DNA from: Jaminaea rosea
Lineage: Eukaryota; Basidiomycota; Exobasidiomycetes; Microstromatales
NCBI RefSeq assembly: GCF_003144245.1
Contig: NW_020289989.1
Span: 186,001-250,000, forward strand
Direction of reading: 5' to 3'
DNA: 64,000 nt
Part shown: in pieces, positions 1-64,000 of the stretch
How positions within the stretch are numbered: the stretch's first letter is position 1
Layout: each line of letters opens with the position of its first letter
Translations under genes and position numbers: made by a program
Notes under the pieces: model-generated
The model's input: only the letters and a program-made list of their open reading frames with translations
The model's database searches: none
Told to the model about the DNA's origin: nothing

Positions 1-1005
1 TCCCACGACCCGACCATAACCAGCAAGCTGCGCTCCCTCGCGCTCGGCCGTAGTCGCTCGTCTGGGCATAGGCGCTCTGACTCGCTCACAGACCGACGCC
101 CCCCTGTCGAGTTCAATCTCGAAAGCGAGCGGTTCAAACATCTCGAAGAGCAGGCGAAGACTCGCAAACGGCCAAGGCCTACCTCGCTCGCTCTTGGGCC
201 CTTTGACTTACAAGTGCCGGAGATGCCGGACGAATCTCACAATGATGGCGAGGAGGCTAGACAGCGTGCGATGAGCGCAAGGCAGCGCAAGCACCGTAGC
301 CTACCCCAAGCTCTCAACCTCCGCGAGAAAGTCCTAGCTCGTCGCCAACAACGTCGACTACGCCGCAGCATCGACCTGGCTCTGGGGATGAGCGTTCCAC
401 TGCAATTGAGTTTTGCGGCTGGACTTGGGTGGAATGATGGAAGAGAGGCTGATGATGAGCATTCCTCATCGAGCGAGGAAAGCCTTTCTCTGGGGCCAAA
501 CACTGAAGGCTTTGTCTCATTTTCGATGGACACGAGCGAGGCGGTCACTGCGACAGAGCCCATCGAGAACTTCATCACAGCTATGAGTCAAGGCGAGCGG
601 AACACAGAGGAGGAAGCAGCAGCGGAGCACCGTCGTCGCGTAGCAGCACGCAAGCTTTCGATGGACTTGCTAGAGGGTAGAGCCAGCCGCCAGGAGCGTT
701 CTCACGCACCCGTGCAGCCTCGAGCAAGCTCGATGGCCTCGATGATTGAGCAGCCTACTTCACCGTCGCCCCCTCCGTCGCGCATTGTCATGGATGGACC
801 AGAGTGGTCAGCGGGAAGAATGAGGGTGACGATGCGAAGGGTGAACACGACGACTGCGGCGGTGACTGCGCTCGGCTCGCCCTCATCGTCACTGGACTCA
901 TCATTCTACGTTGACGATGCTGGTGAGAAGAAGCGACGTTGCCTTTCGAGAACTCTAATCAGGAACAGACGAGGCGATGCGATAGATGAGCGACGTCGCC
1001 TTTGA
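1..1005 (+). CDS. 3' part of an unknown basic, Ser/Arg-rich protein (5' end outside window)
   Basis: Frame 1 is open from the first base to the stop at 1003-1005, giving 334 residues of a protein that begins upstream of the window. The visible part is rich in Arg, Ser, Glu and Ala, with a basic stretch (REKVLARRQQRRLRR) and acidic Ser-rich patches; no transmembrane segment, zinc-binding motif or family signature was recognised. It lies 169 bp before the next gene on the same strand. The continuous frame and codon composition like the neighbouring genes support it as real. Function is unknown, and introns within the missing 5' part cannot be judged. Confidence 0.6.
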   Translation, partial: SHDPTITSKLRSLALGRSRSSGHRRSDSLTDRRPPVEFNLESERFKHLEEQAKTRKRPRPTSLALGPFDLQVPEMPDESHNDGEEARQRAMSARQRKHRSLPQALNLREKVLARRQQRRLRRSIDLALGMSVPLQLSFAAGLGWNDGREADDEHSSSSEESLSLGPNTEGFVSFSMDTSEAVTATEPIENFITAMSQGERNTEEEAAAEHRRRVAARKLSMDLLEGRASRQERSHAPVQPRASSMASMIEQPTSPSPPPSRIVMDGPEWSAGRMRVTMRRVNTTTAAVTALGSPSSSLDSSFYVDDAGEKKRRCLSRTLIRNRRGDAIDERRRL

Positions 1006-1174
1006 CGATTGCTTTGACGCTGTGCCCTGATTGCACCGGCTCGAGGCACGCTGCATTGATCGAGAACGTCGCGCCCATTGCCCCTTCGCCCTTCCTTGCG
1101 GGTTCGCAGAACGTTTCACTGACATCCATTCTCCCCTTGTCCCTCTCCCCCTTTTTCACTTTCGCCCTGCGCTC

Positions 1175-4100
1175 ATGTCACGCTATGGCCAACCCGCAAT
1201 CTGGGCATCACCACCATCGTCCGCCGACTCGGACTCACTCTGGACCAACTCGATCATCTTCCCCTCGACATCCGACGACGGCATGCTCACTCCGCCACGT
1301 CGCTACTCGTCCATCGTCGATGTCTCGGCACCTGCATCTACTCACGGCGGCGATGACGAAACTGACGCCTCTTTGCAACTCACGAATGACGCCGCTCCTT
1401 TATCCCCTGGTCAATTCTGCTGGAATTTTTCACCTCGGGAATCAATCCAACGGTGGTCCTCACGCCTCACTCGCGCCTACATTGCACTGGTAGCCAATCT
1501 GCACTCCATCTCGCAGGCCATGCTGGCACAAGACGTCCCTTCGTACATCTCAGCACGATCCGCAAACTCCATCATCTCCGAGTCGAGGCCGACGAGAATC
1601 CAGGCAGAGACGCTTTCGTTCTTGAACCGAATCCTCGACGAGCTGCTCCTCTTCATCGTAGCTTCGTCCCGCTCGCTGGCGACGGATCGGATCAAGACCA
1701 ATGGGCTGCTCCGCGTGCTCAACAACAATGTGCTGGCAAAGGATGCTGTACTTGAAGCCGAGCTGGAGCTGCGTAACTACTTGCAGGGCAAGAAGGCGGA
1801 AGGTGGGCGGGTGCCGCTCGGACTCAGCGCTACGAGCCGATGGGACGGCACAGAGGCTTTCCCCGTCGCGAGCGCATACGCTGCCTTGCGCACCCGCTGC
1901 CAGTACTACTCGACGCTCGGCGACCGCGAGGATGAAGCAGCCACGGGCGACCAACACATCATGTCGCCCGAGGGTCGTCCCATTGCCACTATCACGCCTG
2001 GAGTCAGCATTTACGTAACCGCTCTCCTCGAATTCGTCGGCGAGTATATCCTGCAGCATGTCGCTGCAATCATTGAGCGAGACAATTCGGATGAGGCTGG
2101 TCTGGCAGACCTGCGCGCTGCGATCGAAGAGGACGAGCAGATGATTACACTCTGGCGCCAGATGGTAGTCAAGCAGGAGCTTGAGAAGCGGATGCAAGCG
2201 CTTGGTGCGATTGGAGGGAGGACGAGACGATCCATTCGCCCTTGGAAGGTGCCCACGGGGGATGAAGTAGACGAAGCTGCTACAGATATTGCGCAGTGGC
2301 GCGCAACGGGCTCGACTGCCGGTCATGGCGGTAGTGGCAATCGCAATCGTCCTGGCACATCTGCAAGCATCAGCGGCCCTCCGCCCAGCTGGCCGGTTCG
2401 AGATCGATCCAGCAGTCTCGGACACGCCGGAACGGCCAGTGACTCGTACCACAACGACACGATGAGCGATTCGCACGGTAGCGTGCCTGCTTCTGGCAGC
2501 CAAACGACCAACATCACCACTCCGTCCACGGAAGCGCCTCCCGCACTCACAAGGCGCAGCAGTATCGAAAAGGGGCTCAGCGGCTTCTTCGGTGCGGGTA
2601 GGCGTCGCGGCAGTTTCAAGCAGCAAAGCCAAGATTTCAGCGCTGGTGGGCAAGGAGGCAGGCCCTCCTTGGCTGCCCTCAAGAGCGGCGCAGCAAACGT
2701 GGACTCCAATCGCCCGCCTGACGTCAATGTTGAGCCTGCGGATGACTTTGAGGCCCTTATGATGTCTGGACAGACAATGAAGGTCTCACTCACGCCGAAC
2801 AGGCTGCGCACGATTGAAATCGAGCGCAAGGCTGCGGAGAGCAAGAAGAAGGAGGCGAGACAGAGGCCTGGTGTGCTCAATTTTGCATCCCTCAAGGGGG
2901 ATAGCGGGGAGGCCTCGCCCAGAGGTGGAGGTGGGACGTCCCCTGCACCGACGCTTACGACACTCAACGAAAGGCCGTCTTCGCGTGCTAGCAGCGGCGG
3001 TGCTCCATCTCCAGCCCCAGCGACGACTCGCAAGGCCTCATCTCGCGTCAGCGCCCCGCCACCCAGCTCGTACCGTGGACCATCTGACCCGCTCACGTCT
3101 GCATCTGGCCAGCAGAGCACATCAGGGGGCGCCCCGCCTCCCTCTCCCCCAAACAAGGACATGAGCCACGCCCGCTCACGCAAAATGGGCCGCTCAGCCT
3201 CGGGCGATGCGCAGACGCAGGCTACCAAGCTTCAACCCCGCGACAAGCGCGCCTCCTGGTCCGCAGCAAAAGACATGATGGATCTCTTCAACTCCACCCC
3301 GCCCTCCCCAAGCACGAATGCAGGCGGTAGATTCGCTGGCGTGGCTCCAGAAGCCGGCCTAGCAGGGGGCAATAACAGCAACGACTCGTCTATTTCCCGC
3401 GTCGGCGGAAAGATGCGCGCCCTCCTTGGGGGAAGAAAGAGTCTCAGTAACGCGACGGGCGGAAGTCAGAGCCCCACGACGTCCTTTGACAGGGACCGCA
3501 GCGAGTCGCGCCAGTCGAACGTCGTTACGCCAACGATCGGCACGCCCGTCGACATCGCCGAAACAAACGAGGAGGAGCAGCGCAACGTCGCCTCGCCTAC
3601 AGACTATGCTCCCGCCTCCGCGAGCTCGCAGGGCCACGGAACGTCGAACAGCGAGCATGGCGGCGAATTTGGGCTGGCGGGCAGGTTGCCTGGCGTCGTC
3701 GCTCCGGCTACGCAGCATGGTCGGTCCGTCAGCGGCGTGTCGAACCTCTCCTCTTTTGCAGGCGAGGCGGAGCGTCGAGGTTCTCAGCAGCTAGAGGTTC
3801 CCACGCCCATAGATGGCAACAAGACGCCTCTCTCCTCGCAGCCGGGTGTGATGGACCAAACTGCCCCAGCAGGCCTCTCTCCGCCATCCGCAGAAGACGG
3901 ATCTCCTTCTCACACGCCGGTCTCATACCGAGGCTCCGTCCCTTCTACGCCTCTCCCACCCGCAATGCCCTCACCACTAGATGCAGCACGCCCTGATGGC
4001 CCACCTAGCAGGAAAATCCCCATTGGCCGTCGTGCGTCCAGGGACGAGGCGCCCATGATGCTCAGGAGGCGAGCGAGCGTCAGGAGTCAGATGAGCGATG

Positions 4101-5335
4101 GCGCGGCAGGAGATCAGATGGGCGCGAGTGCAACTGGTGGCAGCACAGGTGGTCGCTTCGAAAGGGCGAACGGCACAAACTCAGCTATGGGCTTTGCTTC
4201 TCAGACCACGCCCATGAATCGCTCGTCGGCGACCTTCGGCTACTCCCATCAAGGCTTCGGGCCAGGCACGCCTACCAGTCCCAACCGCCCTCTCAACGGG
4301 TACGGAGGTGGTATCGTACGCTCTGCCTCCGCTTCTTCTTCTGCCGCGGGTGCCACCAGCACACTTCGTGTACTGGCTGGGCTAGACAAGCAGATGCGCG
4401 CCTGCGCCTCTGTGGAGGAGTGTCGTGCCCTCGTCTCTGAGGCACTCAATGTTGCGCTGAGAGAGGCAACGACTAGTGCGGCTGCAGCAGATGGCGGGCC
4501 GCGTAGCCCCACGGCGCAGCTCAAGGGCCTCAACCTCTTCAGTCCCAAGAGCGACGTCAAGTCAGTCACGTCAGCACCTCTGCCAGCTCATCTTGTCAAC
4601 ACGCAGACATCGCAGGCTCGCGCTCAGCCCGTCCTAATTATGTCCAACAACTATGAAGAGGACGATGATGAGACTTCTGCGGCTTTCGCGCGTAACGGAT
4701 CTGTGGCTGCTTGGCTTCTCGATGACTATGCCGAGCCGCTGCCATCGCGCACAGACGATTCGATCCCAGCCACTCGTGGCCCACGCATGCCCACCGGCGG
4801 CTCAGGCGGCTCAGCGACAACGAGCAAGAGCATGCGCACGGCCACTTCAGTCGTCAAGGGACGAAGCAGCAGCGCAGTCATCTCTAGCAGCACCGGCGAA
4901 GAAGATCTCTCCCACTCCTCCTCCCTCTCCAATACCCATCATCCTCGCCGCTCGCTCGACCCTTACGGCCCTGACTCGAAGCGCTCTCGCAAGATATCGA
5001 CAAACACGGTCGATGAGCCCAACATGTACGCGAGTGCGGATGAAGGGGACGACCTAGACGACGAAGAGGTGCGAGGAGCACGCAGCGGTAGTGCTGGGCT
5101 GATGGTGGATGACGAGTTGGACGACTCGCCCCCACCCGTCGATCCGGGATATGAAGCGGCAGAGGACACGGCGACGGAGAGCTCTGACGCGAGCTTGAGT
5201 GCTGCGCCTACCAAGACGAGCAGACAGCCATCCACGCAGGCTTCAACGAGCACGTCGCGCTCTCAACGTCATCCTCCGAGTGCAAGTAAGGCGGCCGTCA
5301 GGCTCGCAAGGCAAGAAGGGCGGGAGAGAATGTAG
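1175..5335 (+). CDS. Large Ser/Pro-rich conserved-fungal-type protein of unknown function
   Basis: A single exon of 1,386 residues. The frame is open from 1031, but the ATG at 1175 (MSRYGQPAIW) is preferred because the upstream residues look like translated leader. Residues about 85-190 form a predicted helical region (RAYIALVANLHSISQ, then IQAETLSFLNRILDELLLFI) that could be a small folded domain. The middle is long, disordered and Ser/Thr/Pro/Gly-rich with many RRxS and SP sites, hinting at kinase regulation. A second short helical patch (LRVLAGLDKQMRACASVEEC) lies near residue 1065, and the C-terminus is acidic then basic. I do not recognise the family. A septation, cortex or chromatin adaptor is possible but not shown. 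Confidence 0.7.
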   Translation: MSRYGQPAIWASPPSSADSDSLWTNSIIFPSTSDDGMLTPPRRYSSIVDVSAPASTHGGDDETDASLQLTNDAAPLSPGQFCWNFSPRESIQRWSSRLTRAYIALVANLHSISQAMLAQDVPSYISARSANSIISESRPTRIQAETLSFLNRILDELLLFIVASSRSLATDRIKTNGLLRVLNNNVLAKDAVLEAELELRNYLQGKKAEGGRVPLGLSATSRWDGTEAFPVASAYAALRTRCQYYSTLGDREDEAATGDQHIMSPEGRPIATITPGVSIYVTALLEFVGEYILQHVAAIIERDNSDEAGLADLRAAIEEDEQMITLWRQMVVKQELEKRMQALGAIGGRTRRSIRPWKVPTGDEVDEAATDIAQWRATGSTAGHGGSGNRNRPGTSASISGPPPSWPVRDRSSSLGHAGTASDSYHNDTMSDSHGSVPASGSQTTNITTPSTEAPPALTRRSSIEKGLSGFFGAGRRRGSFKQQSQDFSAGGQGGRPSLAALKSGAANVDSNRPPDVNVEPADDFEALMMSGQTMKVSLTPNRLRTIEIERKAAESKKKEARQRPGVLNFASLKGDSGEASPRGGGGTSPAPTLTTLNERPSSRASSGGAPSPAPATTRKASSRVSAPPPSSYRGPSDPLTSASGQQSTSGGAPPPSPPNKDMSHARSRKMGRSASGDAQTQATKLQPRDKRASWSAAKDMMDLFNSTPPSPSTNAGGRFAGVAPEAGLAGGNNSNDSSISRVGGKMRALLGGRKSLSNATGGSQSPTTSFDRDRSESRQSNVVTPTIGTPVDIAETNEEEQRNVASPTDYAPASASSQGHGTSNSEHGGEFGLAGRLPGVVAPATQHGRSVSGVSNLSSFAGEAERRGSQQLEVPTPIDGNKTPLSSQPGVMDQTAPAGLSPPSAEDGSPSHTPVSYRGSVPSTPLPPAMPSPLDAARPDGPPSRKIPIGRRASRDEAPMMLRRRASVRSQMSDGAAGDQMGASATGGSTGGRFERANGTNSAMGFASQTTPMNRSSATFGYSHQGFGPGTPTSPNRPLNGYGGGIVRSASASSSAAGATSTLRVLAGLDKQMRACASVEECRALVSEALNVALREATTSAAAADGGPRSPTAQLKGLNLFSPKSDVKSVTSAPLPAHLVNTQTSQARAQPVLIMSNNYEEDDDETSAAFARNGSVAAWLLDDYAEPLPSRTDDSIPATRGPRMPTGGSGGSATTSKSMRTATSVVKGRSSSAVISSSTGEEDLSHSSSLSNTHHPRRSLDPYGPDSKRSRKISTNTVDEPNMYASADEGDDLDDEEVRGARSGSAGLMVDDELDDSPPPVDPGYEAAEDTATESSDASLSAAPTKTSRQPSTQASTSTSRSQRHPPSASKAAVRLARQEGRERM

Positions 5336-5534
5336 ATGCGCGAGGGTCCGGCAGAGCATGAGGGGCCAAGGAGGTCCCCAAGATCATTGAAGCGGCTACC
5401 TTCTCGTTATCCTATACTGAACTGGCTTCACCTTTGAATATGCTCTAAGTTATCCATAGCTATTCAAACAGACCAGAAACAATACCAAAGGCTTCTCGTC
5501 CATACCGTCGACCGGCATTTACCCTTCTTGACCG

Positions 5535-8500
5535 CTACAAAGCCCATCTCTCTTCCTCCTCCCTCTCCTCCTTTTCTGCTCCCTTGCCTCCCCTGCCGCG
5601 CTTCGCCATTGCCGCTGACGCCGCTCCTCTAGTGGCCCCGCCTCCAACAAATGGCCGTTGCAGATCGGCCAAGCTCCCCTCGCACAACGGGCAGGCAGCC
5701 GCAATGATTCCGTCCATCTCGTCGCGCAGACGCGCAACCTCGCGCTCCTTCTCTTCGTCGCCTCGCCGCCTGCCTGCTGCGCCTTGCTCGATCTCTGGCT
5801 GCTGCTGAGGAGCGTTGTACGCCGGGGTGGATAGGAAGGGGTCCAGGGGTGCAAAGACTCGCTTTGAGCCAGCCACGCCGACGTTGACGCCTGCGCTGAG
5901 AACCGAGATGAGCGCCTCGGGCAGTCGATCCACCAGCAAATTGGTCGTGGCGGCAGTGGCCGCTGGCACGCCGGTCTTCTTGCTGAGCGACCCGACGGTG
6001 GATGCTGTCGCTCCTTTCTGCGCGGCATCATTGCTGGTAGCAGCGGCCGCAGCCAAGGCTGTCGCTGGTGCCAAGCCAGCAGCTTTGGCCAGCTGGCCCT
6101 GAATCTCTACTAAGCGCCGCAGAGCTCGAGGGGGCAGTCGAGAGGTGGTGTCCTGCACGAGGCAGTCGGCGTGGAAGGCGTGTCGACAGGGGAAGATATA
6201 GAACTGCCCCTGTCCCTGCGCAGCTCCACCCACTGTACCGCCTAGCACCGGCCCTTTCCCACACTCTAGACCACACTGCTCCCCCTCTTCGACTGTCACG
6301 AATCTCTCACTCAACTTCGCGATATCCTCGCGGATATGCTCGGCACTCTTAGCCGCCGCTTCCATCTCACCCTGCAAAGTATCAATCCGTGCAGCGTGCG
6401 CATCAAGAGCTGCGCAGACTTCTTCGCGGAAGGGATCGAGGAGGGTGAAGTCGGGGAAGAAGGGGAGGATATCCTCTATCGTGAGTAGATGCGGCGGGGC
6501 GAGGGAGAGGAAGGAGATCGAGTGGCGAATAGACTCCTCTGAGGATGCGGTGGGGGAGGAGGAGGGGACTACGTGCTTTGCAACTCGAAGCCAGAGCTTG
6601 CGACGAAGTGCGTCTACTTCCTCCTCTGTGGCGCCGGAACTGCTCGACCCGCTACCGGCTTCATCGGCGCAGGCGCAGGCGAGGTCCACGTCCCCCTCCT
6701 GAAGTGCGAGGTCGACGGCTTCGTCATGCAAGCCCATCTTGGCGTATATCCTCACGCTTGCGCCGTGCAGCCCGCGTGAGGAGCAGAGGCGTAGTGCGTA
6801 GTCGAGGTCGAAGTAGGGCATTCCAGTGAGTGGGTCGGCTGGCCCGTCAAGAAGGAAGGAGAGCAGAGGGCCCTCCGTGGTTGCGCTCGTTGTGCCATTG
6901 CTCTCGTCGGGATGGCCATTGACTTTGCTCGCCTGCTGATACTCGCTCTCTTGTCCCGCCAACAGTGTGAGGTAGAAGTTGTGCACGGCCGCGTCCGTGT
7001 TATCTTGCTCCCAGATGATGTGGCGGAGGTAGCGCTCTGCTTCGTTCATCTGCCCCTTTGCTGGCTTGTGCTGTAGCATCGCGGGAATGAGCTTGCGCGG
7101 CTTCAAGGCGTCCTGGCGTAGCCAGGCATCGACGAGCGTGCGGGGTGCGTGACGCATGAGGATGGTCGAGAAGCGATAGTAGAGGGCGAGGTGGCCGCTG
7201 TCTGCCTTCAGGCCACTCAACACCTCTACCACCTTCTCCCACTCCTTTCGCTCGATCCAATATCGTACCACCCGCTCCCACTCTCCCACGACGCCGGCAT
7301 AATGCAGCATGACCTCGCTGCGCCCATGCCTGCCGATCAAGGAAAAGGTGGTCCGCCTGTCGAGATCTCCTTTGTATGTAACGAGGAATTGACGCAGCTC
7401 CTCCTCCACCAAACCAGCCTCGACGCGATAATTATCCACATCAGCGCTGGCAGCCTGCGAAGCGGCGAGGTCGTCTAGATCGTCCAGCTTGCCCAGGTAC
7501 ATTTCGACAAGCCAGGTAGCCAAAAGAGTACGTTGTGTCGTGTCGCTCTTCCTCAGTCGCTCCAGCCGCGAGACGAGGTAGTACCGCAAAGCGTCCCTGG
7601 CATCGACGTCGAGCAGACGAAGCACAACCTCCTCGAAAGTGCGTGCGAAACTTTGCGCATACGCCTGAGCAGCCTGGATATACTTTCCTTCCTCGTAGGC
7701 CCTATCTCCCTGGGCTGAAAGCACCAGCTCGCGCTGTGTGCTCGTCTTGCAGTGTCGGAGTGCCAGCTCGTGGCTGCCGCGAGAGAGATAGACGCGCCAG
7801 ACGTCCCGGTCTTCCTGGTGAACGACGAGCTCAAAGATGCTCGCGGTCGTGTAGATCCAGTAGGTCTTGCGCTGAGAGTCGACGGTTGTGCCTAGGACCT
7901 TTTCGTTTGGTGAGAGTGGGAGGGAAGAGGAGAAGATCGGACGATCGTCTAGGGAGCCTGGCATCGAGGAGGGAGTGGTGAGCGTGGATACAGCGAGCTG
8001 AGGGGACGTCCCTGCTACTTACTGATGCACATCACTCGATTTTCGTACAGGAGCACAAAGTGAAACTCCGTAAGCGCTATACCCAGCGGGATCTCTGCTA
8101 CCGCTTCGCCGTCTCGTCCGCCATTCTGAGCCCCTCCTCCTTCTTGGTCGTCATTGACCACTGCCGGGTATGGCAGCAGATTGGCGCTGTCGATGACACT
8201 GTCCCCGACATCTTGGTCGGCGAAGCTGAGCAGTCCATGGTAGACGCCAGGACCTGTAAGCCAGGCGAGGGCTTTTGGAGTGGTGACGCGGCCGGACTCG
8301 CTGTTGGGCGACCAGACGCGCAATTCGGAGTGAGGGACGGCACCGGGAAGCTCGGATTCTGTGAGAGAGCGCGGAGATGATTGAGGTCAGTTCGTGATAC
8401 TCTCTGCTACGTCTGTTTTGTAGCGCTGCACTCACTGAGATTAGGTACCGTCCCCTTGTAAGGCTCGAAGACTTTCGCATACGCGCTAACGGCTTCATTG

Positions 8501-9674
8501 CCCTCATCCTTCCTACCCTGCTCCTTTCCCATGCCGGCTACAAATTCGTAGATGCGTGTACTAGTCGTGGCCACAACGGCAGCCTTTGTTCTTCCGCCTC
8601 CTGTCCCACCGCCGAAATGCGTGACCGTCAGGCCACTGATGGCTTGCCGCTCTGAGAGGGTGAAGAGGGTTCTGAAGACCCTGTCAATCTCTGAGCCAGA
8701 ACCGCCGACGCCGATGCTGCTCGAAGCAGCCCCTGCTGTTCTACGCGCCAGACGGTCGAGGAAGTCGCCTTGAGACTCATCGTCGTCTGGATTTGTGGCT
8801 GGCGGAACGAGGACGGCCTCGAAGATGGAGCCTGACCGTGAGCCTACGAGGATTTCGCGCGTTGATGAAGAGCGAGAAGAGGAGCTCGAGCTACTGCTAC
8901 TGCTGGCGCGAGGATGCCATGCGATACTCTCGACTACGGTTCCCTTCCACTTGGGCAGAAGCCTCGCTTTCTTCCAGCCTGATGCCCAGTAATAGTTGTC
9001 TCCTGAGCGCATCGAGAGCACGAGGTGTCTGCCCGAAGGATCTGCGAACATCTTGTGCGGTCCCAACGAAGAGGCATCGAGTGGCAAAGCCTGCCCTCCC
9101 TGTCCCCTTGCATTGTTCCTTGCCGGCGGGCCCAGCGGTACGTCAGCCTCTAGCGTTCGTTCCGGTTCATCGAGGTTGATGCGAACCAAGTGTGGAGGAG
9201 GGGGAAGATTCTGAGGTAAGACTGGACCTGAGGGGTAGGCGTAGAGGCACATGGTAAGGATGTTGGACGCTACTGTGAGGTGTGCCAAAGGGGCGGGAAA
9301 AGCATATTGGACGCGACCCAGTTGGAAGATGGGCTGCGTTGGCGAGGAGGAGCTGGTGTCTACATTGTAGTCGGCGCCATTCTCGGAGGAGACGAAGCCC
9401 GTTTCAAGCTGCGTGAGGCCAGGAAGAAGTACGTCAGCACTCTGGGAGCCATCGAAGTCCTCAGCTTGCCCGTTGCTCACCGCAGTCAAGGGCAGGACGT
9501 CCGTTACGGGCTCAGCAGGCTCGAAGCCTCCTTGCCCTCCTGTCCCTGATCCGGATGGACCAGCTTGCGGCTGACTACGCGAATTTTGGACGAAGCTGCC
9601 GATCAGACGGCTTGAAGTCAGCGCTGCTCTTCGCTGCTGTCCCCACCTGTGCGCTCAACTTACTCATCGAACAT
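5535..9674 (-). CDS. VPS18: VPS18 (Pep3), HOPS/CORVET core subunit
   Basis: Exons 9674-9664, 9595-8436, 8358-8023 and 7957-5535 (phases agree; 1,309 residues). The protein is the Vps18/Pep3/Deep orange subunit of the HOPS and CORVET tethering complexes on vacuoles and endosomes. The N-terminal part is a beta-propeller-type region. The C-terminal half has clathrin-type helical repeats (AYAQSFARTFEEVVLRLL) and ends in a split RING-type region with CGLEC, FPCRHAFHADCL and ACPLCEGSL. The RING is stretched by an Ala-rich insertion. The first exon is an 11-nt microexon, ATGTTCGATGA, giving MFDDFVQNS after splicing; the next intron has GTAAGT and CTGAC. The acceptor of intron 1 could alternatively be 16 codons further in. 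Confidence 0.9.
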
Positions 9675-10674
9675 GGCTCGGCCAGGTGTCGCAGTAGAAT
9701 CCGGCCAATTGGGATCCGGAGGAGGACGGCTACGCTAGACCTAGCTCCCCGGATCGGCTGAGCAGAGCCTGTTCGGATGAGTTCGCCCTTGCGCGGACGA
9801 GCGACAGCGAGAAGTACCTGTCTGCCCTGCTTGTACCCCTGAATGAGCTGAGCTCTCTGCTGATGGTAGATCTAGCTGGTTGTATGCGGTGGGAAGGACG
9901 AGCGGAGAGGAGTTGGCAGAGGTGAGCCGTGCACACGACGTCCGAGTCCCCTCTGGCCCACCCACTCGGTCCGCGCCGAAGCCAACTTCATTTCAATCTC
10001 ACGGCGGAAGGGCTCAACCTGGCAACTTTCCTTTCACGTCAAACATCGAAAGATCAAGTGCAGCAAGAGAGGACGGACGACAGCGAGTACCCTGATGAAG
10101 GCTGCAATGGTATCTTCAATCAACCACATTGACTGAAGGGATCCCAAGTCAGTCGGTGAGGAAGGTTAAGCAGCCAAGCTCAGCCTGACATGCGGGGATG
10201 TACGGCAGGAGAGGCCACAGCGATGAGCCGGGAACATGATGATGTTTCACTCGCCCTGTGAAAATTCGGCGTGGCACGAAGATCGCCTTGCTATCCTGCA
10301 ATGCGATGAAGTGCTCGAGCCTCCATCATCTCGGCAACCCACAGCCGTCAGTCAACTTGCCCTACTCCTCAGGCCTGGTCGCACGGATCGCCTTTTCATT
10401 CCCTACGATTTCATATGATGACACAAGCCTCTCGCAGCCCCTGTACCAACCGGTATCCGCCAGCTTAGTGGTCGCAGTGGGCGTGGGAAACAAAGGGAGA
10501 TGCTGCGCCATGATCGCTTGCCCGTCTCCTGAGCAAAGATAAAGGTACCCCTGATTTGCGCGAGGGGGATGAAGGTTGGTGTGGACCCTACGAGAGGGCC
10601 AGCTCCTCAAAAAGGAGAAAAGCTGCTGGTAATTCGCGGTGGCAAACTAAGGCCGTCCGCTCCTTCCCTCTAAC
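9675..10674. other. Intergenic region, VPS18 / homeodomain gene divergent promoters
   Basis: One kilobase between two divergent start codons. Only short overlapping ORFs without coherent coding character are present. No tRNA, tandem repeat or mobile-element signature was seen. Confidence 0.6.
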
Positions 10675-12786
10675 ATGACCATGATCGTCACGAGCTCCCC
10701 ATCACAAGAGCCCGCCAGACCCAAGCTGTCGGACAGCGCAGCGAGCAATGCCACCACGGCGGACCCGGCGTCCACGCCAACGACCAGCCCAAACAAGCCG
10801 TACCAGTCGCACCTCGGCCCCTTCGTCCCCCTCACGACCTCGACCACCTCCAGCCCTTCAGACTCGTCCACCTTATCTCTGGAGCAACGCTTTCCCTTCC
10901 TCCTCGAGCAGACCGGTCGCCGTCGCTCCCGTCAGCTCCTCTCTCCCTCTCAAACCAACGTCCTCCTCAACATCCTTCGTCAAACCCGATTCCCCTCGAC
11001 TGCAGTACGCGAGGCAGCGGCCAAAGAGCTAGGCATAAGCCCGAGGAAGGTTCAAGTCTTCTTCCAGAACAAGAGGCAAGGGTTGAAGAAGCGACGAAGA
11101 CTCGAAGCTGCTTTGGGGTTAGGGGAATTGGCGAGAGGTGGTATTTCGATGGATGAAGGGCCTGAGAGGACAGAGGTGGGCGGGCAGCCTCAGAAGAGAC
11201 AAAGAGCGATGACTCTCGCAAGCACCTCGGTGTCGCCTGCAGACTCGCCGGAGAAAAGGGCAGCTCAGCCCCTCCCTGCCATGATGAGGAGCAACGCTAC
11301 TCACGACGCCAACTGGCTGTTCGACCGCCAAGCTCGTCAGTCTGCAGATGAGATGATCGAAGAAGGAGACGAGAGTATGGATCTTGACGAAGATGAAGAG
11401 GAGGGCACATCGACGGACAAAGAGTCATCGGGCAGTAAGGACGATGCCGAAGCCGAGATAGAGGAGCCGCCTACACCTCGAGCTGTCACCCGACCCGCCG
11501 GTACTGCTTGGCCCTCGCACCAGCGAAGGAGCAGCGATCTGCGACCCTCTTCGCGACATGGCCGAATGCTCAGTCAGAGCGATGCTCAAGGCGTTCCTTT
11601 TTCGCTCAGAGCACCACCGGTCAACATTTCCCCTCGACGCCGTGCAACGCTCACGACGCCGACAACTCTGCAACCTCTGCCACCGGCTACGGCACTACCA
11701 CCCTTCGCAGCCCCTATTCACCCCTCTCACGTTGCCTCTGGCACATCGTGCCTCGGCCTCTCGCAGATGGGTTCGCAACTAGCTGGAACACCCAGTGTTC
11801 CGTTCACTTCCTCTACACAGAGTCAGCACAGTAACTCCTATCTCTCTGGAGTGGTGACTCAGCGTGGCCATCTGCGAAGCTTCTCGCTAGCCTCAGCGCC
11901 TTTGCAACCTGCTTTACCGTATACTCAGAGCTATGAGCTGGCCACCATGATGCCTCCTCGCGGTCCGCTTCACCCAGATGTACCTGCTTCATCCTTTGCT
12001 GCGGGGGCGACGCAGCGGCAGCGAGCTCGTGCTCAAACTATCCACGGCCGTACGATCCCGTCTCAGATGACGGCAGGGTTGGCACCGCCCTTCATCGACT
12101 GGAGAAACGGCGATCAGTCCATTAATGCGAGCACACTCGACGCTTACAGTGGCTCGAGCAGTGTGGTCGACCCAACGGGGTCTTGGAGCCCCACTTCAAT
12201 ATTCGATCGCACCACGGTGGCCACAAATGATGAAGCGCAGCGGCAGCAGAAGCGCATGCTTGGCCCTTCGCCCCAATGCAGGACATTTACAATGCTGCCG
12301 CAGCAGTGGACGCTCCCTACACCGACGACAACAAAGTCCACGTACGAGCGTGCCAAGGGGCCGTCGATGTCATCTGGGCGAAGGCTTGCACCTACGCTTG
12401 ATTTGAGCCTAGATGTGCCGCTCACTGTCGATCAGTGCTATGTGGTTGGCGCGAGGAGGAGGAGAATCATGGTCGGTCCAACGGACGAGGGTAATCTCAC
12501 GCTGCCTCCTATCAGTGCTCCTCTTCTCAAACAAGACGAAGCTCGCACAGAGAAGGATGCTCACGAGAAGCCAACCCGTCCCAATCTGAACAGGACACAG
12601 ACGACACCTACGCCCCTTCCAAGCGTATCAGAGTTGACCCGCACTCTGGGACTCGCTTGGTCGGTGCGTTCCAATGGACGCAGTGAGGATGACAGCGCTG
12701 GCGCTGTCGACGGGATGGAAGCAAAGGGAGACTCGACGGGCCCAGCTGTGCGAAGTGAAAGCCTGCGCGAACCTGTATCGGCTTGA
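10675..12786 (+). CDS. Homeodomain transcription factor, Yox1/Yhp1/Phx1-like
   Basis: A single exon of 703 residues starting at ATG 10675 (MTMIVTSSPS), 41 bp into clean leader. The homeodomain spans about residues 81-141: an Arg-rich N-terminal arm (GRRRSRQLLSPSQTN), three helices, and recognition helix VQVFFQNKRQGLKKRRR. The NKRQ ending resembles fungal Yox1/Yhp1 repressors and Phx1. Asn132 and Arg134 (homeodomain positions 51 and 53) are present, but the near-invariant Trp48 is Phe129. The rest is disordered, with an acidic block near residue 230 and Ser/Thr/Pro-rich stretches. In yeasts such proteins repress cell-cycle genes or act in stationary phase. The target here is unknown. Confidence 0.8.
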   Translation: MTMIVTSSPSQEPARPKLSDSAASNATTADPASTPTTSPNKPYQSHLGPFVPLTTSTTSSPSDSSTLSLEQRFPFLLEQTGRRRSRQLLSPSQTNVLLNILRQTRFPSTAVREAAAKELGISPRKVQVFFQNKRQGLKKRRRLEAALGLGELARGGISMDEGPERTEVGGQPQKRQRAMTLASTSVSPADSPEKRAAQPLPAMMRSNATHDANWLFDRQARQSADEMIEEGDESMDLDEDEEEGTSTDKESSGSKDDAEAEIEEPPTPRAVTRPAGTAWPSHQRRSSDLRPSSRHGRMLSQSDAQGVPFSLRAPPVNISPRRRATLTTPTTLQPLPPATALPPFAAPIHPSHVASGTSCLGLSQMGSQLAGTPSVPFTSSTQSQHSNSYLSGVVTQRGHLRSFSLASAPLQPALPYTQSYELATMMPPRGPLHPDVPASSFAAGATQRQRARAQTIHGRTIPSQMTAGLAPPFIDWRNGDQSINASTLDAYSGSSSVVDPTGSWSPTSIFDRTTVATNDEAQRQQKRMLGPSPQCRTFTMLPQQWTLPTPTTTKSTYERAKGPSMSSGRRLAPTLDLSLDVPLTVDQCYVVGARRRRIMVGPTDEGNLTLPPISAPLLKQDEARTEKDAHEKPTRPNLNRTQTTPTPLPSVSELTRTLGLAWSVRSNGRSEDDSAGAVDGMEAKGDSTGPAVRSESLREPVSA

Positions 12787-13098
12787 GACTGTAAATCACT
12801 GTCACCGACTTCCCTGTGACGATTGGCCGGCTGTAACATAATATCATGATTCCCCTCCCTCGGGGTTTGTCTGTCTCGAGCTGCACAGGGGCTGCCATCG
12901 TCCAGCTGCCAGCCTACTCGGCTGCTCCTTCTGTTGGCTGAGTGATTGGCGGCGGCAGCAGACAAGGTGCGCTGCTCCCATCGTGCGGTGGCTCAGCAAG
13001 TCCTGCACTGCAAGACCCATTGACAGCTTGAGAGTCATCAGTAGGCCAGTCTGCGACGGAAGAGAGCCATCGATTTTCTCTACGTCGTGACCTTTACA
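12787..13098. other. Short convergent intergenic region
   Basis: 312 bp between the stop codons of the homeodomain gene and CGR1. No feature was recognised beyond the shared 3' flanks. Confidence 0.6.
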
Positions 13099-13599
13099 TT
13101 AATGTGCCACCTTCTTGTTGGCGATTCCCATCTTCTTCTTTTTCCTCTCGAGACGTTTGGCGCTCATCTGCGGGCGATCGAGATTCGCTCAAGTCAGCTG
13201 CTCTTTCAACACATCTCATCGCAAGACTCACCTTCTCAGCCATCCGTCCCAATCGCTCCTTCTCCTGCTTCTTCCTTCTCCTCTCTTTGATCGCCTCAAC
13301 CTTCTTGGTCTTCTCAGCCTCAACCTCTGCCTTCATCTCGCGCTCTTTCGTCTTCATTGCAGCCAGCCTCTGCCGCTCTTGGAGCTTGCGAGCCCATGGA
13401 GTTGTCTTGGGTTTTGAGGAGGGATTGGCGGAGGCCGGGCGAGTGGGAGCGGTGGAGCTAGTTGAGGGGGTCGAAGAGGAGGAACCGACCTCGGCGTTGA
13501 GAGTCACTTGTGATGTGGATGCGCTGTGGAAGTTTTGCGGTGTCAGCGAAGGGATTCATCCTGCTCGACAACGACAGCCACGGCTTCTCACCTCGCCAT
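13099..13599 (-). CDS. CGR1: rRNA-processing protein Cgr1
   Basis: Exons 13599-13592, 13523-13232 and 13167-13099 encode 122 residues. The core PWARKLQERQRLAAMKTKER, a long charged Lys/Glu/Arg helix and the tail MSAKRLERKKKKMG match the Cgr1 family, small basic coiled-coil nucleolar proteins needed for 60S subunit processing and biogenesis. Exon 1 is only ATGGCGAG. Both introns have GTGAG donors and the first has a CTGAC branch site before TTCCACAG. The last intron sits just before the conserved SAKR(L/M)ER tail; reading through it would give an unrelated tail, so splicing is strongly supported. The gene is divergent from the BMT5-like gene at 175 bp. Confidence 0.9.
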
Positions 13600-13774
13600 G
13601 TTGAAATCCACGATGTGGTAGCGAGAGAAGGAAATGCAGCTCGATGCGCCTCGACTTGGTCCGAATCCGCCTCTCCAAATTTCCCCCAGACCCGCTCCGC
13701 CTGCATCGACCTCCCTTTCCGTGTCCGCCTGAGCATTGAATTTCCTCCCTCTCCACTCACTTGCAACTTCAAGC
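13600..13774. promoter_or_regulatory. Shared divergent promoter of CGR1 and the BMT5-like gene
   Basis: Only 175 bp separate the two ATGs, and both genes belong to 60S/25S ribosome biogenesis, so co-regulation from one short promoter is likely (inference). Pyrimidine-rich tracts flank the BMT5-like start. No recognised transcription-factor site was identified by eye. Confidence 0.5.
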
Positions 13775-15085
13775 ATGGCACCACCACCCAAGAAGCGCAA
13801 GGCAAATCTAGCCAACGCTCTCGCGTCGCATAATCAGCGTAAAGCGGAGAAGGCTCATCAAGTCAAGGTGGACGAAGCTGTCAAGAGGAAGAAGATCAGC
13901 GCTGCAGGTGGAGGGGCCAAGAAGGTCAAGGCGAATGACGGCAATGTCAGAGGCAAAGGCAAGGAGGAAGGTAGCAGGCAAGCTATCCAGCGTCTACTCG
14001 CTGAGGATCAGGACTCCAATAGCGCAATGGGAGCTACAAGCCCGGCCTCAGGCTCCATTGCCTCCTCCTCACGGTCCAATCATCCCTTTCACCCCCTGGA
14101 CACGATTCTCCTCCTCGGCGAAGGAGACTTTAGCTTCACTCTTTCCCTCGCTACCCACCCGATCCATCCTCACTCCCCCTCGCGCATCGTAGCCACATCT
14201 TTCGAGCCCTCACTCTCTTCACTAAAAGCAAAATACCCGCAGACCGCCCCTCGTAACGTCGAAAAGCTCGAATCTCTCGGCGTCACCCTGCGCTTCGGAG
14301 TCGACGCTGCTGCACCGTTGCGTGATGTGTTGATCAAGAAATGGTGCGACCCTTCAGGCCCAACAAAGGGATTCACGAAAGTGTGGTGGGGCTTCCCGCA
14401 TGCCGGAGGTGGGGAGAAGGACGAAGCACGCAATGTTGCTGCGAATCAGTTGATGCTCTGCCGCGCATTTGTGGGACTGCGTGGGGTGATGAGAAGAGGA
14501 GGGAAGCGGCCACGGTACGCAAGGAAGGGTGTGAAGGGAAAGGGAAAGGGACCGAAGCAGCCGCAGGGAGATGAAGAGGAGGATGCGGAGGACGCCGACT
14601 TCCCACTCTCGGACGAGGACGAGGATGAGCCCACCGCCTTCTCGGGCACCAGCACCAGCGCCTACCCACCACGCCCCCTCCCTCCTTCGCACCTTGCCTC
14701 CTCCCTTCTCATCACGCTCCGCCCCGTCAAGCCTTACACCCTCTGGAGTCTCCCTCAACTAGGCTCGCATCGCCTTGCCGACCTCTATCCCTTGGTATTG
14801 CACAACGCTCCAGCCCTGCCCCGCGGCGCACCGAGAAATCCCACCATAGTGGAGATCAAGGATGCCGAGCGAAACGGTGGCAACTGGGAAGTCTGGCGCA
14901 GTGTCGAGTTTAGGCCAGGGGACTGGGAGGGGTACAGGCATGTCACTACCAGCGGAGGGAGGGAGGCGCACGATAAGGGTGGGGGAGGGAGAGGAAGTGG
15001 ACTGTTGGATGGTGACGAGGAGACGGGCAAGGGGAGCGCGGAGTGTAGGACGTGGGAGTTCGGGCTGAGCGGGACGGCACAGTGA
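13775..15085 (+). CDS. BMT5: 25S rRNA (uridine-N3)-methyltransferase, BMT5-like
   Basis: A single exon of 436 residues from ATG 13775 (MAPPPKKRKANLANAL). The N-terminus is basic and nucleolar-type. Residues about 110-250 form the Rossmann-like methyltransferase domain of the DUF2431/Bmt5 family: glycine-rich SAM loop (ILLLGEGDFSFTLSLA), then FEPSLSSLKAKYP, LESLGVTLRFGVDAA and KVWWGFPHAGGGEKDEARNV. An acidic insertion (DEEEDAEDAD) precedes the C-terminal LRPVKPYTLWSLPQLG segment. Yeast Bmt5 methylates U2634 of 25S rRNA. The upstream in-frame Met (13736) lies in the promoter shared with CGR1, so the later start was chosen. Confidence 0.85.
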   Translation: MAPPPKKRKANLANALASHNQRKAEKAHQVKVDEAVKRKKISAAGGGAKKVKANDGNVRGKGKEEGSRQAIQRLLAEDQDSNSAMGATSPASGSIASSSRSNHPFHPLDTILLLGEGDFSFTLSLATHPIHPHSPSRIVATSFEPSLSSLKAKYPQTAPRNVEKLESLGVTLRFGVDAAAPLRDVLIKKWCDPSGPTKGFTKVWWGFPHAGGGEKDEARNVAANQLMLCRAFVGLRGVMRRGGKRPRYARKGVKGKGKGPKQPQGDEEEDAEDADFPLSDEDEDEPTAFSGTSTSAYPPRPLPPSHLASSLLITLRPVKPYTLWSLPQLGSHRLADLYPLVLHNAPALPRGAPRNPTIVEIKDAERNGGNWEVWRSVEFRPGDWEGYRHVTTSGGREAHDKGGGGRGSGLLDGDEETGKGSAECRTWEFGLSGTAQ

Positions 15086-15162
15086 CTTCTGAGCACGAAT
15101 GAAGGGTATCTGTATTTCGTAGCGTTCCAATCTGCTGCTCTTTGCGACGTCGTGACACCGCA

Positions 15163-17160
15163 TCATGTTCGTCCACTTGAACTTCCACCGGTACCACTCG
15201 CACCAGGCATGGCGCTCTTCAGCAGCCGTTTTCCGCCAGCGCGCCACCCTGCTGTCTTGGCTGTCGATCCACTACCGGCGTCAGCCGCCGCATCGACGGA
15301 AGGCCCAGAAACGTCGCGCTGCGGCTTCTTACGCTTGAAGCCCAGCAAGGAAGATTGCTTCGCCCCCAGCGCGCTGCTCGTTCGCCACCCCTTCCTGCGC
15401 TGCGGAACAGCTTCTGCCTCCTCATCCGGATGACTCCCACCCGCAGTGGGCTCCTCGACCTGACCACCATCTCCGTCCTCATTACCACCTCGAATCACCC
15501 CGAGGAGACTCAAAGTCCGGCTGCCACTCCTGGCCAGCCCACTACTGCTTCGACGACCCTCCTGCTGCGCAGCTCGACTATCGCTGGCCATGGCCAGCCG
15601 CATGCGCGAGGCATCACGAGAGGTGGAGGTGGGGAAAGATGGAATGTCGAGGATTTCGTTGGGATCATCTTCGTCGTCGTCCCGTTCTTCGTCCTCTCGA
15701 GAATCATCGCCTTCCTGCATGGGGAAAGGAGCGCGTGGACCGGCCTCAAGATCGACGTCGTTGCCGCCGGAGGTGGCGAGGGCGTAATCACGTTGGATGG
15801 GAGAGTGGGGTCCCATGCCCTTTGATCCCGAGGGGGAGGCGGATAGACCCACCGCAGCGGCAGCCATAGCCTTATCGTTCCTCGGGGATCGGCCGCCAGA
15901 TCGCGCCGAGGTTGTGCTTGTTGTGCGCGCCCGACTGCTACTACTTCTATGCGTACCCTGCCCTCCCTGAGTAGAAAAGGCACTCTGAGGCAGGAGCGAG
16001 GATAGGGGACGACTTTGCTCCAATGCCCCGTACGACGAAGACGGTCCCGTAGAGGTAGAAGGAGAAATGACCGCTTCCGGTAGAAGGGACATCCTGCTAC
16101 CTTCTGCACTCGTACCCGAACTCCCTTGCCCTTCTCCGTCCCTCTCCCCTGATGAACCGACGTAGCTTTGTCTCCTCTTTTTGCGCGGCTCCTCCTGCCC
16201 CGCAGGCATGTCGTCATCCTCTTCATCATCCAAATACACGGCCCAACTGCCCTCGTCTCCCTCGCGACCGGCTCGTGCTGCCTCACTCCTCATTCCACGC
16301 TTCCATCTTCTCACTTGTCCCATCCTACCCACTCCACCCGCAGCGCTCGGCGGTACCCTGATTCCCACAACGAGGACGTAGAGCACGTACTCAAGCACCG
16401 TGAAGCCGAGGCCAAGAGACGTAAGGAGCGTCAAGCTCGGCTTTGGCAGCTTCTCCGGCCATGTCACGTCTTGCGAGGTCTCCCGGGCGAGCAGCACGCC
16501 AGACTGGAAGAGGAGGTTGAAGACGCTCACCCCTACCAAAGCGGAGGCGGCGCATACCCCTGCGACTATAAGACCCAATTGGTCGGTCCGATTTCCTATG
16601 GCTATGATGCTCAGCGTTGCATTGCGCAGCAGGCTGGCGGCGAGAAGAGTCGAAGTGAGAGTAAGCGTTCGCGTGCGACCCAGACTGGGCGCCTCATCGT
16701 CGCTGTGTTTCTTGGCGGAGAGGAGCGATGGACCCGGATTGAGGAGGAGGAAGACGCCCACAATGCCTTCGAGCGCCACGTCGATGATGGAGAGGAGGGG
16801 CAGGAAGTACCAGAATCGCGGTCTTGCGCGTGAGACGCGCGGTGTCGTTGCAATCAGGACGCTGTGTCGTGCACTAGGGGACTCGTCTCCTATCAAGGCT
16901 GTATGCCGTCGCGATGCGAGCAGAGGGGAGCCTTGATTACTTGCGGCAACTACAGCCTCAGCGCTGGCTGTATTGGTTCCATCGTCGGACGAGGGGACAC
17001 GAAGACCTCGAGCTCCTCTTGCGCTGTTGCTGGCTGAAGAGATGACGACGTAGGGCGATTGTGGTGCCAGCGGAGCAGCAGCTGTGAGGGTAGGGCTGAC
17101 AGGAACAGGAGGCTGAGCGTCGTGCTCGCAAGGAGCAGAGGACGAAGACGCGGACGTCAT
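15163..17160 (-). CDS. Uncharacterised membrane protein, about four TM helices and long disordered tail
   Basis: A single exon of 665 residues with ATG at 17160. A Ser/Ala-rich N-terminal 115 residues is followed by hydrophobic helices at about 117-142 (WYFLPLLSIIDVALEGIVGV), 168-188, 194-224 and 243-267. A long hydrophilic C-terminal tail follows, with acidic and Ser-rich patches and a final SLLGFKRKK-type basic segment. No catalytic motif was recognised. It is convergent with the BMT5-like gene (77 bp apart) and lies 217 bp upstream of the transporter's 3' end. A single-exon, basidiomycete-restricted membrane protein is the best description. Confidence 0.65.
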   Translation of the reverse strand: MTSASSSSAPCEHDAQPPVPVSPTLTAAAPLAPQSPYVVISSASNSARGARGLRVPSSDDGTNTASAEAVVAASNQGSPLLASRRHTALIGDESPSARHSVLIATTPRVSRARPRFWYFLPLLSIIDVALEGIVGVFLLLNPGPSLLSAKKHSDDEAPSLGRTRTLTLTSTLLAASLLRNATLSIIAIGNRTDQLGLIVAGVCAASALVGVSVFNLLFQSGVLLARETSQDVTWPEKLPKPSLTLLTSLGLGFTVLEYVLYVLVVGIRVPPSAAGGVGRMGQVRRWKRGMRSEAARAGREGDEGSWAVYLDDEEDDDMPAGQEEPRKKRRQSYVGSSGERDGEGQGSSGTSAEGSRMSLLPEAVISPSTSTGPSSSYGALEQSRPLSSLLPQSAFSTQGGQGTHRSSSSRARTTSTTSARSGGRSPRNDKAMAAAAVGLSASPSGSKGMGPHSPIQRDYALATSGGNDVDLEAGPRAPFPMQEGDDSREDEERDDDEDDPNEILDIPSFPTSTSRDASRMRLAMASDSRAAQQEGRRSSSGLARSGSRTLSLLGVIRGGNEDGDGGQVEEPTAGGSHPDEEAEAVPQRRKGWRTSSALGAKQSSLLGFKRKKPQRDVSGPSVDAAADAGSGSTAKTAGWRAGGKRLLKSAMPGASGTGGSSSGRT

Positions 17161-17377
17161 GATGGCGGCGGTGATGGCGAGGATGGAGCAGCACTAGCTC
17201 GCAGCCGCGAACAGCTCATTGACGATTGATCAAGACCCGTTGAGGTAAGGTAAGATAGATGACAAAGGTGAGAAAGAAGACGCGGACAGACACGAGACGA
17301 GGGGAAACAGGGGGGTCTGAGCGAGCACGGTCCAAGTGTTGGCCCGCGCCACGTGGTCTGCGTCTCTGGCTTCCTCC

Positions 17378-19419
17378 TCACACCACGTATCTAAAGTAGG
17401 GCGAGTCCTCTCCCCTTCTACCCTCGTCAATGTACCGCCTCAACGCCTCTTCTTTCTCCTCTGGCACGCTCATGTCCAGGTGACGCTTCGCTGCCAATCG
17501 CTCTCTCTGTGCCTCGCCTGAAGCCCCTACCGCAAGCGACGCCTTCTCTTCGTCTATACCAGTCCCTGCCGCCTGACCACCGGCAGAAACAGAAGGAGAG
17601 AGTTTGTTTCCGCCCGAGCGAAGGGACTGAGCCTCGAGTTGGGCGGCAGCTTTGTCTCTCTTGCGGTTGGCGAGTGTGAGGAAGGTGATGGTCGTCAAGG
17701 CGATGAGGAGCCCTCCAAGAGACACGCCAGCTGACGTCCACATCCCGCGACGGTAGTAAGGAGCGTCCGCAGCGGGGAACAGCGCGAGGTTCCCTACAAG
17801 CGGTGCTGTCTGTGAGAGGGTTCCAAGCACAGTCAGACCGACTGGGCAGAGGGAGGGAAGGGAAAGAGGGTGAGACGATGTTTCGAGGTCGGTCCACGAG
17901 ACCATCGCGTACTTACATCCTCGAGCGCGCTCTGACGAGACGTTGGTGATGAGGTAGACGTAGGAGAAGGAGACCTGAGGGAAAAGGCCGAGGGCGACAA
18001 GAAAGACGGCTGCGAGAGGCGTCACAGGAGATTGTCAGATCCAGTCCTGCGCGAGTGCGTGAGGCCTCCGCGTATACTCACCCCCATAGCGCACATTGTG
18101 CGATTCGCTCAATGCAAGCATGATGTACCCTGCAGCTCCTACAGCAAAATGCACAATGTTGAACGTGGCACGATGCTGTAGCCTGTCCGAGACGTAGATG
18201 GCAATGAGGGTGTACACCCACGCGACGAGATAAGGCGGTGCGGTGTAGCCTTGAGCCTTGATGGCCGTGAAGCCGCTGTCCTTCAAAATGGTGGGCAAGA
18301 AAATGGGGATGGACCCATAGCCCACGTTGACCGTCCAGAGCTGCAGCGATGCAAGCCAGGCGACGGGACTGAGCAGACCGGCCTTGATCGAGTCCTTGTC
18401 GAACTTCTTGCGCGCTGCGGCCACCATGGTGCCGAGGCTCGCCTTCATCCCGCTGCTCTGGCCACGTTCATGGGCTGCTGCCCCTGCTACCTCTCCAGCC
18501 GCTACAGTTGCTCCACCCTCCTCGCCGTGTTCTGACTTGGGCTTGAAGAGGCGAGCATCCGCGATCAACTTCTCGCGCTCATTAAGGAAGCGGCACTTGC
18601 GCGGGTTGTCGGGCAGGAAGAAGAAGATGAAGATGGCGACCAGGATGGAAGGAGCTCCCTCGACTACGAACAGGAGGCGCCAACCAGCAACAGCCGCGTG
18701 AGCTCGTACCAGTCCGTAGGCTATGGCGCCAGCAATGGCAGACGCAAAAGCGGAGGAGGTGACGAACCAGGCGAAGCGGTAGCCAATTTCACGTCGAGGG
18801 TAGAAGAAGCCCAGGTAGAGGGCGACGCCCGTACCGAAACCTGCCTCGGCCATTCCCACGAACCAGCGAGTAGCCATGAGGCCTGAGAAGCCCTGCGCTG
18901 TGCCTTGTAGAGCCGATGCTAAGCCCCAGACTGCGGCGCATGATGCGACCCAGATGTGAGCGGGGACGACCAGCTGCGCGAGCACGGCGGGCAAGAAATG
19001 GCGATGATCAGCGCAAGAAATCACAGGACGAAGTAGGCTCATCGACTCACATAGAAGAGCAGCAGCCATTGGAACAAGATGTACGAGATGATAAAGATCG
19101 TCGTGATCAGTCGATACTGAATATCGCTGATGCCCAGATCCACATTCATCCCCGCCGTCTTTGCATTGCCGATATTGGAGCGATCAATGTAAGCTGCTCC
19201 GTAGATGATAAACAGCATAGGCAGGATATTCCAGTCCAGCTTGCGACGTACACGGGACTCTTCATCGTCCGTCCACCATTTCAAGGAGGAGATGGTGAGA
19301 TGGTCCCCTGCGGGCGCCGCTGGCGGGATAGAATGGCTGGGAGGAGTTGAAGGATCGCCATTGTTGGTCGTAGTGGCTGTGCCGACCTCGTTGGTCTTTT
19401 CGTCGCCGGGAAATGACAT
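17378..19419 (-). CDS. MFS transporter, Dal5/allantoate-permease (anion:cation symporter) family
   Basis: Exons 19419-19051, 18973-18082, 18009-17917 and 17841-17378 give 605 residues with consistent phases. Family features: LKWWTDDEESRVRRKLDWNI before TM1, AAYIDRSNIGNAKTAGM after it, RWFVGMAEAGFGTG in TM4-TM5, RLLFVVEGAPSILVAI, and the central loop ending FLPDNPRKCRFLNERE. About 12 TM helices are expected at the plasma membrane. Family members take up small organic anions such as allantoate, nicotinate, pantothenate or related acids; the substrate cannot be read from sequence. The central cytosolic loop is long and Ala/Gly-rich. It is divergent from an alpha/beta hydrolase, a possible uptake-and-hydrolysis pair. 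Confidence 0.85.
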
Positions 19420-20701
19420 GCCTGCAGTGCCGTGGATGAGTGGAAGTGGATGGGGAGTAGGTAGGCGGGGTTTCGTGAGGGTAGTCGCTGGGTATCGCGT
19501 CAAGACTTGCGGCGTTGCTGCGTCGTCGCCTTGTCACTCAATTCCGGACGCCAAGCTCCTAGCGGCGTCAACGAGGCACAAGAGTTCGTGCTTGCGACTG
19601 AATGGAATTGGTGGTGAAGAAGCAAAGAGGAACGGGCGAACCTCGTCGATGACTTGCTGAAGCTTCAGGCTCGCGTCCCTGACTCAGGCACTGAATGCCC
19701 ACCTCTCTCCCATTTTGTCTCGCTCTCCACCGAGCCTTGACTCTTTCGCTCGCTCCATTTCGCAGCTTCGTCTCAGCCGCCGACTCCTTGCCTTGCTTGC
19801 CGCCGCTTCATGCAGAGATGCCGCCCCCGCACAACGCCGTGCCGCTGCCCGCCCCAGACGAAGATTCAGACTCAACTCAAGGAGATGAGCGCAAAGTCAA
19901 CCAGCCGCGGATACAACGGCGCGCGGTTTGGCACTTCTCCCACTTCTCAGACGCCGGGACACGCATCAGTGGGATGGTCGTCGGGGAGGTGGTAAACGAG
20001 CGTGGAGTTGCCTGCGGTTGAGAACATCCGATCAAGGATTTGCTCACGGCTCGCTGGCGGGATAGCGAGCCTAGCGAGATCGCAAGGCTCTGCACGGATC
20101 TCGCCGTGGTACAAAATCGGCCGTACAAGGGGCAGCCTTCGCCTCAGTCACATCTGACCGCGACGATATCATGAGGGTTCATGGATCCGTGCTGTCCACG
20201 CAACTAACCCTGCCTTGTCTCAGGGCGGCCGCGTCTGTCGCGCCACAGGGGTCGATCACGAATCAATCAGACACGGCCCGAGGGAGCGCAAATGATACTC
20301 GCTACGCGAGGAGCGCTGTTGCGGTGTCGATGAGACGATCCGCCATGGGAGAGAGTGGCCCGATTGCCAGGTCGGCGACGCCATCCAGGCTTTGCACTCA
20401 AATCACTGCGGCTGCTCTGTCCCATATTGATGACACTCCCACGCCTCAAGCTCGCCCCGAGACCCGCTTGGACCCATTGCAGCATACGAAGAGGAGACAG
20501 CGCTCTTTCTCACGGTAGCGAATTGAGGGAGGAGGAGGCCCCAGCGGTGAAAGGGTCATCAAGGTCCGCTTGAGCCCACTCCCCCATAACCCTTAGACAC
20601 CGTGCCCCTTGAATGCCACGTCACGATCCTCCGCTGCTTGCCTTGCCGCTGCCTCTGCCTCTTCAACACCAACATCTCGCAGCCCCACCCAACATCCAGC
20701 C
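19420..20701. other. Long intergenic region between transporter and hydrolase
   Basis: About 1.3 kb between divergent start codons. Small ORFs exist (for example a 37-codon ORF from an ATG at 19885), but none shows a recognisable domain or convincing splice continuity. The length suits a regulated promoter. No repeats were seen. Confidence 0.5.
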
Positions 20702-22034
20702 ATGGCATCCGCTACTACCGCTCTCGCCTCTGCGGAGCCCACAGTCCGCACCCTCACCTACGCCGATTCTCATCCCGGTCTCACTCTCACCTATATACCA
20801 CCTGCCCCCAAATATGCTAGTTCCTCTCCACCGCTCTTCTTCATCATCCACGGCGGGGCCTTTGTCATTGGTGACTCGCTCTGCATTCCTCCTCACCTTC
20901 TATCCCTGGCGCAGAAGCTGGGAGCAGGGGTGGCTAGTATCAATTATAGGCTCTGCCCCGAGGTCGGGGTCAGACAGGGAATTGAGGACACGCGGGAGGC
21001 TTGGCAATTCGTCTTCGACAAACATGGACTTGGCCAGGAATACTCGGCCAAGCGCACCTTGCTCATCGGCATCAGTGCGGGTGAGTTTGCCTTGCCTTCC
21101 CTCTGTTGACATGTGCTTCTTCTCACTCACCACTTCTTTCCTCTCCGCAGGCGGACAGTACGCCTTCCAACTACTGCTTCGCACCTCACCTGCACAGCAC
21201 CCGGCCGCCTTTCTGAACATCTACGGCGCCGTATCCGTCGATGTCCCACGTTACAGGCAGCCGATTCCAGCTTCGGCCCTGCCTCATCCCCTGCTCGATC
21301 TGCCCGGGCTGGGCTTCCCGCCTCTGAATGGGATAGTGAGGGGATTATTCGTTGCTCCCGAGGCAGTGACGGAGGAGGGAAGCGTGGCTGCCTGGCCTCT
21401 TCCCTTTGAGCTCAAGCTCAATACCAATCTCGCACAGCCTACAGGCTCGATCCTTTCGTTCATCGACGAGCATCTGACCAAGGGTCTCCTTCACCCAGAC
21501 GAGTGTGACGACGAGTGGCTCAATCAGCACTGGATCAAGCGCAATGGTCTCTCCACCTCGCTCTACGAAGCGCTGCAAGCCGGCCGTCGTATGGGACCGG
21601 AGGACGTAGCTCGTGGCCTATTGATGTGGTGGGGCTTCCGTACGGGAACATTCCTTCACATGCTTCGCGACGAGGCTGGTGGGGAGGATACGGAGGCTAT
21701 GCTGGATAATGTGGACATTCTGCGCCGCCTCGAGGCAGACCACAATGCAGCTCGTGGGGCCACGAAAGGCTTCTATGCCTCCACGCCTCTGCCTGCCTTG
21801 CCTGCCCGCTTCCCATCCACGTACACTGTGCACGGCACTAATGACAACCTGCTGCCCTGCTGGGTGAGCGAGCGTTTCCATGAGTTGATGAAGCAGCGCG
21901 GAGAGGATTCCACGTTGGTGCTGGTGCAGGGCGAGGATCATGGCTTTGATTCTATCAGGTGGGCGGGCGGGGAAGGTCAGGAAGAGAACAAGCTCGAGGG
22001 GTGGGTGAGGGCGAAGCTCGGCGTGGAGGGTTGA
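20702..22034 (+). CDS. Alpha/beta hydrolase, HSL-type (HGG) esterase/lipase
   Basis: Exons 20702-21080 and 21151-22034 (420 residues). Splicing joins ISA-G to GQYAF, rebuilding the nucleophile elbow. Features: oxyanion-hole motif HGGAFVIGD near residue 48, then SINYRLCPE, nucleophile elbow GISAGG, acid residue in HGTNDNLLP and catalytic His in GEDHGFD. This is the hormone-sensitive-lipase/arylacetamide-deacetylase type, acting on short ester or amide substrates, probably cytosolic because no signal peptide is seen. The intron has a GTGAGT donor and CTCTCCGCAG acceptor. It is divergent from the Dal5-type transporter. Substrate unknown. Confidence 0.85.
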
Positions 22035-22728
22035 GCGCGAAGACGACTAAAACGATTCAATGTCACCGATGCTACATCTCAGAAGCCCAATGTTATAAAG
22101 CCTTGACTCTTGCGAGCTCGCATCGCCGTCGCGCGTCACTTGGTGTTTGTATGGGCTTCAGATTGAGCTGGCAGAAGGAAGCGCGCGTGCAGAAAAGTTG
22201 GGCAGCCAAGACTTGAAAGAGGAGAAGAGAGCGTACGTGGTGCCGCTGAAGATATGGAATGAATGCGAAAGGGAAGTGGTGTCGCGTCGACCGTCCGTCG
22301 CTGTATGGAGTATCGATTCCGGGTTCACCAGCTGACTAAGTGAGCTTCAAGACTGTAGAATTCCGCTCTGATTGTCAACGCGATGCGCTTCTTGACTTGG
22401 CTCAGCTGAGGAGACACACGTCGGAGGCGGTGCGTTTGGGTATGTGGCGGATTGGTCGCGTGGTGATCGTGGAGAGTGCCCTGCTTGCGGCAGGGAAGGA
22501 CGAGGTGGTCTGGGGTCCGAAGCCGCTTCGGTTGGGCTAGATAGTGTTGATGCTGTGACTGGAGTCGAGGTCGCGCCTGCCATCTCGTGTGGCGTGACCA
22601 CTCGCCGCTGCCTTGCTTTCTGTTTCGCTCCCTCGCCCCTGCCTTCCTGTCTCTTCCTTCAACTCCTCCCTCTCCCTCCCTTTCTTGCCCAACCGAACAG
22701 GCCTTTTTCCTGTGGCGAGGCCGCCCGC
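22035..22728. other. Convergent intergenic region, hydrolase / G-alpha
   Basis: About 690 bp between two stop codons. Several short ORFs are present, but they have no homologous motif and overlap the 3' flanks. Nothing else was recognised. Confidence 0.5.
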
Positions 22729-23963
22729 CTACAACAACCCACAACTCCTCAGGTTCAATGTAATGATAATATCGTTGACGGCCGACAGCACGAACTTGAT
22801 CTGTTGCGTGTCGGTCGCGCACGTGAAATGGGTATAGATCGTCTTTGTCGGCGCCTGATTCAGGGAGACGAAGCGCTGGACAATGTACTCCGAGGCGGCA
22901 TTGTAAACCTCGTCCGGATTGTTGTGTGCAGAGGGGGGAAGCTGGAAGTCGGAAAAGTAGTCGGAGAGAGGGGAGGTGAGGAGCTTAGAGCGGAACAGGT
23001 CCTGTGTGTGCGCGAGGGGGAGACGTCAGTGAAGGGCTCCTGGCCGGACTCCTGGCCTGCTTTTTCGGGCACACACTCACGATCTTGTTGAGGAACAAGA
23101 TGATACTTGTCCTGACGAACCATCGCGAGTTGCAGATGGAGTCAAAGAGCGTGAGAGCCTCCTGCATGCGATTCACGTTTTGATCTTCGTAGAGCAGCTG
23201 GTCGTACTCTGAGATGGCGACGAGGAAAATGATGGCTGTCACGTTCTCGAAGCAGTGGATCCACTTCTTTCGCTCTGAGCGTTGTCCTCCGACGTCGAAG
23301 ACCTGGCGCGGGGGCAGACGAAGCAGGTGAGTGGGAGGTGAAAGCTCGGTGGGCTCAGCGCTCGGCGCTCACCTTGTAGTTCAAGTCGCCAATCTGGAAA
23401 TGCGTCTCGGTGATGCCCGTCGTCTTTACTCGCGATCGCAGCACATCCTGATCATTGGGCACGTAATCGGGCGCGGCCATCCTCTCAATAGAGTCAAAGT
23501 AATATCTCGCACTGTCGTTGAGCTGGTACTCTCTGCTGCGCTCTACACAAGCCTGAACCCCCCTGTCCATCCATAGTCCGTAGATGGCGTCGGCTACCTC
23601 CCTCGGCAGGCGGTCCGTCTCTACCTGGCTGGGCAGGCCCAGGATAATCTCTGCTCGCGGAGCATTGTTGCCGTCTGCGAGGGGGATGTCCAAGTTCTCC
23701 ATTGCGTCCAAGACGACACGCATGGATTGGAGTGTATTGGAGTAGATGATCTCCTTGTAGCTGAGGCGCTCCTCGACGGAGTAGGCTCCGTGGTTGATGA
23801 GCTTAAGCTGCTTGAGGATCGTAGACTTGCCTGACTCTCCAGCACCGAGGAGGAGCATCTTGATCTCATTGCGTGCTGCAATTCGATCCTTCTTGAGCTG
23901 CGCTTCGATCTCCTCGTTGCGGGCCGCAAGCTCGCGGTCTTCCTTTGAGGGGCCGCAACCCAT
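22729..23963 (-). CDS. Heterotrimeric G protein alpha subunit (fungal group I, G-alpha-i-like)
   Basis: Exons 23963-23373, 23302-23081 and 23001-22729 (phase 0 junctions, 361 residues). The N-terminus MGCGPS carries the myristoylation Gly2 and palmitoylation Cys3. P-loop GAGESGKST is at 40-48, the switch I region is [11 protein letters not shown], switch II is [16 protein letters not shown] is at 269-272 (rebuilt by splicing exons 2 and 3), and TCATDT follows. The C-terminus is CGLL with Cys at -4, the pertussis-toxin-type position of G-alpha-i proteins. All guanine-binding residues look intact. Such subunits couple pheromone or nutrient receptors to cAMP/MAPK signalling at the plasma membrane. 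Confidence 0.95.
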
Positions 23964-24868
23964 GACGTGCGAGGTCGAGGAGTGCGGAAGGGTGTGGGAG
24001 GGTTGGGAAGGAGCAAGGAAGAGGTGGTGGTGATGTTGGTGGTCGTGATCACTGTGCTAGCTGCGTCGAGTCTGAGCGCACAAAGGAGTCGACGGCGAGA
24101 ACGGCGAGGAGGTCGCAGGGAGAGGGAGGAGTGAGTGGTGAGGAGAACAACGGAGGAGCAGCCGCCGTGCATCCCTCGCTCTCGCTCGCGCTCGCGCCCT
24201 GTTCCTCTCGTCGAGAAGCGCCAATCTCGCCCGGGCGCCAGCCAGGCCACACAGGCCACCCGGTCCATCGCCCCGCTCTGCCCACCCGCCCGTCTGCTCC
24301 GCCGCCCTACGCCGCCCTACGCCGCCCTCTACGCCTTCCAATTTTGGTCCCCCGCTGCAGCCAGCGCGGGGACAGACTCGAGGCTGCGAAGTTGAGGAGC
24401 GATTGCATCGATCAAGATCGTGACGAACAAAGGAGGGGAGGACTCAGAATTGAATCGAGAGTAGTGCGAAGGGTCCTGGCTGCTACCAGCCAGTCATCGT
24501 GAGGCCAGTGGGCTCGCACAGTGGCCCTCTCCTCCAAAATGCCCTCTCGCGAGGTCGTGTCGCCGGATCTCGACCTGCCTACCTCTCTTCCATATCAGTT
24601 TTCCAGATCGATCATTGAGCCCTTGATGTCCCTCCGAAATTGAAAGCGCCTCCTCTTCCACCACAAAGCCATCCACCCAGCCTTGCTCCTATCTGCAAGA
24701 CGGTTGACCGGAGGATCCGGGCCCACTCTCACGCAGACGCAAGCACGCACACGACTTGCTGCAACTCCACCTTGAGCCGAGCCCTATCCGCCTTCCGTAC
24801 CCACCATTCATCACTCCTTGCTTCGCAGCCCAGCCCAGCCCAGCCCACGTCGTCAAGGCATCCGCGGC
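23964..24868. other. Divergent promoter region, G-alpha / HIT gene
   Basis: About 900 bp between two start codons. It contains a 10-bp direct repeat (gccgccctac, two perfect copies plus a partial) at 24301-24330 and pyrimidine-rich tracts toward the HIT gene. No RNA gene was recognised. Confidence 0.5.
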
Positions 24869-25629
24869 ATGACCACCTTTACCCTCTCATCCTTCCGCGA
24901 TCGTCCTCTTCAAGGTCGTGATGATTGTACATTCTGCCAAATCGCATCCGGCTCCCAGCCCGCTCACCTAGTCTACGAATCGGAACGATGCCTTGCCTTT
25001 CTAGATATCCTGCCTATCAGGAGGGGTCATGTGCTCGTGGTGCCCAGGAGACATGTGGACAATCTGGCAGCGCTGAGTGTGGTTGAGAGCAATGGGAGCA
25101 AGACGGGTGAGGCGGGTGAGGCCGAGGAGTTCATTAGGGGACTGGTGGTGGTAACAAGAGGGGTCGGCAAGGGTGAGCTTGCCAATGCGTCGCCGAGAGA
25201 GCGGCGTCTAAGTGACCGCTGCCCTGTATGCGCTTCCACACAGCTCTGGAAGACGATCGGTTACAAATTATCACGAATCAGGTCTACGGTCAAGTCGTGC
25301 CGCATGTTAGTCAGGCAGCGATGGTCTTTCGAGCCGAGTTGAACGCTGACAGCACGCTACGCTCACAGCTTCATTTTCACATCGTCCCTGCACCCCCTTT
25401 GCCAGGTTCCACGCCCTCACTGTCGTCCTCAACAGCATCCTCGCGGACGTCTCCGAAAAAGGAGACCCCTCCGCCACAACGCAGTCTCCTCCCCCTCATC
25501 GGGCACGGTCGCGATGAGCTCGATGATGACGAGGCGGTAGAGCTCGCGAGGCAAATACGTGCGGCGGTCGACGAGGTGGTGAAGGAGGAGACTGCGAGAA
25601 GAACAGGCGGTCCGGATGCCAAGTTGTGA
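24869..25629 (+). CDS. HIT-family nucleotide hydrolase/transferase (HINT-like)
   Basis: Exons 24869-25172, 25244-25305 and 25369-25629 (208 residues). Features: CTFCQIASG with a Cys pair, YESERCLAFLDILPIRRGHVLVVPRRH, then after splicing NQVYGQVVPHLHFHIVP. The HIT triad is His122-x-His124-x-His126, and the second intron falls exactly inside it. Unspliced reading gives a false ending, so splicing is well supported. The second intron has a less common GTTAGT donor with a CTGAC branch. The family cleaves nucleoside phosphoramidates or other nucleotidyl bonds. The Ser/Thr-rich C-terminal insertion is unusual but downstream of the catalytic core. Convergent with RAD23. Confidence 0.9.
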
Positions 25630-25801
25630 TGCACGACGGTTTGCAGAGATTCGTCAATGCACGGATGGAAAGGTGGATGGCAACTAGCTGTCGTCTACCT
25701 CCTCGTATCGCATTTCTTCAATGATATCCCAGCGAGTCGTCATTGCTCGCTCTTCACCCTCCTCAATTCTTCATTCCATCGTTGCGACTGGCGCGCCCTG
25801 C

Positions 25802-27230
25802 CTACCAGTCGCCCTCGTTCTCGTAATAGAACTGCACCGCCATTTCGATGTTCCTCCCGCACATCAGATAGACCTCGATGGCCCTCTCTTGCGGAATCCC
25901 CATCGCGGTAATCTGCCCAACGGCAGCCTGGTCCTCCGTGCTGAGCTGATCAAAGCTGGGAATCTCCACCTCCTGCCCACCAGCCCCAGCGAGCCCTTCG
26001 AGTCCTTCGGCTCCTCCGCCAGAGTTCATGTTGGCGAGGAGAGAGAGAACACCTTGCGGGTCGGCGTTGAGGGCTTGAGCGAGCTGAGGATTGGATTGCG
26101 CAATGGCTTGAATGAGAGGCTGGAGGGCGGCAGGGTTCTCCTGGACAAGCTGCTGCAACTGCGAGATCATGGCTGGGTTGCCAAGGTCGAGGACCGTCTC
26201 CTCGCCTTCTTCGTCGTCTCCGCCGCCTGCGCCGGCCAGAGCACCGAGACCACCTGCTCCAGCGCCCGCGCCTGCACCACGAGCGCCGCCACGTCCACCG
26301 CCGCCCTGTGCTGCTGCGGCTGCTTGCTCAAAGAGGTTGCCAGAACGCTGCGTCGGGGCAGCAGCGGCAGCTGGCCGGGCACCTGCCTGGGGCGATGCTG
26401 CTGCTTCTGCCCCTGCTCCAGCGCCCCCCTGCTGAGCACCCTGCTGAGCCTGGGCAGCAGGCTGTGGCCCTGCGCCCTCTGGGATACCCGTCATCAGGTA
26501 CTCCACAGCTCGGTCAGGGTTGTTGTAGCTGGCACGCAGCGCCCTCTGGATTTGGTCGCGTTCGAAGCCCATCTCCATCATGTTTTGGATCACGCCCTCC
26601 AGTTGAGGGCCAGTGACGAAGGAAGGGTCTGAGGAAGCTGGAGCAGCGGCTGCAGCTGGCGCCTGAGTGGGCGCGTCGCTGCTTGCTGGTGCTGCTGCGG
26701 GTGCGGGTGCGGGGGCTGAAGTGGTCGACGGAGCATCTGAAGCAGGGGCAGCAGCAGGTGCGGCTGCGGGTGCGTTCGAAGCAGGGGCTGCTGAAGTGCT
26801 AGTAGACGCTGAAGCGGCAGCAGGGGCTGCGGCTGCCTCTGGCTTGGGCGCCTTGGGCTGCGATGAGGGCCAGGAGAAGATGTGAGCTGCCTCTCCATCG
26901 TGCATACACGCCGTCTTCGCTGCGATTAGCTCACCTTCGAGACCATCAAGACAAGGAATCCCTTCTCCGTAACATTAGCAGCCTCGACGGTTTGGTCATC
27001 CGTGAGGATCTTGCCCGAGTAGATGATCTTCTGCTGCTCGACGGCATGGCCCTTTTCAGCTGAGATCTTGGCTTTGACCGAGGCGATCTAGGCGTGGGGA
27101 GGTGCGAGAAGGTGTGAGCTCTCCTTCCAGCCAGCACTGATCGTCACTCTGCCCTTTTGCTCACGGTATCCGATGGCTGAGCCTCGAGCGAGAAGTTGCC
27201 GCCCTGCAGCGATTTGACTGTGAGCTTCAT
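25802..27230 (-). CDS. RAD23: RAD23, UBL-UBA nucleotide-excision repair / proteasome shuttle
   Basis: Exons 27230-27165, 27087-26935 and 26857-25802 (424 residues, all phase 0). Residues 1-73 form the ubiquitin-like domain ([16 protein letters not shown], then [16 protein letters not shown]). A long Ala/Pro-rich linker follows, then UBA1 ([18 protein letters not shown], about 155-200), the XPC/Rad4-binding domain ([16 protein letters not shown], about 290-345) and UBA2 ([18 protein letters not shown]) close to the C-terminus, ending ENEGDW. The protein stabilises Rad4/XPC and carries ubiquitylated proteins to the proteasome. It is divergent from TOP1 with 334 bp between start codons. Confidence 0.95.
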
Positions 27231-27564
27231 GGCGTTTGAAGATTAGCGGTTGCGATTGTTCGAAAGGAAAGGTGGCGGACGGGGCGTCGTGGCCGCCTCG
27301 CTCTGAGCTCCACCTCTCACCGCTCTCTCTGTCTGCAGCGACGCGTGGCATTCGAAATGCGCGCGAGGCGGAAGCGCGAGGTGAGACAGGCGACGGGCGA
27401 CGAGCGACGAGGACGAAAGGCACAAGACAATGGCAATCAGAGACGGGCAAAGCTGCGCATCTTCCCTTCCTTACCAACGCAACGCGACCCTCCCAGCACA
27501 GAGGCTCGTCCTTTCATCTCTATACGTCACAGACCCACGTCAGGGACTGACTTGAACGCCAGCA
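27231..27564. promoter_or_regulatory. Divergent promoter region of RAD23 and TOP1
   Basis: 334 bp between two ATGs of nuclear genome-maintenance genes. Pyrimidine-rich stretches lie close to the TOP1 start. No recognised regulatory element was identified by eye. Confidence 0.4.
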
Positions 27565-30500
27565 ATGGAGCTCTCCAAGCCTGCCTCTGCGGGCTCGGCG
27601 GGTGCAAAGCCTTCGTCCTCGTCCAAGAGCGCGGCAGCGAATGGAAATGGCCACGCCTCGGGCTCGACTGTCCGCAAGCACAAGGCAATCGTCGCTTCGA
27701 GTGACGAGGACGATGACGCGCCTCTGGCCAAGCGGCCTAAGCCTGCTCAATCCGCGAAGCCCTCTTCCAACGGCGCAGCCAAAGCCAAGGCTGAGAGCGA
27801 CAGCGACTCCGATGTGCCCTTGACCAAGGCAAAGAAGCCCGCAAGCGCGTCGAAGCCTGCGAGCGCGTCGAAGCCTCGGTCGAGCACCTCCAATGCCACC
27901 GCATCCTCGTCGAAGCGACCCATCGTGAAGGCTGAGCCCGACGACTCAGACGACGAGCCGCTGGGTAATCGCTCCAAGCCCGCAGCCAAGGCCTCTTCGT
28001 CACGCGCTCCTCCTCCAGCGAAGCGCGCCAAGGTTAAGTCGGAGACGCCTGACCATGACGATGACGAAGATGAGGAGGAGGAAGAAGAAGAGGAAGATGG
28101 AGACGAAGACGACGACGAGGAGGGCGGCAGCAAGAAGGGCGCGGTCAAGCACAGCGGCGATGGCTCGCAGATGTGGAACACGCTCTACCACACCGGTCCG
28201 CGCTTCCCTCCTCCGTACGAGCCCCTGCCTCGTGACATCAAGATGAAGTACAACGGGCAGCCGGTCGATTTGCCGCCCAATGCCGAGGAGGCAGCTCTTT
28301 TCTACGCCGTCAAGCTCGAGACTCCTTACGTCAAGGACCCCACCTTCAACACCAACTTCTTCCGCGACTTCCAAGCCATCCTCAAGAAGAATCCGCCGCG
28401 TGACGGGACCAAGATTACCGACTTCAAGCGCTGCGACTTTGCCCAGATGTGCGAGTACCAAAAGGGATTGAAGGAGGCGGAGAAGGAGCGAAAGAAGAAA
28501 CTCGCTCCATCGGCCCGGAAGAAGGAGCAGGCAGACAAGAAGGCTGCAGACGAGGAGATGAAGTCGTGCATAGTCGATGGCAATCGTCAACGTGTGGGCA
28601 ATGTCATGGTCGAGCCGCCCGCCCTCTTCATGGGTCGTGGTCAACACCCGAAGCGCGGCCAGATCAAGCCTCGCGTCCAGCCCGAAGAGATCACCATCAA
28701 TCACACGCTCAAGGACCCAAAGCATCCTCCGCCTGCCGCGCCTGATGGCCACAACTGGAAGGCCGTCGTCGAGATGAAAGACGTCACCTGGCTCGCGCAC
28801 TGGATCGACTTCAACGGCAACTACAAGTACGTCTATCTCGATGCGACTTCCTCATTCAAGTCGAACTCGGACCGCGAGAAGTTCGAGAAGGCGCGCAAGC
28901 TCGACAAGTGCGTCAAGAAGCTGCGCAAGCGCGTCGAAGAGATGCTCGTCAGTAAGAGCAGGCAGGAGCGACAGCTGGGAACGGTCATCTGGTTGATCGA
29001 CAACTACTCGCTACGTGCGGGCAACGAGAAGGGGGAGGACGAGGCTGCTACGTACGGCGTGTGTTCGCTATTGGTTGAGCACGTGCGCGACTTGGCAGAC
29101 GAGGAGAACAAGGTCACGCTTGAGTTCTTGGGCAAAGACTCGATGCTGTTCAAGGAGGTCTTGGAGGTGCCGGAGCGCGTCTTCAAAAACATCAAGATGT
29201 TTACGCGGTCGACCAAGGATGCAAAGGGCGAGATTGCCTTCAAGAAGAAAAGCGATGCAATCTTTGAGCGTGTGGACACCAGCGATGTGAGTGGACGCGG
29301 AGTGGATGAAATGGGTACGATGCTGATCTGCTTTTTTGCGCCACGCACCAGGTCAACAAATTCCTCCGTGATCCCAAGCAAGGCGGTATGCCCGGCCTCT
29401 CAGCCAAGGTCTTCCGTACCTACAATGCCTCCACGACGTTCCAGGGCCTGCTGAACAAGACGGCCGCCAATCTCAAAGAGCGTGGCTTGCAGCCCACACC
29501 GCAGTCGCTCAAGGACGAGTACATGCAGGCCAACCGCCTGGTCGCCATCTTGTGCAACCATCAAAAGACGATCAATCCGCAGGTGGCTGAGCGTCAGGTC
29601 GAGAGGGCGGAACAAAAGCTCGTAGCGTTGAAGTACGACATTCACAAGGAGAGGCAGAAGTGAGTGTGCGCGAGCGCGGCGTACGCAGGGACGAATGCTG
29701 ACCTTCGTGCCCTCACGCGCAGAATCTTGACCGTGCACAAGACTTCCGCCGCAGTCAAGAAGGCGTATCCCGCAAAGGAGTACAAGGACTTCAAGTGGGA
29801 CAACTTCCTCGACTGGGACCTCGAGCTCACCGAGGACGTCATCCGCGAGCACGAGGAGCGAACCATCAACGCCAAGATCACGCGCATGGAGGCTGCCTTT
29901 GAGCGTCAGGAGTTGGAGCGCGAGTATCAGGCCAGCGTCAAGGCAGAGAAGGAGCCTGAGCCTGCAGCGAATGGGAAAAAGCGCGGCAAGAAGACGGCTG
30001 CCAAGGTCGAGAGCGAGGACGAAGATGACGAGAAGGGCAGAGTGGCGAGGGTGAAGACGAAAGAAGAGGTCGAGGAGGACAAGGAGCGCCTTCAAGAGCA
30101 GCTTAAGACGTTGGCAAAGGAGCGCAAAACGGGCAAGTCACAGCTCGATCCCGACTCCATCAAGGTAGACGTGTGCGCACGCAAGATCAAATCGAAGCTC
30201 GAGCAGATCCGCAAGTTCGAGCAGGAGATGGAGTCCAAGAACAAAACGAGCGACGTGAGCTTGGGCACGTCGAAGCTCAACTACATCGACCCGCGCTGTA
30301 CCGTCTCGTGGCTGAAGCACTGGGATCGCGAGCTGCAGAAGCTCGACCCAGTGGAGCCTGCGCCGAAGAAGGGCAAGGGAGCCAAGGACGAGCCGCAAGA
30401 CGACAAGAAGAAGGTCAAAAAGGGCGCTGCCCCCGCTGCAGAGTCGGACAAGCTGGAGCTCAACCTCGCCAAGCTCCCCATTGGACAGTACTTCCCGATG

Positions 30501-30845
30501 ACGATGCAAAAGAAGTTCCGCTGGGCAGACTACGACGACAATGGCAAGGCGGGTCTGCCAAGCAGCTGGGTCTTTGTTGAGCGAGCAGAGGAGAAGACGC
30601 GCACTAACTACTCGAGCGCGCAGAAGAGAGAGATCGAAGAGTCTCTCGCTGCAACACGCAAGGACGATGTGCAGAGGGGAGGCAAGAAGACGGACGTCAA
30701 GAAGAGTGGCGCAACGGGGGAGGGGACTGGCGCTGCTGGGGGAAGTAAGAAGCCGAGCTCGGCGAACGGCAAGGCAAAGAAGCCAGCCAAGAAGGACGAG
30801 GAGAGCGAGGAGGACTCAGATGTACCGCTGGGCAAGAAGAAGTGA
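27565..30845 (+). CDS. TOP1: DNA topoisomerase I (type IB)
   Basis: Exons 27565-29286, 29352-29659 and 29723-30845 (1,050 residues). The disordered, charged N-terminus (about 200 residues) is followed by the core: WNTLYHTGPRFPPPYEPLP, FFRDFQAIL, MGRGQHPKRGQIKPR, then YSLRAGNEKGEDEAATYGVC carrying a catalytic Arg, and PGLSAKVFRTYNAS. The catalytic tyrosine is Tyr864 in TSKLNYIDPRCTVSW. The enzyme relaxes supercoils by a 3'-phosphotyrosyl intermediate. In yeast and human enzymes about 42 residues follow the tyrosine; here 186 do, through a Lys-rich insertion before the conserved FPMTMQKKFRWADYD element and a further basic tail. Confidence 0.95.
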
Positions 30846-31553
30846 CGGCGAGATAGCGGCGAGATATAGCGTGATGTGCGTCAGCAAATACAGATTCAGA
30901 TAATCATCTAGGCTTCCACGGCCTGCCTGGTGACCACGACGAGGGAATGCGGTGCGCACGCTCAGCATCGCGCACAACACGATCGCTCACACGCTCGGCA
31001 AACCAGCAAACGACACCGCAGTATCGTCGTCTCACGGTGGAATCGATGCAGCCCGTAGCGTCGCCCTGCACCTCTCGGCGCATCATCGCGCTTTGCTATC
31101 AGCAAATGGCGTTGGGCGTGCGCGCTGTCTCGACACGGGGCTGGATACCGTCAACCATCCGGGACTGGTCTGCGATGCTCACACGCTGACCTGCCCTGCT
31201 GCCCGCCCTGCGTTGTGTCCTCGCCTCAACAATCAGCCCAGCAGTCCTCGCGTCGGCCGGGCACAGGCGTCAAGTCGTGTCATTGTCAGCTTCGGACTCG
31301 CACTTGCCCCCCGCCCTGCCTATCTCCCCGTGCAATATCCGCCGGTGTAATGAAAGTGGGAGAACTGCGTTCATCGTGCGCTCGGCTTCGTCGCCGAGCA
31401 ATCGCCCCGTGCATCGTGACACGTCTTGGCTCAGAGTGAGTAGATACAAAAAGGCAAAAGGCAGACGCCACCCTGCTCGAAAGGGAGCGAGTCAGAGCGT
31501 CACCGCCGCTCGAACATACCCTGTCCTCGTCACCATCCTCACCGACCGCAGTC
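30846..31553. other. Intergenic region upstream of the first secreted-protein gene
   Basis: About 700 bp holding the TOP1 3' flank and the promoter of the 31,554 gene. ORFs here are short and overlapping on both strands, with no recognised domain. Confidence 0.5.
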
Positions 31554-32639
31554 ATGCGCCGCTACCTCTCCAGTGTCACCCTGGTTCTTGCGGCCACGCA
31601 CTGTGTCCTCTCTTCTCCGCTGCCCGCAGGCACGGGCGGGGACTCTGAGGCTGCACGCTCCGTGCCCCTCTCGACCATTCCCCCCAGCTCGATGGACAAG
31701 CTCCGTGTCCCCGACAAGCCCAACGATGATCCTAACCTCGGCACCACCTCCACGCCTCCCCCTGGCGGGACTCAATTCCTCGACGTAGCCGCCTTGTCCG
31801 GGATCAAAGGCAAGAATGATGCGACGACGCACAGCGCCCAGCACGACAACTTGCCCGGCATTACGAACACAAAGACTGTCATGGCCATTTCGCAGATCCC
31901 GGGACCAAAGGGAGCTATACCTGGGCGTCGTGACGGCAGCCGTAGGGTTGAAGAAAGGAAAGATGCGAGTGGCAGGAAAGTTCACCTGCCCGAGGAGGAG
32001 CACAGAAAGCGCGCCACCGTATCGCCAGGAGTGGACAAGATCAAGACGCCCATCTACTGGCACCCTATCAATCCAGGCAGAAAGGGCAACGGGACGACGT
32101 CGGACGGCAAGCGCGACGGGTGGTCTAGCCCTCATACTGAAAACTCCGACAATCCGCTCGTGTCCAAGAATCGAGTCATCCCTGGCAGCAAGGTCAAGGG
32201 TATCAAGCCTTTCGGCAACGACGGCAACGATGACTTGAGCAACGAGGTTCGCCGCCGCGACGACGAGCACTTCACACCGCAGAACTCGGCAAAGGGAGGT
32301 TCCCTGGCTCCGCCCAAGAACGTGGTCACGCTCATTTCGGTGTTGGGCAGTGGTGGAGAGGTTCGACCCCTCGTCAATCCCTCTTCGGAGACCAGCGGCG
32401 GGGGCAATGTGCTTGCCTGGCCGAGTTGGACGAAGAAGAAGAAGAAGATCCCCACGCGCGCGGACGATGAGAAGAGGAGTATTGGTGAGCCCGGACTGAT
32501 CTCGCAGGGCGGTATCAATTTCTTGCTTGAGATGAATAGGATGGAGAAGGGGGAGAAGCCCGTCAAGGATGGGAAGCGTGCATTGCGAAACAAGGAGGGA
32601 AGGATGGCTCGTATCCGGGCCACGCCTAGCGAGGGGTAA
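31554..32639 (+). CDS. Secreted protein with multiple Kex2-type dibasic sites (candidate peptide precursor)
   Basis: A single exon of 361 residues. The signal peptide MRRYLSSVTLVLAATHCVLS is followed by SPLPAG. The mature part is Gly/Pro/Asp/Lys-rich and predicted disordered. Dibasic sites lie at Arg126, Arg131, Arg153 (RKR), Arg187 (KR), Arg235 (RRR), Arg308 (KR) and Arg342 (KR), several followed by D, S or A. Between them recur short hydrophobic blocks such as TQFLDVAALSGIKG, KTPIYWHPINPG and NVVTLISVLGSGG. No enzyme domain was found. It could be a processed secreted peptide precursor or a cell-surface/effector-type protein. The next gene downstream has the same plan. Family not recognised. 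Confidence 0.75.
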   Translation: MRRYLSSVTLVLAATHCVLSSPLPAGTGGDSEAARSVPLSTIPPSSMDKLRVPDKPNDDPNLGTTSTPPPGGTQFLDVAALSGIKGKNDATTHSAQHDNLPGITNTKTVMAISQIPGPKGAIPGRRDGSRRVEERKDASGRKVHLPEEEHRKRATVSPGVDKIKTPIYWHPINPGRKGNGTTSDGKRDGWSSPHTENSDNPLVSKNRVIPGSKVKGIKPFGNDGNDDLSNEVRRRDDEHFTPQNSAKGGSLAPPKNVVTLISVLGSGGEVRPLVNPSSETSGGGNVLAWPSWTKKKKKIPTRADDEKRSIGEPGLISQGGINFLLEMNRMEKGEKPVKDGKRALRNKEGRMARIRATPSEG

Positions 32640-33724
32640 GCGTGAGGGTTTGCGTGCGATCGTGACAACGCCGCCAGGGGCTTCTATTTATCTATATCCC
32701 TTGACTATGATCGTGACTGCGATTCACTGTGACTGTGACAGCTTCTCAAAATACTAAACACGATGACCCCTATTTCGATCGAGACTGCGACGAGGGTCTC
32801 ACGAGGTACATTTGCTTCGCCGCGAGTAAGGCGCTGCGGCATGTCTGACACCGCATCGTTCACACGATTTCTCGTCATCATCAAGTATCGGCGCCTTTTT
32901 CGCCCACTGCAAGATGGCGCCGACTACTGTATCTGTGCCCGACCTAATTTGTCTCTAGCTTTCGACGCGAGACGGCGACCTCACCAGCTCCTTGTGCTCA
33001 CACAATGTCCGGCCTGATTGCCTGGTCGCCTGATCTCGAGGCGCGTCAGCGAGCGAACCGTGCGCGCCCCGATGCGAGGTTGTTGCCTTTTGCGCGGGCG
33101 TGCGAGCAAAGACCCGCCCGCGAATGATGTCCTCCTCCTCGATCTCGGGTCGCTGACCTTGGAAAGAACGGCTTTTCGACCTTCCGTATTGCTAGCAAGC
33201 CCTAGGCCCAGCGATCTACGCGGTGATGATCGCCGCTCGCTGATGGTCGCACAGAGAAGGCTCAGCGCGGATGGGCGTGAATGACTTCACACCGCCAAAC
33301 CTCGCGCTTGGCGGCTGCAGCGCAGCGATCCGCAGCCGCAAATCGTGGACTACGTCCGACTGCACTTTGACGCCCAAGCAAATAGCAATAGCCCGTAGAC
33401 CGTGGGTAACACCGGGCTTCGCTGACGTGGCTTCACTCAGCTCCTCCCTCTCCTGCCCTGAGCTCATCAGCCAGGGCGGCGGGCGGCGGATTTTGATGAT
33501 GCTGAGATGAGCGAGCGGGAGACGCTGCGCGAGGTTCAGGGCGGGCCGTTTGCTGCGCGATCGGTTTGCGGCCAGGGCACGTTGTGTAATACCGAAGGTG
33601 CTTTGTGATGGGCTGAGAGGGTTACGAGCACTGCCCCCAAAAACGGCATAAGAAGGCTTGTGCGAAGCGCCGCTCTCGTCCTCTCTCTCAACAAGAACCG
33701 TCTCCTCTCAGCCAGACCCACGTT
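32640..33724. other. Intergenic region between the two secreted-protein genes
   Basis: About 1.1 kb with no coherent ORF, RNA gene or repeat recognised. It contains the promoter of the 33,725 gene. Confidence 0.5.
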
Positions 33725-35481
33725 ATGCTTGCACTCAACGCCAAGCTGCTCGGTCTCACCGCATTGGCCACCCTGGCCATCCATGCAGTCAATGCAAACC
33801 CTCTTCCAGACGCGCCTGCCGTAGGCTACACGGGCCAGCAGGCCATCGTTGGTCGTCAGGACAGCACGCCTCCTCCTTCGACTACGACGCCGACCAATAC
33901 CACGACGCCTCCCAAGAACAAGAAACCTACCGAGACGCCGCCCAAGGACAAGAATCCTACTATCACGCCTCCTGGAGGCATGCCCACGGGCACGGGCCCC
34001 ACCACGATGGATCAGAGTGGCTGCACCATGATGACGCTGAAGGCTTGTATGGAGTGAGTGCAGCGTCGAGGATGGCACGTGACCTCACTGTCGTGCTGAC
34101 TTGCTCCTCGCACTCCTCGCGCTCCTCCCTACCAGGCTCGTGGGTGTAGCCGGCATGGACGACGCTGGCGACTCGACGAAGATGACCAAGCCCGGAAAGC
34201 AGGACCCCAAGAAAATCAATGGTGAGTGCGAGACCGCTGACGATGCTCTGTCGCCCACATGCTGACCCCTCATCCTCCCCCCACACAGCGAGCGTGCAGA
34301 TGCAGAACTGCCCCGCCACCATGACGATGGGCGGCAGCGCCAAGCCTCCCACCAAAGATGACCCCATGAAGCTCAAGCCAGAGGACACCAAGCCAGGAGA
34401 TACGCCTCCCAACAAGAGGGACCAAGGGCCCGGGATTGTGAAGCCTGAAGACGTGCAGCCTGAAGACGAGAAGCCCGAGAAGTCGAAGAAGCACAAGAGC
34501 AAAAGCAAGAAGCCCAAGAAAGAGGACCCCACCAAGAATGCCACCGCCGACCCCACGGGCGACGGTCTCGAGAGCTACATGCAGACCATGGGCCTCTGCT
34601 GCGCCCACGGCTTGAATGGTGCCAACACGACCACAGGTATGGGCACCGGCGGCATGCCTGAGACCGCTGGCCCTACTCAGACGGGCGACAAGAATACCGA
34701 CACTCCTCCCAACAAGCGCGAGGTGCCCAGCAGAGAGCCTACGCCCGTCTACTCGCCTGGGCCCAGCACAAACGAGCCCGACCCGCCCGTCGTCAAACGT
34801 GACGACCCCGACTCGATGCCTCCTTCCACCGACACGAAGCCAGACAGTGCCAACCCCCCTACGAAGCCATCCACGCAGAAGCCTAGCAAGGAGAAGAACA
34901 CCTCCAACGACACGTTGCCCGACAGTACGCCACCCCCGGGAGGCTGCCCCTTGACCACTGGCACGACTCCGCCCAGCACCATCCCAAAGCCAGACGACAC
35001 GGGCAAGCCCAAGAACGACAGCTCGGGCATGCCCCCTACCACCACGTCTCCAACCACCACGGGCTGCGGTGGTGGCGGCTCGGCGCTTTTCATCCTTCCC
35101 ATCAATAACGCCACCTCGGTCGTCCCTCCTGGAGACATCAACGGCATTGGCCCCGCCACCAAGCCCGAGAACGGCAGCTCCGGCAACCCTCCCACGCGCC
35201 GCGACATGAATGTCCTCCACCTCTTTGGCGGTCACACGGGCGGAATGACCATGCTTCGTCGTGGCTCGAGCCTGGGTCACGCTCACATCAAGCGTGACGA
35301 CATGCCTGGCAACGACAAGCCTAAGGATGTTGACCCGACTGACCAGCCTCCCAAGGACAAGTCGCCCATCACCATGCCTCCCAAGACTAATGGAGGGGGT
35401 ATGCCTACGGGCGGCCCGCTTTTCACCGTCCTCTGCTACGACGTCGGGATGATGAGCGCTACGACGCCTCCTCCCAACTGA
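33725..35481 (+). CDS. Secreted Pro/Thr/Lys-rich protein with KR processing sites (candidate peptide precursor)
   Basis: Exons 33725-34053, 34136-34221 and 34289-35481 (535 residues). The signal peptide MLALNAKLLGLTALATLAIH runs to AVNA, followed by NPLPDAP. The body alternates Pro/Thr/Lys-rich disorder with small hydrophobic or Cys-containing blocks (GCTMMTLKACMELVG, YMQTMGLCCAHGLNG, SALFILPINN, LFTVLCYDVGMMS). Dibasic sites at Arg182, 282, 309, 443, 463 and 474 recur in near-repeat settings (PPNKRD, PPNKRE, PPTRRD, VKRDD, IKRDD). The repeated layout suggests proteolysis into several peptides, or a flexible wall protein. It shares architecture with the 31,554 gene. No known domain. Confidence 0.75.
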
Positions 35482-36243
35482 GTGGTGCGACGCAGGAGGA
35501 GGAGGGGAGGGAAAGCAGCGAGCGCGACCAGTCTTACGAGGCTGGGCCTTGTTGGCTGGGTATGCGGGATAGACCTTGCCCTTGCTTGCTCGCTCGCTCG
35601 CTACCACCTCGCCTCGTCATCATCACCGTGGCGCGTCTCTTGCCCGCTTTGCTTTTGCTCCATCTCTACCCAGCTTTCTATACGTGCTTGCTCTTCCTCC
35701 AAATACGAACTCGACTCTATCCTGTTACTCTCGTCTGAAGTTGCGACACCGAGCATCGTGAAGCGCCCTGCGACCACCATGACGCCAGTCGTACCACGCC
35801 TCGCTGAAGTTGTTGCCAGTCAGCTTGCACGGTGGTAAGGCTGTCCGTCTGCCTACCTACGAGCCGGCGTTGCTCTCCCTCTTCAGGCCCTCTTACCCCG
35901 ACCTATCGAGCTCGTGCTCGCCATTGAGTTTGCGCAAGAGCTCGTCTAAGCTTGGGGCGTGAATGGTCTGGGAGACAAGATGGACGAGGTGCCGATCGGA
36001 CCCAAGTGAGGTCTTGCGCTGCATGAACGAGACGCGAGTGAGATGGCGCAATCGCTCATCCAGGCCCACGATGGGCGAGTGTGAGATGGTATAGATTTGG
36101 CAATATAAATGTGTGACATCGTGATGCGCCTCGACGTGGTGCCCTGCACCGCCGCGCCCGTACTAATAGTATACGAAAGCAAAGCGACGACTGCTTTCTC
36201 CTCTCTGTGAGCGCTCCCCTCTCTGTGCCCTCGTACTCTCCGC
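35482..36243. other. Convergent intergenic region, secreted protein / Ku70
   Basis: About 760 bp between stop codons, with a short gctc microsatellite near 35588-35600. No gene or RNA was recognised. Confidence 0.5.
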
Positions 36244-38591
36244 CTACTCCTCACCGGATCTCTCAATCCCCCTCTTCACAAGTACCTTATCCAGGACGAT
36301 TCCCAACCTCGCCACCAGCTCAGGCTTATTACCCCCCCTCGCCACACGATAATGATCACAGGCCGCCTTCAAGTAATCCACCTTCTTGTTCATCAAGTTC
36401 CCCCTCGTGTGCACATCCAGCAAACGTTGCTCCTCTGCCGAGTCGATGACGATTGCTCGCTTCTTCTCGCTCGTGACGACGGGCAACGCAGAAGAGGAGA
36501 GAGGGTCAAGACGAGCATCGCTGTTGACGGATTTGTGGAGCTCGGAGATCTCCCGACCGCAGCGATTCCTGATGGAGACGTAGTCTGGGAGGGATTTGTC
36601 GACGGGGTCCTGGTGGCGAGGCGTGAGGCAGACAGATTAGCATCGCCTTCGTGCGAAGGGCTCGCCGCGCACGCACCTCGATGTCCACCCCAAATGCAAC
36701 GGCCTTCAGCGCCTCGAAGTGATAATTGAGTGCCGGATTCGGGTAGAAGTCCGGATTGAACGCCGCACTCCTCGAGAATCTGCTGACTACCTTGCCCGCC
36801 TTCTCGACCTGGTCAGGCGTGGCCTCAACGCACTCGGCGCAGCTGTCGGGCATCTCGCGAATATCGTCTGCGAAGGGCAGGGGGATGAGGTGCATTCCGC
36901 CTGGCTCGGTTTGGACGCCAGTCTCTGAGTCGCATTCCTCGGCTTGCGGGATGATGGCAACGAATTCTGGGATGGAGGAGGGGCGGGGGGAGAAGAGAGC
37001 GATGCCGATTCTGAGCGTGCGAGAAGGCAAAGTCAGCGGGGCGCAAGAAGTGCTGAGAGTGGTGGCGCCGCTCACTTGTCCTTGGCCAGCATCACCTGAA
37101 GCAAGGCGCTGAAGGTACGCTGCGATCCCGTGTACTCCTGTGAGCGGGGCAGCGAGACATTAGTCCTGACTCACGTCCACACGCACGCCGCACTCACCGC
37201 GTCGCTCGGGAAGATGAAGACGCTGTGCTTGACATTTTCCCAGAAACGCAACTCGCTCCTGTCCTTGTAGCCCAGCACCTTCAAGCCCGGTCCGATCCCA
37301 CTCGTCTTCAACTTGGTGATCTCCTCTGGCGAGAAGCGAACCGTCCCCCGCGGGCTCGTATCGAAGCCCAGAGCAAACGCGTGATCGACCTGCGTCTTGC
37401 CGTCGAGGATTTGCCCCGTGTCCTTGCATTGGAGGTGAGAGGTAGTGACCACCTCCTGCCACAGATCGTCCTCGTCCTCGCGATAGACATTGACTGGGTG
37501 TCCACGATTAGCGGCCCCCGTGTTGTTCGTCGAGCGGATGACGAGATTGTAACCTGCGATGCCGATCGTGAGTCCATCTGCCAGCTCCATGCCGATACGG
37601 AAGGTCACCCGCTTAGGCGTCTCCCTCGCTCCTGCGTCTGCCTCGAGATCCTCAAACTTGTCGAATGCGTTCCACTTGACACGCACAGTCGTGCTAGAAT
37701 CGTTGCCGCCTCCCAGCCCCACGTCACCCTTGAGCTCCTCGGCTCCATCGTCGTATGCCTGGAAGAGGTCGGCATAGAACTTGGCCGTATCGAAGGGCTT
37801 GGCGGGATTCGTGCTGATGAGGAATGCCTCCGTCTCGATGCCACGCCTGATCATATCCTTGATCTTGTCCAGCGCCCCGCGATGCAATTTGGTCCTCGCC
37901 GAGCGTCCTGCATACGGATCGTCGTTGTTGGTCACCCAGAAGATACGCCTGGAGCCCGTCTTGCCGGCCGAATTGAGCATACTCTCTGCGTTGGTGAGAA
38001 CGTAGTGAATACGCACCTGTCCCGTGTCGGGCGGATACTTGTTGCGGAACCATTGCGTCGCCCCTTCGGGACTGCGATCCGCCTCTGCTAAGTCGTCGCG
38101 GAGGGTGACGACGGTGGGTACGTTGACTTGCTGGATATCGACGATGGCGTAGCAGCCTGGGTGAGTCATCTTCTTGCCTACGACGGGAACGTGAGTCTGG
38201 CGAGTGTTGAAGAGTAGGATGCCTGGTGAGGGGCAGTGTGTCAGCGAGGTGCGAGGCGGAGAGAGCGCGCTTACGCACCAATCTTGTCCGAGGGGCTGCG
38301 AATCAACTTGTGCTCCATCATGCGGCAGGCCACCTCGATGCTGCGATGTAGGTAGGATTTGCCGCTCTGTGGGTCTATATCGTGCATGGCTTCGGAGTTG
38401 TCGATGACCCATAGCACTGTGTCCTTGTAGTAGGGCGCCTGCGCGTGGGGTGAGGAAACGATGCGTTAGCGCACGGCGGGGTGGGGGTCTCGCGTGGGCT
38501 CGCTGCTCACCTCCCACTCCATCAGCTCTTCCTCCTCTTCTTCGTCGTCATGGCGCGGGCGCGAAGTCTCATCGTCTCTGCCCTTGTCCAT
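36244..38591 (-). CDS. KU70: Ku70, ATP-dependent DNA helicase II subunit 1
   Basis: Exons 38591-38511, 38438-38279, 38222-37198, 37137-37076, 37010-36677 and 36609-36244 (675 residues). An acidic N-terminus leads into the vWA-like domain (YYKDTVLWVIDNSEAM, then DKIGILLFNTRQ). The beta-barrel DNA-binding core follows (FALGFDTSPRGTVRFSPEEI, GLKVLGYKDRSELRFWENVK, KIGIALFSPRPSSIPEFVAI), and the C-terminal SAP domain (NKKVDYLKAACDHY ... GGNKPELVARL). Ku70 pairs with Ku80 to hold DNA ends in non-homologous end joining and at telomeres. Six exons make it the most intron-rich gene here. A 4x14-bp repeat abuts its start codon. Confidence 0.95.
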
Positions 38592-38937
38592 TGTGAGCTT
38601 GGCGCGGTGAGCTTGGCGCGGTGAGCTTGGCGCGGTGAGCTTGGCGCGGTGAGCGGGGTGATGCGGTGATGAGGAGAGGAAGCGCGGCCAAGTGTTGGAC
38701 GCGAGCAGCGGATGGAGGTCTCGAGTGGGCGGACGGAATTGGGAGCATTGGCGCCACGTGAGCAGGTCGTGGGACGCGGGGCGGGTCCAACTTCGACGCG
38801 CGAGCCAAGTTGAGCGAGCAAGTCCCGCCAGTCGGAGTCGCACCTCGCCATCACTACCACCGATCTAACCCCCTTGCTCCGTCTTACAACACGCACACGC
38901 GCATCCCTATCGATATCATCTCGCCCGAGCGCACATC
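38592..38937. promoter_or_regulatory. Divergent promoter region of Ku70 and the securin-like gene
   Basis: 346 bp between two ATGs. The Ku70-proximal end contains four perfect tandem copies of a GC-rich 14-mer (separate entry). The remainder is GC-rich without a recognised element. Confidence 0.5.
38595..38650. repeat. Four perfect tandem copies of a 14-bp unit in the Ku70 5' leader
   Basis: The unit gagcttggcgcggt occurs at 38595-38608, 38609-38622, 38623-38636 and 38637-38650, followed by a degenerate partial copy (gagcgggg). It ends 3 bp upstream of the Ku70 ATG. Each unit contains TTGGCGC, which fits the E2F-type consensus TTSSCGC and carries a CGCG core like MBF sites. Confidence 0.9.
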
Positions 38938-40593
38938 ATGTTCGCCCCTCGCGCGCGCCAACAATACGATGAAAACGCCTCTAGCTTGGCAACTCGCACG
39001 CCCGGCCCATCGCGATCTCGCCCCGCGCTGAGCCCAGTAAAGGGCATGGCGACCACCACCGCCACGGGTGGAAAGCTGCAACGTACGCAATCCAGCAACA
39101 CCGGCTCGTACTCCGTCAGCCCAAAGAAGCTCTTCAGCGGAGCAGGCAATGCGACCCCGGGAGGCAGCAAGCTAGGCGGCGGAGTAGGCGGTCGCTTCGC
39201 GCTGGGCGACAAGACGAACAACAAGAAGGCTCCCGCAGCAGGGCAGGCGCCCGCCAAGGTATCGGCAAGTCCAGCCAAGAGCCCCTCAAAGGTACTGCGC
39301 CGCCCACCCGTCACACCCGCAGCGGACAAGTCCTATGCGACCAACAGCGCTGGCCCCTCGACCAAGGGCAAAGGCGTCGCACCAACCATGCCGCTCCAGA
39401 CTCCCGCAGCGAACATCGGCCGCCGCGGAATGATGAAGCAACGTCTCGGCGAGATGATGGACGCTCAGCGTGCCCTCAATGGTGGGGACGAAGGGTCAGC
39501 CGCCGCGCCTGCGCAGGACGCAGCACCCGAGCAAGGCGATCCAGCCTCTGCGCTCGATGATCCTTACGGCCTCGCTGAGCTGACAGAGGAGGAGCGCTAC
39601 CCCGAGATCGAGTATCAGCCGCCTCCCCTCCCCGCTAGTGTGCTCGATCAGGACTACGGGATGGGAGCGCATGAGAAGCTGGCTGGCCTGCCGAGTGGCA
39701 AGGAGCTGGCGCACATGGGGAGGGGGGCGAGGTTTGGTTTGGCGCATCTTGTGAGGGAAGAGGAGAAGCCCGCAATGCTTCCTGAGGCGCCAGAGATGGC
39801 TGCGGAGGCGGACGGAATGGGCGCGGAAAAGAGACAAATGGAAAAGGAGGAGCTGTGGAAGAGCATCGAGCGTGACGAGCAGGAGGATGAGGAGCGCATC
39901 TGCGGGCGTGCACAGAAGGCGAGCACACCACGTCGCCCGCTTGGGGTCAAGAATGGCAACGTCGCGGTGACGACAAGGACGCCTCTGGCCCAACAGCAGC
40001 GGGGTGCGCCGCGCGTGGGCGGCACGCCGTCCTCCTCAAGACCTGCTATCAAGTCGGCCACGACTCTCTCAGGCAAGCCGGCGATCATGCGCAATGGCTC
40101 TGCAACTACGACGAGCAGCGCTAAGAGCAGCAGCTATAGCGGGGCTCCTCCGGCCAGGCCAGCTGGAGCGACGAGGCCGTCAGGAGCAGTCGCGACGTCG
40201 ACGATGAAGAAGGCGTCAGTCAGCGTGAACAGCTCAATCCGCCCCGTAGCCCCCTCGCAGCAGCAGCAGCAGCGTCGCCCGCTTGCAGCCACGGCCAAGC
40301 CCGCCAGCAGCGCCGTGTCTCGCCCACTCCAGCGCAGCGCAATCGCCTCTCGTCCCGCACCCGGCATTTGCGATCGCTCGTCTACCGCATCCGCGCCAGC
40401 ATCAGCCAAGTCCTCCACAACTCAAGCCGTTGCGGACCAAGAGGAGCCTGACGCTCTCGCCGACTTCGCAGAGGAGCAGGCCCTCGCAGGACTGCGCGAT
40501 GATGCGCTCGGTGATAACGCCGTTCTGGGGTTGGAGATGGATGAGGATGAGGGGGCTGAGATGGGAGAGCAGACGCAGGCAGAGGAGCTCTAG
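38938..40593 (+). CDS. Basic low-complexity protein with securin-like motifs (candidate separase inhibitor)
   Basis: A single exon of 551 residues, start MFAPRARQQY. The N-terminal 150 residues are basic and Ser/Thr/Pro-rich with SPxK sites. A middle segment carries PTMPLQTPAAN and then RYPEIEYQPPPLP, which resembles the separase-binding (D/E)IEY-PP segment of fungal securins (Cut2/Pds1 type). The C-terminus is disordered and ends acidic. No canonical KEN box is obvious; RPAL and related RxxL motifs near the N-terminus could act as destruction boxes. Securins are poorly conserved, so a microtubule- or chromatin-associated disordered protein is an alternative. It is divergent from Ku70. Confidence 0.45.
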   Translation: MFAPRARQQYDENASSLATRTPGPSRSRPALSPVKGMATTTATGGKLQRTQSSNTGSYSVSPKKLFSGAGNATPGGSKLGGGVGGRFALGDKTNNKKAPAAGQAPAKVSASPAKSPSKVLRRPPVTPAADKSYATNSAGPSTKGKGVAPTMPLQTPAANIGRRGMMKQRLGEMMDAQRALNGGDEGSAAAPAQDAAPEQGDPASALDDPYGLAELTEEERYPEIEYQPPPLPASVLDQDYGMGAHEKLAGLPSGKELAHMGRGARFGLAHLVREEEKPAMLPEAPEMAAEADGMGAEKRQMEKEELWKSIERDEQEDEERICGRAQKASTPRRPLGVKNGNVAVTTRTPLAQQQRGAPRVGGTPSSSRPAIKSATTLSGKPAIMRNGSATTTSSAKSSSYSGAPPARPAGATRPSGAVATSTMKKASVSVNSSIRPVAPSQQQQQRRPLAATAKPASSAVSRPLQRSAIASRPAPGICDRSSTASAPASAKSSTTQAVADQEEPDALADFAEEQALAGLRDDALGDNAVLGLEMDEDEGAEMGEQTQAEEL

Positions 40594-42696
40594 CATGAAG
40601 CGATGGAGGGGCAGGTGAAGGACTGACAGGAGGACGACCTTTCAACATCAGTAGATACAGCCATCTTGCGAGTACTCTCTCCTTTCAATACCCAGGCAAT
40701 ACTAAGCACGCGACAATGACACTGTACTGGCCAGCGAATGCGCCCGCCTGGCACGCCCAACACGAGAGCTGACTAGCTTCGCACAGCCGTACAACTCAGG
40801 TGCGAATGAGGGATGTATTCGTCGCCGAGGCAAACTGCGACGACGAGAAGGTAGGAGGAGCGAGCTGCGCGAGGTGCGAGAGGTTCAGATCTGGTACCAG
40901 CTTCATACTCCTGTAGTCGACGTCAGCTCCCCACTCACGGAGGTCGGCCACGGCGAGGGATGACTACAGACATGATCAGACCTGCCATCGCCGACTGAAA
41001 GCAGTGCTCGACGCTACGCACCATCGCATCGCCTATGTTCGCCCCCGAGGGCTCGGCGAGACCCCTGATGGCATGCCACTGAGCGACAGCAGTCCTACAG
41101 TATATTCGGCCTCTTCTTTGAGGTTCCTCTCCTTCTCTTCCTCTTATGTGATACCGAGCGAATCTCTCAAGCAAGCCTCCTCGACCTCTCCCCCTCCTCG
41201 TAGGAGGCACAGCACGAGCCAGCAGCTTCTGCATCGCCATGATGGCAAGATGCTTGGAATGAGAGGCGAAGAGGTATCTGGGGGCACGCTGTGAGGTATA
41301 CGTTCAGATGTTGTAGGGAAAGAAGATGTCAAAGCCTCCTCGCGTACTGAGCATGATCGGTCGCAGCACGGCGGAGCGAAGCGTGTGCGAGGTGCTCGGT
41401 GCCTGGCGGCAGCCAAGCAGTGCGGGCCGTTGCATCCTGCTCACCCAGTCAGGCGAGACGCGGGCCATCCTGGCCTTGGCGATTCAATAGTTGTCGATCA
41501 AGTCTAGAATCTTCATCATGGCTGTTGCTGATCGCTGTGAGCAACAGAGGTTTGGACGAGTCGCCGTCTACACAAAGAGTCTCAGGATGCAAAACTCCTC
41601 TGGACGTCATCCGGGGCCCTTGATGCTCGGCGGTCCATGGCAGACTGCGCGGGCCTGCCCAATGAGCAGCCGCTTCGCCCGCCCTATCACCCGCCTGCAC
41701 CCGCTTTGTTCCACTCAGCACGATGACCTTTGCTGCTGAGCAGGGCTTTCAAGACTGCCACGCCGGAGCTCAGCGTCAGCCAACAAGGACCGAACAGCCG
41801 CTCCTCGATCCTCCCTCCTCACGATCAATCGCTCGACACCGTCCTCTCCCAGACCAAGTCGAGCCTTTAGCGCTACCCTCACGCCTCATCTCTACACACA
41901 ACACGCTCTTCACCGGCACACACACAGCCTCATCAACCCGCCTCATACGGGGGCTCCCGCTTGTTGTCTAGCGCCAAGTCGGGAGCCTCCCCCATCATGC
42001 TCAATGCTCGCGCCTCTACCTCCTCATCACTCCTTGTTGCACTTGTGCAAACTTGGCCGTCTATCCCTGGATCTCCATTCCCAGAACACCCTGCTGCACA
42101 CCTGAGAGAATGCCAAAGCAAGCTCGTGCTCTACGGAGTGCAGAATCGAATCGCTCAGGGGACAAGACCGTGCGAACGCATCTCCATCTCAGCAGCTCAT
42201 CAGTACCCATCAGCGCACGGCTTGCAAGCAGCTTCGCTTGGTAATGGGCACACTTTTCGAGGCTCAAGAAGAAAGGCGTGGCCGTGGACCAGAGGCTGAA
42301 TGACGAGCAGGGAGCGACAAGTACCGTAGTGAGTCAACTTCATCTCCTGCCGTCACCCCTCAGACTGCTGACCGCCATCGCTACCTTCTACCCACAGAGG
42401 CGATGCATCAAGCGCACAACCATGGACCCGTCTCACAAGGCCACTCTACGCGAGCTGCTGCCGTGGCCACCGCGCTTGCCCCGGTTCAGATATCATTGTC
42501 AGTGGCTGTAAGGCAATATCCACCTGCTTCAGGACAGGCAAGTGCTCTACGAGCCCCGGAGCGAAGAGGCCGTGGAGAACCTTTGCTGCCGTGGGTACCA
42601 CTACGCTAGCAGCAGCGCCCTCCCCTGGCACAGCATCTTGCACAGCCATCCCAACTCTCTCTGCCCTCTTCCTCACCGGCAGTTGGTAGTACTCAA
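40594..42696. other. Left part of accessory island, no confident gene
   Basis: About 2.1 kb with only short ORFs. Two points support decayed or unresolved coding sequence near the right end: an intron-like segment at about 42330-42398 (GTGAGT donor, CTGAC, CTACCCACAG acceptor) and an Ala/Pro/Ser-rich reading that leads toward the ORF at 42697 but is interrupted by a stop. A short repeat at 42042-42063 recurs at 45583. No transposase or terminal repeats were seen. Confidence 0.4.
42042..42063 (+). repeat. 22-bp direct repeat, copy 1 (ends ...aacttggccgtcta)
   Basis: Identical over 22 bp to 45583-45604, with weaker similarity in the 20-25 bp before it. Both copies lie in open frames that read LVQTWPS, and both lie upstream of an orphan coding segment. 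Confidence 0.7.
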
Positions 42697-44103
42697 ATGC
42701 CAGACGTGCCAATGAAATCCGGAGCGCCCTTCACTTCGACAACGTGGCTGGATCTTGTGTCGCAGAAAATGCCACAGGACATCATCACGCGGGCGAACAA
42801 AGACGGCTCGCCTTTCCCAAGTCCTTCCACCATCGACGTGCCACTCATCATGTCCTCATCGACTGATGGTGCTCGAGGGATGGGCCTCGCGCGTGCGTTT
42901 GGGGAGCGCCCGAGCGACGGAGGGCAGAACGTCGCGAGAGACAGAATGTTGAGCCTGTGCAGCTTCAATGCCGAACTGCTTCTCGCCAAGATCGCGCTCA
43001 CAATCCTGCGTGGCGAGGACCAGACCCTTTGGGCACGACGAATCGAAGTCAGCATCCGGCTCAACACCATCTGGACTGTCTTCGCCCCATTGGGTATGCC
43101 CCGTCGCGTCGCGGAGGGTCCGCGCAAGCAGCAGCAGGTGATCGACTGGATCATGCAGGCAGGAGCGAGTTACGACTTCAGCGCCTTTCGTCGACGGATC
43201 CACGATGGCCATCCCTCCCTGCATAGCTACCTCGACCATGCCATGGTCAGAGGGGTGCCCAATATGCACATTCGGGTGGAGAATGGGTGGCGCATCTTGA
43301 TGGACGGGAAGGCAGCCCCTGCCAAGGAGGTTCTTGAGCGCCTGCAGCCTCGTCTGCAGTTCTTCCGCCAGCGCCTGCTGTTCTTTCGTCGCAAGTCGTA
43401 CATGGAGATGGTCCTCTGTTGCACGTTCCCGCGCTCTCTGCTGGCGTTCATTGCCGCAGCCATCACCTCGCGCTGCAGAGAGAAGGCAATCAAGTACGAC
43501 GCCAAGTCGCACAAGGCGGATCAGCTGTGCAAGATGCTCGTGCGGTATGTGCTTTGGCCAGGACGCCCGATCAACGTGCCAAAGACGGAGCTGCAAACGA
43601 AGAGACAGCAGCTCGTGGAGCCTTGGCCAGTGCCCTTCAGTCGTAGTGGCATGGTCGCTCGTCTCATAATCGATTGCAGAGTAGAGGGAGAAGCAAGAGC
43701 GCCGGCGAGCAAAACTACAGTGCAGTATCCGCTTGACATCTATGTTGGAGGTGCTCGGGTGGCCGGGAATGCGAGCAAGATGCAAGACCTCCATCGATGT
43801 GGCAACCGGATGGATCATGGAACGGGCAGCAACCATGGACATCACAAGCTACCTTCGTCGCATCGAGGGAGGTCACCCTTCGCTCATGGCCTACCTGTGC
43901 CGACGTTTCACCCCCAGCCTGCCTCGTCTCGACTTGTCTGTGGAGGGGACGTCGACCCTGCGAGACTGAAGAGACAAAGACCATCCTCGCCGAGACGCAA
44001 GTGGCTCTGGCTCCCCTCCGTCGTCGACTGCTTTGCCACGAGACGGAATCATTCATGGAGTCTGTGCTTCTCGGCACATGGACCCGTCCGATCCTTGCGG
44101 TAA
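42697..44103 (+). CDS. Orphan protein, first unit of a tandemly duplicated domain
   Basis: The frame is open for 468 residues from ATG 42697. Residues to about 330 look genuine: SFNAELLLAKIALTILRGED, VIDWIMQAGASYDFSAFRRR, HDGHPSLHSYLDH, then ERLQPRLQFFRQRLLFFRRK, FIAAAITSRC and LVRYVLWPGRPINVP. This is a mixed helical, basic domain with no family I recognise. The same motif order recurs in the next 700 bp (second unit), in other frames. The last 130 residues of this ORF overlap the second unit and read as noise, so the true C-terminus or a splice is probably near 43,700. No signal peptide, TM or catalytic motif. Confidence 0.5.
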   Translation: MPDVPMKSGAPFTSTTWLDLVSQKMPQDIITRANKDGSPFPSPSTIDVPLIMSSSTDGARGMGLARAFGERPSDGGQNVARDRMLSLCSFNAELLLAKIALTILRGEDQTLWARRIEVSIRLNTIWTVFAPLGMPRRVAEGPRKQQQVIDWIMQAGASYDFSAFRRRIHDGHPSLHSYLDHAMVRGVPNMHIRVENGWRILMDGKAAPAKEVLERLQPRLQFFRQRLLFFRRKSYMEMVLCCTFPRSLLAFIAAAITSRCREKAIKYDAKSHKADQLCKMLVRYVLWPGRPINVPKTELQTKRQQLVEPWPVPFSRSGMVARLIIDCRVEGEARAPASKTTVQYPLDIYVGGARVAGNASKMQDLHRCGNRMDHGTGSNHGHHKLPSSHRGRSPFAHGLPVPTFHPQPASSRLVCGGDVDPARLKRQRPSSPRRKWLWLPSVVDCFATRRNHSWSLCFSAHGPVRSLR

Positions 44104-44462
44104 TTGTTGCCACAATCACGGCAGACACGGGCGAGCCTTGCTTTCGCCCAGACGGCAGGGGTTTGACCTCCGAGGCTCTGGCCAGCATCATCATTAGATG
44201 GGCAAAGAGGTCGGAGCACTTGCCACTGAATGTCGCTGAGAGTGTGCTACTCTCTGACAGAGACCAAAAAGCCGCTCCGGTGTGGACAATGATGGGCAAG
44301 GACGCGTTCATTGGGAGGATGGTGGGCGGCTGCGTCAACCGAACAAAGGCGCTGTTGAAGAGGGGGAAGCCGATGGAGGTTCCAAGGGAGGAGCATATGG
44401 AGGCGGCTATTTGCAGCTTGTCTGGGCGAGAAAGAAGTCTACGTTATACGATCATCTCATAG
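43733..44462 (+). pseudogene. Second, diverged unit of the same orphan domain; frame interrupted
   Basis: In frame 2 (43733-43969): TGWIMERAATMDITSYLRRIEGGHPSLMAYL matches WIMQAGASYDFSAFRRRIHDGHPSLHSYL of the first unit in order and spacing (printed here as DITSYLRRIEGGHPSL versus DFSAFRRRIHDGHPSL). The match continues in frame 3 (to 44462): LAPLRRRLLCHETESFMES versus LQFFRQRLLFFRRKSYMEM, then ILAVIVATITADTG, IIIRWAKRSEHLPLNV and DAFIGRMVGGCVNRT. The change of frame near 43,955 means this copy is broken unless spliced in a way I cannot see. The N-terminal 130 residues of the first unit have no counterpart here, so the copy is also partial. Confidence 0.5.
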
Positions 44463-45540
44463 ATTAATGTAATGTAGACATCTCGGAATTAGAAACGGTG
44501 CTTGAAGAATACCATTCAGTTCGAGGACGTCGAGGGATAGGAAGGGCGAGGGCGGCGGCGTGATGACGCTTTGCTCTGTGGAGCATGAGCTGCGCAAGTC
44601 TCAGAGGATCTCTGCCACCGTAGCCCTCCCTTTTGCCTGCGCTGAGGTTGCCACTCGCGAAAGTCACTTGCCTTCACTCTGTCTCAAATCTCTGCGTGTA
44701 GCAGCTAAAGCTGACAAGCAGGGATAGTCTGCCATAGCGAGCAGCTCGCTTGGCGGTTGGCCTGGGAGAAGACGTGGTCGGCACGACTGTGCTCACGTGG
44801 CGCCCCCCACGGTCGTCTGAGACCGTCTTGCGCGGCCAGCGGGGCCCAACCCTCATCTCACCGCAACACCCCAAGCCAAGCAAGGCTCATCAACATCGCT
44901 CGGCGCCTGGTTCGTCGGCTCCTACACTGCTGGATCATTGGTGGTACCGCTGACTCTCAACGCCGCCCGAAGATGTTGTCCCAACCATTCATCCGCTCAG
45001 CACACCACCGACGACTCCGCACTTAGCACCCGCCGCCGCCGCCGCCGCCGTCGCGCTCAGCCAAGTGCTCAGCACAGCCAGGCACGCAAACACAGCTCGA
45101 GGCGCCCGGCCCGCTCTTCCATTCTTTCCATCCTTGCCATCACTGCAATCTCGCACCCGCACACGCACACACACAACACACTCCGAGCTCGACAACACAC
45201 CCATCGACCACGCCTTTGCGTGTCTGCTGGCGCTTGCGTCATACAGTCATACGACACACGCACATCAAGCTCCCGGCACTTGCTCTGCATCAAATCAGTC
45301 AAAGCGTGAGAGCCTGACAGGTAGCAAAGACGCCCCTCATCTACTCGCCCCGCTCGTGAGTGTGTCTGGAAGACAGTGACAGCTACTCATCGTGTGTCTC
45401 ATACTCTTGCTCTTCCCTGCTCTGCCTCTCAAGAGCGCGCTCGTAACACCTCGAGGTACTACTCCGCAAGCTCGTGCCCCTCAGCTCGCACACCACTAGC
45501 TCGCACACCACAAGCTCGCACATCTCAAGCGCGCACTCCC
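44463..45540. other. Island spacer with simple repeats
   Basis: About 1.1 kb with no convincing gene. It contains a short CCG run near 45031-45050, CA-rich simple sequence near 45151-45180, and the start of the minisatellite at 45469. Confidence 0.5.
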
Positions 45541-45572
45541 CATGCGCGCACTCCTCAAGCTCGTACTCATGC
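45469..45572. repeat. Imperfect 15-bp minisatellite, about seven units
   Basis: Units of the type agctcgcacaccaca begin at 45483, 45498, 45513, 45528, 45543 and 45558, with a 14-bp first unit at 45469. Period 15 keeps one frame open and reads as ARTPQ-like pentapeptides. The 22-bp repeat copy follows 11 bp downstream. Confidence 0.8.
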
Positions 45573-45582
45573 CACTGGCACC

Positions 45583-45604
45583 CTTGTGCAAACTTGGCCG
45601 TCTA
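45583..45604 (+). repeat. 22-bp direct repeat, copy 2
   Basis: Identical over 22 bp to 42042-42063. It lies upstream of the degenerate WHPA-family copy, as the first copy lies upstream of the 42,697 orphan. Confidence 0.7.
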
Positions 45605-46061
45605 GAGATCGGCTCGTCACAGCCGCTCCCCCCTCTCCGCCTTGCGTTCAACGCAGACTACTTCGCTTCGGTGTCACATCCCCAGAGACAGGAAGCTGAA
45701 GGCGACACACACTCAAAATTGCAGAGACCGGGCAGGAGCCTAAGCGCAAGCTCGCCCCAACATCCTCGCTCCGTCTCTCAGCTCTCGATAGCAGCGAGCT
45801 CCCTCAACAATGCAGGACACCTCAGCAGCCACTACTTTGTGACGCGCGTCGGCAACCGCTCAGCAGCTTGCTGTAGCGTCGAAGTCGGAGGAGCCTCTTC
45901 GCTCAACCTCGCGCAGGCCCCTCTGCCCTCGTCAATGATCACCTCGCTACCTTCGCAAGGTCACTACGCGACTCGTCAACACCTGGCGGGCATGTCTGGC
46001 AGCGTCAAAGCAGCAGCGATGTCTCGACACTCTCAGCTCAAGCTGAAACAGAGCCTTCGAC

Positions 46062-47140
46062 TTGGAGCCTATCCCGCTCACCGCCGGCAAGCTCCGACTC
46101 CTCCTCTGCCCATCGATACCAACGCTCAGCTCGTCGTCCTCTTGTGTGCACATCACGGGCGAGAACATTCGCGACCCTGCGCTTCGCGCCGGTCCTCACT
46201 CCCACGCCGCCGAGTCTCGCTACAAGACTCCCTCCTCCTCCGCACCCCCTTCTTCCCCTCTTCCCCTGCGTCTGCACGCGGGGAATGCTCATGCTACCCT
46301 CAATTCCCCTCAAACCAACGCTCATGCCGGTGCTTCTGGGCCACTAAGCCAAAAGCATCTCGACGAGCCCACTCGCGATTCTCGATACGATCCCCCGTCT
46401 CCATCCGACGGACCCTCAGCTCCCCTCCCACTGCATCTCCACGAAGGAGGCGCCTCTGGTAGCCCTGCTTCAACTCATCCAGCTGTAAAACCCACTTCAT
46501 CTCATGCAGCTGCTGCATTGCCTGCCAACGCCTCCAGCGCAGGTACTTCGTCCTCCATGGCTGGCCGTCCCACGGTCAGCTATGCCAGGCCATTTGTAGC
46601 AGCATCGGGCGCGGCAGCGCCAACCCACCCATTGATCCCGGACTTCTCGCAGCTGAAGGTCCATCGCGCTGGGCAGCCAAGGTCATCGAAGTCCTCCGCT
46701 CGTCCAAGTGCTTCCACTTCATCCGTCGGGCCTGCTGCCAGCAGCTCCAAGCAGACGCTCGACGATGGATCGACTGCCGACCTTTCTCCTACGGCAGCCG
46801 GTGCTCAGGCCAGGAAGAGAGGCAGGCAAGACAAGGGCGACGATGGAGAAGAAAGATGCCCCATTGCGATGCAACCCTGGCAAGGTGGCACCCAGCATGG
46901 AAGCTCACGAACGACATCAAGCTTGCAATCCGCGAGAGGCACGCTGTTGCCCAGAATCAGCAGTGTCACGCTCTTCTTCATGTCATGGCTTTACATCAAC
47001 AGCCTCAAGGCAAGGACGTGGGTGTCACAGGAAGCACATCGATTCAAAGTGATAGATCACAAGAGAGGAAGCTGAAGGATGCAAAGACTCGAGCTCAAGA
47101 AACCAGACAGGGGCAAAGAGGGGGTCTGAGCGCAGGCTAG
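46062..47140 (+). pseudogene. Probable partial, frame-disrupted paralogue of the 47.3-kb orphan gene
   Basis: Frame 3 is open from about 46062 (no ATG there) with Ser/Pro/Ala-rich disorder, ending VGPAASSSKQTLDDGSTADL and KRGRQDKGDDGEE. At 46856 the similarity moves to another frame with MPHCDATLARWHPAWKL. The downstream gene has the same elements in one frame: TGPPVASSSKTLLEDVDETL, KKRKPSDGGDDGAK and MPHSNGSPVWWHPAKKL. The segment of about 55 residues between the acidic patch and MPH is absent here. Together these indicate an upstream tandem copy that has lost sequence and frame. It could instead be an unresolved multi-exon gene. Confidence 0.45.
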
Positions 47141-47301
47141 CCTAGCCAGACCGAAGCTCAACAGGCAACTCACCACCAACCGCCCTGGCCCCAAGCATCC
47201 AGCAGGGCGTCTACCTCGAGCGCTCGGCTCTCCCCACTCCTCCCCACTCAGCCCACACGAGCATCTCGCCACCGCGATTCGTCTTCCTTGTCCGACGAGT
47301 C

Positions 47302-48792
47302 TTGTTCCCTCTCTCCTCTGTGCGTGGACTTTGGCAAAGCCGCTCCTACCAAAGCTCCCTCAGCGTCGAAAGCAGCCACCTCCTCTCGCTCGACTCGCTC
47401 GACAGCTCAGTATGCTCACAACAGCTGCTCTCGGCACTCCAATGCCGGCAAAAGTCGCGCGCAAGCGCACCGTCTTCCACGAGCAAGGTCACGGGCCCAC
47501 CGGTGGCCAGCAGCTCCAAGACTTTGCTCGAAGATGTCGACGAGACGCTGGACATCGCTGCGCTGCACCCAGACCAGCACAACCAAGTATACTTGAAGGG
47601 AAAAGGGAAGAAGCGCAAGCCTAGCGATGGCGGCGATGATGGCGCGAAGGTCAAGCAGAAGAAGCGAGCGACGTGGCGTGCCCAGCCTCGGGAGGCACTT
47701 GACCTGCTGCTGTCCTCTTTCTTCGAGGATGAAGAGCTTGAGAGGCTCAGAGCCTCACGCATCGTGACAATGCCGCATAGCAACGGCAGTCCGGTGTGGT
47801 GGCATCCCGCCAAAAAGCTCAGCGACGACGTCAAGGTGCCGGCAAAGATGCGACGCGCTCTACTCGAGGTCCAGCAAGAGCTCGCTCGCTTGCAGATCAT
47901 GAGGCTCCAGGAGCAGCTGCAATCCGGCCACGCTGACGCCATCGAGGCCAGGTTCCGGGAAGACTGTCTGATGTGGCTCGATGCGGGATCTTGGAAGTGC
48001 GTGTGGGCGCCAATCCTGCCGAAGAGCATCAGTCGAAAGGTCGCCAGCGAGCTGCAAAGACCACAGGCTATTCTCGACTGGGCAGATCAAGGGCTGTCGG
48101 AGAAGGAGGAGAAGGCGGTGAGTGCTAGACACCTTCGCTCACCTCATCGCCGCCAAGCTGACCCCATCTACGTCCTGCGCCGCCTGCAGGTGCGTCATCG
48201 TTTCGGCAATGGGGCCGTTGACCGCTTCCTTGCTCGTGACGTTCCGCTGTGGCCGCTCTCACCGTTTCCTTGGGATCGTGTTGGGGGTGGATCGACCAAG
48301 ATCTCCGCAGCAGATTTTGACGAGCATGCGAGGGAGCTGAAGGAGGCGATTCGCGGGGCCGGCGCTGGAGCAGTGATGCAGCTACGCATCAACTACTCCA
48401 AGACGCAGCTGGCCTGCTCGACGACGAATGCGTTGAAGAGCAATGCGGAGTGCCCGGGTTGGCAGCCTCTGAGTAACCGACTAACCCCTGCCAAGCTTGC
48501 GCGCATGCTGCTTGGCACCCTGCTGGCTGACGTGGAGCCCGAAGACATTGACCTGCGCCGTCTTCTTGAGAAGGAGGACTACGTGGAGCTGATGTCGCAT
48601 GCTGCGCACGTCAAGGCCCACCACGCTGCGTACATGAAGGAGTACGTACCGCGTTGGGAGGAGAGGGAGGCGCTGGGGGACGGGGACGATGAGGACGACG
48701 AGGAGTTGCTCGCTGATGGGGTAGGCCAAATGTCGACAAAGGCCTTCTTCCGTCGCATGGGGGTTCGTGCCGCGTCCAGGCGCTGGCGCTAG
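47302..48792 (+). CDS. Orphan WHPA-motif protein, lineage-specific family
   Basis: Open from about 47146 with no ATG near its 5' end; the first in-frame ATG is 47770, so an upstream exon is likely. Probable exons 47302-48117 and 48190-48792: the 72-nt intron has GTGAGT, GCTGACC and GCCTGCAG and is in frame, so retention would also be open. Features: basic KGKGKKRKPSDGG, then ATWRAQPREALDLLLSSFFE, MPHSNGSPVWWHPAKKL, LLEVQQELARLQIMRLQEQL (coiled coil), LSNRLTPAKLARMLLGTLL and an acidic tail DGDDEDDEELLADG. No known domain. An HNH-like segment starts 26 bp after its stop and may belong to the same transcript or gene. Confidence 0.5.
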   Translation: MFPLSSVRGLWQSRSYQSSLSVESSHLLSLDSLDSSVCSQQLLSALQCRQKSRASAPSSTSKVTGPPVASSSKTLLEDVDETLDIAALHPDQHNQVYLKGKGKKRKPSDGGDDGAKVKQKKRATWRAQPREALDLLLSSFFEDEELERLRASRIVTMPHSNGSPVWWHPAKKLSDDVKVPAKMRRALLEVQQELARLQIMRLQEQLQSGHADAIEARFREDCLMWLDAGSWKCVWAPILPKSISRKVASELQRPQAILDWADQGLSEKEEKAVSARHLRSPHRRQADPIYVLRRLQVRHRFGNGAVDRFLARDVPLWPLSPFPWDRVGGGSTKISAADFDEHARELKEAIRGAGAGAVMQLRINYSKTQLACSTTNALKSNAECPGWQPLSNRLTPAKLARMLLGTLLADVEPEDIDLRRLLEKEDYVELMSHAAHVKAHHAAYMKEYVPRWEEREALGDGDDEDDEELLADGVGQMSTKAFFRRMGVRAASRRWR

Positions 48793-48817
48793 TACGAGCT
48801 CGGGACGCGCGCCCACG

Positions 48818-49652
48818 ATGAAGCCAAGGAGTAAGTAGCAGCTGCTCGTCACCAATGCACTGACAGGACCTTGCAGCTGATCGTCATCTCCTGCCCTTCC
48901 GCAGTCGTCACGAGGCCCACTTCGCTCGACTCTGGGAGGAGGCCGGTCCGCGCCCTTGCTGCCCCCGCTGCGATGTTGCCCTGACGCAGCACATCCGCGA
49001 GCCAGGCACCAAGGACTCGACGCGCATGACCTTCCCGTGCAACGCGAGGCCCGACCGTCTGGACTGCGAGAAGGGGTACGAAGGTAACGTCGAGCTGACC
49101 TGCGTAGCGTGCAACCTCCTTCGCGGGAAGAACAGCGTCGAGGGAAACCGTCGCCACGTTCGCCGCATCGTCAAGGCGTGGCGTGAGGGCCGTTGCCAGG
49201 TGGTCAACGACGTGCTCGTGCCCATTCTCGGCGGTGGATTCGTGGGGGCCCCCACTCCCGTGGAGGAGGCGAGGATCTGGGCGTGGGCGGAGGAGGAGTG
49301 GGAGAGGATTGACGACCGCTGCAAGCAGTCACAGACGAGTAAGCGCAGGAAGCCGAAGGCTAACAAGCTTACCGTCCAAGACCTCTTCGACATGCTCGTT
49401 GCGCGCTGGGCTGGCGACGGCAAGTTCCTCGATGTGACTGGAGCTGCCTTTGACCTGTGGTTCGTTTCGGTCGACCGCCTCAACTCTGAGGACGACTACA
49501 CCGTTGCGAACAGCCGCCTCATGCACAGCGGCCTCAACTTTCTCAAGAACACGAACTCGAATGACTACTACTGCAGATCGTCGAGTGGATCAAGAAGGCT
49601 GTTGCCGCCGCTGATGCTGCGGGCGCAACGGCCTCATCGTCAAATGCAGTAG
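48818..49652 (+). CDS. HNH-type zinc-binding nuclease-like protein (gene model uncertain)
   Basis: Proposed exons 48818-48830 (ATG) and 48877-49652; the 46-nt intron has GTAAGT, ACTGAC and CCTTGCAG. Product starts MKPRTDRHLLPFRSRHEAH. The HNH-like centre has a Cys pair (RPCCPRCDV), then CNARPDRLDCEKGYEGNVEL and TCVACNLLRGK: the DRLD/GY-NV/C-x2-CN layout of HNH endonucleases. A second diverged module follows (WFVSVDRLNSEDDYTVANSR, LNFLKN). The protein is basic between the modules. The helix expected after the second module (IVEWIKKAV) is read in another frame, so the 3' end is interrupted or mis-modelled. Nuclease activity is inferred from the motif only. Confidence 0.5.
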
Positions 49653-49902
49653 CCGGCCCTTCAGGCCATTTACGCCCACGTCGCCCAATACGCAGAGCCT
49701 CCAAAACGATTGCCCGCTTGATCTCGCTTTCATGCTCGCTCTTATCTGATCTACTCGAGCTCGCAACTCGAATGCCACAGCCGCCAATAGCCCTCTCAGG
49801 TCTCCTACCTTTGTCGCCGCGGACACCCAGTTCTCTCCCCGGAGCGCAGACCCCAAGATCGTGTCCCACCTTGCTCAGAGACATGACACTTATTGTCCGC
49901 AG

Positions 49903-51043
49903 CGCCATCATTCAAATCCTCCATCTCGCCTCAAGACCCTCAGCACGCTTCGTCCAACATCAGCAATCGCTATTCCTTCGCTCCTCCCGTCTATCACCGC
50001 CACGGCCTTGTGCGCTCTACATCTGTACCTGATCGCCTTTTTCGACCATTCCGCCTCTTCTCTCGAGGAGGCCCTTCCTCATTACAATCATCGCCAGCAC
50101 CTGTCCACACTGGAGCGTCGCATTACCCACGAAGCTCTCATAGCCAGTGCGGCAGACTTAATTTCCACCTTACCGCCACGAGCAAGTCGCTGCACGGCAG
50201 GTCGAAGCGCTGGCCCGACGTGCAGGACGTGGAGGATGTGGACGTTCGCATCGGCACTGAGTGCAAGACGAGTGAGGAAGTGTACGGGGAGGGAGGCAAC
50301 TCGGGTCGATGCGCGATTCTTGGTTCCAATGGAGGCCCTGCATCTCAAGCATCCTCGAGCAACCATTCTTGTGGAGCACTACCTTTGGATGCGCTCCGCA
50401 CTGTCTCTCACGACCTGACGATCGAAAGCGGCAACGGCTCGCCACAGCAGGATTCTCCGGCCACCTCTTCCAATCAGCCAGCAAATGGCTCAGCTCAAGG
50501 CGGCCATTCGCGGACTGAGCTTGAATGGACTGGCATTTTGAGGCGTTCTGACGTGAGTGTGGACACAAGCGCCTCGCTTCCTCGCTCTCGATATGTAAAT
50601 TGACTTCATTGGCACTACTCTCTCATACCAGATGGCGCGGCTGCACGCTGCCTTCGACACTTTGATCATCTGTCCTGGCTACACCGCAAACTTCGCTAGC
50701 AGGGGGAGAGGCAGCTCCGGACTTTGTGCAGTGGCTGGCTCCAATGGAGGCATGGTACCTGCGCAGCGGGTGTGGAATCGCTGGCGGCTGGAGTCAAAGA
50801 AGGAGTCTCACGCTTGGTGGCCCAGGGCGATGTCCATGAATGGGATCGAGCCGATCAAGGTTAGTGCAGGTGGAAGAGCTCGGCGAAAGGCTCGACTGAC
50901 GCACTACCTACTGTTCGCAAGTCTATGTTCAGGACATCCTGGACGGGCTCAGCTGCCAGCGCTGGGGCGAATATCGCCAGAAATACCTCCAATGGTCTCG
51001 CAAGCGCAGCCAGGATGCCAAGAAGGCTAAGCTGGCCGCCTAG
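49903..51043 (+). CDS. Orphan spliced gene, 3' three exons; possible continuation of the HNH gene
   Basis: Exons about 49903-50552, 50632-50859 and 50933-51043. The first is open but has no ATG, and TTATTGTCCGCAG just before it looks like an acceptor, so the gene begins upstream. Introns have GTGAGT/ATACCAG and GTTAGT/TGTTCAG with TGAC or CTGAC branch sites, and all junctions keep frame to the TAG at 51041. This coherence argues for a live gene. Features: Ser-rich N-terminal part; two diverged repeats GNSGRCAILGSNGG and GSSGLCAVAGSNGG; then WNRWRLESKKESHAWWPRAM and a Lys-rich helical end (RWGEYRQKYLQW). Family unknown. Confidence 0.5.
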
Positions 51044-53062
51044 CGTAAATAGCCGCCATTCTCAGGCTATGTTTGATGCTTTGAGATGCTTCTCGTAGAC
51101 CCTCTCGAAATCTACATATTTGATTTGACGTCAAGCAGCAGCGCAGAGCTTCAAAGGTTGTCTGTAAGCGATCCTCATGCTGTACAACCCCATCCCGCGA
51201 TCCCGTCGTGTTGAAGAGAACGGCTCCGCCACATTGAGAATGAACATCACTGGCCCCTAGGAAGAAGATATCGGACAGGCATCTGCATGATGGACGAAGA
51301 GGCAGAACCGGGAGACTCGAAAGCAAGGCGGGCGGCGCGGTGATGCTAGCAAGCAAGCATGATAGCTGTATGATACCATCGGTCTTGCCCTTCGAAGCCG
51401 CCACACACAAGAAAGCATAGCGTGTGTCGGCGACTTACGGTGGGGGCCAGCCGGCTGCGAATGTGAGACGTCTGGAGACTTGAAGTCTGTACGGATGGTC
51501 GCTGAAGCAAGCACCCCCTCCTCCTTTGTGACGTTGCCGTCAGTACCCGTCGAGCGTGAAGATGCTCATGACTCTTTCCTGCATCCGCTCGTCCTCGCCC
51601 GCGAGGTATTCTCCACGTCCGCGTCACCCGTCGCACAGAATGCCTATGATGACCCCATTTGTAACGCAGTGTGCCGCGATCGTTCTATGTTGTCAAATCA
51701 ATCTATCCCGCCCTAGACTTCTTCATTTGTCCGATTCAACATCTGTCACTGATGCTCAGAGCCATGCAGTCGATCGTAACACAAGGACTAGTCGATGTTG
51801 ACGTCGAGCTCTGGTATCTGGCTGTGGCAAGGAGCCCAGGTCGATTGGAACACCCGCGAATTTCATCTGTTCCGAGGCACGCTGTAGCTCAAATGCGATT
51901 CTTTGCGTGGGACTTCAGCGGCCCAACAGGTCGGTTGCATGGCGTCCAACAGCCATCCGACGGCACCCATTGACACAAACTCTCTCAGCCTTGGCCGTCC
52001 AGAATCAGCAGTTGCTGCAATTCCTGGCTCCGGTCCATTTGAGCTGGCACTTGAAGTCTTGGCTCCTCTGACTGCTTGTAGTACATCAGGTCATTACGGC
52101 TCCGACTTCCCTCATTCACCTGATCGTTAGGCGAATGAGGGAGATGGTGTCGAGAGGTGCTTTGTTGCGATAAGGTGCCATCAGGCAGAGATACCGGGCC
52201 GCTCAGAAGTTTCAGCAGCGACGTTACCTTCGCTCCTGATCTTGCAGGTCCCCTGAAAAGAAGCGAGACACTGTGCAGAACTACCAGCATCCGCTTGATC
52301 ATCACGACTGCCTGGTGTCGACCATGAGGCCGTTGAGCGGCTTCATGCAGCCGTGCGGTCCTGTTCAGGGGCTCGACGTTGTAGCAAGGTAGCAGGTGTG
52401 TATCCAAACTTCTGGCGTAAAGCACGAGCTCGAATGATGTTTGCCTGGTGATTCTTGCCTGCGAGAGGCTGGCTCTCTTCGCAGTTCTGGAGTACATGGT
52501 ATTCTCTGCGCCTCTACACGAGCTTGGGATCAGATGGTGGGCGCCTCAATGAATGACTGGAAAAGCCTGATCGAGCGGCCCTTGAGTCGGACAGCGTCAG
52601 CGAAAGCTGAGAGCTCGCGCTGATGTCGGAGTATCCTCCCATGCCTTTCGTCTCCCCTAATGGGCTTCGTCAGGACCTTCAGAGGGGAGCAAGCCTCGCC
52701 AGCCTCTCGAACCCTTCGTCGTCCTTCGAGGCCCGGCGAAGAAGCGAATTGCCGAACGCGACGCAGGAAAGGGAGATGAAGGCCCGTTGGTATCGAGGAT
52801 TGCGATGGGCTTGGTGACCGGCGACGGCGGGGCGGTGACGAGGGTAAGGGTGGGTGGTGGCCGAACGCAGGCACAGGCACCAGGCCAGTCTTGAACTATG
52901 CGCGCACGGACCAGCAAAATTGAAACTCCGTCCCGCGCGGGGCGGAACCGCACGACGCGCCTGCAACTTCTCACCATCGCCGATACGGGGGGGCCTGATA
53001 CGACATCAGATATCGCCTCCCTCAGCTAAAAAAGAACGCAAACAAACACCGTCACCAGCAAA
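51044..53062. other. Right part of accessory island, no confident gene
   Basis: About 2 kb. ORFs on both strands are short or overlap one another (for example 51985-52497 minus), and none has splice continuity or a recognisable motif. No repeats or element ends were identified. Confidence 0.5.
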
Positions 53063-53179
53063 AGGGCGAGGCCGGATTCGAACCGACGGCTTCTGGTAAC
53101 TTAAAACAGCTGATTTCCATCGAGAAACGATCGAGAAAGGCGCCGAAGACCAGCTGTCTAACCACTGACGTACACGCCC
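53063..53179 (-). tRNA. tRNA-Arg (anticodon TCG) with an intron of about 44 nt
   Basis: On the minus strand: acceptor GGGCGTG pairs with CTCGCCC (one U-U mismatch); D arm GTC/GAC with AGTGGTTA loop; anticodon stem CTGGT/ACCAG with loop C-T-TCG-G then intron; T arm GTCGG-TTCGAAT-CCGGC. A TTTT run directly follows the 3' end, as expected for Pol III. The intron sits after position 37, the normal eukaryotic site. The anticodon reads CGA/CGN. The acceptor mismatch and weak position 10-25 pair lower certainty slightly. Confidence 0.85.
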
Positions 53180-54008
53180 ATTCCGAGGTTTTTTGGAGCA
53201 GCTGAAGGTTGGAAAACATACACAAAGGCAGGCCGCAGATCCTCCAAGTTGTTTCATGTCATTTGGTTCTGTCCTCGCCGAGTGGCAGCGATTTGAAGTT
53301 GACCCTCCCAAACGCGTCTTTCGGACCTACGTCAAGGCCTAGACTGGACATTCGGGGACGCTCTGAGAGCTCTCCGGCGCTCGGGAGGATCACATGCGCT
53401 GACCGGCTCTCGCACGAAAACCTCATCACTTGCGCTGAGTCCTCCATTGTTCTGTACCGGAGGCAAAGAGAAGCGACCATCTGTAGCCGTTCTTCCCGCG
53501 AAGTGGCTCTCGATTCAAAATGTCTTTGACCGGCCGAAGCCCATCACAACATGATTGTGACCATCTTCAACGAGAAGTTGCATGCCAAACGTGAGCTACC
53601 TGTGATGCTTGACTTGCGGATACACCGCCGGTCGAAGAAGAAGGAGGTAGGGTCTACCACTCACACTTCCGAGTGACGTCAAGACGTCAATTTTCACTCT
53701 TTCGACCTCATTTTGGCACGAGCTTGTAGCCTTGGACAGCCGCTACGACCCCTATCAAGTGCTCGAGGGCCACTGAATTCTGTCGTTGTGTCGCTTTGTA
53801 CATCGCCGTACTCCCCTCACTCGCCCAGCCCGTTGACCCGCCTTCACTTCTTCCTTCGCCGGCCAAACGCGTGACCACGTGGCACAGGGCGGCACTAATT
53901 TTGTGCCCGCCCGTGCTCGCGCGCACGGGCTCCCACGCATTGGCGGATGTCTCACACAAGGATTCCCACCACTCAACTTCTACCTCTTCGTTGCCGCTTC
54001 TTGGCGCC
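53180..54008. other. Intergenic region between tRNA-Arg and the four-TM gene
   Basis: About 830 bp with no coherent ORF or repeat recognised. It contains the promoter of the 54,009 gene. Confidence 0.5.
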
Positions 54009-54806
54009 ATGTCCTCCTCGCGCCTGTATGTCAACCTCTACAAGCAGGCCAAGTACCTAGTACTCGGGAGCGCTTGCCTGTATGTTACACGGACCGACTT
54101 GGCATTGCGAGATGTGGGACTTGTACACTCGGTGCGACCCTCGATGCTTGGATGGAAGACGCAGGCGACGTTGGCAATCGCGGGCGGATGCCTCGCGCTC
54201 TCGATTGGATTGTTCGCTGCGGTGATGGTGTTGAGTGGGCGGGGGGCTGTGGAAAGAGGCAAGGTGAGGGGGCGGGAGCAGAGACATGCAAAACTCGATG
54301 CAATACTGACGCCACGCACGCACGTAGCCCGACTCATGGCAAGGCAACAAGACACTTCGCACGCTGGTACCGCTCCTTTCGCTCGCGCTCGTCGTGGGCT
54401 TTCCGGCTCTGGTCATCGCACTCAGTCCGCTGTGCAGGTGAGTCCCATGCCTTCTCGACGCTCGACGCACGCTGACCCGCCCCACAGTCCTCCATTCCCT
54501 TCACTCCTGGCATCGCCGACACTCGCGGCCAATCGCCTGGCCCTGTACACTACGCAGCGCCCATACAGCTTCTCCGCTTCGCCCTCGGCGATGTGCGCCA
54601 TCTCCAAGGACTCGACGAATCCTCTCCTCTGCTCGCCCACGCACATCTCTGCGCCGTGGGCTTGGTTCGTGGCGATCGTGGGGGCGGCAGGCGTCTATCA
54701 GATCGTGCTGGGTGCAGTCGGACTCGTGGGCGTCTTTGTGGGCGCGCCGGTCAGCCTGCGTGGCCAACGCGGCGGCGAGCGCAGCGAGGATAGAAAGGCG
54801 AGGTAG
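54009..54806 (+). CDS. Small four-TM membrane protein, unknown family
   Basis: Exons 54009-54263, 54328-54437 and 54488-54806 (227 residues). Splicing restores a third membrane helix (LRTLVPLLSLALVVGFPALV) that is out of frame in the unspliced reading. Helices: possibly residues 15-30 (YLVLGSACLYV), about 50-78 (ATLAIAGGCLALSIGLFAAV), about 92-118, and near the C-terminus (WAWFVAIVGAAGVYQIVLGA). A Cys-containing hydrophilic loop separates the third and fourth. The last intron is only 50 nt with GCTGACC and CCCCACAG. The topology recalls tetraspan or claudin-like fungal proteins, but no family signature was seen. It is tail-to-tail with GPI13, 99 bp apart. Confidence 0.65.
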   Translation: MSSSRLYVNLYKQAKYLVLGSACLYVTRTDLALRDVGLVHSVRPSMLGWKTQATLAIAGGCLALSIGLFAAVMVLSGRGAVERGKVRGREQRHAKLDAILTPRTHVARLMARQQDTSHAGTAPFARARRGLSGSGHRTQSAVQVSPMPSRRSTHADPPHSPPFPSLLASPTLAANRLALYTTQRPYSFSASPSAMCAISKDSTNPLLCSPTHISAPWAWFVAIVGAAGVYQIVLGAVGLVGVFVGAPVSLRGQRGGERSEDRKAR

Positions 54807-54905
54807 CCGCCAAGACAGCGATGAATGAAAGCCAGCGCGGCACTCGCACAAGTAACTCTAGACTCTACTAATGCAGTTTTCATTCAGTCGCGCGCGCGCC
54901 GCGCT

Positions 54906-57900
54906 CTACTCAAACTCACTCCCCACCGCAGCGGCCACCTTTCCCGCAACGGTTGCCCACCCCGCCACGCCGAGCAGCGCCACCCCAACGATGTCCAGCA
55001 GAGCTAGCGAGCAGGCAGCAAGCATGTAGCGAGGCGCCCAGACCTTGAACAGCATCAGGTGTCGGCGGAAATGAGCGGCAAACAGCGCCGAGCTCGTCGC
55101 GACAATGAGCGAGGCCAGGCTCAGCCTCACGAGCGTTGCAAGCAGCGAGGTGCGCAACGTGGACATCGCGCCGCCCCCTTCTCCACCGGGTGTGCGTCGC
55201 GGTTTCGGCGCGAGGTTCCAAGCAATAAGGAGCGAAGCGGCCAGGGCGGGCCAGATTGCCGTTGAGCCAAACGAGTTGAGGCCGACAAGAATAGGCGCCC
55301 ATGGATAGACGACCGTCGACGCCCCCACAAACGCGGTCCGCCACTGAATCGAGAGGAACGTCGCCTGGTGTCCTGTGCTAAAGAAGAGGGTGTGACCGAG
55401 GAGATGAATGGTGGCCGCCTCCAGTGGAGCCGGAGCTTGCACGTCTTGCCCTCGTGTGGCGGCAGCGACATCCCGCTCCGCATCGCCCGCCTCGGCGAGG
55501 GCCAGCACGGCAAAGAAGCTCGCAGCAAGGGCTAGCTGGCCGGCCGGCGGCGTGAGGAGCCAGAGCAGTGAGAACACGAGCGAGACCAGGAGCAGGTACG
55601 AAGAGCCAAAGACGTTGCTGAAACCGAGGACTTGCAGGCGGCGAGGTTCGGTCGCACCCTCTGCACGCGCGTTGCCAACGTCCTTGACCTCGAGACAGAG
55701 TGGCGCAAACAGCCAAACCGCCGTGCCCACCACGATCAGCAGCGCGTAGTCTGCTCGCGCAACTAGATTCTTGCCCCACTGCACGGCACTTTGCGCGTCC
55801 AGCCCCTCCCCTACCCAGTCCACCGCCCACCATCCCGTCCCAAGCATCAGGGAAGGTCGAAGGATCCAGTCGGTCCAGAAGCGCGCAAGGCCCGTGTCGC
55901 TGCGTGATTGAGCGAGGCTGCGGATGAGGAGGCGGGGCAATAGAGCCGTCGCCAGGAGGTAGCTGCCCGCGAGCGTGGCGATTGGTCCGACCCAGGCGCG
56001 AGTAGAGTCCGAGGCAAGCAGCGTCGAGAGAGGGATGAGATGGAAGAACGGGCCCCGCTCGCTCGAGCACGTCGGCGCTTGCTCTTCGCGGCACACGCCG
56101 AGCGAATGTGAGGCGCGGACAGCGAGGGCTGCCAGGATGAGGAGGATAGGGATTCGCACAGCCCCGCGTGCGCCCACTGCCTGGACACCTGCTTCTTGCG
56201 ACGCGGCGAGGCGCGAAGCTGCTGCCCACCCGTTCCAAGCTCGGTACAGCAGTATGGCAGTGAGGAGGGAATGCACCACAGTGTCCTCCCACACGGTGAG
56301 GCTGTTGGACGCAAAGAGACTTGCGTGAATGAGCACCGGAGCCAGAAGCGGGGCTTCGTGGCGCAGAAGCGCAGCCCAGCGACTTGGTGATCGCGCTGTT
56401 GCGCCCGTCGTACGCGCCTGAACCTCCCGCGCCTCACTCCCCTCGTCCCCAATACGCGCAGTGAGGGCGCCTACCTGACCTCCGATTGTGGCGCCAGCCA
56501 GCGCTACGTCGCTCCACGCGAGCCCTTCAGCCATTTTCGCCAGTCCCACGGACGCAACGCCCGCCACCACCACGCCAGCCATAGCCCCGACAGCTGCCGC
56601 TTTGAGCGTTTCTCTCGCCAGCCTCACGGTAGTCATTCTCTTCTCGTCTGTCCTTCCTCCCCCGCTCGTCAGACCAATCAACTTGAGCAGCACGCCCATG
56701 CTCAGCAGCAGGGACGCCGCACCTGCGCCCATCTTCGCGGCATTGAACTGCGCCCACACCCCACGCGCACGATGCATCGCCAGGCGAGTGAAACGCTGAT
56801 ACGCAACGAGGGCAGAGCGGCGAGTCTGCGCGCCCGGCTGACGTTGATACGCCGCATCCGCCTTGAGTGCCTGCAGCCAATGCTCGTCCAGCTCGGCGTC
56901 GAAAGCGCGCAGTTCTCGACCGGCGCTCTCATCGCGGAGATACCGCCTGACTTGCCGCGCATTGATACGTAGCGCACGCAGCAGGCCTTCACCCCCCTGC
57001 TGCGCAAAGAGCTCCGGGATCACGCTGCCTAGATTGCCGTACGGCGGACTCGCTCCGAGTAGCAGCGCGAGAGAGGGCACCAGGTCCGTTTGTGGGACGG
57101 AGCGATGCGATCCTTCGAGTGGGCTGAAAGGCGTGTGACTTGGCGGTCCGTACCTCTCCTCGTGCTCTGCGGCCGCGTGCAATGCCGCGATGTCGCCCTC
57201 AAACTCTCCCGACTTCTTGCTCTCTCGCGGCGAGTACACCCACAACGCAGCGCCCACTTCGAGCTCCCCCTCCCCACCGTGATCTCCCGTCGCATCCATG
57301 CCATGATCACCCGCCAGGATCAGCAAGGCATCCTCGGGCAGACGCTCCACCACGTCTCTCAGCAGCGCATTCATCTCCTGCAGCTTGGCCGTCATCGCGC
57401 TGTGCGAGGGGGTATGGCGGTGTCCCACATGATCGAGCCCGAGCGTGTGGGCGACGACGAGGTTCCAATCTGCGCTCTTATCGTCGAGCAGCGGCAGCAG
57501 TTTCTCCTTCACTCCCGTGTCCACGCTGTGAAGATCCTCCACGTTGAACGAATCCATCCCCCACGTCATCCCCGCGTCGAAAGCGCCCGGATAGACCTTG
57601 AGCCACGTCTCGTCACCCATAAAGGCGAACGTGGCGTTCCTGCCCCCGCTTCTTCTCTGCACCGCGTGCTGATACTGTGCAAGCCAATTGTCCTCCCCAA
57701 TCGCCTCGGCGCCAAAGTTGGAGCCGGCGTCGATGAATGTGGGGAGCGAGCCCGTCGTGAGGCCCTTGAGCCGTTGCAGCGTAGTAGTGGGGGCGTCGCT
57801 GAGGAAGTGGGCGAGGAAGGAGCTGTCCCGCAGCGAGGAGGGCAGGGTGAAATGGCCTTGATAGAAGGGCTGAGCCACACTTGCGTTGTCCACCGCCGCC

Positions 57901-58445
57901 ACGAAATCGTATCGCAGTGCATCGATGATGAGGAATACTGCGCGTTCATGCGCGGCAGGAAGCGCGCACTCCCCTTCTCGCTCCCACTGCGAGTCCCACG
58001 ACCACAGATCAGCCTCTTCGTCCCGCTTGGGAGGGGCTGGACCAGTCATCCGATGGGATGGCGCCACATCACATCTCGTCACCCCAGTCACCTCCCGCCT
58101 TGTGAGGAGGAAGCCGCGCGTAAACAAGTAGAGCCCTGCGACATGGAATGCAGCGAGTGCTACGATTACGAGGGCCAAGAGGTGCCATGCTTGCTTCGAG
58201 ACCGACGGCAGATCCGAGCTACCGAATGCTTCTGCCCTCTTGCGCGCTTGTACAGAGGAGTGCGAGGAGTGCGAGGAGTGTGAGGAGTGAGAGGAGTGCG
58301 AAGAGTGGGAGGAAGAGCGGGGGCGTGGCTGAGGGTCCCCAGGCAGGGATGCCTGCTGTTGACGTTGCTGGAGCGCCGCGAGGGTGGGGGCTGGAGCCAG
58401 TCGCGATGGGCGTGCCGACGACGTGGCGTCGACATTGCCTGACAT
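54906..58445 (-). CDS. GPI13: GPI ethanolamine phosphate transferase 3 (GPI13/PIG-O)
   Basis: A single exon of 1,179 residues with ATG 58445 (MSGNVDATSS); the frame is open 17 codons further upstream but without an ATG. The N-terminal part has a short Ser/His repeat, then TM1. The luminal alkaline-phosphatase-like domain carries VFLIIDALRYDFV, FTLPSSLRDSSF, GDETWLKVYPGAF, VAHTLGLDHVGHR and ILAGDHGMDATGDHGG, whose Asp/His residues bind the metals. The C-terminal half has many TM helices. The ER enzyme adds ethanolamine phosphate to the third mannose of the GPI anchor, the link to protein. Length agrees with yeast Gpi13 plus a longer C-terminal membrane region. Confidence 0.95.
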   Translation of the reverse strand: MSGNVDATSSARPSRLAPAPTLAALQQRQQQASLPGDPQPRPRSSSHSSHSSHSSHSSHSSHSSVQARKRAEAFGSSDLPSVSKQAWHLLALVIVALAAFHVAGLYLFTRGFLLTRREVTGVTRCDVAPSHRMTGPAPPKRDEEADLWSWDSQWEREGECALPAAHERAVFLIIDALRYDFVAAVDNASVAQPFYQGHFTLPSSLRDSSFLAHFLSDAPTTTLQRLKGLTTGSLPTFIDAGSNFGAEAIGEDNWLAQYQHAVQRRSGGRNATFAFMGDETWLKVYPGAFDAGMTWGMDSFNVEDLHSVDTGVKEKLLPLLDDKSADWNLVVAHTLGLDHVGHRHTPSHSAMTAKLQEMNALLRDVVERLPEDALLILAGDHGMDATGDHGGEGELEVGAALWVYSPRESKKSGEFEGDIAALHAAAEHEERYGPPSHTPFSPLEGSHRSVPQTDLVPSLALLLGASPPYGNLGSVIPELFAQQGGEGLLRALRINARQVRRYLRDESAGRELRAFDAELDEHWLQALKADAAYQRQPGAQTRRSALVAYQRFTRLAMHRARGVWAQFNAAKMGAGAASLLLSMGVLLKLIGLTSGGGRTDEKRMTTVRLARETLKAAAVGAMAGVVVAGVASVGLAKMAEGLAWSDVALAGATIGGQVGALTARIGDEGSEAREVQARTTGATARSPSRWAALLRHEAPLLAPVLIHASLFASNSLTVWEDTVVHSLLTAILLYRAWNGWAAASRLAASQEAGVQAVGARGAVRIPILLILAALAVRASHSLGVCREEQAPTCSSERGPFFHLIPLSTLLASDSTRAWVGPIATLAGSYLLATALLPRLLIRSLAQSRSDTGLARFWTDWILRPSLMLGTGWWAVDWVGEGLDAQSAVQWGKNLVARADYALLIVVGTAVWLFAPLCLEVKDVGNARAEGATEPRRLQVLGFSNVFGSSYLLLVSLVFSLLWLLTPPAGQLALAASFFAVLALAEAGDAERDVAAATRGQDVQAPAPLEAATIHLLGHTLFFSTGHQATFLSIQWRTAFVGASTVVYPWAPILVGLNSFGSTAIWPALAASLLIAWNLAPKPRRTPGGEGGGAMSTLRTSLLATLVRLSLASLIVATSSALFAAHFRRHLMLFKVWAPRYMLAACSLALLDIVGVALLGVAGWATVAGKVAAAVGSEFE

Positions 58446-58701
58446 TGCGCAAAGTGAAGAGGAAAGGAGCGAGCGGCGAGCGAATGAATGCCACAAAGTC
58501 TCAGGAACAGGTCCGCCCTCTCAACTTCTTCCAGATGATCCCGCCGCTCCCGCGGTCCGACCTGTCCGTGCACGCGGCGTGGTGCGTGCGGCGTGTGGAG
58601 CAACACCACGTCCTCATCTTCACGCCTCGCAGTGCGGCAAGCACGTTTCTATCTCGATCTCATTGATATCATACACAGATGAATGGCGCGGCACGCTGCT
58701 T

Positions 58702-60276
58702 TCACGACACCTTGGCGCCTCCGTCTCCACGCCCCTCGACCACATTGAGCGCCAACCTGAGATTCCGCCTCGCCGTCTCCAAATCATCGAAATCGAGCGC
58801 CGAAATGGCAAACTTGGCGTAACGCTGTGCCGCTGACGTCTGGCGGGCGTCCAGAGACGTCGGAAGCGTGGGAGCTGCTGGTGCTGGCGGGGCTGGCGGG
58901 GCTGGCGGGGCAGAGGGAGTAGCGACGGCAGGTGGGAGGGGCGGAGCTGATGGTCCGGGTGAGGGAATAGGCTGCGTAGTTGACGGGGGCGCAGATGTCG
59001 TTCCTGCGTATGCTGATCCCGGGAAGCCATTCGGCGCTGCTCCTGCAGGCGGAGTGGGAGGAATCGGTAGCGGACGACCAGGCGCAGTCACCTGTCCCGG
59101 AATGGCGCTTCCCCTCGAGGTTGAAGAGGTGGCCGAAAGAGCCGGCGAGCCTGGCTGGCCTTGCATGGGTGGCAGCTGAAGATACGGCTGCTGCTGCGGG
59201 TGCTGAGGCGGACCGTTCGCACTACTCGTGCTCGCGCCGCTCGCGCCGGTGGATCCCCCCGTCAGCCCTCGCTCGAGTTGTGGGCGCAGCGGATGGCTAA
59301 AGTTGGGCGACGTCGACGAGGAGATCGAGGTGTTGGATCCCGATGCTGGGAGTGGCGGCGGCGGTGAGCCTGGCGTTTGGCTAGACGACGAGGGTGACCT
59401 CGACATCGCGGCGCCGGCGTCCAGAGACAGCCTCGAAGCTGCCCGCCTGCTCCTCGACGATGCATCCGCCTCGGCGCCGGGCGAGATGACCCTTGCCACC
59501 TCGTCACTCCTGAACGCATTGCCCTCGTCACCGCCCGAGCCGCCGCCCGCTCCCCCCAGCTCACTCGGCGCGGTCAGCTTGGCAATCTCCCTCGCCAGCA
59601 AATCGTCGTCCTCCTTCGCCTCACCCACCGCCTTCAACGCCTCCTGCTCCTCCTCCCTCTCCCTACGCTCCTGCTCAGGATCCCATCCCGGTGGCCCCGG
59701 ATCAGGCCTCCTCCCCTCTCGCAACGCCTTGAGAATCTCCGTCACCTTCCACTTTGCATACACTCGCTTTGAGGCAATCTCCTCGCTCGCTCCGGTGTTG
59801 AACAAGCCGAGCAGCTCCATAAAATTCGCAGCAGCCTGGAAAGCCATGGCAGTGCCCTTGCTCGCTTTGCCCGCTCGATCTTCATTGTCTGCCTTGGTGA
59901 AGACGGAGAGGGCAAAGTTCTCAACGTGGGCTGAGCCTACTTCGTCCGACGTAAATGCTTCGTTGGTCGCGAGGGCTGGTTTGATCTGTGCGCGGCGCGG
60001 ATGTCAGCTTTCAGCGACCATTGAGCTCGACCTCCTCGTCGCGCCACGCACCTCCTCAAGCTTGTCCATCATGGCGATGAGAAAGGGCATCCCCTGCGCA
60101 TCCTTTTGCGCCCCCGGCGTGGCGATGCCCTGCTGCGCGGCGTGATACAGGCACCAGTAGCTCACGATTGGGTCGGCGGATGCGAGCTCGCGATGATGCC
60201 GAATAAAGGGCGTCAGAGCTTTGAGACATGGTGGTGGTGTTGGGGTGGGCAGGGGGTTGAACAGCGGCGGGGCCAT
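58702..60276 (-). CDS. VTA1: VTA1 (LIP5), ESCRT-III/Vps4 activator
   Basis: Exons 60276-60052 and 59985-58702 (502 residues, phase 0). The N-terminal MIT-like domain comprises LKALTPFIRHHRELASADPI, YWCLYHAAQQGI and MMDKLEE, then after splicing IKPALATNEAFTSDEVGSAH, ANFMELLGLFN and ASKRVYAKWKVTEILKAL. A long Pro/Ser/Ala-rich linker follows. The C-terminal VSL domain (AAQRYAKFAISALDFDDLET, ARRNLRLAL) binds Vps4. The protein stimulates Vps4 ATPase in multivesicular-body formation. The linker is much longer than in yeast Vta1 (330 residues) and contains PPAPPAPP repeats. The motif array at 60501-61196 lies upstream of its start. Confidence 0.93.
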
Positions 60277-61388
60277 CTTGGAGCGGTATTGAAAGGACAG
60301 GAGGAAAGGAAGGAAAGCGACGGACATGCGGGCGGGCTGAGGTGGAGAACAACACTCCGACTGAGCGTCCGCTCAGCCACCCCATCCTCACAGAGAGACA
60401 GCATCGATCGGGCAACGGCGCAACAGCATCTTGCGTCGCGAGAATCAAAACATCATCCCTCGATGTTAGCGCAGGGAGCACGGCGAGAGCCAATCAGCGA
60501 CTTTCCTGACCAGAAGCGCGGGAGACCATCACCTTCTCAACCTGACGCAACGAATGCCAGGCCATCCCGTAGCAGTGGCACTTTCCTGACCGGAGTCGAA
60601 GCCTCAACCTAGCCCAGCAGCAGATGAAGCTTGCCACCTTGCTGCGGGCAAGCCACGGTAACTTTCCTGACCCGAGCGAGGAACATTGCTACCCAAGCCT
60701 CCATCGGGCAGGGCGCCTGACTCTACTTTCCGGACCAGAAGGCACGCAAAGCAGCGCTACACTCAGCTGACGCTGGGTCATGAGGCCAAGGCAAAGCGCT
60801 TTCCCAATCCAAAGTCAGGAACACCACGCCACGCCTGCGCCCACCACCTCGGAACCTGGGTCTCTTTCCTGACCCTTACCCCCGCTCGCTAGTCCTGCTC
60901 CTCAGCCAAAGGCCAAGAGCACTTTCCTGTCCCTGACCACAAGCCATCACCCAGCTAGAGCTGCGGTAGGGCGACTTGCCTACCCTAAAGACTACAATCA
61001 AGTCAGTCACCAAGCATATCCGTAGCAGCGCTTTCCTAACCCTGAAGGGTGAACGCCTTTGGACTGGACGGAGGAGGCGAGCACTTTCCTGACCAAGATG
61101 TGCCCGCACAGAAAGCCAGATTCAGAGGTGGAGAAGGAGCGTGTTGGAAGCCTTCTTCTGCCCCCGAGGTGAGGTGACTGGCCCCCTTTCCTGACCGGAA
61201 ATTGCTGGTGGCGGGCAAGGGATTGACCGCCAGGTGGCCCTACATCGCGATTGGATCACGTCTCGGGCCGCTCAGACGTCTCGGACTCATTGACGCGCAT
61301 CTCACAGCCACCAGCCCCTTGTGACCGACGAGATAATGCAATGGTATATCGAGAGCACTGCGCGCGTCAATCACGCGCATCGCGCCCC
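60277..61388. other. VTA1 upstream region, non-coding, with motif array
   Basis: About 1.1 kb between the VTA1 start and the 3' end of the next minus-strand gene. Short ORFs are incoherent. The section 60501-61196 carries an interspersed 11-mer array (separate entry). Confidence 0.6.
60501..61196 (+). repeat. Interspersed array of the 11-mer CTTTCCTGACC (6 exact, 5 near copies)
   Basis: Exact copies start at 60501, 60581, 60662, 60864, 61084 and 61186. Near copies start at 60726 (CTTTCCGGACC), 60799 (CTTTCCCAATCC), 60922 (CTTTCCTGTCC), 60975 (CTTGCCTACCC) and 61031 (CTTTCCTAACC). Start-to-start spacing is 51-102 bp (80, 81, 64, 73, 65, 58, 53, 56, 53, 102). Most are preceded by [CGA]A or G. 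The spacers are not alike by eye. All copies are in one orientation. On the VTA1 strand the motif reads GGTCAGGAAAG. Confidence 0.9.
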
Positions 61389-62447
61389 TCACGTCGACTT
61401 GCCCAGATCCCAAGCTCGAGCCTTTGGAGCTGGCTGCGGGCCTGGACTGGCTTCTTCTTCCTCTCTGCGATGGCGAAGACGTCGTCGAGGTGAGGTGCTA
61501 CGCTCTCGCCTATGATGTGAGCGCTCTTCGTCTCTGCGCCGGCTGCGATGCCGATCAGCTCCGTCCTCTGACTCTGACCGGTCGTCTCGCCGACTCCTCC
61601 GCTCTCTCTTGTCACGGTGGGTCGCCCCCCTGCCCTCGCCTCGACTTCTCTTCTTCCCGCGTTCCTCCGCCTTCTCGTCCCCCCTGCTCCTCCTCTCACC
61701 ACGCCTAGACGCACGCCGCTCCGCTTTGCCCGCATCCTTGACCCTCTCCATGAGTCCATCCCACCCGCCTTCGTCAATCAACCCCGTAGTGGGATCTGTA
61801 CTCCTCTCCACGGATACGTCGAGGAGCGGGTCGTACGTCGAAGTGAAGTAACGGTCCATCTTGCTTGGCGGTGAAGCGTCAGAGCGTCGAGGAGGGGACG
61901 CTGAGCGGCGTGGCGGGCGCCGTTCCTCCCCACGCTCATCGTGACGCCGGCAGACGCCGCGGATGCGTAGCGGCGAGACTCGCTGCGACGATGATTTCTC
62001 ATCGTACTCGTCTACGCCCCCATCATCACTCCAACCCCTCATCGTCCCCTTCTGTCGCGAGCTCGAACCAGTGGGCGCGCCCATCGCTCCTCTTCCCCGC
62101 ACCGTCTGCCTCTCGTCCTCCTCCACGCACCGACCGCGCTGCCTCTGTCCCTCTCTGGCTTCATCCTCTTGCGCTCTCAACACCGCTCTATTGTGGCCAT
62201 CCACATTCCGTATGACCGAGGCCAAGAAGCGCTTATTCGTTGAAGCGGCTTGAGTGGATTGCGGGGCTCGCGATGAGGAGCTCGCTGTGCGGGGATCGGC
62301 CTGCTGAGCCTCCGCGAGCAGGACATCAGCGATGTACCGGTCCAGATCACCGTCGTCCTCGGCGTCCCCCCTTGATAGCGAGGAAATGACAGAGGAGAGG
62401 GCACCTCCTGGCCGTCGGCTGCTGCCTGATGTGGATGGCGGCCCCAT
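61389..62447 (-). CDS. Arg/Asp/Ser-rich nuclear-type protein of unknown function
   Basis: A single exon of 352 residues from ATG 62447 (MGPPSTSGSSRRPGG); an ATG-less frame extends farther upstream but overlaps the divergent promoter. The N-terminal 110 residues include a short helical block (DLDRYIADVLLAEAQQ, KRFLASVIRNVDGHNRAVL). A compact motif MDRYFTSTYDPLLDV leads to TGLIDEGGWDGLMERVKDA. The C-terminal third is an RS/RD/RE-rich domain typical of splicing and RNA-processing proteins. The motif around YDPLLDV resembles conserved fungal and animal proteins with RS tails, but I cannot name the family. It is divergent from the next gene at 193 bp. Confidence 0.65.
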   Translation of the reverse strand: MGPPSTSGSSRRPGGALSSVISSLSRGDAEDDGDLDRYIADVLLAEAQQADPRTASSSSRAPQSTQAASTNKRFLASVIRNVDGHNRAVLRAQEDEAREGQRQRGRCVEEDERQTVRGRGAMGAPTGSSSRQKGTMRGWSDDGGVDEYDEKSSSQRVSPLRIRGVCRRHDERGEERRPPRRSASPPRRSDASPPSKMDRYFTSTYDPLLDVSVERSTDPTTGLIDEGGWDGLMERVKDAGKAERRASRRGERRSRGDEKAEERGKKRSRGEGRGATHRDKRERRSRRDDRSESEDGADRHRSRRRDEERSHHRRERSTSPRRRLRHRREEEEASPGPQPAPKARAWDLGKST

Positions 62448-62640
62448 TTTGGGGAGCGGAAGGAGCAAAGCCAAGCAGACTTTGCCGCACGACGGAGACA
62501 AATGCAAAGTCGACGCGGAGAACGACTCGCGACTCGCGGACGGCGAGAAAATTGACCGGACGAGTCGGCGGACGACTTGGGTTGCACTTCTTCTCGTCAT
62601 TCCCCATCCCAACGTCGCTCGCCATCGTCTTCGCAACTCC

Positions 62641-64000
62641 ATGCGCCCGACCAAGGGCGCTCGCACGCCCGACAACCTCGCTCTGCAAATCAAGTCTCTC
62701 CGCCTCAATCCCACCAGCCAAGAGCTCCGCTCCACCCTCGCGCAATGCATCTCACGCTGTCAATCCCCCGATGCAACACGCCAGAGTCTCGATGACCTTT
62801 CCCAGTGGGCTACCGCGGGTAAGCAGGCGATAGGCAAGGGTGTCGACGTAAGCTTCCTGGAAGAAGACGAGCTGCAGACTGCCTTGACGCACTTGATCTG
62901 GGACAAGCTGGATGACTCGAGCGCCGTTTCCAAGAGGATGGAGAGCACTGCGGTGCTCCTCCTCAGCATCATCGACTCGATGCCCACCGTCAACGCAGCG
63001 ACATCGACATCACCTGCGCCTCTCTGCCCACTCGCCGCCAACCTGCTTCGCCGTGCCAACGCGGACACGGCCATCCGCACCTCCCTCGTCGTCTACGACA
63101 TCCTCCTCAGTGTCTACGACGGCACGCGCATCGCAGACTCGTACGGCTCGCCCTCTCTCCAGGGACTGTATGCGCAATTTAGCACGCCTGTGAGCTCTTA
63201 CGTGGATGCGCCGACGAGGAGGGCGAGAGTATGCCGCAAGATACTGCGAACAAAGGCGAGAGACTGCGGGATTGGCTTTGCAGAGGAGACGCAAGGGTCT
63301 ACGCAAAGATGGCAAGAATGGGCTCACTTTGCCCTTTCACCAATCATTGAGGCTCTCAAGTCCTCCGATCCAACGAAGCGCAGCATCACAAGCTGGTATC
63401 AGCTGGCCGACCTCTTCGAGCTTGCACCAGCAGCCCTCGTGCCACTCCTGACCGCTCTCACCGACGGCAGACTTAACGAGGATACGATCCTCCCTGCCGT
63501 CCTTGCCGCCTTGCGAGCCGCCAACACCCAGGGGCTCGTAAAGACGGGTCAGTCTGCCGACTCGAGCCGCAGCGAATTTGTCCTCGGCTCGTCCTCTCAC
63601 ATCATCGTTGCCCACCCTTGCCAACGCTTTACCTGCATCGTGCCCCCATCCCTTCTCGCATCGTGCGCCTCGTCCACCGTCGAGGAGCTGCAAGTCTCGT
63701 CCATCTCTCTCGTCGTCGAGGGTCGAGCACTCGTCCAGCCCTTCAGTCAAGAGGACTACGCCGTGCTGGGCGTATTTATGGAGGCCTCCTTCTCAACCAC
63801 CCACCCTTCGAGCAGGGGAGCTGTCCACTCCTTGTTTGGCAAACTGCTCACCCGCCTATCAGCCAACCACCACGCCGCAGCCAAGGAGGCTGAAAAAGCA
63901 CGCAAGTTCATCGATGACCCTAGACAGCGGGAGGAAAAGGTGGCCAGCTGCCAACGCGAAATGGACGAGATCCGCGCCTTCATCATGACGCTCGTCTCGT
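62641..64000 (+). CDS. 5' part of a large helical-repeat protein, possibly THADA/Trm732-like (runs off window)
   Basis: An open frame of 453 codons from ATG 62641 (MRPTKGARTPDNLALQ) to the window end with no stop. The product is soluble and helical: repeated leucine-rich helices such as LQTALTHLIWDKLDDSS, ESTAVLLLSIIDSMPTV and LAANLLRRANADTAIRTSLV, then ALVPLLTALTDGRLNED. A later segment reads DYAVLGVFMEASFSTTHPSS followed by HSLFGKLLTRLSANHH. This resembles the N-terminal HEAT-like region of THADA/Trm732, partner of the tRNA 2'-O-methyltransferase Trm7, but the diagnostic central domain is outside the window. A generic HEAT/ARM scaffold is the alternative. Confidence 0.6.
   Translation, partial: MRPTKGARTPDNLALQIKSLRLNPTSQELRSTLAQCISRCQSPDATRQSLDDLSQWATAGKQAIGKGVDVSFLEEDELQTALTHLIWDKLDDSSAVSKRMESTAVLLLSIIDSMPTVNAATSTSPAPLCPLAANLLRRANADTAIRTSLVVYDILLSVYDGTRIADSYGSPSLQGLYAQFSTPVSSYVDAPTRRARVCRKILRTKARDCGIGFAEETQGSTQRWQEWAHFALSPIIEALKSSDPTKRSITSWYQLADLFELAPAALVPLLTALTDGRLNEDTILPAVLAALRAANTQGLVKTGQSADSSRSEFVLGSSSHIIVAHPCQRFTCIVPPSLLASCASSTVEELQVSSISLVVEGRALVQPFSQEDYAVLGVFMEASFSTTHPSSRGAVHSLFGKLLTRLSANHHAAAKEAEKARKFIDDPRQREEKVASCQREMDEIRAFIMTLVS

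Follow-up and report, generated by a model that had tools for sequence, protein, structure and literature searches.

The array and its setting

We analyzed a window of 64 kb, bases 186001 to 250000 of contig C15 (472,364 bp), in a genome of 16.6 Mb assembled into 21 contigs. All positions are those of the window unless a contig is named. The locus of interest is a non-coding stretch that holds an array of short core copies, and its setting is as follows:

58702..60327, minus strand: VTA1 gene with at least two exons (PF04652 and PF18097; predicted exon structure)
60328..61388, no strand: non-coding stretch holding the array (list of open reading frames; a DNA search of the genome matched this stretch alone)
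61389..62447, minus strand: open frame without a known family (list of open reading frames; no Pfam match for 61392-62450)
62641..64000, plus strand: Trm732-like gene that continues past the window end (PF25150 in the translation of 62644-63999; predicted start codon)

The start codon of VTA1 is predicted at 60327 or 60276, and the nearest core copy lies ~175 to 225 bp from it. The first-pass annotation had placed the array upstream of VTA1, which is true as geography, given that VTA1 lies to the left on the minus strand. The VTA1 protein finds its closest named match in Parajaminaea phylloscopi (Microstromatales; 46% identity), and a metagenomic protein reaches 94% (7,987 candidates scored). 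By choice, the open frame to the right of the array is drawn from an inner ATG; in the list of open reading frames it runs to 62750. No ATG-started frame of at least 60 amino acids overlaps 60613-61366, and a coding repeat is ruled out because most of the array has no frame of that length and most intervals between copies are not divisible by three. A duplication as the source of 60328-61388 was likewise set aside, the genome search having returned only the stretch itself, but that search is blind to short cores and missed the other arrays described below, so that it is uninformative on short common words.

The array consists of eleven copies, for which we give the scores of the matrix and of the 45-site profile introduced below:

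60501..60511, plus strand: core copy 1, exact CTTTCCTGACC with AGAAG directly after it; matrix 20.1 bits
60581..60591, plus strand: core copy 2, exact; matrix 18.6 bits
60662..60672, plus strand: core copy 3, exact; matrix 22.1 bits
60726..60736, plus strand: core copy 4, CTTTCCGGACC, one mismatch; matrix 19.0 bits
60799..60809, plus strand: core copy 5, weak, CTTTCCCAATC, three mismatches; matrix 14.9 bits, absent from the 45-site profile matches
60864..60874, plus strand: core copy 6, exact; 45-site profile 7.7 bits (E 0.68), below 8 bits by the 24-column matrix
60922..60932, plus strand: core copy 7, CTTTCCTGTCC, one mismatch; matrix 10.5 bits, absent from the 45-site profile matches
60975..60985, plus strand: core copy 8, the weakest, CTTGCCTACCC, three mismatches; missed by both matrix and 45-site profile
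61031..61041, plus strand: core copy 9, CTTTCCTAACC, one mismatch; matrix 18.9 bits
61084..61094, plus strand: core copy 10, exact; matrix 20.4 bits
61186..61196, plus strand: core copy 11, exact; matrix 19.4 bits

Across the whole window, CTTTCCTGACC with at most one mismatch has nine matches (six exact and three with one mismatch), all of them on the plus strand and all within 60501-61196. The base composition predicts 0.0002 exact copies in the 1,061-bp intergenic stretch, and none of 100 dinucleotide shuffles of the window reached nine matches (mean, 1.48; largest, 6), in agreement with the earlier estimate that chance copies should number far below one. The earlier count of six exact and five near copies in a single orientation also stands, the near copies carrying one mismatch in three cases and three mismatches in two. 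The start-to-start intervals measure 80, 81, 64, 73, 65, 58, 53, 56, 53, and 102 bp (mean, 68.5), with nine of the ten between 53 and 81 bp; they had been reported as 51 to 102 bp, a range that is correct at its upper bound and should begin at 53.

A sharp core between unlike spacers

The mean pairwise identity of the eleven copies is 0.86 across the 11 core columns and 0.26, i.e., chance level, in the flanks (columns more than 3 bp before or more than 6 bp after the core); since the copies were chosen by core likeness, the first of these values is inflated and the second is not. Inside the core, identity per column is 0.82 to 1.0 in CTTTCC and in the last CC and 0.56 to 0.65 in the three bases between them. 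The core is bipartite, 11 bp long, and abrupt at its edges: CTTTCC-nnn-CC.

The spacers had been described as unrelated at first sight, and pairwise local alignment gave the same answer, with a mean score at z = 1.6 against single-base shuffles and a best pair no better than the shuffles (p = 0.885; two of the eleven copy starts were placed one base off in this test). Tandem Repeats Finder reported no repeat at the array. A tandem satellite or minisatellite with whole units alike therefore fails for the window, on the silence of this program and the unlike spacers, as the initial reading that this is no plain minisatellite had anticipated. CRISPR arrays have identical repeats of ~23 to 47 bp and spacers of near-uniform length; a core of 11 bp at intervals of 53 to 102 bp in a fungal genome does not fit this class, which had been dismissed at the outset as well.

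In the other arrays of the genome, the motif extends to CTTTCCTGACCAGAAAG and forms an imperfect dyad, CTTTC...GAAAG. A structured non-coding RNA with a repeated box, for example a cluster of small nucleolar RNAs, could account for this dyad and for the narrow range of most intervals. We regard it as very improbable: the right arm of the dyad, AGAAAG, is poorly kept in the window copies, and no Rfam family matched 58000-64000 at its gathering score, where a search at E values up to 5 gave four sub-threshold matches. The snoU82P model scored a sub-threshold 15.5 bits (gathering score, 42) within the span of the array, on the other strand. Among 45 sites, none of 225 cells of the dyad pairing had changed on both sides; the shuffled expectation was just 0.7 cells, with sites chosen by their likeness to the consensus, so that the absence of compensatory change hardly counts against a hairpin. 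The structured non-coding transcript that the first-pass annotation had listed as an option finds no support in these results, the last of them being of low power. For a core this short and sharp, a predicted DNA-binding site would be the more economical explanation.

Arrays of the core near contig ends

Taken singly, the sites tell little, as the lone 11-mer CTTTCCTGACC has 438 matches genome-wide at one mismatch compared to 308 for its reversed control. At a spacing of 38 to 68 bp, the pair pattern CTTTCCNNNCC has 15 matches in the genome compared to 1 for the reversed pattern, and 14 of these 15 fall in six arrays, at the left of C2, the right of C3, the right of C14, the left of C15, the left of C18, and in the window, the remaining pair lying on C10 outside any array. 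Apart from that of the window, these arrays all lie within ~25 kb of a contig end. Core pairs at 69 to 99 bp number 22 compared to 4 reversed, with 6 of the 22 outside arrays; a stricter pair with TNACC gave 5 compared to 0, and a looser pair pattern at short spacing was barely above its control (47 compared to 34).

The extended 17-mer CTTTCCTGACCAGAAAG draws a similar picture, with 81 sites at three or fewer mismatches compared to 22 for the reversed control. Clusters of at least two sites number seven (on C3, C14, the left of C15, C17, two on C18, and in the window), and six of these are no more than 42 kb away from a contig end (five no more than 23 kb), all six reading inward. The seventh, in the window, is the sole interior one; the block that it marks lies 225 to 246 kb from the ends of its contig. 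This cluster count favors end arrays because the 17-mer was read off those arrays, a bias from which the core-only pairs are free. The 50 unclustered 17-mer sites show no clear enrichment at ends, with 6 within 30 kb compared to 3.8 expected; on C1, two 17-mer sites lie 4 kb short of the right end. An even spread across the genome, which had been named beforehand as the outcome that would speak against a regulatory cluster, was not found: core arrays concentrate near contig ends.

These arrays differ in how alike their units are. On C18, one array is a degenerate tandem of the same core with a period of 24 to 25 bp. It occupies C18:17779-18359, between two genes whose products start alike by eye (M-GLD--GLGRL). 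Spacer likeness is slight in the C3 array (z = 2.3) and has z values of 0.5 for C14, 1.4 for the left of C15, and 1.8 for C17. The C17 array occupies C17:412600-414000, reads inward, and is 41 kb away from that contig's right end. We also noted a small additional group of the CTTTCC-nnn-CTAGAG type at C18:26393-26509. A run of ~77 G adjoins the C14 array, and a run of 40 N adjoins the C3 array, in both cases on the contig-end side.

A matrix built from 82 sites in eight non-window arrays recovered nine sites of the window array. Eight of the nine reached at least 14.9 bits, compared to a best score of 13.4 bits elsewhere in the 64-kb window. With a profile built from 45 non-window sites, the first eight matches in the window all fell in the array and on the same strand, the last two of them (E values of 0.6 to 0.7) narrowly above the first background match. 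This recovery is circular in part, since the window 11-mer had served both to find the training arrays and to seed the matrix; within that circularity, it adds that the extended motif is common to the window and the other arrays. By matrix score, clustering, and orientation, the window array matches the core family of this genome's chromosome ends, an assignment with the same partial circularity, and it departs from that family in location, at 225 kb from the nearest end.

Alternatively, the array could be a regulatory or boundary element, a group of sites recognized by a general regulatory factor that would bind chromosome ends as well. It would act on VTA1 or shield this gene from its neighbor, an origin at an end being irrelevant or only apparent. 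In favor of such an element, the core is sharp amid random spacers; the array sits upstream of VTA1 at the distance from the start codon given above, it is the only interior cluster in the genome under the 17-mer definition, and in yeast Tbf1 is found at promoters as well as at subtelomeric sites (PMC6410037). Yet the copies have a single orientation over their 700 bp, like the end arrays, and we consider this reading unlikely. A cluster of binding sites for one regulator had been the first suggestion for the array: its form, an 11-bp bipartite core, agrees with that suggestion, but the core is not peculiar to VTA1, because the same core clusters near contig ends.

Core sites at the contig tips read inward

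At each of the 42 contig ends, we scored the outermost 600 bp at 11 bits with gapped scoring that, unlike the matrix scan of the window, allowed one inserted base. Thirteen core sites were found on 12 of the 42 tips, 13 of them reading inward and none outward, while the other 30 tips had no match at this threshold. Outside the array, the window has a background at 11 bits of 0.041 per kb and strand; in 11 interior loci of 8 kb the value is 0.074 per kb and strand, which is biased upward because each locus was fetched for holding an exact 11-mer. The match at the left of C15 is at position 242, away from the very tip. Inward-only orientation at left and right ends alike is as one would see at true chromosome ends, since random interior breaks would give both orientations, and we presume that the contig tips are chromosome ends.

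Six tips (the left ends of C9, C10, and C18 and the right ends of C8, C12, and C13) stop inside apparent tandem repeats with periods of 58, 61, or 73 bp (73 bp at four tips), close to the mean interval of the window array, and with a unit that differs between ends. Each of the six shows one apparent unit plus 16 to 37 bp of the next, which recur exactly, so that fewer than two units are visible. The sum of period and recurrence is 91 to 95 bp at five of these tips; such constancy looks like the trace of an assembler that, with words of ~96 bases, may have halted inside a longer array. Core sites were scored at four of these tips, and the right end of C12 and the left end of C18 carry a core-like word by eye and none at 11 bits. 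The A+C content on the inward strand is 59 to 77% in the nine tip units or stretches measured. The window spacers are closer to core-bearing tips (z = 3.8) than to other tips (z = 1.5), in a comparison by single-base shuffles in which 16 core-bearing tips out of 40 were picked by eye.

These tips also bear on whether the window array is a neutral minisatellite relic without function, in which the cores are alike either since the spacers had differed all along or through conversion that homogenised the cores. The repeats at the tips differ between ends while having a core-like word in common, and unlike spacers with a common core are hence possible without long decay. However, drift from alike units would hardly leave chance-level flanks beside a core of such high identity, and some arrays do have units that resemble one another, as the period of the C18 array and the exact recurrence at the six tips indicate (fewer than two units being visible in the latter). 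On balance, we hold a neutral relic to be improbable.

Telomere repeats and telomerase

No TTAGGG array was found in the assembly, nor at any of the 42 tips. A search for (TTAGGG)3 at two or fewer mismatches gave a single match, interior and imperfect, compared to eight for the reversed control. By this search and by its own sequence, the window array is no canonical interstitial telomeric repeat. Salmacisia buchloeana belongs to the class in which the VTA1 match would place the fungus studied here. Of its 22 chromosomes, 18 carry (TTAGGG)n at both ends (PMC10849329). The absence of TTAGGG from the present assembly may be a limit of the assembly. Searches for the telomerase domains PF12009 and PF21399 returned no candidates and were equally silent in 14 control genomes, which means that they do not demonstrate an absence of telomerase. 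As a check of the method, PF04652, an easier family than the telomerase domains, recovered VTA1 at 150 bits.

One could go further and suppose that the ends of this genome are capped without TTAGGG, by end-specific, strand-asymmetric minisatellites with long units that are maintained by recombination within ends and from end to end and have only a protein-binding core in common, the window block then being a fossil end or an interior site of the capping protein. The six tips at which unique DNA runs into minisatellite-like repeats, and not into TTAGGG, the missing TTAGGG array, and the telomerase searches, silent in the control genomes too, are compatible with this proposal, which we would call quite improbable.

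Origin of the window array

The reading that we favor, and that we judge on sequence grounds to be somewhat probable, is that the window block is an old, interstitial array built on the minisatellite core of chromosome ends in this fungus. Short arrays near the ends would form around a common core, approximately CTTTCC-nnn-CC(A)GAAAG, that reads inward, with units or intervals of ~24 to 73 bp that differ between ends. As such arrays age, their units would lose all likeness except in the core, which would be kept most likely through its use by a putative sequence-specific DNA-binding protein of chromosome ends. The window block may have been left by a past rearrangement that moved an end inside, or it may have been kept as reused end-type sites beside VTA1. 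The proposed age series is read from the exact recurrence of 16 to 37 bp at the tips, through the 24- to 25-bp period on C18, to the C14 and window arrays, which keep little but the core; a series of this kind, in which arrays start as tandems and lose everything else, would require selection on the core.

Several observations weigh on the other side. The identified neighbors of the block are ordinary conserved genes, which we count against the favored reading, as we do the 30 of 42 tips that had no match at 11 bits and the weak right arm of the motif in the window. In addition, no opposite-oriented array was seen beside the block in the window sequence or in the matrix scan. Two ends joined in a simple fusion would be expected to face each other with an array on either side, so that its absence from these searches argues against the simplest version of a fusion. 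Of what the first-pass annotation offered, a decayed tandem repeat in which only a core is constrained comes closest to the favored reading; the short period on C18 and the six tips with periods of 58 to 73 bp agree with it.

Comparison with known systems

Human minisatellites provide a parallel for a core that is common to otherwise different arrays: loci with different units have one short core in common (the Jeffreys core), and many lie near chromosome ends. The arrays described here resemble them in having different units per locus around a single short common core and differ in the core sequence and in that several arrays keep the core with unlike spacers. Like interstitial telomeric sequences, the window array is a repeat of chromosome-end type inside a chromosome, plausibly through rearrangement; unlike them, it is not made of the canonical telomere repeat.

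The best functional analogue, on the strength of this comparison, would be the STAR elements of Saccharomyces cerevisiae. Yeast subtelomeres carry Tbf1 sites in these elements, and Tbf1 also works at interior promoters (PMC6410037). Both systems have clustered short sites near chromosome ends, with binding predicted here, and they differ in that our core is not of the TTAGGG type and that several contig tips carry end-specific tandem repeats. In lacking TTAGGG-type sites, the window array itself departs from a STAR/Tbf1 array. Chromosome ends in Chironomus and Anopheles are associated with tandem repeats that are long and complex, and a short telomere repeat is not visible there (PMC12051294). 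Our contig ends are similarly associated with complex tandem repeats and lack a visible short telomere repeat; here the contigs stop ~95 bp into a repeat that may be terminal.

CTTTCC-nnn-CC(A)GAAAG is a concrete candidate binding site for a putative chromosome-end protein, in a genome whose end repeats differ and yet have that core in common. An interior block that was once an end could serve as a landmark for chromosome rearrangement in this fungal group, and a functional block would show a factor of the end type put to use again beside an interior gene, as for yeast Tbf1. Judged by titles and the openings of abstracts, no paper among those listed for such repeats in fungi was about this motif, and text matches to the motif strings were unrelated by appearance among the matches listed. 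Within the window, Tandem Repeats Finder also reported a perfect 14-bp tandem repeat of 4.4 copies at 38593-38654.
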